From positions 1 to 47,724 of the forward strand of contig CABPSV020000020.1 of assembly GCA_902459845.2 (NCBI GenBank): a DNA stretch of 47,724 bases, written 5' to 3'. Source of the stretch: Hepatocystis sp. ex Piliocolobus tephrosceles. Its lineage: Eukaryota; Apicomplexa; Aconoidasida; Haemosporida; Plasmodiidae. The notes beneath the pieces were generated by a model that was not told where the DNA came from, did no database searches, and saw only the letters and a list, made by a program, of their open reading frames with translations. Each line of letters begins with the position of its first letter. The stretch's first letter is position 1. This document shows, in pieces, positions 1-47,724 of the stretch. The position numbers and the translations under genes were made by a program.

Positions 1-69
<69 letters not shown>

Positions 70-169
70 TTTATTTACTACATTTTTATCGGTATATATA
101 CATACATATATGTTTGCATGTATGTATCTAAATCAAAAATGTTCTTTTATTTTATTTATCCAATTATAG
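1..169. other. Left-edge non-coding stretch with poly(T) tract
   Basis: The window opens with about 64 consecutive T residues, followed by AT-rich sequence with TATA/CATA microsatellite. No coding sequence is supported here. The T-rich run ending in ATTATAG at 163-169 looks like the 3' end of an intron feeding the next exon. A GT at 92-93 could be that intron's donor, but the short piece before it is mostly homopolymer, so the upstream exon probably lies outside the window. Confidence 0.6.
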
Positions 170-1806
170 GACATTAATTTGATACAAAATAAAATTTTTA
201 AATATCACTTGGGTAATCTAGGAATTAACAGTGAAGATGGAAAAAATAACAAAAAAAACATTTGTGCAAATATAAATAACTTGCATCAAATATACTCATA
301 TAGTGATAACGAACAGTATTGCTTTAATCATAATAAGGGTTATAAAAACGGTAAAACAAATGATGGTAATTATATTTATGGCAGCAGTTGTAGTAATAGT
401 GATGATATCAGCAGTTATTACACTGATGACAATAGTAATGACAACAATAGTGGCATAAATAGCGACATAAATAATGATAACAGTAGTGATAACAGTGGTG
501 ATAACAGTGGTGATAACAGTAGTGACAACAGTAGTGACAACAGTAGTGACAACAGTAGTGACAACAGTTGTTATAATAAAGTAAATGATTCATGTTTATA
601 TGGATCTGACATTTCACATTCAGGTGAGTATTACACATGTACTCCTGCTCGTTGTGGTAATTCTTTTTCACACATTTCTAACATAAACAAACAGCAATAT
701 GCCAATAAAATAATAAACAAACATGTAGACTATCAAACAGACAAATCAATTAAAAAAAACTATTATAACAAAAACTATTATAACAAAAACTATTATAACA
801 AAAAAAAAAAAAAAAATTTAAAATGGTTAATTAATTCATTAAATAAAACTTATAACAATGAACCGAAATTTATAAACAGTGTGACAAATCCTATAGAATA
901 TGATATAATACAATATTCAAATTTTATGAAAAATAAATTAAGAAATATAGGTACAATAAATATTAATAACAAATCATTAAATAAGTTATTAAATAATGGT
1001 ATTTGTCGATCTAAAATATATTTTTTTTTTAGTAATAAAATAAAAATAAATAAAATTGTGTTAGTTGACTTATTATACGATTGTGTGACTCATACTTCAC
1101 CAACGTCTAGTGTTGTGTTTATTTATTTTAGTCATGCTAATGATATATCAGATATTTATAATATTATAAATGAAAAAATAAAACAAAATGGAAAAAGTAG
1201 AACAACCTACTATGCACAGCAAACTTACCACGAAAACGAGTATAAAAACCAAAACCAATATGAACAACATGAACAATATAGTGGGAAAAAAACACAAAAT
1301 CAACTTAATAATATTTTGCGTAATTTTTATATATTACGAGTTACAAGTATTGATGATATAATTTCTTTTTTCGAACAAATAAAAAATAATAATTTAAAAA
1401 ATAAGGATAGTTATAATATAAACAAACTCGCAAATACAAATATCGAAATAAACAACTTAGTATCCATAGGGGTATATAACTTAACTTATTTAATTAAAAA
1501 AATATGCTCAGGTAATCCCAATGCATATTTTTATATACTCCGTGAATTTAAAGTTATATCTAATTTATTAAATGTTGCTATCTTATTTTTTGATTATATA
1601 AAAAAAGATTTATTACATGTAAATAATAATATACTAGCAAATAAAGAACAGGAAATGAAACAAAATAATAAAACAGATGATAATAATGAGTTAAAAGAAT
1701 ATAAAATGGGTAATGATACCATGAGTACTAACAGTAGTAGTAGTAGTAGTAGTAGTAGTAATCATAGCGGTAGTAATAGTAGTATTGATAGTAATAGTAA
1801 TAATAG

Positions 1807-1884
<78 letters not shown>

Positions 1885-2008
1885 ACATTATAAAATTAAC
1901 AAAAATAATGTACACCTTATGTTGTTTGATAGAAGACTATGTTTATATATATATATATATATATGTACATATTTTTTTTTTAGGTTAAGCTATGGTAACA
2001 TAATATAA
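170..2008 (+). CDS. 5'-incomplete protein with degenerate RecA/XRCC2-like pattern
   Basis: Open frame following a splice-acceptor-like TTATAG at 169. There is no early ATG (the frame enters as GAC ATT AAT TTG), so the 5' exon is missing. The N-terminal third is Asn/Asp/Ser repeats (SSDN units near 475-570). From about 960 to 1620 the order of elements resembles a Rad51-family ATPase, closest to XRCC2: NNGICRSKIYFFF where the strand before Walker A lies, SNKIKINKIV in place of GxxGxGKT, VVFIYFSHANDI like the 'VLFIDTD' strand, NFYILRVTS like 'RFFLVYCSS', and a late hydrophobic strand VAILFFDY. An Asn-rich linker and a poly(A) tract encoding about 24 Lys follow, then a short tail. The 3' end is uncertain: splicing GT 1941 to AG 1983 stops after RRLC, while unspliced reading runs to 2008. 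The family assignment is inference; the Walker motifs are not canonical. Confidence 0.5.
1810..1883 (+). repeat. Poly(A) tract of about 74 nt inside a coding frame
   Basis: An uninterrupted A run encodes about 24 lysines near the C-terminus of the first gene. Its exact length is probably unreliable in the assembly, and a length error would move the downstream frame. Confidence 0.9.
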
Positions 2009-2060
2009 TGTTTTCCCCATTTTTACTTTTTTTATTTTAATAAAATAAAGTTATAATATT

Positions 2061-2545
2061 ATGTTAATTACAAAATATAGTAAACTAGTTTGTATATTTT
2101 TCCTGTTGTTTTGTGTTAATGTGACATACACACGTCTTTTTATATCGTTCAAACTCAACGACAAAGTTTTGAGGAGTTCTAATGTTACAGTATATGAAAG
2201 TAATAATTTTGTAACAAAATGTATAAACTATTGCATAGTATATACACATATATAGACATAAGATATGTCATAAGATATGTCATAAGATATGTCATAAGAT
2301 ATGTCATAATATATGTCATGTAATATAAAATTTATCTATTTGCTACTTTTTTTTTTTTTTTTTTTTATAATTTTACCAACTGCCCCTATTTTTTTTTTTT
2401 AGACATCAATAAAACAGAACATATTGAATACAAACCTTTTAAAAATATAAGTTTTAATAAACTGAAAACGAATTTGAAAAATTTTCTTGTTATAAATAAA
2501 AAAATTAATATATCTGACATTAAACACGTGTCCTTTTTAGGTTAG
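2061..2545 (+). CDS. Small two-exon protein with signal peptide, possibly apicoplast-directed
   Basis: I do not recognise this gene. Exon 1 (2061-2220) encodes a clear signal peptide (MLITKYSKLVCIFFLLFCVN). Exon 2 (2403-2545) follows a T-rich acceptor TTTTTTAG at 2402; donor GTATAA at 2221 leaves phase 1, and the joined codon TAC keeps the frame. The predicted protein is 100 aa, ending at TAG 2543. After the signal peptide the chain is rich in Lys and Asn with few acidic residues, which resembles a bipartite apicoplast leader; that is inference. The intron carries five copies of a 12-bp repeat. An alternative donor GTTAGT at 2541 could extend the gene to an AG near 2640, but that acceptor lacks a pyrimidine tract, so I prefer the stop. 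It lies head-to-tail with PI-PLC, with about 360 bp between them. Confidence 0.5.
2257..2320. repeat. 12-bp tandem repeat in intron
   Basis: About five copies of ATAAGATATGTC, the last ones diverged, inside the intron of the small secreted-protein gene. Confidence 0.85.
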
Positions 2546-2588
2546 TTAAAAAAAATAAAAAAAAAATAAATAAAATAAATAAATAAAT

Positions 2589-2620
<32 letters not shown>

Positions 2621-2814
2621 ATCAATAAATTAAAAAAAAGGAATAGCCACTGTTTTTTTTATAAATAATTATAATCAAATAGAAGTCTCACACATACATA
2701 AATATATACATAATATATTGTACACACATACACGTGTGTATAAGTAGACTTTTTATACAGTATAGTATAAATAAGATATACTTGCTCACTTGTTTACGTA
2801 CGCAAATATATACA

Positions 2815-2878
<64 letters not shown>
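2815..2878. repeat. (CT)n-(TA)n microsatellite before the PI-PLC start
   Basis: A CT dinucleotide run followed by a TA run. It is open in the PI-PLC frame (SLSL and YIYI residues), but it is far better explained as 5' leader, which argues for the ATG at 2902 over the upstream ATG at 2734. Confidence 0.85.
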
Positions 2879-2881
<3 letters not shown>

Positions 2882-2901
2882 GTATACCCCCTTTTTACCT
2901 C

Positions 2902-5900
2902 ATGAACAACCATGATAGAAATTCAAAAAGTGCGGTTAATGCAAAAATACAAAATAATAATGAAGGTGTGAATTTATTATTAGATAGCGAAAGAACAAAC
3001 GATAATAGGGAATATAACAGTAATAATAATGATACGTGTTCTTCAGGACCGAATTTTCTTAAAAGAGAAGTAGAGCTAGATAACACTAATAGCAATAGCA
3101 CTAGTAATAATAACAATAACAACAATAACAGTAGTAACAATAATGAAGATAATAATGATGCGAGTGCTAATAAAACTACTAGTGCAGTTATTGCTACTAG
3201 TCCCACCAACAATAATACAGATAACATAGATTTAAAAATAGGGTTTGATATTAGGAATGTACTAACACATGCTTATTTACCTGCTTGTATTGAAAAAATG
3301 AAAGAGGGTGAATATGTATATAAATGGAATAATAATAATATATTTCAAAAGAAAACATTAAAATTTATTTATTTAGATATAATTAATTATTGTATTCGAT
3401 GGAATTCGAAAAAAAAAAAATCAAAAGAAAATAAAAACCCTTCATTATATATATTTGATATAATAAAAATTGTAGATGGTTCAGAATCAATTTTTTTTAA
3501 AAAAAAAGAACAAGAAAAAAATTTATCTATTGAAATTATTAGTAAGGATCGTACTTTAAGAATAACATTTTTGGATATACAAAGATGGAAAATGTGGCTT
3601 TTTGGTTTAATGCATTATAGATATAAATTAGTTAACAAAAATGCAGGAAAAACAAAAGTTATACCATTTATATATGAAAATAATAAATTATATAATAATT
3701 ATATAATATCAGGTTTAAAAGATATTAATTCATTAACATTATCTCAACTATATATTATTTTAAGAAGTCTAAATATCTATTTAAATATGAAATTATTATA
3801 TCATTATTTTTCTATTTATAAACATAAAGGAATAATAAATTATTCAGGTTTTACAAAAATATTAGAACATATTTTTTCAAATAATTATATAAAAACTTAT
3901 TTTAACATATATAAAGATCAAAATAGTAATTATATAGACAAAAAAAAATTTATTGAGTTTTTGATTGAGATACAATGTGAGGGTAAATATGAAGAACAAA
4001 TATTTAAAGAGCAGAGAATAGGACATTGTTGGGATATGTGTAATCGTATAACATCAGGAAACAGTGTAATAGATAAAAGTAATAATTCAAAAACGGAAAA
4101 TATTAATAAGGATATCTTGCGATGTGATAATAAATTAAATAATGTCTTTGCAAATGTAATCGATCCAAACGTTGATAATAACTCCATTGCGAATATCAAC
4201 ACCAGTACCAATACCAATACCAACATCAGTACCAATGCCAATACCAATGCCAATACCAATACTAACATCAGTACCAATGCCAATACCAACATCAGTACCA
4301 ATGCCAATACCAACATCAGTACCAATGCCAATACCAACATCAGTACCAATGCCAATACCAACATCAGTACCAATGCCAATAAAAACCAAAACGAACAAAT
4401 TCAAACAAACGAAAACGTTTTATCTAATAATAAAGAATTAATAAATGATAATAGCACCAACGATGAATGGAAAAAACTTATTAAGACATTAGATTATGAA
4501 AAAAGTTATATACAACCAGATGTGAATAATGTATTTAACACTTTTATTTTTGCAGATAATTACATGTGTCAGGATGAAGATTTTATATTTATTCTGGATA
4601 TATTAAAAAAGAAATTATGCACAAAAAATGGTTTTAATGGATGTTACGAAAATGGAAAGGTAGCCTCTATAGACAAATACATAAACAACAATAGCCATAA
4701 CAATAGCCATAACAATAACTATAACAATAACCATAACAATAACCATAACAATAACCATAACAATAACCATAACAATAATATAAGCAAGGGTACAATGACA
4801 AATGGGGATATTGAAAAATATAAGAATGTGAGCAGTTCTAGTCCATCCTTTAATCCTGATCCCAATCCAAAACCCGATTCCAGACCAGATCTTTCTATTA
4901 CCGATTGCAATGGTAATGTAATAAAAAAAATGACTGATTTAAATAAAAGTAGTATTACTAACAGCGAAGGAAATGATAATTTGATTTTTATTCGAGCTAA
5001 AGTTATATATAAATTATTAACTACAATAAAAAAATATAATATGCCATTTGCTATGATTAATAGCAATAATTATTATATAACTGAAATGGGATTAATTTAT
5101 TTTTTATTATCAAAAGAAAATAGTATTATGTGTCCAGAATATTCTAAAGTATATCAGAATATGAATTTACCTTTATGTAATTATTGGATTAATAGTAGTC
5201 ATAATAGTTATTTAGGAAGAAAACAAATTTTCAGTAGTAGTAACATTGAACAATATATATATATATTAATTGATGGTTGTAGATGTGTTGAATTTGATTG
5301 CTATTATTTTAATAAAAATATCGTAGTATATCATGGTTTTTATGGTTATAAACTGACATCTTCTATTTTATTTTGTGATACATTAATTGCTTGTAAAATG
5401 TTTGGATTTACAACCTCTCCATTTCCTATTATTCTATCATTAGAAATACATTGTAAAAACAAACATAAAAATTTAATAGCAAAATTATTAATCAGTATTT
5501 TAGGTGATCAATTATATATACCTAAAACCAAAGATGAAATTAAAAATATCACACCTAATAATTGTAAAAATAAATTTTTAGTAAAATATAAACGTTTTAA
5601 TAATCATGATTCATCAGGATTTTACTACATTTTTGAAGGATTAAAAAGTGTAATGTACGATGAAGTTGGATATATTTCAGACTTAATGAGTGAACATGAC
5701 AGAGAAGTAGGTAATAGGAGACATGTTATACAAAATGTAGAAACAGGTAACGAGAGTGATAGTGAAATCAGCGATTGCGAAATGAGTGATGACAAATGTG
5801 GAGAACAAGAAGAAGAAGAAGAAGAAGAAGGGGAAGAGGAAGGGGAAGGAGAAAGGGAAGGGGAAGGAGAAAGGGAAGGGGAAGGGGAAAGGGAAGGAGA

Positions 5901-7838
5901 GGAAGAAAAACAGCATCAATTAGTGGGCTACATAAAAGAGAAGAAAAATGATAAAAATTGCAATACTAAATACGACATGGTAAAAAATTATAATAATTAT
6001 TCGGAACTAAATAATACACAAAACAAATGTAAAAATAATAACGAGACAGATGGACAAGAAAAGGGAGAGGAAACGGAAGAAGAAAAGGGAGAAGAAGAAA
6101 AAAAGAAAAAAAAAGTTCTGCACGTTTTACGTAATCAATATCAAGAACATATACCAAAAGAAGGAGACTTATACACAGATATTAATAATAATACTACTAC
6201 ATGTAGTAATAAAAAAGAAAATAATATAATTATTAAAAACGAAAATGAAGAAAGCAATACTTTATTTAATCTATGTAATAATAATTCGTATATGGGTGAC
6301 ACACCCAGTGATGATAACGCCTTTACAAGCAGCAGTAATATGTGCCATAGGAGTAACAATAGCAGTGGTAGTACTATCAGTAGAATCAGTAACAGTAGTA
6401 CTAGTAGCAATAGCAATGATATTAGCATTAGCAATAGCAGTAGCAATATAAGTAGCAACAGAAGTAGTAATAGCAGTAGTAACAGTAGTAATAATACACC
6501 TGTCTATAACAAAACAACAATAGAAACAACATACAGAGAAGAAGATAAAAAAAAAATTTTATTAAGAAGTGAAAATATAAATTTCAAAAATAATTATAAT
6601 AACAAAAATATACTAAATGATTATTCATGCTTAAAAGGGTATACTTTTCAAAGTTTTAATGATAATAGAACATATAATGAAATTTGTTCCATTAGTGAAA
6701 ATAAATTTATTAAATTAATAAAAAAAAATGAAAAAGATGTTATTAAATATAATCAAAAAACATTAACACGTGTATACCCATCAGGGACAAGATTAGCATC
6801 TACTAATTTTAACCCTCTAGTTTTTTGGAGTGCTGGTATACAATTTGTAGCATTGAATTATCAATACAATGGTTTAAGTATGTTATTAAATAAAGGTAGG
6901 TTTTCAGAGAACGGTGGGAGGAATTCAGGTTATATTTTAAAACCTACATGTTTAAGGTATAATGATAATGATGAGAGAAAAAAAAATGAAGATTATAAAG
7001 CTTTATCATTAGATTTACAAATATTAGCTTTACATCAGATTAATTTATTATTTTCAATAAAAAATAAATATCACGAAAAAAAATTAAAAAAAAAATTATT
7101 CAAAATGGATATGATACAACATATCCAAACACATAAAAAAGATAATAAAAATGTAAAAAAATTTAAAGAATTACAAAAATTGGAAGAAAAAAAAAACTTT
7201 TTTTTTAGTTTTTCAGATATTCAATCGGATGACATTACCACTACAGTTGCTACATCTACAACTACTGCAACTATCGCTACTACACCAACTACTACTACTA
7301 ATACTACTACTGACGAAGTTAATGTTAATAGTACTAGTAGTAATAAAAAAAAAAAAAAAAAAAACGTAACACCAGAAACATATTTAACCCAATATAACGA
7401 AAATTGTACTATTAATAATAATAATAATATCAGCTATAATAATAATTATAGTAACAATAATGATGTTAATTACATTCACAATAAATGCTTAAGTGTAGAA
7501 AAGAAATATGAAGATATGCTATCGGAATATAAATCTTTTTTATTATGCTCTTCCTTATCACAAAGCAGTAGCATGAATAGCTGTAGTAGCAACACAACTA
7601 TGTCAAATAACACAACTTCTAACGACTGTAATAAAAAGAATCTACAAAAATTGAAAAATAAAAGTTTTTATCAGACATTTGAGGAATTAAAAAAAGCAAA
7701 TAATTTATATTTCTATTTCTATGTTACAATTTCTGTACATGGTTATAATGAAAAAAAATATTATTTCAAAACGGAAATAGCAAAAGTTAATTTTTACGAT
7801 TGTAATTACTGGTAAGTTTCTTTTTCTCTCATTTGTTA

Positions 7839-7890
<52 letters not shown>

Positions 7891-8240
7891 TATACTATTA
7901 ATAGTAATCACAAAAATGTGTCTTATTTATATACACACATACGTATGTTTTACTATAAACTGTTTCTCATTATTTCTTGCATTTTTTTATGCCCTACCTT
8001 TTTATTTTATTTTATTTTTATTTTTTTCTTTCTTTTTTTTTTTTTTCGCAGTTGGTCTAAACCATCTAATTTCAAGATGAAAATAATGAATCCGTCATTG
8101 ACTCTTATCGTATTTGAATTAAAATCATATGTAAGATATGATGAAACGATAATAATAAAAAACAAAAATTGGTTTTACATATATGAACCAAATATATACT
8201 CATTGTGCACATTGTTAATTAATTTGTAATATGTTTGTAC

Positions 8241-8271
<31 letters not shown>

Positions 8272-8628
8272 CTAAACATTTTTACAGGACACGGTAAAAA
8301 GTGATATTATCGCCTGCGCTTGTTTCCCGATAAAATGCCTAAGAGAAGGGTAATACAAAATATAATACAATATAATATTATATAATGTAATATAGTAGCA
8401 CAAAAATAAAAATGTTTTATATAAATGTATGTGCCTTATGTATAAATAACTAAGTCTATATTTAAATGATTATATTTCACAATTATCATTTTTTTTTTTT
8501 TTTTTTTTTTTTTTTGACTATAAAAATAATTTAGTATTAGATTTGTTCCTTTATGTGATAAATATTTGAAGGAAATAAAGGGATCCGGAATTTTAGTTAA
8601 TTTAAAAATTGATTCCATTAATAGTTGA
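2902..8628 (+). CDS. PI-PLC: Phosphoinositide-specific phospholipase C (PI-PLC)
   Basis: Hydrolyses PI(4,5)P2 to IP3 and diacylglycerol. In malaria parasites it links to calcium mobilisation in invasion, egress and gametogenesis (family knowledge). Exons 2902-7811, 8052-8130, 8288-8349 and 8535-8628 join in frame to 1714 aa. Domain order is delta-like: Asn-rich N-terminus, PH domain about 115-245, EF-hand-like region about 270-370 (loop YKDQNSNYIDKKKF), X domain about 750-900, Y domain about 1250-1355, C2 to the end. Catalytic residues are present: H767 in SSHNSYL, E797 and D799 in VEFDCY, H811 in VYHGF. Their spacing of 30/32/44 closely matches PLC-delta1 (30/32/45). The X-Y linker is greatly expanded with Glu/Gly and Ser/Asn repeats, and TNANTNIS and NNHN repeats lie between the EF region and X. 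The start was set at 2902 because upstream residues come from a microsatellite. The last small exons complete C2 (GIRFVPL then LVNLKI). Only the length of low-complexity tracts is doubtful. Confidence 0.95.
4199..4380 (+). repeat. 24-bp coding repeat (TNANTNIS) in PI-PLC
   Basis: Tandem in-frame units reading ACC AAT GCC AAT ACC AAC ATC AGT, five to seven copies with small changes, between the EF-hand-like region and the X domain. All units keep the reading frame, as expected of a disordered linker expansion. Confidence 0.9.
5810..5910 (+). repeat. Glu/Gly-rich coding repeat in the PI-PLC X-Y linker
   Basis: Purine-rich GAA/GGA/AGG units encode EEEE followed by EGEGERE repeats. In animal PLCs an acidic X-Y linker is autoinhibitory; whether this stretch acts that way is not shown by the sequence. 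Confidence 0.85.
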
Positions 8629-8826
8629 GGATTGTGACGAAAAAAAAAAAAAATAATAATAAAACAAAAATAGCCTACATACATACGTGTGTATATGGAT
8701 ATATACTATACATATTCATATATATATACACTTTTGTGTAGAAAATGTACACGATGTAAACAATTTACGACGAATTTATTATTTAACTGTTTATATATAT
8801 ATATTATATTTACGTTACTTTTATAT

Positions 8827-8928
8827 TTGTACAACTTTCACCATTGTGTTACTTTCACCATTGTGTTGTTTTCACTATTGTGTTACTTTCACTAGTGTAT
8901 TACTTTCACTATTGTGTTACTTTTAATT
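8827..8928. repeat. 17-bp minisatellite
   Basis: About five to six imperfect copies of ACTTTCACCATTGTGTT, with substitutions such as CTAGTGTAT. Stops in several frames and position 3' of PI-PLC argue against coding. Confidence 0.85.
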
Positions 8929-9599
8929 TTAGATTATTTTCAATTTTATATCACCTTTTTTTTTTTTTTTTATTTGATATTTTGTTTTTTTAATTTAGTT
9001 TGTATACATGACAAAAGTATTTGTTAAGGTCTTGTGCAATTTTTTGTCATATTTTAAATTATTATATATATCATATTTGTTTTTACTTTTTTTTTTTTTT
9101 TTTTCTATTTTTTAACATTTAACATTGTTCGTACAATACCTTTTTATATACATCTGATTTTAAAAAAAATCTCAACAACTTATACAAAAAATATATACAA
9201 AAGTATATCTGTAATATATGCATATATGAAAATATGTGCGTATGCATATATGTGTATTATATACATAAGGCTACGTTTATTTTTTTTTTTTATATATTTA
9301 AAAATTTATGCATGTACACGTCAAACAGTTATATAGTTTTATAAAAGTTTTTTTTTTTTTTTTTCCTTCCATCATACATGATACTATTTTGATGCTATTG
9401 TTACGAATCAATTTGATACTATTGAAATAATGCACTTTAATATAATTATGAACAAGGAATAAATTAAAAAAAAGTATTTGCAAAATTTGGTATTTTTATT
9501 TTTACAATTATAAGAAAAAAAAAAATAATTGCATTTGTTCTGTTATAGTAATTTGTTACATTTTCCTTCATATAGTTTTTTGTTCGTGTTGTTTTTTCC

Positions 9600-9800
9600 T
9601 TATATACATGTGTTTGTATATGTGTTTATATATGCATGTGTTTATATATGCATGTGTTTATATATGCATGTGTTTATATATGCACGTGTTTATATATGCA
9701 TGTGTTTATATATGCATGTGTTTATATATGCATGTGTTTATATATTCATGTGTTTATATATGCATGTGTTTTTATATGCATGTGTTTTTATATGCATGTA
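9600..9800. repeat. 16-bp minisatellite carrying a TGCATG in most units
   Basis: About twelve units of TTTATATATGCATGTG, two or three lengthened by a T. Nine units hold TGCATG; one has TGCACG and one TTCATG. It is open in all three plus frames only because the unit lacks stops; the translation is pure repeat and I do not call it coding. Confidence 0.9.
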
Positions 9801-9948
9801 TTTGTGTATATATGTGTTCACAAATTTTTTTTTTTTTTTTCTTTTTTTTTTTTTTTTTCATTGTGTGTGGACATACATAAAAAAGTAATAATGTATAATT
9901 CTAAAAACATAAGGTGTTTAATTAAACAAACATTTTAATAAACACAAT

Positions 9949-9993
<45 letters not shown>

Positions 9994-10440
9994 GTAATAG
10001 TATATGTACATTTTTACTTATTCTTTATTTATTAAACAATATATGGCCTCACGATATGTACATGAATGTATGTTTTTATTTTTGTACATACATACATTTA
10101 TATAGGTATATTTATAAATATGCATATATATAGAGAAAGGAAAAAAAAATATATAGATATACGATTATATGATAGCGCATTTTTCCTTAAAAAAAAACAA
10201 GCAATAATAGCATTTCGAGGCGTAATTAAGAGGCACGACATAACGAGTTTTTCTTATATGTAAGATTTTATGGACACACCCTTATAAAATAATAAACGAT
10301 TGGTACGTGTCAATATGTTAAAATATACACATACATACATTTATTTTGTTCTGTTTTTTTTTTTTTTCTAACATATGAAATGACACATGAATTGTTAAGT
10401 TTAGCTAGTTGTAAAATTAAAACAAAAATATTATGTAATT

Positions 10441-10476
<36 letters not shown>

Positions 10477-10904
10477 ATAAATTGTTAATTCCTCAAAAAA
10501 TATTAAATAACAAGTTAAAAAAAAGCTTTAAAAAAAAAATAAGATATATTTTTTTTTTTTGAATTGTGCCATTTTTACCTTTTAAGTATTAAATGATGAA
10601 CAGTTCTAGTTCACATAATTGTATGCATATATGTAGAAAAAAAAAAATAATAATAAATAATACAACTATGAGAGGACTAATTTTTATTTTATTTATTTTT
10701 TTTTTTTTTTTAAACATATCCAACATGTTTATATTTTTAAATTGTTATTTTTAAATTGTCATTTTTAAGTTGTTAAAAATTACTACTCCATTTGGTATCT
10801 CAACTGTTATTTTATTTATTATATTATTTTTTTTTTTTTAAATCATTCTTTCACATATTTTTTTTCACAAATTTTTTTTTATATAATTTTTTGCATATAC
10901 ATTT

Positions 10905-11045
10905 TTTCATATTTGTTTTGCATATTTGTTTTGCATATTTGTTTTGCATAGTTTTTTTGCATAGTTTTTTTGCATATTTTTTTGCATATTTTTTTGCATA
11001 TTTTTTTGCATATTTTTTTTTGCATATTTTTTTTTGCATATATAT
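10905..11045. repeat. TTTTTTTGCATA minisatellite
   Basis: About ten copies of a 12 to 16-bp unit, T-run plus GCATA, grading from TTTGTTTTGCATA to TTTTTTTTGCATA. Non-coding. Confidence 0.85.
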
Positions 11046-11434
11046 ATTTTTAACAAATCAAAAGAAATAGTCTAATTTATGTAACTGACAGACATCAGAT
11101 AACCCAACATACATTGTACGCACAATATTTATTTTTTATTTGTTTGTAATAAAACGCGTGCTCATTGTATACATATATATATATATATATATATATATTG
11201 CAACATATGCATATATATTTACTGATTACGTATATTTATGTATCTTTAAATATATTGCTGTAATATATCGTGAACGTTTTGTTCATATTGTTATTCACTA
11301 TTCCATTTGTGGATTGGTAAGTTCCCAGCTACATGAGTATGCACTCTTAGATACATACGAATGTGCTAGGGCTGGAAATACATTCAAATGAATGGGTAAA
11401 ACAAGTACGACTAAATAAGAGTAGATACATCTAA

Positions 11435-11545
11435 ACAAAAAAAAACACAGCCAAACGAAAAAAAAACACAGCCAAACGAAAAAAAAGCACAAGCTAACGA
11501 AAAAAAAGCACAGTAAAACGAAAAAAAAGCACAAGCTAACGAAAA
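11435..11545. repeat. A-rich 22-bp minisatellite upstream of the giant gene
   Basis: Five imperfect units of the type ACGAAAAAAAAGCACAGCCAA, ending about 40 bp before the chosen ATG; probably 5' UTR. Confidence 0.8.
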
Positions 11546-11582
11546 TAATAACTCGCATACATAGTGATACACCAAATGCAAC

Positions 11583-14500
11583 ATGAAAAACACTCAGGCG
11601 AATTTAAAACTATTAAGATCGAATGTAAGTCTGGAAAGGAAAAAGAAATTGTTGTTAGGCATAATTGAAGATGGAGAAATGAATAGCTTAAAAGCTATAG
11701 ATGTTGATCATTTAAAAACTGTTGTGCTTAGTTTTTTTAAAGAGAAAAATATTTATAATGAAGATAATTTAAGAATATTACATTTTTTTTGTAAGGAGAA
11801 ATTAAATAATAGGCTTGAAAATGAAGAAGTAACCGAATTTTTACAAAAAAGTTTTTTACTATACAAGTATTTTATAAAAATAAATTTTGAAAAGATTAAT
11901 AAAAAAGATTTTATTGAACATATTTGTAGTAGTTGTAAAAATATTTTTTTAAAAAATATTATGAAATATGAAAAAGAGATTATAGATTTTTTATTAAAAA
12001 ATGTAATAAATTTTATTAACAAATATTCTTTTCCTTTTATATACCATTCATTATATAAAATATATCAATATCAAAAAAAAAAAAAAAAAAAAAAATTACA
12101 TCTAGTATATATGAAAATGAACATTTTAAATTTGTACTTGATATTAAACCATATCTAGTTAATGGACAAACTATTTTAGTTAATGATAATAAATATGATA
12201 TTGAAGAATTAATACATTTTGATGAAGATGACGAAAAATATATAAGAGAACAAGTTACAAGTATATTATACGAAGAACAACAAGGAAGTAGTACATATAT
12301 TAGTTCTAAAGCGTTGAATAAAGAATATAATGAGGAAAAAATTGATGTAGATGAAATAGAGTTTACAAAAGAAATGAAAACGGGAGAAAATACGGATAAT
12401 CCAACTAAAACATTTTCCAAGACAGGGGCTGTTCTAAAAAACATACAAAATAATGGTGTAAGTAATGATAACAATAACAACAGAAATTCAAATGAATATA
12501 TAAAAACACAAACGAAATATTTAGATAAAGAATTTATATGTTTTTATTTATTTATTTATTTCAAATACTGTTTTGATAATATAAATTTTTATTTGATTGA
12601 AAAATTTATTGAAAATTATTATACGAATAAGGACAAAGAAAATATATATAAAGAATTATATTTATTTTTATTTTTAATTTATAAAAAAAAAATGCATAAT
12701 GTAATCGATAGGATTTTAGAAGATACAGTTAAAAGTTTGAATTATACTAATACTCATGAACAACAGGTACATCCGAATCAAGTTTTACAAAAAAAAAAAA
12801 AACGAAAATTGTGTTTAAAACCGGATGAAGTAAAAGCAACAACAGTAGCAATGACAACCGAAGCAGAAGAAGAAGGAAAAAATCTTTCAACTAATAACAG
12901 TTTCGATTCTATTAACAACAGTTTGTTCTATTTTGATTTATTAGTAAGTATAATAACATATAGAAATTTACAATACGAAAATAATTACGATAATTACATA
13001 AATTTATTAAAAGTTTTACATACAAACGATAAATTTCAAGTCATATTTATATCTTCTTTTTTTTTTGTTTTTATAAGCACAGATGATATAAATATAAAGA
13101 ATGCACTTTTATTTAATTTTATTAAATATCATTCCAAAAAATGTAATATATTAACAAATCAATTTTTAAATTTGAAAAATATATTTAAACTTTTGTATGG
13201 TATAAATAGTGGTCATAATATTTATAATTATAATACATTCACTAGTTTGTCATTAGACGAGTTTATTGATTATAAACAAAAAACGAATGATCCAGAAATC
13301 AATTCTTTTAATTATTTATTTTTTATATCAAATAATGGTTTTATCGATAACTATATAAATTTATTACTCAAAGAAACTTATTATATGATCAGTAAATGTA
13401 ATATGGAATATTATCATTTGGTTACAAATTTATATCTTCATGTATATGATAATATATTTAATAAAATAATAAAAATAATTTATGAAAATGAAATGAATTT
13501 ATGTGATAAATGCTTTGATATTTGTCATAAAATTTTGAAACCTTTTGAATTTATATATATAGAACTATTTAACATTATAATACAAGCATTTAAAAATCAT
13601 ACATATAATGAAAAAACACTATTTTCTTTTGCATTTATTAAAAAATATATTTTTAAAAATATGCATGAAAAGACATTTTTACAACAAAATCTATTTTATG
13701 TAATATACCAAATATATTACCTTCTTTATACTCTGAAATATACCTTTCTTAATTTTTTAAAGATATATATAGACACAAAAAGAGATATAACTGAGCAGTT
13801 GAATGCTTTTCTGAAACTGAAGTTTCAAGGGGGAAACAATGTACAAAATCGTAGTCGTTGTAATAGTAGCACTAGTATTAGTAGTAGCATTAGTAGTAGT
13901 AATGTACAAAGTGGTGATAATAAACATGATAGTACGCTAAATGAGCAGGTGCATACAATCACAAACGAAAAAGAACATAATACTCACAAACATTTTACAA
14001 AAACTAATGTATATCATGGTGAAAATAACGCTATAGAAATATACGAAAAAAAAAAAAAAAAAAAAAANNNNNNNNNNGATGAAGAGAGTGATGAAGAGAG
14101 TGATGAAGAGAGTGATGAAGAGAGTGATGAAGAGAGTGATGAAGAGAGCGATGAAGAGGACACTGGGTATGACTCAAGCTATAATTCGAACAAAATTTGC
14201 AAAAAAAAAGGGAAAAAAAAAAAAAAAAACACATGTGCTAAAGCGGGTACTACCAAAATGAACACTGTCAAAAAGAGTGATAACCTAAGTTATCATGATG
14301 GTTACCCTTGCATAAAAGACAAACAAAAAGAAACCAACACTAATAAGGATATGAGCACAAACTTTTTTACAGATAAAAAAATAAATAATAATACTAATGG
14401 TGTTAAAGTTGAAAAGGAAAAAAAAAAAATAATCAATTTTTTTCAAAAAAATTGTCATATATTGAAATATTTTGACGCAAATTTGGAAAGAATATTGGAA

Positions 14501-17500
14501 CCTTATTTAGTAGATAATTTAGATCTAAGTTTGAATTTGAACACTAATAATGTAACTAAATATAGGTTTCCGCATTCCGGTGTGACCCACTTAGGTAATC
14601 GAAGCAACGCAAATGATGAAACACATATAACTACTCAAGACACAACAACTGAAAGCAACAATCCTAATCACACAGCTATCGAACTATGTGATAAATTTAG
14701 GTTAGCAAAAAAAATAAATTATTTTTTTTATAAAAAGAATACACAAATTGATGACATAGTAAACAAACTGTTTGTAGATAATAAAGATAATGTATATAGC
14801 AAGATTTTAAAAAATAATTTACTACTAATAAAGAAATTAAAAGAGTTTAAGATGGAGATATTATATCCTATTTTTAATGCAAGTCTAATATTTTTATTTG
14901 ATGACTATTATTTTTTTATTATACAGAATATAAAATTAGTGATAGAAGACAAAGAAAAAAATTTTCAAGATCATAACATTTTTTTTAATTTATCTTTTAT
15001 TTTATTACATCAATTTGCAAAGGATGTAAAAATAGAAAATTATTTAGTTTCGATTTTTTATATTTTAAAACTTTCTTTAAATAAAATAAAATTATTAAAC
15101 ATGGTTGAAGAGTTAGATAGTAACAATAACCGCGACACGGAACATATAGTAATTTACGATAAAAAAAAACATAGTTTTGAAAACAATATAAAATATTATA
15201 ATATAAATAATGATCAAAATATTGTGGAAAACAATAACAATATGCTTGAAAAAAAAAAAAAAAATAATCAAGAGAATGAGTATGACAATGTGTCATTCTC
15301 TAATATGATAGAAGATAAAAAAAGTAGGAAAATAAAAACTGTGAACGAAAAAGATGATACTAATCAACAAAAAAATTTTATAGAAGAAAAAATAAAACTA
15401 TATCAACACGTTTTTTATATATTTCTAAAACTGTTAAAACATATTTTAAAAACAAACAATTTATTTTACAACTTTAAATATATTCTATATGACATTTTAT
15501 TTTCGGAATATTCTAATAAAAACATAATCATGTCATGTATGAAATGTATATTAGATAAAACAAAATTAAAAGAGATATATAACTATTGCATAGCAACGTT
15601 GAACAGTGTACAATTTAAAAAGGTAGAAGAATTGATAATGCTTTTGACAAAGGAAAAAGCGACTGATATGTTGGTTGTTACTTCAGATGATGAAAACAAC
15701 AATACAATAATAACAAAACAAGGTCCTAAGGAAGTTGCCAAAAAAAAAAACTTTGGAAAAGAGCAAATGATTAAAATAAAAAAAGGATATAAACATATGA
15801 ACAACATAAGTGACGAACAAAGTAACAAAAAACAACAGAGACGCATCTACAAAAACAACAATAATAACTTAAATAAAAATACAAGTAATAACATTATATG
15901 TGATAATAAAAACAGTAATAACTACCTTTACCTGGTTGTTAATAACAAGGAACATTTTAAACTAAACTTTGGTAACAATGACAAAGCAAAAAATACCAAA
16001 GTTTCCTCTTTATATATTAATTTGGTCATACTATATTTTATAGTTCAACAGAAAAATAAGAATAATCATAAAAGTAAGTTATATAATAGTATAAAATTAA
16101 CTATACAAGATTGTTTAGAAATAATTAATAAACTATTTTGTATTTTATATTCAACAGAAGATGATTTACCATTTCATAATTATTTTAATACTTATATAAA
16201 ATATATATGCTTAAAATTGCTTAAAGAGTTTTATAATGTATTAACAACTAAAGAAATACGCTTAATATTAAAACATTTAAAAAGTAAATATATAGAAGAT
16301 GTGACATATATGGATACAAAATTAAATACATTAGAAAAGTTAAAAAACGATATATCACATTTTTTTACTTTTTTATTAACTAGCGAAATGGAAAATTATT
16401 TATTTAAAATGAATGACAGTAATAATGACCATTACGAATATACTATTCATCATGATGATAGTGGCAACAGTAGTAGTAATAAAAAAAAAAAAAAAATAAA
16501 AAAAAAGAATAAAAATGAAACTAAAAATTTAGACACCAACTGTTACCAACTATTTTATTTACATAATTTAAATTGTAATAATATTATGCTAAAAAATCCA
16601 ACTTTTTTTTTTATGTTAAATAGTTTATTATTCATTTTTAATAAAAAATATGATAAATCAAGTTACTACCAATTAGTATATATTTGTCTAAATGAGAAAC
16701 AAGAAAATCGGAATTATATTTTACAAAAAATTATATCATCTATAAAATATTATTTTAAACTTAGTCAATTTTATAGTAATATTAAAAAATTAAACAAAAT
16801 AAAAAAAATTATGTTACCTGAAGATATTATTAATCACTCAGTTTTATTATACATTATCAGAACCACTATTATTATTTTTTTACTAATAGATAATAATTCA
16901 GTTAACAAAAATGATATAAAAGAAGAACAAGAAAAAAAAAAAAATACTGATAAAATAAATAATTGCATTACTTATAAAATGTATAAAAATGATTATATAA
17001 AAAAAAAATATTTAAAATATTATTATACACAATTAAATTTTTTATTATTCAGAATTTTTTATAATGAAAAAAATATACCCTATTTTTTAAAAATATTTTT
17101 CAGCACATTATATATTATATCTTTTAAAAAAACGAATAAAGATATTTTATATTTTTTCGACAAAATATTCTACTTTAGTAAAAATGACAAATTAGTTCAA
17201 CTTAAAAAACGAAAAGATAGTGTTGTTAATTATGAGTTAGACATTAAAGAAGAGGGTGAAGAAACAAGAGAAGTAGAAAAACAAAAAGAGGCATTCTCCT
17301 CAAAAGACGTGTTGTATAGTAATATAGAAGAAATAAACAAAATATCTATCTATTCTGGAAAACAAACAAAAACAAACAAAAATGTGAAAAAAAACAATAA
17401 TTCAGAAAATTCAGAACATTCAGAAATTGAAACATCAAGCGTTGTTGCTAGTACTAACAATAGTAACAAAGTGAAAACAAATGATCAACATGTGCTAACT

Positions 17501-17804
17501 AAACAAACAAAGGAAAAATTAAATAATAAAACTGAGGAGAAAAAAAAAAAGTATAATCCTTCTTCTAACGTACCAAAAAAAACATATATTGCATTATCTG
17601 ATAGTTTAAGTGAGACTCATACTTCTAATTCAGACAGTACATATGTACCGAGTCTTTATAATACTAATAAGCGTAAAAAAAAACCCAATGTAAATGGAAA
17701 TAACAACAATAAACGAAAGAAGTCGATGGACAAAAGTCATACTACTACGACAACGTTAAAAACTTTAAAAACAGAAAAAAAAACTGATAAAACGAATATT
17801 GATA

Positions 17805-17850
<46 letters not shown>

Positions 17851-18451
17851 CGATAGTGTATATGACAATAGTATCTACAACATCAGTGAAAATAATAATA
17901 ATAACCACAAAATCTGTGGAAATGATAAAAAGGAACCGAATGCTAAAACGAAGAGACATATGAGCGAATCATTATCAAAAATGCAGTTGCTAAAACAGAC
18001 TAGCAATATAAACCAAAGAATTCAACAAAATGATACAGAAGAAGTAAAAAAAAATGCAAGTTCTAACTCGAACTATGCAGAGAGCTTTGAATTTAATGGA
18101 GCTCTATCAATAAAAATTTTAAATAATTTTTTACATTTGTGTAAACAGTTTCATAAAGATTTGGAACTAAAGATATACAATGGAGTAATCGCAAATTTAA
18201 AAGAAAATATAAATGACAAAGAAAAGCTAAGAAATTTCTTAAGGACAAATTTTAACAATAAGGAAAAAGAATCAATCAAATATAAAAAAAAATTCGAACT
18301 ACTAAAAATCATTAATACAAAAATCATTTTTCTTAATTATGTCAAAGAAAATCTAAAAAAAAAAAAGTCTCTTATAGCGAGGCTGAGTGAGCTAAACTTA
18401 AACATTTTTAAAAATAAATCATTGTTCCATATTGAGTTGGATTTTATATAA
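11583..18451 (+). CDS. Giant helical protein, possibly FANCI-like; homopolymer frameshift
   Basis: About 2290 aa if one frameshift is allowed in a 23-A run at 12073-12095. Upstream frame and downstream frame are both protein-like, with no GT/AG pair to explain the switch, so an assembly length error is likely. A 10-N gap at 14068-14077 lies before a DEES repeat. The protein alternates hydrophobic helical stretches with Lys/Asn/Asp-rich linkers. It has no signal peptide or catalytic motif I recognise. Three stretches recall FANCI by eye, in the right order: FPFIYHSLYKIYQY (12025-12066) against the S1 'IPPLVYQLL' helix; LYLFLFLIYKKKMHNVIDRI (from about 12656) against '[20 protein letters not shown]'; and CHKILKPFEFIYIELFNII (from about 13525), followed by a helical KNHTYNEKTLFSFAFI, against the FANCI 'LLKAVQPLL...RKSAVAGFLLLL' region. 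These matches are weak and AT-biased helical proteins mimic each other. Other HEAT-repeat scaffolds are possible. The ATG at 11583 is the first in frame. Confidence 0.6.
14068..14077. other. Assembly gap (10 N)
   Basis: Ten N follow a poly(A) run and precede (GATGAAGAGAGT)n. True gap length is unknown, so the protein has an undetermined insert between a Lys tract and the DEES repeats. Confidence 0.98.
14078..14160 (+). repeat. 12-bp DEES coding repeat
   Basis: Six to seven copies of GATGAAGAGAGT, one with AGC in place of AGT, directly after the N gap; more copies may be hidden in the gap. Confidence 0.9.
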
Positions 18452-18890
18452 ATTTGAGAAACGTAAGTTGGAATTACATAAAAAAAAAAATCCATGAAAT
18501 GGGGATTAGCCATCATAAACACACAAAAACAGCAAACAAGCAATGGTTTGTATATATATATATATATAGATATATACTTTTTATATCGTACTTTTTTTTT
18601 TTTTTTTTTCAACTATTTTTTATACCAATTTTTATGAAAAATATAAATAAAATTCAGTACATGCTTGTACAACGCTGTGTTCTATGTGTTAAATATGTTT
18701 TATTTTATTTTTTTTTTTTTTTGGCATATTAAAAAATGTACATATATATACATATATATGTATATCTTTATTTACTTATTTTTTAAGTGATACAAAATTT
18801 TGAATAACTTTTTTATTTTTACTTTATAAAATCCATTAGCTATATCTCTCTGTTTTATAGCTTATTTGAGGTTTTACCCAAAAAAGCAAG

Positions 18891-18940
<50 letters not shown>

Positions 18941-19476
18941 GAATAAAAATAAAAATAAAATAAAAATGTGGATAAAACATAATGAAATAAAATAAATAGA
19001 ACGCAGTATAATAAAACAGAACGAAATTTGTTTTTTTTTAATTACCAATTTCATAGAAAAAAAAAAAAAAATGGAATGTTTTACAATCTTTTTTTGTTTT
19101 TTTTTGTATGTTAATTTTTAAATGTGTTCAAGTTTGCTTTCTTATTTTTTATTTTTCATTTTTTTTTTTTTGTTAATAAATTTGTTATTAAACGAAGGTT
19201 TGTAGTCTGTATGCACACATACGTACGTACGTGCATACTTACATGCTATATGCAACATAAATATATATATATATATATTTACGTACGGTTACATTTCTCT
19301 CCGTTTTTGTGTGTACTCATGTTAAACCTTACGTTTTGACAACATATTTGTTTTTAGTTAGTAAAACGTATCTTCATGAGTGAATCCATAATTGTTTTAT
19401 ACCACTCATAATTTTTTAAAAGTATGAAACAAAAATAATTGTATATATATATATATATATGTATGTATTAAATAAA
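18452..19476. other. Intergenic region without supported gene
   Basis: Contains poly(T), a poly(A) tract of nearly 50 nt near 18891-18938, (TA)n runs and a CGTACGTACGTGC patch near 19222. I see no exon with coding character. It separates two same-strand genes and must hold a 3' UTR and a promoter. Confidence 0.6.
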
Positions 19477-19903
19477 ATGAAATTATTCCTGATGCTTCTT
19501 TTCATAATTTTTTTAAAAAATATACAATGTGATATTAAAGAATTAAGTTCTCATGAATTTTTTAATATGTTAACGACAGGAAAAAACTATAAAAAAAAAA
19601 ATCAAAATTTAAATAATATTTTAGATTTTAAAAGCATAAATGACTTACAAGAAAATGCACATATAAAGACAACCAAAGACTTTGTTCTTTATGTGTATGC
19701 AAAATGGGATAACGATTCGAAGTACTGTAAAAAAAAAAAATAAAAAATAAACAATTTCAAATAAATGAACCGTGTGTTTATGTATACATGTACAGATAAA
19801 TACATGCACAGATACATACATGCATATACATACATGTCCTTATGTTGATTTTACTACCAATGCAAATCAAGCGTAATAACATTTTTATGGAACATATGAG
19901 TAA

Positions 19904-19935
<32 letters not shown>

Positions 19936-20744
19936 GACAATTATGTAAGTTTATGTGTAAATGCATAAAATGGCATTTACATTGTAACTTATCCCAATAT
20001 TCTAATTCACATCTTTAATTTTATTTTATTATTTTGTTTTATTATTTTTTTTTTTTTTTTTTTTTTATAGTAATTTAATAGCCGTTTTTAGAGAAGTAGA
20101 AAGAATAATAAAAGAAAAGAACTTAAAGTTAGATTTTTATATATTTAACATAGAAAATGCTAAAGATTTATGTAATGCATTAAACATCACGTCACTCCCC
20201 TTGATACTATATATCTCTTCGGGGCATAAAAAAAAAAAAAATTCATTATTTCAGAGGATTTTTAGTTCCAGTAAAGATGTGAAAATAAACAATGCCTTTA
20301 GGTAAAACGATAAGAAAAAAATATCATAAATAATTAGCAATAATTAACAATAATTAGCAATAATTAGCAAAATTTTTATGAATAAAATTACCACAATTTT
20401 GTACTACATACATATATATATTTATATATGCTTACACAAAATTTGACAGTGTGTAATATATATGCTACTTGTTTTATTTTTTAATAGAACAATTCTATCG
20501 TTGCAATTTTTTTATTTTTTTTTTTTTTAGTTAGTTTATTTTTGATAGTTATTCACTTATTCATACTTCTCCTTTGTATCTATTTTAATATTTTTATTTT
20601 ATTTTACTTTTTATTTTTATTTTTTATAGATACAATGGAGACTTGTATTGCTATGATTACATAGTAGAATGGATAGAAATACATTACCACTTTGCAAAAA
20701 CAGTTTTACTAATGAAAAACATATTTAAAAAAAAAAAAAAATAA
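19477..20744 (+). CDS. Secretory thioredoxin-fold protein lacking CxxC
   Basis: Three exons: 19477-19726, 20082-20301 and 20630-20744, giving 194 aa. The start is the second in-frame ATG (19477), which opens directly into a signal peptide (MKLFLMLLFIIFLKNIQC). A thioredoxin pattern follows: KDFVLYVYAKWDNDSKY (strand plus active-site position), a helix VFREVERIIKEKN, LDFYIFNIENAKDLCNALNI, and ITSLPLILYISSG with the cis-Pro loop. Exon 3 gives YNGDLYCYDYIVEWIEIH, the usual last strand and helix. The WCxxC position reads KWDNDSKYS, so the redox cysteines are absent. The first intron uses the second AG (20080-81), not the one at 20070, because only that keeps the frame. It is likely an ER or secretory chaperone-like protein; an OST3/OST6-type lumenal domain is also possible, but I see no membrane helices after it. 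The C-terminus is five Lys. Confidence 0.75.
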
Positions 20745-20947
20745 CACATGCACATATATAATGTTATTTTTATTTTACTATTTACAATAGAATGATTTTT
20801 TTTTAAACGAACTGATTAACAAAATGTAAGGAACTGTTTTTTAATAATTATAAAAGTTTTGAATGAAAATGTAAAATGTTTTTTTTTTCTTATTTAAATC
20901 TTAATGAATAATTATTATTTTTTAAATGAAACATAACATTTTACTTC

Positions 20948-20980
<33 letters not shown>

Positions 20981-21682
20981 CTATATAAATACATTTATGT
21001 TATATATTTATATAAGTTCCTATTGGCGTATACACCCATTCATATATGTTGTCTATATTTTTTTATACACATCTATATAAATACATTTATGTTATATATT
21101 TATATAAGTTCCTATTGGCGTATACACCCATTCATATATGTTGTCTATATTTTTTTATACACACATATATATATGTATATATAAACTTTTAAGTTTAATG
21201 TAAGTAAAAATAAGATTTTTAATTTAATCTAAATAAAAATATATATATATTTTTTTTTTATAAAAATTTTTTAAATGTGTAAAGTTAATCATGCATAAAT
21301 GTGCATGAAAATGATAAATAAAAAAAAAAAAAAAAACATGAAACATGACATTACAAGGAATTATATATATACATTTGTGGTAAATATATAAATTCTTTGT
21401 TTTGTTTTTGTTTTGTCTAAATTGTAGTGTTATACGTAAATAAAATATATTATGTACTTTTACACATATAAAAACACATGTGTATATTTACACTCAGATG
21501 CTTATCTTTGTATATATAATATAAAAAGGTATTTTTTGTTTTTTTTTATAAAAATATGCCTAATTATTCTACATATGCAGTTTCAATTAGGATAAATAAA
21601 ATGACAACACATGAAACTCTTTTTACATATATATATATATATATTAAAAATAAAATAAAAAGTTATATACAAAATAAAAAAA
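20745..21682. other. Intergenic region with a 92-bp duplication
   Basis: No gene is supported. Apart from the duplication listed separately, it holds poly(T), (TA)n and short AT-rich sequence, and probably the 5' UTR of the next gene. Confidence 0.6.
20981..21164. repeat. 92-bp tandem duplication, non-coding
   Basis: Two directly adjacent copies (20981-21072 and 21073-21164), both starting CTATATAAATACATTTATG and containing CCTATTGGCGTATACACCCA. They appear identical by eye apart from the very end, so the duplication looks recent. Confidence 0.9.
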
Positions 21683-23762
21683 ATGAAAACATTATATTTG
21701 ATTATGCTATACTATTTTAGTACCCTTACAGAATCTCAAGCAAATTCAAACGTATGAAAATATTAAAAGTAATTATTTATCTTATTGTTATATATATATA
21801 TATATATATATATTTTTTGTATTTAACTTAAGTTCGAATGACATAAAAAAAAAAAAAAAAAAATCACTGTTATTTTTTTATAAAAATTTGTATGTATTTA
21901 TGTGAACTTTTATTTTTACAATAAAGATGTAATTTTATATTATTATTTTTTTTTGGTTTTTACTTGTTTATAATACATTTTTTTTGTTGATGAAAAAAAA
22001 AAAAAAAAATGAAGATAATTTCGCAAATAAGTTTATATAGTATGTATATGAGTGGTGGTTTTATATGTTTATACAACGTGTATACACTTTGACTTTATAA
22101 ATGGTTGTATTTTTTTTTTTTTATATTTTGTATCTACATAACAACAAACCTATATAAAAAAAAAAAAAAAAAATTCTTTTTTTTTTTTAGAACTACATAC
22201 TTAAAAAACATGAACAAATAAAAAACTTAAGAAAAGAAAGGAAAAAAAATGCAAACTATGATGTGAAAAATTTATCAGGTAACTAAAAAAAAAAAAAAAA
22301 TCATCTATTTATTTTAAATAGATTGATAAAAAAAATAATTAATATGTACATTATATATCTACGTGTATAAACGCATAATACATTACATAGGTTCTTGAAG
22401 AGAAACTATAGAAAAACATATATAGTGAAATTCTAAAGTGTTATAATTATTTTTACATTTTTTATTTTTATTTTTTAGCTATTTCTTTTTTATCAACACG
22501 TGAAGAAAATGATAAAACGAAATATACGGAAGAAAAAACAAAAATAAAAGACCAAAAAGAAGACAAAAAAGAAGACAAGAAAGAAGACAAAAAAAAAGAC
22601 AAAAAAAAAGACAAAAAAGAAGGCAGAAAAGAAGATAATAACATAGCTACTAAGGAACAAAATAAAGAACGAGGTGAACAAAATGATGAAAAAAAAAAAA
22701 AAGAATTAAGTGACGAAGAAACAGAAGATGATGATACAGAAGAACCAGACGATGATGAGAATGAGTTAGAAGAAAATGAAGAAAAAAATAAAAATACTCC
22801 TGAAAACAAAAAAAAATTGAAAAATACAAAAAAAAAAAATGCTTATGAGGAAGAAAACGAATTAGATGATGATAATGAAGAGGAGGAAGAAGAAGAAGAA
22901 GATGATGATGAGGAAGAAGAAAAAGGAAAAAATAAAAAAACAAATCCAAAAGAAGAAAATGTTAATAAACATGATAAGGAAGTCAAAAGTGACAATAAAA
23001 GTCACAAAACCAACAATAAAGAGCACCACCATAATATACAAGATCAAAATGAGTCACATCATGACGAGCATCATCAAAAAAAAAACCACCATAGCGAACA
23101 TCATCATAATGGAAAACACCATCACGGAAACCATCATAAGGAACATGAACACAATAAACACCAACATAACGATCACCAACATAAGCATGATAAAAAAAAA
23201 GAACAAGATAAAACTCACAAAAATGACGATAATAAAAGTCATATAAATAACACCAATAAAGAAAATGATAAACATATTGAACAACTTGCTTCAACGACAA
23301 TAAATAACCCATTAAATTCGATTAACAATAAACTCAACCAAGGGGGTATATATGCAAATATGTCGAACATACCACTAAATATTACCCCAACGATACAAAA
23401 TCATAATATACAAAGTCATATAAATAACACCAATAAAGAAAATGATAAACATATTGAACAACTTGCTTCAACAACAATAAATAACCCATTAAATTCGATT
23501 AACAATAAACTCAACCAAGGGGGTATATATGCAAATATGTCGAACATACCACTAAATATTACTCCAACGATACAAAATCATAATATACAGAACAAACAAG
23601 GAACTAATGCAACTCAAGGAATGAAAATGTATGTTTTTTTTGTTTTCTCCCTTATTTTTTTTTTTTTTTTTTTATGCAAAATACCTTTACATATTTTAAT
23701 CACTTTTCTTATTCTCTTTATGTTATTTTAATGTTTTATTTATGCACTAACAACGTATATCT

Positions 23763-23797
<35 letters not shown>

Positions 23798-24192
23798 GCA
23801 AAACAAACGAAAACATAAGCATCCCTGAAGATATCAAAGCAGATTTTTACAAATTATTATATCGTGTTGTCGAAATTAATCGCGTAAATAATTTACATCC
23901 AATCGATAATCATAATTTAAATACTAGCCAAGAAACAAAAAAAAATTCAGAAAACTCACCATTTAATTATAAAACACCAACTCATGACGAAGTTCCTAAA
24001 GACTCATCATACTTTCAAAAATTACTTCATCATTTAAATCAGTACATAATTTATTATATATTAGGGGTTATTATATTTTCTGTTTTAACACTGTTCATGC
24101 AACATTCTAATGAAGGTGATGATGAACCAAAAAGTTTTGTAAAAAAGGATAAAAATAAAGTTTCAAATTATAGAAGAGATATAAAAGGCTAA
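21683..24192 (+). CDS. Type I membrane protein, acidic and His-rich
   Basis: Four exons (21683-21751, 22191-22278, 22479-23628, 23799-24192) join in frame to 566 aa. Exon 1 is almost only a signal peptide (MKTLYLIMLYYFSTLTESQA). The lumenal part is Lys/Asp/Glu-rich with KKEDKKED repeats, then acid clusters (EEEEEEEDDDEEEE), then a His-rich section (HHHNGKHHHGNHH). Next come two 59-residue tandem repeats and a conserved-looking segment (ENISIPEDIKADFYKLLYRV). One transmembrane helix (YIIYYILGVIIFSVLTLFM) and a short basic tail end the protein. I do not recognise the family. Acidic and His clusters could bind divalent cations, as in lumenal Ca-binding proteins; this is inference. Donors are GTATGA, GTAACT and GTATGT; all acceptors follow T-rich tracts. 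It lies tail-to-tail with eIF2B delta. Confidence 0.75.
23237..23590 (+). repeat. 177-bp in-frame tandem duplication
   Basis: Two adjacent copies (23237-23413, 23414-23590) encode the same 59 residues, starting SHINNTNKEND and ending NHNIQ. I see two differences, ACG/ACA and ACC/ACT, both silent Thr codons. Confidence 0.95.
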
Positions 24193-24893
24193 TATAATCA
24201 CCAATTATCAAAAATGTACACATACAAAAGTGTGTGTAAAAAAAAAAAAAAGCAAAAAAAAATCCACACTCAAATGCGTATACGACTATTTATGCAAATT
24301 AAAAAAAAGATGAAAAAAATAATTAAAATTTTTATTTTGCACGAGTGCGTACACATGTACATATTGGCAAAGATAAAAATGTGTTTTTAAATTTATTTTA
24401 TTATTTTGATATATATATATATATATTTTTTTTTTTTCACTTACATCTAGTTATTAGTTTACTTATTTATACATGTTTATTCTTCTTACATTTATTTTTA
24501 TGTGCACCTATTTTTGAGTTATTGTAACGAGATTTTTTGTTTTTTTTTACTCCAACGCTTGTGCCGTATCAATACATATATATATATATATATATATATT
24601 TCTTGTATCCTATTACCCTACTATTAGTTTTCATTTTTTTTTTTTTTTTTCAACTTTGTTGTTTACTTATTTTTTTCATACTTTAATAACTTGTCATAAT
24701 TATTTTATACTTGTTTTTCTTTTTTTCAATTTTCTTTAGACTTACAATTTTAAAATATCAGCTGACAATTAATAATATATGCATTTTTTTTTCCTTTTTT
24801 TTTGAATTTAAAAATTGTATTTATACTTTCATTTTTTATTTTACCATGTTCCAATTTATAATGCATGTAGTTCTTTATTATTAAAAGGCAAAT

Positions 24894-24925
<32 letters not shown>

Positions 24926-25617
24926 ACATAACATAATATAATATAATATAGTAATATATAAACATAATAACATAGCATAAACGGTACAACAAAGGGGGTA
25001 ATGGGAGAATCCGCCAAGTGTTTGTTTATTTCTTCCACTTGATTTTACCTTATTTTTTTCAAATATATGTCATCATACTTGACCCTTTGCAACAATAAAA
25101 TACACATACGCCAAATACACATTAACATATGTTAATACTAGCTTAATTAAAAAATTTACAAAATTTTTTTTGCAAGGTTTATTAAAAATATGTATTTAAT
25201 AAAAAAATAAAAAAATAAAAGAAAGAGTTCGTGTCTTAGTCTTATGAAAAAACAACATTTAAATAAAAATTTGAATAAATATTTGAACATATATTTGAAC
25301 ACTTAGTAAAATCAAATAAAATAAATAGATAAACATGTAGGTAAAAAGCTGAATAAACAAATAAACAAGTAGCTAAACAAATATGTATATAAACAAATAT
25401 GTGTATAATCAACAATATAAGGATTGTATATATTCTATGAATTACTAAAAAATGAAATAAAAACATGCTGTATTTATATTTGTATATGTATATGTGTGCG
25501 TATATATATATATATATATATATACATACATAACATACATATTCGTATACAAGATAAAAACTATATGTAATTGTGCGTACCAAAAAAAAAAAAAAAAGCA
25601 AAAAAAAAAAAAAAAAG
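24193..25617. other. Convergent 3' intergenic region
   Basis: About 1.4 kb between two genes transcribed toward each other. It is AT-rich with poly(A)/(T) and (TA)n. A less AT-rich patch near 24983-25035 includes CAAGTG and CACTTG facing each other as a possible small hairpin near 25015-25040. No coding exon is supported. Confidence 0.55.
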
Positions 25618-28600
25618 TTACAAGTTATTTTGAATAAAAACATTTAAAGCGTTTTTATTTTCACTTGTATATACACCTACTTCGGTAACAATATAACTAA
25701 TATATTTAAGAGGAGTAATATCATTACATATATTAGCAATATAAAAAGATTTGTCGGTATTTGAATTAATTTTATCAATATGTGATAAAACAGAACTAAA
25801 CATGTTGATTTCATTATGTTTATCTGTACATACATTTTTTATATTTATATTACCAATTTTTTTACAAATAGAATCACACATATGATTACAACTGATGCTA
25901 GTACCTTCACAATTCTCATTTGGTTTCCCTTGTGAATATAAATTATATGAAGTATTGTGAGATAATACATTTTTTAAATTATTAGGACGTGGTAAGCTTG
26001 ATTCATACATAGTTTTACCAGTATTCGAATTAATAAAAAATTTATTTTTTATTATTACATTATGTTTTTCATTTGAACTGTCGATGCTACGATTACTTCC
26101 TATACCACTTGTGCGACTTGCACTAATTACATTATAATTTTCTTTAAGATCAAAAGAAATTATTTCTTTTTCATTTTTAAATTGTTTTGAAATGTTGTTG
26201 TTTATTATTATATGTTTTTCCTCAATTTTTGATGACATGATACTACTAATGCTAGTAGTACATGTATCTTTAGTATAGTTAGTACCGCCTTTTGTGTCAG
26301 TTTCTTTTAATTTTTTAAATTCCTCCAGTGTTCTATTATCATTACTACTACCATTATTACCACCATTATTACCACCATCATTACCACCATTGTTATTTCT
26401 TTTTTTTTCATTATATTCGTTTAAAAATGATTTATCATTTTTTTCATCAACTTCGACGGTATCTACATTATTTGGACTGCTTTCTCGCTTCTTGGTACTG
26501 ACAATATTGATATCGCGGCCAACACTATCATTACTATTACAAATCTCATTAATATCATCAGAATTAGTTTTCTTATCATCTATACTAGCAGTGTCGTTAT
26601 GTAATAAAAAATTATCATTCGAATTGCTCGTACTTACTTCAACACAAGCTAAAAGTTCAGAGTTTTTAGTTTCATCTGTTCCTCCTGCCTCGTTATAACT
26701 ATTTTTTATATATTTTTTTTCTTGGGTAGTATGTTTAATAGTACAATCATCATTTAAATTAGTTGTTAACGAGTCAGTCGTATGTTTATCCAACATATAG
26801 TTATTTTTTTTCTCATACTGTAATGGTACATATATGCATGCATTTTTTTTATTGTCGCCATCATTATTGTTATTATTGCTATTGTTGTTATTTTTAATTT
26901 TTTTTTTATTATTTTTTTTTTTTCTATCGCCCCATAATAATGAAGAAGATAAACTATACGTAATTATAGGAGTAGAAGTAGTCTTATTACTATTACCAGT
27001 ACGTATTTGGTTAAACCTATTGTTTCGGTTATGACTTTTTCCATCGTTAAATAGTATATTACTTGAAGTGATGTCTGCATAGGAATCTATAAAGTTATTT
27101 AACTTTTTATTAAAAGATAAGCTATGGTCAATTGGTTTTTCAGTTTTGTTTACAAAATTATATGATGTAGAGTGATGGTAATGATGCATATATATATAAT
27201 CATAAATATCTAAATTATTATTTATATTATTCATACAAAAACTATCTATCATTATTTTATTACTTATTTTATATGTTTCACAAACAATATAAACCTGAAC
27301 ATTATTTATATTTGATACCATACATATTACACTAGTTCCTACATAACCATAAACACTATTATGTATAATAGCATCAATACCTAACAATACTTTAGTACAC
27401 TTTTTTATATTATAAAATAAACCACTTATTAATGTATAGGTAACAGGTATACCTAATTTTGTATATAATTTTATATTATAAGAATTTTTATATGGTTCAG
27501 AATCAACAATAATAATTTCAAAGTTTTTGCCATTTTTTTTTGCTTTAACAATAGATAAATATATATCATAATCAAAAGTATAAATTAATAAAATGTCATT
27601 ATTATTAATTATTTTATCAGATATATAATTAGATATATTTATAGAAGGAATTACAATTTTCGTTCTAATATAATTATTAATATTATTAGTGATAATCTCT
27701 TTTGTTTCTTCTAATAACGTTTTGCCTATATGCTTTGCTATCATATTTTTAAACCATCTAATTACTTCACCCATACTTACACTATGTTTTTTACACATAA
27801 TAATATAATTAATTTCTTTATCTATGAAAATTTTCATATGTCTAGTTATGGGTTCATATGGCGGTAAGGTATAATCTTTTATAAAAGATTTTAAAGCTAT
27901 TAACAAATCAACATTCCTATGATTATGTGAAGTATTTGTACGCTTATTGAAAAATATACCTGTTCTTAATATGTTTGGATGTATTTCACTTTGGTTTAAA
28001 TCTAATAACATTCTGTCATATATATTTATTTTATCAAATAAATCAAAATTATATAAATCAGAAAAACCCATTTTATTAGCAATTAAAAAATGATAATCAT
28101 TCATATTAACTGCATTTGAAGGCATATTTAGTTTACTTTTTAATAAGTTAGAAATATCACACATATTGGCCAAAAAATGTTTTCTATTGGTAGAAGTAAG
28201 GTCTTTTGTTGCATTTGAATTGGTTCTGTTCTTTCCGCAGTAGTTACTACTGTTATTTATATTCATACTACCAATCATGTTATTTGTGTTAATATTACTT
28301 AATGGACTGTTCTTTACCTTTCCTACCTTAGCGTTTTTATTCCTTTTCATATGATAATATAAATTATACCTTGAACAAGAATTCCCATCTTCATCACTAC
28401 TATAATTATATAATTTATCTTCATTCAATTCATGCACTTCCTCGTGGAATGACTTACATATAAAACAGCGATGTTTTATGAAATATTGACATTTATAAAT
28501 ATTATTAATAATACATAAGATTGCATAGAATGCAGTATTTTTTTCATTGTATGGCTTAATAAAACTTTTAAATAATGTATGTAAAAATGTTTTACTATTT

Positions 28601-28737
28601 ATATTCTTATTTAATGCTGACACTCTCATATATTTTTCGGTTTTAAAAACATTCTTTTTCGATTTTTCTTTATTTATTTTTCCATTCACTTTTTTCTTTT
28701 TTCTTTTAGAAAACGTTAAATACGATTTCTCATCCAT
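25618..28737 (-). CDS. Translation initiation factor eIF2B, delta subunit
   Basis: Regulatory/catalytic subunit of the guanine nucleotide exchange factor that recharges eIF2, the target of eIF2-alpha kinase stress control. It is a single exon of 1039 aa. Residues about 270-505 follow the eIF2B alpha/beta/delta fold in order: LLIALKSFIKDYTLPP (like delta 'LLRALQQVIQDYTTPP'), SNYISDKIINNNDILLIY, FEIIIVDSEPY, GIPVTYTLISGL, KVLLGIDAIIHNSVYGYVGT, VYIVCETYKI and DSFC. The C-terminus resumes with NDITPLKYISYIVTEVGVY, the hallmark 'DVTPPELVDLVITELG' segment. About 485 residues of low-complexity Asn/Ser/Lys sequence separate DSFC from that segment, and an N-terminal extension of about 270 residues precedes the fold. 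The delta assignment rests on the DYTTPP motif. The ATG at 28737 is first in frame. Confidence 0.9.
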   Translation of the reverse strand: MDEKSYLTFSKRKKKKVNGKINKEKSKKNVFKTEKYMRVSALNKNINSKTFLHTLFKSFIKPYNEKNTAFYAILCIINNIYKCQYFIKHRCFICKSFHEEVHELNEDKLYNYSSDEDGNSCSRYNLYYHMKRNKNAKVGKVKNSPLSNINTNNMIGSMNINNSSNYCGKNRTNSNATKDLTSTNRKHFLANMCDISNLLKSKLNMPSNAVNMNDYHFLIANKMGFSDLYNFDLFDKINIYDRMLLDLNQSEIHPNILRTGIFFNKRTNTSHNHRNVDLLIALKSFIKDYTLPPYEPITRHMKIFIDKEINYIIMCKKHSVSMGEVIRWFKNMIAKHIGKTLLEETKEIITNNINNYIRTKIVIPSINISNYISDKIINNNDILLIYTFDYDIYLSIVKAKKNGKNFEIIIVDSEPYKNSYNIKLYTKLGIPVTYTLISGLFYNIKKCTKVLLGIDAIIHNSVYGYVGTSVICMVSNINNVQVYIVCETYKISNKIMIDSFCMNNINNNLDIYDYIYMHHYHHSTSYNFVNKTEKPIDHSLSFNKKLNNFIDSYADITSSNILFNDGKSHNRNNRFNQIRTGNSNKTTSTPIITYSLSSSLLWGDRKKKNNKKKIKNNNNSNNNNNDGDNKKNACIYVPLQYEKKNNYMLDKHTTDSLTTNLNDDCTIKHTTQEKKYIKNSYNEAGGTDETKNSELLACVEVSTSNSNDNFLLHNDTASIDDKKTNSDDINEICNSNDSVGRDINIVSTKKRESSPNNVDTVEVDEKNDKSFLNEYNEKKRNNNGGNDGGNNGGNNGSSNDNRTLEEFKKLKETDTKGGTNYTKDTCTTSISSIMSSKIEEKHIIINNNISKQFKNEKEIISFDLKENYNVISASRTSGIGSNRSIDSSNEKHNVIIKNKFFINSNTGKTMYESSLPRPNNLKNVLSHNTSYNLYSQGKPNENCEGTSISCNHMCDSICKKIGNINIKNVCTDKHNEINMFSSVLSHIDKINSNTDKSFYIANICNDITPLKYISYIVTEVGVYTSENKNALNVFIQNNL

Positions 28738-28762
28738 TTTTCTGTCATAGAAAGGAAAATTG

Positions 28763-28802
<40 letters not shown>

Positions 28803-29096
28803 ATTACAAAAATTTAAACAAGCAGGAGTAGTTAAATATATATATGTACATATATTTATAAACGAACCTACTGAGTATGTAAAAATGCGTACAAATGTAT
28901 ACATATATTTGTATGTTTATATGTTTACGTTTTTGCGAAAAATTCTAAAAATAAACTATCAATTATATATTATGATGAACTAAAAGATAATAAACATATA
29001 TCACTAATTAAACGAAATATTAACGTATTGCACATATCATATGTACAAATATTTATAGCGTATTATTTAAATGTATATAAATATTTAGTTTACACG

Positions 29097-29139
<43 letters not shown>

Positions 29140-30359
29140 CGGATAGGTATAAATACATATATACGTGTTAATTCATATTTAATGTTAGCTTACTTAAATG
29201 TAGAACATTTGATAATAAACACAATCTTTTTTACTTTATGTATTAGGATTTAAAATATGTAAAAATAATTTATGTATATGAAAATGTATATGTAAATGTA
29301 TATAAAATTGTATATGTAAATGTATATGTAAATGTAATATGCATATATATATATATATGCATAATTTTTTAAAGATTTTAAGTTAAAAAAAAAAAATTAC
29401 ACAATCCAAAAAATATATATGAAAGTTAAAAGAGAAAAAAAAAAATAAAGAAAGCTACGACATAAATGTAAAACTTATTGCATTTAATTACAGTAAAAAA
29501 TGTGATGCGAAAAGAAAAGTTAAAATATGTGTATATGAAGCATTTAAATATATAAATAACTATACATGAATTCCATATATATCACATACGTATAATAATA
29601 ATCATTCTTCCACATGTATCAAGAATAACGAACGTAAACAATTAACACTAGTTTAATAGTTTAAACTGTTTTATATTAATTTTATAAACATATATGTATT
29701 GCTCTTTGGTGCTATAATTTACACCTACATATATATGTTTTAATACAGTTTTAAAGCTTATGCAAAAAATAACATAGTAGTGTATATATATGCAAATATA
29801 TACACGTATTTTTTTTTTTTTTTATAAAAAACTCATAAATGTTTTATATAGAAAGAAAAAAAAAATAAAAAAAAACATTCTTACATAATTTATACTTAAT
29901 AAAAATTATCTTTTTTCTTTTTTTTCCTGCAGTATTTATAAATATATCCATTTAACAAAATAAAGTGACAAAAAAAAATAAAAAAAATAAAATATGAATC
30001 ACGTTGTTTTATTATTCTTACAATTAATTTACTACAGTTCAATTCATTATTGTAAAAAAAAAACTTATACATTATTTCACTTTTTTTTTTTGGTTTTTAA
30101 ACACTAACACACGTAAAAAAAATATATATATGAATGTTTACAATACGACTTTTGCAGATTGCATTTTATTTTTTAATTTTTAAATATATACACATTAAAA
30201 TAAAAAATATATTACTGGTCAAGTTACAGTAAAACATCAAAATTTCCAAAAATAAACAAATTTTGTTCAAGTAAAAAAATTATAAAACAGAGTCAAAATA
30301 AAAATAATGTTATAAGAGAAAATGAAAAAATATTAAAAAATTCCAAAAAAAAAATCAAA

Positions 30360-30393
<34 letters not shown>

Positions 30394-30820
30394 AATTTGT
30401 TAAAGGCGCATCAGTATTATAATAACGGTTAAATTAAAAATGTCAAAAACTTGAATATTTTCACATTATTTTGAGTTCTACAAAATAATTTTATATATTT
30501 AACATTTTTGTAAATTCCTTTTTTTCATATTTTTTTTTTTTTTATTAATTTAAATGTGACATTTTTTTTTTTTTTAGTTTGATACTAAATACAGCTTGCT
30601 TAATTAAATTTTAATTATATTAAGGCATGCAAATGTACGACTTTTTTTTTTTTTTTTTTTTTTTTTTTCGCTAAATGGAGAGCCTTTTATTCAAGCCTTA
30701 ATTTTCCAAAAAAAAAAAAAAAAAAATATATTAATTATTTAAAATTTAAAATTGATTAAATGTAATAAGATTAACTAAAACTGAAACTAATTAATTAAAC
30801 GAAAAATAAAAAAAAATATA
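28738..30820. other. Intergenic region, FS to eIF2B delta
   Basis: About 2.1 kb between two minus-strand genes, with poly(T) near 29101-29139, poly(A), and TGTAAATGTATA repeats near 29280-29335. On the plus strand a signal-peptide-like start at 29995 and an open, non-homopolymeric frame at 30204-30391 are noted as a finding, but I could not join them into one gene. Confidence 0.5.
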
Positions 30821-32488
30821 TCATTCAATTATATTTCTATATTCTTCCAAAAACCAATCAATAGTTTCTTTTAAACCTAAAATATTATGTTCATATGAAA
30901 AAAAAAAAAAAAAAAAATTATAGGCTTTATAACTATTTCATTTAAATTAATTAAAAAAAAAGTGACAACCAAATCACTTTTTTTTTTTTTTTTGTCTTTC
31001 ATTTAACTTTTTTAACCTTTATCTATATTAGTAAATACAAAGGACATATCTAATATTTTCATTAATTTATTATTACATGTCTACAAAAAAAATAAAATAA
31101 TATGTTACAGTAAAAAAAAAACAGTTGTTTTGTCTTTATTTTTTTTTTTTTTTTAGCTTATATGTATGACATATATATTATTATGCTTTTTTTTTTTTTT
31201 ATTATTGTTTTATATATTGTTAAATTAAAACCTTTTTGTGAATCACACTTTCTTCTCTCGTATCAAACTATAGAAACAGAAAAAAAAAAAAAAAATGTTT
31301 TATTTGTGTATGTATATTTGTTCTTATAACTTATTTTATGTTGCTTATTATACAATATAACACGATCTGATAATAATTTATCTTTTTCTTTTTCTTCCGC
31401 CCGCTCTCACTTTATATATATATATACATATATACTTACTAATATTTCATTATTAAATCCCAAGTAATGTTTGATTTTGTTTGCCAATTCTTTAATAGTT
31501 AATTCTTATTAATCATAAAAAAAAATAAAAAAAAATAAAATAAAATAAAAATAAAATAAAAATAAAATATTTGTTTTTTTTTTTTTTTTTCTTAGTATTT
31601 CAAATGTATCTGATAGAAAAAAAAAAAATAATAAACAAAATAATAAAAAAAAACTTCACTATACATATTTATATAATTACCATTGGAAGGGATATTAGTA
31701 GAAAATATAATGTTAAAAGTGTCATCTTTAATTATAGTTAAATGTTCGGAATAATAAGTATTTAGAATATAATATAATATTTTACACACATCACTATTGT
31801 AAATAAAATGATTAGCAGTTGTCCCATCACTCATAAGTTTTACGTTTATGTTATGTACTAAAAAAAAAAAAAAAAAAAAAAAAAAGTAATAATAATTTGG
31901 ACTATTGTGTGTGTGTATACATGTATGTATAAGTTTATACAATATATATATATATATATATATACATGTATTTATGTGTTAAATATTCTTCTATATATTA
32001 TTTTTTTTTTATATTTTAGAAGCCTAGCACTACCTTTTGCTAAATACATCTTATGAATAATATAAGGTATAATGTGTGAATTTTCTAAGTTGAAATTGTC
32101 ATATTTACCATATATATTAGTAGGTATTATACAAACCCATTCGTAATTATATTTTTCCCTATAAAAACGAACCATGAGTTCTAACACTCTTTTTGACACA
32201 CTATATCCTTCATTACTTAAATGACACAATTCTTCATGTATACTATCTTCTGCTAAAGGTGAATTAAATTTTTCAGGAAAAACACAAATAGGTAAAGCAA
32301 AAAATCCTCTAGCGATCTATAAGGTAATACAGAAAACAAACGTACATACATATTATACATACTTAGACTCATGTGTATATCAAATTTACTCATTTATACA
32401 TGTGTATGTACTTATGTGTATGTAAATATAACTTAACGTTTACTGATTCTTTCTATTAATAGTTTATACATAGTAAATAAGAAATAGT

Positions 32489-32529
<41 letters not shown>

Positions 32530-32927
32530 GTGTATGTGTATGTATACATGTTTTCTTTTTTTTTTTTATTATCTTTTACCGTATATTTGTGGCAAAGTTT
32601 AATAATATTTAAATTTATTTCCAAATTTTTTATTACAAATTCTAGGTTATTATTTATATTTGTATTTAAGTTATCTGTATATGCTGTAAAATGTATTATA
32701 TCGGTAATTTTATTATTTTTAAAAAAAATTTCAGCATCATTAAAATTTCTTAGATCACATATTTTAGAACTTAAAAAAATATATTTTTTTATTACATTAC
32801 TGTCATTTGAATTAACAATTATTTCATTTTCATTTTCGATAAAATCTACGTTTTCTTTCTTTACAGTCTCACGGAAGCTGGTTCCCAATAAACCAGTATC
32901 ACAAGTGACAAGACAAACCCTTGACAT
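30821..32927 (-). CDS. FS: GDP-L-fucose synthase-like protein, active-site residues replaced
   Basis: Homologue of the bifunctional epimerase/reductase that makes GDP-L-fucose from GDP-4-keto-6-deoxymannose. Seven exons (32927-32580, 32316-32034, 31857-31681, 31504-31440, 31267-31232, 31080-31017, 30876-30821) have GT/AG borders and join in frame to 342 aa, near the family's roughly 320. Colinearity with human GMER runs end to end, for example PTNIYGKYDNFN with 'PTNVFGPHDNFN', HFIYNSDV with 'QFIYSLDL', and KETIDWFLEEY with 'KETCAWFTDNY'. Tyr and Lys of YxxxK (GYSVSKR) and the catalytic Cys (ICVFP) are kept. The Ser two before that Cys is Pro, the catalytic His is Tyr (GKYDNF), TGGSGLVG is TCDTGLLG, and the RR before QFIY is gone. 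P. falciparum FS is reported active and rodent parasites lack the pathway. This copy therefore looks intact in structure but altered in chemistry. Intron 1 holds a TATATG repeat. Confidence 0.88.
32484..32532. repeat. TATATG hexanucleotide repeat in FS intron 1
   Basis: About eight copies of a TATGTA unit within the first intron of FS; open on the minus strand as YTYT, but it lies after the exon 1 donor at 32579. Confidence 0.85.
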
Positions 32928-32970
<43 letters not shown>

Positions 32971-33334
32971 TAATAGTTTTATTACCTCACAATAGTAAAC
33001 GATTTAGTACGAATTAATTCTCTCATATGAATATGAAAAAAAAAAAGAAAAAGAGAAATTACACATACAAATATATGTAAACACATACATACAAATTTAA
33101 TTTAATTATAATAAAGAAAAATAGAAAAGATATAGAACCAATTTATTATAAAGAGTATAGTAAAAGATATTTGAGCGGATATTTAAAAAGAATATAAACA
33201 ATTTTTATTTCTATATAATTAATTGAATTATTTATAATATGCACTCATTATTGTTTTTATATAGTTCTATAAATGAGTATGTTTGGTTGAATGTGAATAA
33301 TAGTCTAATTTATATGTGCGTTCCTTTTTATTTA

Positions 33335-33495
33335 TGTTCTTATTTATTTGTGTTCTTATTTATTTTTGTTCGTATTTGTTTATGTTCTTATTTATTTTTG
33401 TTCGTATTTGTTTATGTTCGTATTTGTTTATGTTCGTATTTGTTTGTGTTCGTATTTGTTTGTGTTCGTATTTATGTGTGTTCATATTTATTTGC
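33335..33495. repeat. 12-bp-based minisatellite TTTGTTCGTATT
   Basis: About thirteen degenerate units alternating TTATTTATTTTTG and TTCGTATTTGTTTATG in the FS/MSA180 intergenic region. Open in two plus frames only because the unit lacks stops. Confidence 0.8.
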
Positions 33496-33579
33496 ACTTT
33501 TATAGTTGTTAAAAATAATAAAATTAAATAAAACCATATACACTTTAATTAGTTGATATGCTATGATAAATCATGTGAT

Positions 33580-33745
33580 ATTATCTGGTATGGTTTGAGA
33601 TGATTTGGTATTGTTTGAGATAATTTGGTATTATTTGAGATGATTTGGTGTGATTTGAGATGATTTGGTGTGATTTGAAATGATTTGGTGTGATTTGGTA
33701 TGGTTTGAGATGATTTGGTAAGATTTGAGGTGATTTGAGATGATT
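33580..33745. repeat. 10/20-bp minisatellite TGATTTGGTATGATTTGAGA
   Basis: Roughly fifteen 10-bp half units alternating TGATTTGGTN and TGATTTGAGA, with some TGGTTTGAGA variants. Strongly G/T-biased on the plus strand. Confidence 0.85.
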
Positions 33746-35053
33746 TTATATTATATGATATAATACCGTATTTTTTTTTTTTTTTTTTTTTTTCCTTAAT
33801 AATTTATGTAAATACAATAAAAGAATAAATATGTAAACGATTGTACGTATATATATATATATATATATATGTAAAAATAAATATTTCCTTTTTATTCTTT
33901 GGAAATATATAAATAAAAAAATTCAAAAGTTACAATTTTAATAATGAAAAAAATTAACACTATGCTGGAATAGTAAAAAAAAAAAAAATCATAGGTAAAT
34001 TTAATTTATAAAATAATTTATCTTAAGAAGCGTAATAAAGTTTATTTGAAAAAAAAAAAAAAATTAAATAAAACAATGCTATAAAAAGTTCAAGAATACA
34101 ATCTTATGTTTACGTGTTGCAAATAGACTAATGCTTAAAATACTATTTTATATTAATGCGCCATTGAACTATTTTTATGCTGCACATATATATGCTTATA
34201 CATTTATAAGTGCTCGTGTTTATAAATTTTTGTTCAATAATAATTTTGGGCGATCATCCTTTTCGAAATATATTTTTTTTTGTTAATTACACTTGTGTGT
34301 CTTTGAATTTTAAACATTGTTTTTTTTCATACGTTCACTTTTATAAAAAAAAAAATTAATAAAACGAGAGCTCATGTGTATGTTTATATAGATGTATTTA
34401 TAAATTTGTATATATAAGTATATACAAACATTTGCACATACATAAATATAAACACTTGAACATACACAAGTATAAATATTTGAACATAAAAATAAATACA
34501 CATACATATATGTATATAGTTGAACATTTTTTATTTTTTTATATCTTAACAATATCCATTCTTTTTGTATTTATTTTTTAACAAACTTTTAAAAACAATA
34601 GTAGTTAAAAAAAAAAAAAAAAAATACATAAATAAATAAATAAATGAGGCGAAAACAGAGAATCGATTATTTTACTTATGTTTTTTTATGTTTTGATAAA
34701 AAAAAAAATTAATTTGTATTAAATAGTGTATAAAGTTTAAAAAAAAAAAAAATTGTTATCATAATTTATAAAATAATAAAATTGATATATTTTTAAAGAT
34801 AGTTGTACGAACTAGTATTATCAATATATTTTTTTTTCGGGTCTAAAAATTATTGCACCTTTTTTTTTTTTTTTTTTTTTTTATGGGTTTCACCGTTTCC
34901 TTACAACTCAGAATATGCTGTCTTTCATATCTATTAAAAAAATGAACAAGGGTTGCAAAAAAAAAAAAAAAAAATATGTAAATATATATACATAATAAAA
35001 GGTTGAACAAAAATAATTTTCATTGTAATAATAAATAATAATATTTAAAGATG

Positions 35054-35084
<31 letters not shown>

Positions 35085-35109
35085 TAAAATAAAATACTTT
35101 TTTAACACG

Positions 35110-35140
<31 letters not shown>

Positions 35141-35504
35141 CATTATAATAAAAGTTAAGTTGTAAAAATAAAATAAAATAATAAAAAAAGAGGTAATAAA
35201 CAATACTTCCTTCTTTTATCTTTTGTTTTTATTGTTTTTCTTTTTTTTTTCTCTTTGGTTTTCTCTTTTTTTTGTCCCTTTGGGTTCTGTTAAACTATTT
35301 TTTTTTTTTTTTTATTGTGTTTAAGTTTTAATAAATTATTAGCTTACCCTTGATATTTTTTAATAGTATTTATTTCTTAAACTTTTTGTTATTTTTTGTT
35401 GGCATCATCAAACATGCTGTAACATGTTGATATATTTTTAAACAGCTTTAAACAGTGTTAAACAGTTTAAATTTATATTTTTTTTACCTAAACCTAAGTT
35501 AAAG

Positions 35505-38500
35505 ATGTTGAAAATTACATTATTTTTATTTTTTCTTTTTTTCTATTGTTTTTTATATATTAATTTAGAAAATAATGCTGTGATTGCAACATCGACAGAT
35601 AACGGTGATAATGAGAATGATTCCGAAAATGATGAATTAGAAGTGAAGACAGAAGCTGCGAGTTTGGGTATAATATATGATACTCTAACTGGAGGAAGTG
35701 GATCAGATGATGCTCAGAAAAAAAGTTCCTACACACACGGGGATCTTGTAACTGAGTATGTACACAAATGGAAAGATGGAGACCTAACTCCACCAAGCTT
35801 CGATGATTTTACCTTATTTTTACAAAAATTGTTCGATCATTATAGAATAAAGGTAATTATTACAGAACGTACCAAAAAAGTATTATACTATTCAGGGATA
35901 TTTAGTTCTATTTATATTGATGTATCACAAAAAACAGAGCAGGAGCTAACAGGGTATTTTAGTGAGCATCATAACGAAACAGTTCAGATAGTTAGCGCAA
36001 TATTAAATTACTATATATTTGGTATAAATTGTGATATAACACAACAGAACGCAGTTTCATCATATATTGCAGCTTTTCTTGATTATAGATATCAAATGAT
36101 AATACATCATCTGTATGGTTACGGTTTTCCAGTTAATTTATTTTACCTAGATTTCGATAAGCTTTTTGTTGAAGTAAAACAGCTTATTAGCGATGCTTTA
36201 GCATTCTTTACTCACCAAACGGATTTAAGATTCATATATAATGTCGTCTCAGGAATCGATATATCATTTACAAGTCAGTTAGCTGCTAAAATGTTTTGTT
36301 CTAAGAAACCAAACCACATCTACTGTGTAAATATAGACTTGTGTTGTAAATTTCCAGCTATATACCCAAGACCACATCCATTCCCAAGACCACATCCATT
36401 CCCAAGACCACATCCATTCCCAAGACCACATCCATTCCCAAGACCACATCCACATCCATATCCACATCCACATCCACATCCATTACCACATCCATTACCA
36501 CATCCATTACCACATCCATATCCATATCCAAAACCACATCCATATCCATATCCAAAACCAATTCCAACTCCAATTCCAACTCCAATTCCAACTCCAATTC
36601 CAACTCCAATTCCAACTCCAATTCCAACTCCAATTCCAACTCCAATTCCAGTCCCAAAACCAATTCCAGTCCCAAAACCAATTCCAGTTCCAACTCCAAT
36701 TCCAACACCAATTCCAACACCAATTCCAACACCAATTCCAACTCCAGTCCCTAAACCAATTCCAGTTCCAGTCCCTAAACCAATTCCAGTGCCAACCCCA
36801 ATTCCAGTTCCAACTCCAATTCCAACTCCAGTCCCTAAACCAATTCCAGTTCCAGTCCCTAAACCAATTCCAGTGCCAACCCCAGTTCCAACTCCAGTTC
36901 CAACCCCAGTTCCAACCCCAGTTCCAACCCCAGTTCCAACTCCATTCCCAACTCCATTCCCTAAACCAATTCCAGTACCAACCCCAGTTCCAACTCCATT
37001 CCCAACTCCAACTCCATTCCCAACTCCAACTCCATTCCCAACTCCAACTCCATTCCCAACTCCAACTCCATTCCCAACTCCAACCCCATGCCCAACTCCA
37101 ATTCCATGCCCACCCACAGATGATTGTGAAATAATTGATGGGGGTTATGGTTTTGGTAGTAGTTTTAGTAGTAGTAGTAGCAGTAGTAGCTTTAGTAGTA
37201 GTAGCAGTAGTAGTGGTAATCATGTGGACTGTGAAGATATGGCATCGTTTAAGGGAAATGCTACAAGCATGAGTAAAAAATATTATACAGAAGATTGGAA
37301 ACCACATTATTTAGACGACTACTATGGAAAACCTTACTCTAAGAAATATCATGAAAAAAAAGTAACCTCGCCAATGGGTTCTAGAACAACCTTAATTGTT
37401 AAAAGAAGATCGTTGAAAGCACGAAAGATTAGAAACAAAAGCGACACAATTGATAAAAGAGAACTTAAACGTGTTCATAAAAACTTGTTCATTATGGTAG
37501 GTCAGAATGGTGCTAGCTCCCTTATAAACTTTTTTGATTATAAAGTTGGAGAAATAAGTAAAAATCTAATTAATTTATTTTCGATTGTTAAATATTTTAA
37601 GTACTTTGATTTAATTACTGTAATATTTATAATTGAGCAATTGAATCAATTTATATGTTCTTCTTATTGTGCGAATTTAACTAATTCCGTTGAGTTAGTG
37701 AATAATGACTTGTTATTTTTTTCTTCATTGAATATAAGATTTTCTCAGCATGGTATGGATATAATATATAATAATAAAAGTTACCATTTCGATGTCAAAG
37801 AATTTCAAAACATTTTAAAACATTTAAATTATAACAAACGTACAATACCAACAACATGTGGTTGTAAGTATTATGCATTTACAAGTTTATTTTATGACTT
37901 AGGCAAAAATAGTGATGCAAATAATCTTACTTTTAAAAAACTTTTCAGAAATCATTATCTAAAATCATTTTCTGTTGATACCGTTTTACATTATTTAATA
38001 ATCTTTCAAGAATGTATAGACAACGTAAAATACCATTTCAAACAACTACAAACAGAATCAAAACGTACAGATGATTCACCATTTCATTATAATGATGATG
38101 GTACTGTTACTTATACAAAATCAACAAAATATAAAAAATACTTATCTGGCGGTTCACCATACGTTCATGGTTTGAAATATCAAAAAAAAAACCAAGGTAT
38201 TAATTTTTTTTTCCATGGTGAACTTATTAATTTAAATGATATAAATCATATTTATTATATGATATATGATGATATAGAAACAAAGATAGCATTTATCAAT
38301 TCATACAAAATAAATAATCAGTTTTTCAAAATATATAGTAATTTTGTAGAAGATAAACACGAATCTAAAAAATCAACCAAAGATGCAAGTCATGATGACA
38401 TCAGTCCAGAACATAGTAAAAGCTATTTTACGCATAAACATAGTGTAACCAATTTAAATATAAAATATGATTTTGAAGGACAATCTAACCATATGAGTCC

Positions 38501-39815
38501 TAAAAAGGATCGTAAAAGCGATAAAAAAGATGATAGATCAAAATTCAAAGGTCAGACAAGTAGTGGGCTATCGAAACATAGTGGTAAACATTCAGTAACA
38601 GCAAACATTAACATATATGATTCACATAATCCATATGGAGTACATAAACCATCTAAAGTTCCTGAACCATCTAAAGTTCCTGAACCATCTAAATTTCCTT
38701 ACCCATCTAAAGTTCCTCATTCATCTTTTTTTAGTAACCCATTTGATGAGTATGACTTATTGGGTCCTGCGAGTGAGAACAAATATAGAATATATGCAGC
38801 ACATCTTATTGTATTTTTTAAAAATTTGAACACATGGGACACGGAGACATATTGTTATAACATGTGGTATATAGATAATTTATTAAAATCTAGAGGTTTC
38901 TTTGATTTCTTAATATTTAATGAAAATATAACTGCTAATACCGTTAGTTATAGTTTTAGTAATGACATGGGTACTAAATATACATTAAGTTATGATTATT
39001 TTATGTTTATATTACAAAAAGTAGCATTAATATCGCATATATATTCATTATGCAATAAGTTTATGGTCACACAACTAAAAACAGTTCCTTCAGGTTATGT
39101 AGATAGATTTTTAGATAATCATGATAACATATATACTTATATAAAAAAACACTTATCATTCCTTAATGACCAATATATTAAAAGAACAATACATTCAAAA
39201 GAATTAACAAACATAGGAAATAATAATTTTAGTTCTATTAAAAATGATATAGTTTTAAATGAGGAGTCTTATAATAATATTATATTAGACCAAAAAGATT
39301 TATACGATACTATTCATATATTTACTGAAGAATCAATGGCAGATAAAATGCCAAGTGTTCCATGGTTTACTCCATATGCATTTGCATTATATAATGATGG
39401 TAAAACATGGTATGGTTCTAAACTCTTAAAACTGTTCCAAAACGGGCTTATAAATGAATATTTTACAGATGAAGCAGAAAAGTATATATATGAAAGATAC
39501 GAACATGTTACTAATCTTATTAATGATAATAAAAATAAATTGTTTGAGAGATTATTTAAATATCCTGATGAATTAAAGATATATAAATTAGTTATATATA
39601 ATAATAATCCATACATTCCAAATTTATTACTTACAACAACAGTTAACTTTTTTAATGTTGCTTTCCTACAAAGTTTAATAGAAATCTTATTAGAAATACC
39701 AGCACTTAACCAATACTTTTTATACGATGGACAAATCATAAACTTAAATAAAATGATTCTTTTGAATTCAGACATAAATTATATTTTCTTTGCTTCTGTA
39801 AATAATTATTCATAA
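35505..39815 (+). CDS. MSA180: Merozoite surface antigen MSA180 homologue
   Basis: Single exon, 1436 aa, with an N-terminal signal peptide ([20 protein letters not shown]). A folded-looking region follows to about 285 ([30 protein letters not shown], four Cys near [17 protein letters not shown]). Then comes about 250 residues of Pro-rich repeats (RPHPFP, then PIPTPIP and PVPKPIPV), Ser/Gly repeats, and two large non-repetitive blocks (about 620-930 and 1090-1436) separated by a charged linker with KVPEPS repeats. There is no transmembrane helix or GPI signal at the C-terminus, so it would associate with the surface through partners. The name rests on position between FS and HAP2, the same place as P. 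falciparum PF3D7_1014100 as I recall, plus signal peptide, single exon and length. PfMSA180 is reported on merozoites and to bind CD47. I recognise no enzymatic motif. Confidence 0.75.
36363..37110 (+). repeat. Pro-rich coding repeat domain of MSA180
   Basis: About 250 residues. Five RPHPFP units, then PHPHPYP and PHPLPHPL, then long PIPTPI and PVPKPIPV arrays built on CCA-ATT-CCA-ACT. Third positions vary (CCA/CCC/CCT), so selection on the protein is plausible. Confidence 0.95.
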
Positions 39816-40552
39816 TCAAAATGCTCATCATATAACATTATGTGTTATTTATGTACTTGTTTATTTATTTATTTACTTTAACACATGCTTAATTACATGT
39901 CTTATTTTTATTATTATGTTTTCGCTTTAAAATTTCATGACACAATACCTAATAAAATAATCATATATATATATATATATATATATATGCATATGTATTC
40001 ACACATGGGTATGCTACACCCAATTTATATGCCATCGTATACATATATATTTTTTATACATCAAACTATTTATTGTCATAAAATGTTCATGTTGCTTTTC
40101 TATTTTGAAAAAAACAAAAATTTATTTAATTTAAATAACACTTGAAACTTATACTATTTTTATTTAACTGAGCACATTCTTTTAAAAATTTCAACTTTAA
40201 AAAATTCAACTTTAAAAATACATGGCAATAACAGTTTTTATTAATTACAACAAAGAAAAGCAACTTTTTTTTTTTTTTTTTTTTTTAATAATTTTTAAAA
40301 AATATAGTCTATTATACTTTTACGAAACAGTAGTTCACTGTAGTTTAGCTAAAAAAATAGAAAATATATAACAAGAAAAAAAAAAAAAAAGAAAAAAAGA
40401 TAGGCATCTTACTGAAACATGTATATGTTATAATTGCATCTAATGTTTCCATTATCATCATTATATTTTTCGCATATTAAATATTTCTAAAACAGTTTGT
40501 ATGCAAGTAGCCCAGTGTCTCAAAAAACCTATATAGATGAAGAACCTGAGTA

Positions 40553-40594
<42 letters not shown>

Positions 40595-41788
40595 CTATTT
40601 GTGTTTATTTGAATGTGGGTATGTACTCATGTCAACATATATGTATAAACTTATTTAATTTTTTACACATCGATACACTAGTAGTAAATCAATGAAGCGC
40701 ATGTTTTAAGCTATTTTTAGTTCAAACTTAATTTTATTATGTTGTTTTATTTTTTTGGTTTTTTTTATTCATACTGTCAAGGAAAAGTCTAATACTGTAT
40801 ATAATGAAATTTTGGATCAGTAGAAAAAAAGAAAAAGCAAAAAAATGAAGGCTAAAAGAAATACTTTACTCGCTTTTTTTTTAAAACAACTGTTTTTCCA
40901 AAATAAAACATGTAACATAATAATAAGTAAAAAAAGGTATCATTTGTGATTATATCTCTTATATAAATGATATGCCTTATGTATTTGTACTTAGATATTT
41001 ACTACTGTTATTCAGAATTCATAAAAAAAAAAAAAAATTAACACATATACATACAAGCATATATACACAATTTCAAGAGCATACGAACACATACGTTCAC
41101 CAAACACAAAGACATATGTATAAATACGAACACATACGTATAAACACGAACACAAACATACAAACACGAACACATACGTATAAACACAAACACATACGTA
41201 TAAACATGAACACATACATATAAACACGAACACATACGTATAAACATGAACACATACGTATAAACACGAACATATATGTACAAATACAAGCATTAGATAA
41301 CTTCAAATGGATTTCGAAAAAAAAAAATTATCTTTATTTTTATTTATTTTTTTTTTTTTTCAACTAAATGTACATAATTGTGTTAAGACAAAATAAAAAA
41401 AAAGTAAAGGAAATTTAAAAATGTATAAGCGCAAAAAAAAAAAAAAAAAAAAAAAAAAAGAGATGGAATATAATTTAACCTTTATCATGTAAAAAATAAT
41501 TAAGTAGGGATAAAGAATTAAGTATAGAAATGAATAATTAATGACAATGTATAGATGCATTTATTTTGTAATTGTCTTATTTATTATATCTGTTACTGAA
41601 AGTGTCATTATTATAATTATTATTTACACTATACAATATATATATATATATATGGACACTATTAGTATGTATTGTTTTTCTACATAATAAACACACTTAA
41701 ATGTAAACATATACAGAAGCAACGAATACCTCGAGTAGACTCAAATTAAATCATAAATTTCTCAAAAATAGAAATGCTATGTAAACAC

Positions 41789-41826
<38 letters not shown>

Positions 41827-41910
41827 TAGACACGTTCTTCTTATAAATTACCTTATTTAGAAAAGATATATATAAACAAATAAAAATGTAAAAGAAAAGA
41901 AAAAAAAAAA
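39816..41910. other. Intergenic region, MSA180 to HAP2
   Basis: About 2.1 kb. It holds the 3' UTR of MSA180 and the promoter of HAP2, a poly(T) tract near 40555-40591, two GAGTAC hexamers (40548-40553 plus strand, 40623-40628 minus strand), an 18-bp minisatellite and (TA)n tracts. I see no coding exon. Confidence 0.6.
41085..41285. repeat. 18-bp minisatellite ACGAACACATACGTATAA
   Basis: About eleven units of AACACGAACACATACGTATA with small changes (ACATACATAT, ACAAACATAC). It is open on both strands because the unit lacks stops; its position in the HAP2 upstream region argues for non-coding. Confidence 0.88.
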
Positions 41911-42243
41911 ATGATGAATAAAACACAAACAATTAGAGTTAAGAATGTAATTAAAGTACTTATTTGTCTTGTTTATTATATAATTTTAACAAATTATAAG
42001 TTTTATAATGATAAAAAAAGTCCTAATTTTATGTTTATTAAGTTTGTACAATCTTATGCTAAAAGAAAAATTTGCACTAATGAGGTAGAAAACTCAACAT
42101 GTCATGAAGTTAATTATGGTGAATTATTAGTATCTAATAATTCGGTTAGTTTGTAATATATACATATATATATGTGTATATAACATATGATGTACTACGA
42201 CTTATTAGTATATGTGTGTGTGTGTGTGTGTGTGTGTTTTTTT

Positions 42244-42275
<32 letters not shown>

Positions 42276-44758
42276 TATAAACTGTTGTTTCATAGCTATT
42301 ATTTTAGTCGTATTTTGATTATAACGTAACCCCAATTATATGTATTTTATTTTATTTTATATTTTTTTTTTTTTTTTTTTGTTTACTTGTGTTTCTTTAG
42401 GTGGTGAGACTAAAAGTTATAAGTTCAAATGAAAAGGGATACTTTGTAACAATACGAAGAGATTATGTAACACTTTCATATATTTTAAAATATATGCAAG
42501 ATATACCTTCTGAATCTAGAGAAATAATGACTTCAGTTAGTAAGAAAGAAGCGTATAATTATACAAAAGAAGATTTTTATGAATTCTGCCGTAAATGTAA
42601 TTTAAATAATGTGCAAGATTTAAAAAGAAAATCTACTTATAGAACAGAAGAAACGTACCACGATGGTAGAGGCTGTATGTGTAGTAAAGTTAAGTCATAT
42701 GGAGGATCAAGAAGATCAAGAGATAAAATGGGATGTAATGTAAGTAACCCTATGCTTTTTCTCAGATTCTGTATTAAATTTGTTATGCCTTTTTATTCAG
42801 TTTACAAATTTGAATATCCACCTATTTTTAATACACGTGTAAATATAACTATACAGGAATATATGTATAATGATATAAATAGTGTTTTAAATAAAAAATA
42901 TGATTTAGTTAAAAAAGAAGCAAAATATGAAATAAATGATAATATACGTGAAATAAGAGATGAATATTTCGATATATGGTTATTTAATAAAAGCGAAACT
43001 CATGGAAAAGCTACTATAGTTAATTTATCTGATTATTATTTTCTTATTCCAACTTCTCCAAGCACAGATTTGTCAGTAAAGTCATCTGATGTAGCTAATA
43101 ATTGTAATTTACCAAGTGATTCAGTAGAATTAAAAGGTTGTGATTATACAAAACAATGTGATGTTATACATCCTTGTTTAAAACATGCACTTATGATATC
43201 CCAACATGAATTTGATTTGAGTGGGCGTACTTGTAATAAATTGGGTGTATCGATACCAACCTGGAGAAAAACAACAGATACTTTTTGCAGTGAAAATTAT
43301 CGAGAATGTGTATTATCAAATTTGACTGATTTTACTATACATCCAAAACAGTTAAAGAGAATCCCTTTCCAGCATAAATATAAGGTACACAATTTATATG
43401 GTTCAGAACCACAAACAAGATTAATAAATTACAGTGATTTACCAAATAATTTAAAAGAAATAATAGACCAAGGAGAGAGTAGAGGTGAGTTAAATGAACA
43501 TAAAAAAGAATTTTATACACCAAAAGAAAGTTCAGTTAGTCATTTTATTGATTACAAATTTAATGGTGATCATATAGTTGCTCTAAATTTTGAAGTATCT
43601 GGTTTGGAGATACATGAAATTAGACCTGTTTCAGATGGTACAATTACTCATGTTAGTGTACCATCCGATTGTGCATCTGACCAAAAAGATTCGGCAAAAT
43701 GCGCTCTTATGGTTCATGCATGGAATAGCAGTCAAACAACTGGAGCTAATTTTTCTTGTAGTATTTTATGTACCGAAGATAACAAAGACACACCAGTTAG
43801 TTATCTTGCCCCTATTAGTCCATTACGTGCATTTATTGAAGCTGATAAAAATTATGTATTTTTATATATAATTCGTTTATTGGTAAGCCAAAAAATAGAA
43901 ACTAAATGTAAAGCAATTTTAAAAAATGCATCAGGACAAGTTACTTCTATTAAAGAATTTATAATGAACCTAAAAGAAACCACAAAAGTTGTAATACAAC
44001 ATAATAAGGATGACATATCACCAGAAGAAGAAAAAAAAATAATAAAGGATACTATTTATGATGGAAACAAAGATAAAAAGAAAGGTAAAAATAAAAAAGA
44101 AGAAAAAGAAGAAGAAGAGGAAGAGGAAGAGGAAGAGGAAGAAGACGAGGAAATAAAAGCAAAAGATGAACAAAACAAAAAAAAAGCTTTAAATAGTGTA
44201 TGTCGATGCAGTTATAATGCGACTTGTTATATATGGAACTTCAGGAATTGCGTAAATTATTATAAAATGAGGGTAAAAATGTATTTATATAATATTATAA
44301 TGATATGTATAGGTATTATTCTTTGTATAATATTAATACCATTGTCTCCTTTAATATTAAACCTCATTTTTTCTATTATCCATATAATTATTAGAGCATA
44401 TTATAACATAGTAAATGCACTAGTAAATTGTAAACTATTTAAAAAAAAAAAAAAAGTGATTCATTTTCATAATGCACCAACATTAAACGAACAAGGCCAT
44501 AATAGTAAAAACAATGATAACTATGCTGACTATATTAAAAAAAAAAAAAGAAAAAAAAAATATATTTCTCAAGGGTCTAAAAGCGCAACTACAGCTTTAC
44601 CTTTACATGAAGCAGGCAGCAAATATGAACGCACGCGAACAAGAAATAAGTCAGGACATCGGTCAAAGCATAATACAAGAAGTGGTACAAAAAAACACGC
44701 AAAAAATGATTATGAAGGTAAGTATAGCGACATTTCATTGAACAGTAATATGGCATAA
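41911..44758 (+). CDS. HAP2: Gamete fusogen HAP2/GCS1
   Basis: Class II-type fusion protein of male gametes, needed for gamete membrane merger (family knowledge). Exon 1 is 41911-42144, ending at donor GTTAGT; exon 2 is 42401-44758 after acceptor TTTCTTTAG. Both are phase 0 and give 863 aa. A second ATG three bases on could equally be the start. Exon 1 encodes a hydrophobic leader (VLICLVYYIILTNY) and the start of the ectodomain. The ectodomain has HAP2-style Cys clusters: CRKCNL and GRGCMCSK, DSVELKGCDYTKQCDVIHPC, and TFCSENYRECVLSNLTDF with the preceding PTWRKTTD, which fits the HAP2-GCS1 core. An unusual acidic Glu tract follows, then CRCSYNATCYIWNFRNC. One strong membrane segment (IIMICIGIILCIILIPLSPL, with further hydrophobic sequence) precedes a Lys/Arg-rich cytoplasmic tail of about 115 aa, as usual for the family. 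Position after MSA180 agrees with P. falciparum. Confidence 0.93.
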
Positions 44759-45219
44759 TCAAACTGTACCTACATACAGACACAAATATATATATATATA
44801 TATATATATGTGCATTTTTTTTTGTTTTTACATTCAGTTATGCAAATTTTCAAACTCTTTAAACATAATTTCATCGTTGTATCATGTTAATTTTATTATT
44901 ATTATTATTATTATTTCTTTAAATTGTCATTTTATTTATTTAATAATTTAATGTGATATAATATCTCCAAATTTATTTTTTATTTTTATTATTTTATTAA
45001 TATATTATTTTTTTTTTTAGTATATGCATAATAACCCATTTTTTTATAATTACGAAATTCTTTTGCCTTTTTTAAACGCCATTTCATAGTATTTATCTTA
45101 AACGAACAGTATACATATACATGTTAAGTTATAAAAGATAATAAAACCTAATAATGTAAAAATTGTTTTTAATGGTAGTAGTGATAGTATTAGCATTAGC
45201 GGTAATAGTAGCTGCAATA

Positions 45220-45268
<49 letters not shown>

Positions 45269-46294
45269 TCTTTGCAATTAAGTGGTTTAAAAATATGCTT
45301 GCATTTTTCAATATTATTAAAAGAATGATCAAATTGTGGTATTCGTTTTATTTTACCACATATATAACTACACTTGTATATACACGTATATCAATAGATC
45401 ATTATATATGAATAGATAAATAGATAGCTAAGTATATAACCAAACAAATAATTAAATAAATAGGAAGAACGTTAAATGCTTACGAATCACATAATGTATA
45501 TGTACGAAGATACCTCCGTTTTTTTATATGAAGACATTTATCATTACAATTTCCTACATTTATATATCCATATATCCATATATATATATTTATTTATTTA
45601 TTTTAATTTTTTAATAAAAACAAAGTAAGAACGTTTACAAAAAGTTTTATTATAATTTTTTTTTCTTTTTTTTTTTGTAAAATGAATTAAAATATGTGTT
45701 AAAGAAAAAAAAAAAAGATTCAATAACTATTAAGTTGCAGTATAAATTTAACAAAATAATGAACGGAAAACATATATGTGAGCCAATAGACAACCATAAA
45801 TAAACTTATTCATATATAAAAAGTGAAGGTTGTATGCTTTATTAGAATTTGTTTTTTAAAAAAATTTAAATCAACAGTTTAATATTTATTTAACTATATC
45901 AAGAAATAATGTACATAAATGCGTATGTGTACATACCTCAATCTTTTTTCTCTCGCTCTCTCTTTATCTCTCCCTATCTATCTATCTGCATATATTCGCT
46001 CACATATGTACTAACGCGTTCTTATTATTAGCTTTATTTTTATATCGTAAACATAAATAATTTTATCATTTTATAAAATATTTTAGTTATTATAATGCTG
46101 TATTTAATAACTATGGACGAATTAAAAAAATACAGACACATTTTTTATTATTTAATTTTTCTTTAATTTGCAAAAAAAGAAGAAAAAAAAAGAGTCTCTT
46201 AGTACATAACCTTTATAGAGTTAAAACTAAAAAATTATTTATTTATTTTTTTTTAATATGTTATGTATTTCCAAATACTTTGTACTTTTATACA

Positions 46295-46375
46295 AGCACA
46301 AAAACACATAAGCATATGAACACATAAACATATGAATACATAAACATATGAATACATAAACATATGAATACACTT
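46295..46375. repeat. 18-bp repeat AACATATGAATACATA
   Basis: About four to five units of TGAATACATAAACATA / TGAACACATAAACATA, non-coding, downstream of HAP2. Confidence 0.8.
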
Positions 46376-47520
46376 TGAATACATTCTTTGTACGAATGTA
46401 AATTATTTTCTTTACAAAATTATAGACGCCGATGTTAACATATTTTATATTATCATGCAAACTAGATTTTTTTATTTTACAATTTTTTTATATCATTTTA
46501 TATAAACATCAGTGTAAATATATATATATGTATATAATAATTAAAATAACATATATATTTTTACAAAATTATAAAAATAAGCACATTTATATGCAACATC
46601 CATCATTATATATGCTCGTACATCATTTATACATTCTTGCATTTTAATATTTTTTTTCTTAATCGTATATATGATTATTACATTTTGCTCCTTTTATTAT
46701 TTTACTCACATTTGTTTGAAAATATTTCAATTACTATGATTGCAAATATAAAATTACATGTTTTATCTTCTTTAATCAGATGTGTTTGTCATAAACATAA
46801 AAACGAGATACATATATATGTCAAAAAAAAAAAAAAATGAGAATAAATTAACACTACAAAAAGACAACATTTTTTCTTGTTTTAATTAATAAATATCCAT
46901 ATTTTTATTTACTTGTAATTTACATAAAACTTACGTAATCATTTTAGGAAATGTTTTTGAAAGTAAAAGGTTGATTTTATAATAAATCAGAATAAAATAA
47001 ATAAGAGATGAAATACGTAACAAAATAAAAGGCAATACCATAGCGAAAAATATAAAAATAGAGACAGACAAACAAACAAAAAGAAAACAGTTAAATAAGA
47101 ATAAATAAATCGAAAAAAAATTAATACATGAAACAAAAACGAGTGGTACAACATATACTTTGATAAATGCGCCTACAATTAACAAACAAAAAAAATAAAA
47201 AAAGGAAAAAGGAAGAAGAAAAAGGGAAAAAGGAAAAAGGCAAAAGAAAAAAATCAAAAGAATGAAAAAAAAAAAAAAAAAAAGGAAAAAGAAAAAAGCC
47301 AAAAGAAAAAAGAAAAAAGCCAAAAAGAAAAAAACACATTTAATCTGAAGCTAGTGTGTATATATTAATTAAAAGTGAAAAACATTGCGCACTTAAATAT
47401 ATTTATTAACTAGTATGTCCTTAAAGTTTTTTTTATAAGTTCCAAAGTATGCAATTCTTGATGAAAGTATGCATTTTAAGAGAATGTAAATGTTTTATAA
47501 GATCTATAACATATATTTTT

Positions 47521-47724
47521 CTTTTTCTATTTCTTTTCTTTTCTTTTATTTTATTTTCTTTTATTTTCTTTTATTTTATTTTATTTTATTTTATTTTCTT
47601 TTATTTTCTTTTATTTTATTTTCTTTTCTTTTATTTTCTTTTATTTATTTATTTTATTTTATTTTATTTTCTTTTATTTTATTTTATTTTATTTTATTTT
47701 ATTTTATTTTATGTTTTTTTATTT
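47521..47724. repeat. TTTTATTTTC pentanucleotide-type array at the right edge
   Basis: TTTTA and TTTTC pentamers in tandem for about 200 bp, running into the window edge; pyrimidine-rich strand, with almost no G. Confidence 0.9.

Follow-up and report, generated by a model that had tools for sequence, protein, structure and literature searches.

Lineage-specific replacements in the ligand pocket of an intact Hepatocystis GDP-L-fucose synthase gene: a probable loss of activity under relaxed constraint

In the human GDP-L-fucose synthase (FS, or GMER), Cys116 and His186 form the epimerisation pair, Tyr143 aids reduction, residues 74-82 close over the GDP with Phe77 stacking on the guanine, and Arg215 and Lys282 grip the beta-phosphate of GDP (PMC12362431); the triad residue is printed there as Thr114, and alignment gives a Ser two before the Cys. 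The P. falciparum FS has been reported to be active in vitro (PMC4628283), and Table 1 of that paper credits P. berghei, P. yoelii and P. chabaudi with both GMD and FS. The statement in the original prediction that rodent malaria parasites lack this pathway is therefore contradicted (the P. chabaudi FS is homologue P0004 of our set), and because these parasites possess it, the Hepatocystis FS is not an intermediate towards a rodent-parasite loss, as had been proposed. In PfGMD null mutants growth is normal and GDP-fucose is still present, which points to a further source of it; P. berghei mutants of GMD and of FS also seem to grow normally (PMC5110956). POFUT2 adds O-fucose to TSR adhesins, a step reported to matter for P. 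falciparum transmission (PMC5601480), whereas PoFUT2 is reported as not essential in P. berghei (PMC6616114). A literature search returned no pseudoenzyme short-chain dehydrogenase (SDR) reported together with Plasmodium, and nothing joining Hepatocystis and fucose beyond a classification review. Hepatocystis is transmitted by midges, not mosquitoes, and has no blood schizogony. The main texts of two papers on it (PMC7425995, PMC12187015) do not mention fucose.

The window analysed here is the whole stretch of 47,724 nucleotides of Hepatocystis sp. ex Piliocolobus tephrosceles (contig CABPSV020000020.1). On its minus strand, seven exons join into a coding sequence of 1029 nt for 342 amino acids, with an ATG start, a TGA stop, no internal stops and six introns that are all GT-AG (Table 1), bearing out the open seven-exon gene with consensus splice sites that had been predicted; no hallmark of a pseudogene (broken frame, splice site or start) was found in it. 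Over its 342 aa the product matches, with 100% identity, the public Hepatocystis protein P0001, deposited as the 'GDP-L-fucose synthase' of Hepatocystis sp. ex Piliocolobus tephrosceles. In the database protein search, the Plasmodium FS P0002-P0008 showed 66-72% identity over 99%; homology extends over the whole length, and the SDR fold is closest to GMER. The best NCBIfam model was NF047922 (GDP-L-fucose synthase), at 138.9 bits against a cut-off of 500, with P0002 (181.4) and P0008 (178.4) likewise below it. The Plasmodium FS (PF3D7_1014000 and orthologues) are of near-equal length and carry the same insertions relative to the Trichoplax FS, the Hepatocystis protein being one residue shorter near the start of exon 6 (exon 5/6 junction). 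The PI-PLC and eIF2B-delta genes share the contig with FS, and both are, we presume, placed near FS on P. falciparum chromosome 10. Judged by this homology, the Hepatocystis gene is the orthologue, by descent, of the Plasmodium GDP-L-fucose synthase. AlphaFold2, a method insensitive to point changes, models it with the FS fold kept (pLDDT 89.8; P. chabaudi FS, 92.1).

Table 1 Exons of the Hepatocystis FS gene and replaced or retained residues (window positions; exon boundaries as acceptor, then donor, with a slash at the splice point).
Feature	Residues	Window positions	Strand	Detail
FS exon 1	1-116	32580..32927	minus	ATG start; donor TACG/GTAAAAG
FS exon 2	117-210 and one base	32034..32316	minus	acceptor CCTTATAG/ATC; donor AAAG/GTAGTG
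FS exon 3	rest of 211 to 269 and one base	31681..31857	minus	TTAG/TAC; AATG/GTAATT
FS exon 4	rest of 270 to 291	31440..31504	minus	AATAAG/AAT; ATTA/GTAAGT
FS exon 5	292-303 (12 codons)	31232..31267	minus	TATAG/TTT; AAAG/GTTTTA
FS exon 6	304-324 and one base	31017..31080	minus	TTGTAG/ACA; AAAG/GTTAAA
FS exon 7	rest of 325 to 342 and TGA stop	30821..30876	minus	TTTTAG/GTT
Cys-Asp replacing Gly-Gly	9-10	32898..32903	minus	first Gly of TGxxGxxG lost; Gly in 8 haemosporidian relatives
TAYTDNLNT replacing AAxVGGLYA	81-89	32661..32687	minus	cofactor wall and GDP-binding hinge
ALPIC replacing TLSTC	123-127	32284..32298	minus	Pro at the catalytic Ser and Ile at the Thr; Cys unchanged
Tyr154...Lys158 (YxxxK) retained	154-158	32191..32205	minus	E. 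coli Tyr136/Lys140 column
Tyr188 in GKYDNF	188	32101..32103	minus	E. coli His170 column; not the catalytic His
His197 retained	197	32074..32076	minus	catalytic His179 (E. coli), His186 (human)
SDGTTANH replacing GDG(T/S)AxRQ	220-227	31808..31831	minus	Gly220 and phosphate-binding Arg226 lost
ESV replacing DNG	297-299	31244..31252	minus	near retained Lys303

Other features of the window lie apart from this gene. Upstream of the FS start, at a distance of about 0.4 kb, two minisatellites (16/48-bp and 20-bp units) occupy positions 33320-33746. A 1436-aa ORF (35505-39815), for which no Pfam family was matched, contains a long low-complexity CCAAAT/CCAACT repeat (36372-37112) that lies in the most GC-rich part of the window and where antisense ORFs of 265 and 266 aa are found. 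There are two-copy tandem duplications (98%) of 177 bp at 23235-23589 (59 codons, inside ORF 22817-23731) and of 92 bp at 20980-21171. An eIF2B-delta filed in UniRef under Piliocolobus tephrosceles (P0122) shows 90% identity across 74% of the query at 25618-28737 and is, on this likeness, a parasite protein filed as a host protein.

Residues were mapped by alignment with the E. coli Fcl, for which the numbering follows the Fcl gene itself, and with haemosporidian homologues, eight of them full-length: seven Plasmodium and P0009. The latter, a 343-aa FS on a 1329-base contig, falls outside the Plasmodium/Hepatocystis set (support 93) and has His at position 188, which suggests a haemosporidian outgroup FS. 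Two P. ovale curtisi models (P0010, P0011) are without internal segments found in P. ovale P0006, and their exons are likely mis-annotated.

The Plasmodium FS keep TGGxG, AAxVGG, STC and RQFIY, and the Hepatocystis FS does not. Its dinucleotide motif reads T8-C9-D10-T-G12-L-L-G15 in place of TGxxGxxG; the originally predicted change of the Rossmann TGG to TCD (G9C, G10D) does occur, and none of the eight other full-length haemosporidian homologues shares it; as the second place of the TGG is His in E. coli, only the first Gly is family-wide. The GDP-binding hinge AAxVGG is TAYTDN, again unlike all eight, and the human Phe77 position, Tyr88 in Plasmodium, is Asn. The Ser/Thr of the Ser-Tyr-Lys triad is Pro125: the predicted Ser to Pro replacement was confirmed (S125P, at E. 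coli Ser107) and is likewise not seen in the eight homologues. Of the arginines before QFIY said to be lost, one loss is real (R226N, in the column of E. coli Arg209 and human Arg215, unchanged in the eight relatives) and the plural was wrong, Plasmodium having just one there. Set against the human enzyme (4bkp, 4b8z, 4bl5), the Hepatocystis FS lacks counterparts of the Ser of STC, of the P-loop Gly and of Arg215, and in the 74-82 GDP hinge it has lost the Gly-Gly and the residue at the Phe77 position; set against the E. coli Fcl/WcaG (1bws, 1e6u), Gly10 has become Cys9, Gly67-Gly68 Asp85-Asn86, Ser107 Pro125, Ser108 Ile126 and Arg209 Asn226. Changes that had not been listed earlier include A81T, V84T, G85D, G86N, Y88N, A89T, T126I and G145E, as well as G220S, Q227H, D297E, N298S, G299V and R341I, among others.

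Several catalytic residues stay. Tyr154 and Lys158 of YxxxK and Cys127 are present, as had been predicted; the epimerisation dyad (E. coli Cys109/His179) is found as Cys127 and His197; and E. coli Lys283 maps to Lys303. The reported change of the catalytic His to Tyr in GKYDNF was misplaced, E. coli His179 mapping to the retained His197. At column 188 the seven aligned Plasmodium and Trichoplax have Tyr too, and Tyr188 is shared, together with the Cys, His, Tyr and Lys, by the Plasmodium and Hepatocystis FS; because this Tyr is shared by Plasmodium including, we assume, the active P. falciparum FS (most likely a member of the P0008 cluster, whose name is Plasmodium sp. DRC-Itaito), Tyr188 would be no sign of decay.

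The first P-loop Gly, the hinge Gly-Gly, the Ser and the Arg are each at least 99% conserved in 109 non-haemosporidian homologues (from the 120 listed of 253). The Hepatocystis protein is missing four sequence features that define the FS family (dinucleotide motif, hinge, triad Ser/Thr and GDP-phosphate Arg), and for this reason we do not class it as an active GDP-fucose synthase. A synthase still working with compensated substitutions would account for the presence of Cys127, His197, Tyr154, Lys158 and Lys303, and an SDR with Ala for the Ser exists (WbmF, PMC2279256), but we judge it improbable: the P-loop has lost its first Gly, the hinge its two Gly, and the catalytic Ser and phosphate-binding Arg are gone with them, all at positions with the conservation just given and unchanged in the eight haemosporidian homologues.

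Hepatocystis differs at 29 of the 186 columns that are constant in the seven Plasmodium, and each Plasmodium, left out in turn, differs at 2-11 of 159-168 columns (P0009 and the incomplete gene models P0010 and P0011 are excluded from these counts); with P. gonderi left out as well, Hepatocystis has 31/190 and P. vivax 15/174. Where at least 95% of the 109 non-haemosporidian homologues agree, Hepatocystis breaks 19/65 columns, a count that no other homologue among the 120 listed of 253 reaches (next, 11/66; Plasmodium maximum, 7/65). The Hepatocystis branch is long genome-wide (PMC7425995), and for this reason two genes on the FS contig, few as they are, served as controls: eIF2B-delta and PI-PLC. 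In the eIF2B-delta domain 4/169 conserved columns were changed in Hepatocystis (200-700 region, 8/215), the whole eIF2B (25/337) lying inside the Plasmodium range (P. chabaudi, 35/347; P. cynomolgi, 30/342). In the PI-PLC catalytic region 11/252 were changed, FS being higher (Fisher p = 8e-5), and the FS excess was also found against the whole PLC (34/567, p = 1e-4). The Hepatocystis branch is the longest in FS (0.310; others 0.058-0.174) and in the PLC region as well (0.258; others 0.056-0.219), so branch length by itself is not FS-specific. The ratio of changes at conserved and variable columns (0.90 for Hepatocystis, 0.18-0.84 for the others) comes from small counts and is suggestive only; in the FS tree the position of Hepatocystis has low support (47), and the topology was left unused. 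The FS changes are lineage-specific and in excess over the control genes, and the predicted alteration of the active site in the Hepatocystis lineage stands, its His excepted.

Two technical readings bear on these counts. The assembly is a short-read draft made from monkey blood (PMC7425995), and errors of sequencing or assembly might be suspected; 29 clustered substitutions with no frame error, beside two neighbour genes whose conserved domains are far less changed, make such an artefact hardly credible. That the gene is a decaying duplicate of a normal FS elsewhere in the genome is very improbable too: the contigs searched are 12.39 Mb of a 19.95 Mb assembly, which leaves room for a second copy, but a distant FS query (P0019, 38% identical) found a single FS locus in them, and one Hepatocystis FS appears among the 120 listed of 253 matches, where a second would be expected near the top.

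The changes are grouped along the protein: 15 pairs of neighbours lie within 3 residues of each other where 7.0 were expected (p = 1e-4), and the nearest-neighbour distance gives p = 0.008. A wide set of ligand and catalytic positions, drawn up after the changes were seen, was changed at 15/37 against 14/149 elsewhere (p = 2e-5); a set of published contacts plus P-loop Gly gave 7/20 against 22/166 (p = 0.02), and a UniProt-style residue set 6/18 against 23/168 (p = 0.04). These figures suggest that losses may have centred on the pocket while the fold was kept. They could also speak for a pseudoenzyme or repurposed SDR, in which selection keeps a folded protein for binding, dimerisation or another ligand; the open frame and intact splice sites despite many pocket changes, and the modelled fold, are in line with it. 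With the Gly columns removed, however, the narrower sets lose significance (p = 0.11 and 0.08; wide set, p = 0.004), so drift under relaxed constraint and AT bias is enough. Of the residues whose codons are rich in AT (F, I, K, N, Y, M), 5/77 were changed, and of G, A, R, P 12/33 (P, 0/5), as AT-biased neutral drift predicts likewise. The model says little of point changes and no positive sign of a new ligand was found, and we hold a selected pseudoenzyme or repurposed SDR to be possible but rather unlikely. As to the new role, changed substrate or loss of constraint originally offered, the last is the best option and the first two are without positive evidence.

Relaxed constraint is also in keeping with the composition of the changes. 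Seven of 14 conserved Gly were lost in the Hepatocystis FS and none in each of the seven Plasmodium, counted alike; GC at first and second codon positions was lowered by 16 changes and raised by 6 (two-sided p = 0.053). Constraint was gauged via amino-acid counts, the two control genes and a missense/nonsense calculation, which covers substitutions and not indels: for this AT-rich sequence a missense-to-nonsense ratio of about 11 is expected, and the probability of no stop is about 0.17-0.08 after 20-29 neutral missense changes and 0.005 after 60. Retention of all of Cys, His, Tyr and Lys has a probability of about 0.50 under random changes. Conserved columns are intact at 157/186 while dS is saturated between Plasmodium clades (PMC7425995), therefore FS was not unconstrained along the whole branch, and its relaxation would be recent, partial, or both.

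The acceptors of fucose were read in the same genome. The PF00090 profile gave six TSR matches in the searched contigs (12.39 of 19.95 Mb), all above the cut-off, and each was read in frame. In the two species compared, P. falciparum and P. vivax, TRAP has its O-fucose acceptor in the Thr of CSVTC, and this Thr is replaced in all four TRAP-like repeats of the three Hepatocystis TRAP genes read, by Ser, Ser, Pro and Ala: L014 (CSESC) and L012 (CSASC, cut by the contig end) keep a fucosylatable Ser; L011 (CSVPC) and L015 (CSVAC), two repeats of one protein (G000:C1:70241-70519), are non-fucosylatable at the sequon. The CSP-like L010 keeps CSVTC, a point in favour of a working FS, and L013, which is not TRAP-like, reads CTMEC. 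L011, L014 and L015 also have one extra residue between the Trp (WDSEW, WDAEW) of the WxxW of P. falciparum and P. vivax TRAP (WDEW, WDPW), which we take to be the C-mannosylation site. The sequon is missing from some P. falciparum TSR proteins as well (PMC5601480), and six trap copies are reported in Hepatocystis, with one in every Plasmodium compared (PMC7425995). A TRAP acceptor that is no longer conserved fits a dwindling need for fucose, but the trap duplication alone could relax the copies.

No GMD was found within 12.39 of 19.95 Mb (about 62%) with the E. coli Gmd and human GMDS as queries, a search of fair sensitivity, judging from the recovery of the FS gene by P0019. A TGQDG DNA pattern with one mismatch occurred at two places in these contigs, neither of them GMD. 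The Pfam profile PF16363 gave no GMD and also misses the FS gene, so it is uninformative, and PF10250, a profile without positive control, gave no POFUT2 match in the searched contigs.

The reading that we prefer, and consider probable, is that relaxed constraint has cost the Hepatocystis FS its GDP-fucose synthase activity, while fold and frame stayed intact. On the Hepatocystis branch the pocket would have lost constraint (P-loop Gly, AAxVGG hinge, catalytic Ser and GDP-phosphate Arg gone), while the fold, the reading frame and the residues for proton transfer (Cys127, Tyr154, Lys158 and His197) stay; because NADPH and the GDP-sugar would not be held properly, GDP-4-keto-6-deoxymannose is most likely no longer converted to GDP-fucose. 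As the likely cause we infer that de novo GDP-fucose and TRAP fucosylation became dispensable, AT-biased amino-acid drift following. Dispensability of the route is plausible in view of the growth of PfGMD nulls and of P. berghei GMD and FS mutants (PMC5110956) and of the non-essential PoFUT2 (PMC6616114). Against a loss of activity count the intact frame, splice sites, start and stop, the intact conserved columns, the retained Cys, His, Tyr and Lys, the equally long-branched PLC region, the CSP sequon, the Ser kept in two of four TRAP repeats and the whole-eIF2B count.

The label 'GDP-L-fucose synthase' on the Hepatocystis protein should not be relied on untested in metabolic models. The further picture of a Hepatocystis without de novo GDP-fucose, whose FS is a folded pseudoenzyme or a protein of another ligand, its NADPH/GDP-sugar pocket lost and its Cys-His-Tyr-Lys residues kept, and whose multiplied TRAPs are shedding their acceptor, is speculative and, as a whole, unlikely. 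The change seen in the sequences is a coupled one, the donor enzyme eroded and the TRAP acceptor replaced. If the FS is dead, this would be a natural loss of de novo GDP-fucose inside the Plasmodium clade and, if true, it would bear on the dispute whether TSR O-fucosylation matters for transmission (PMC5601480, PMC6616114).
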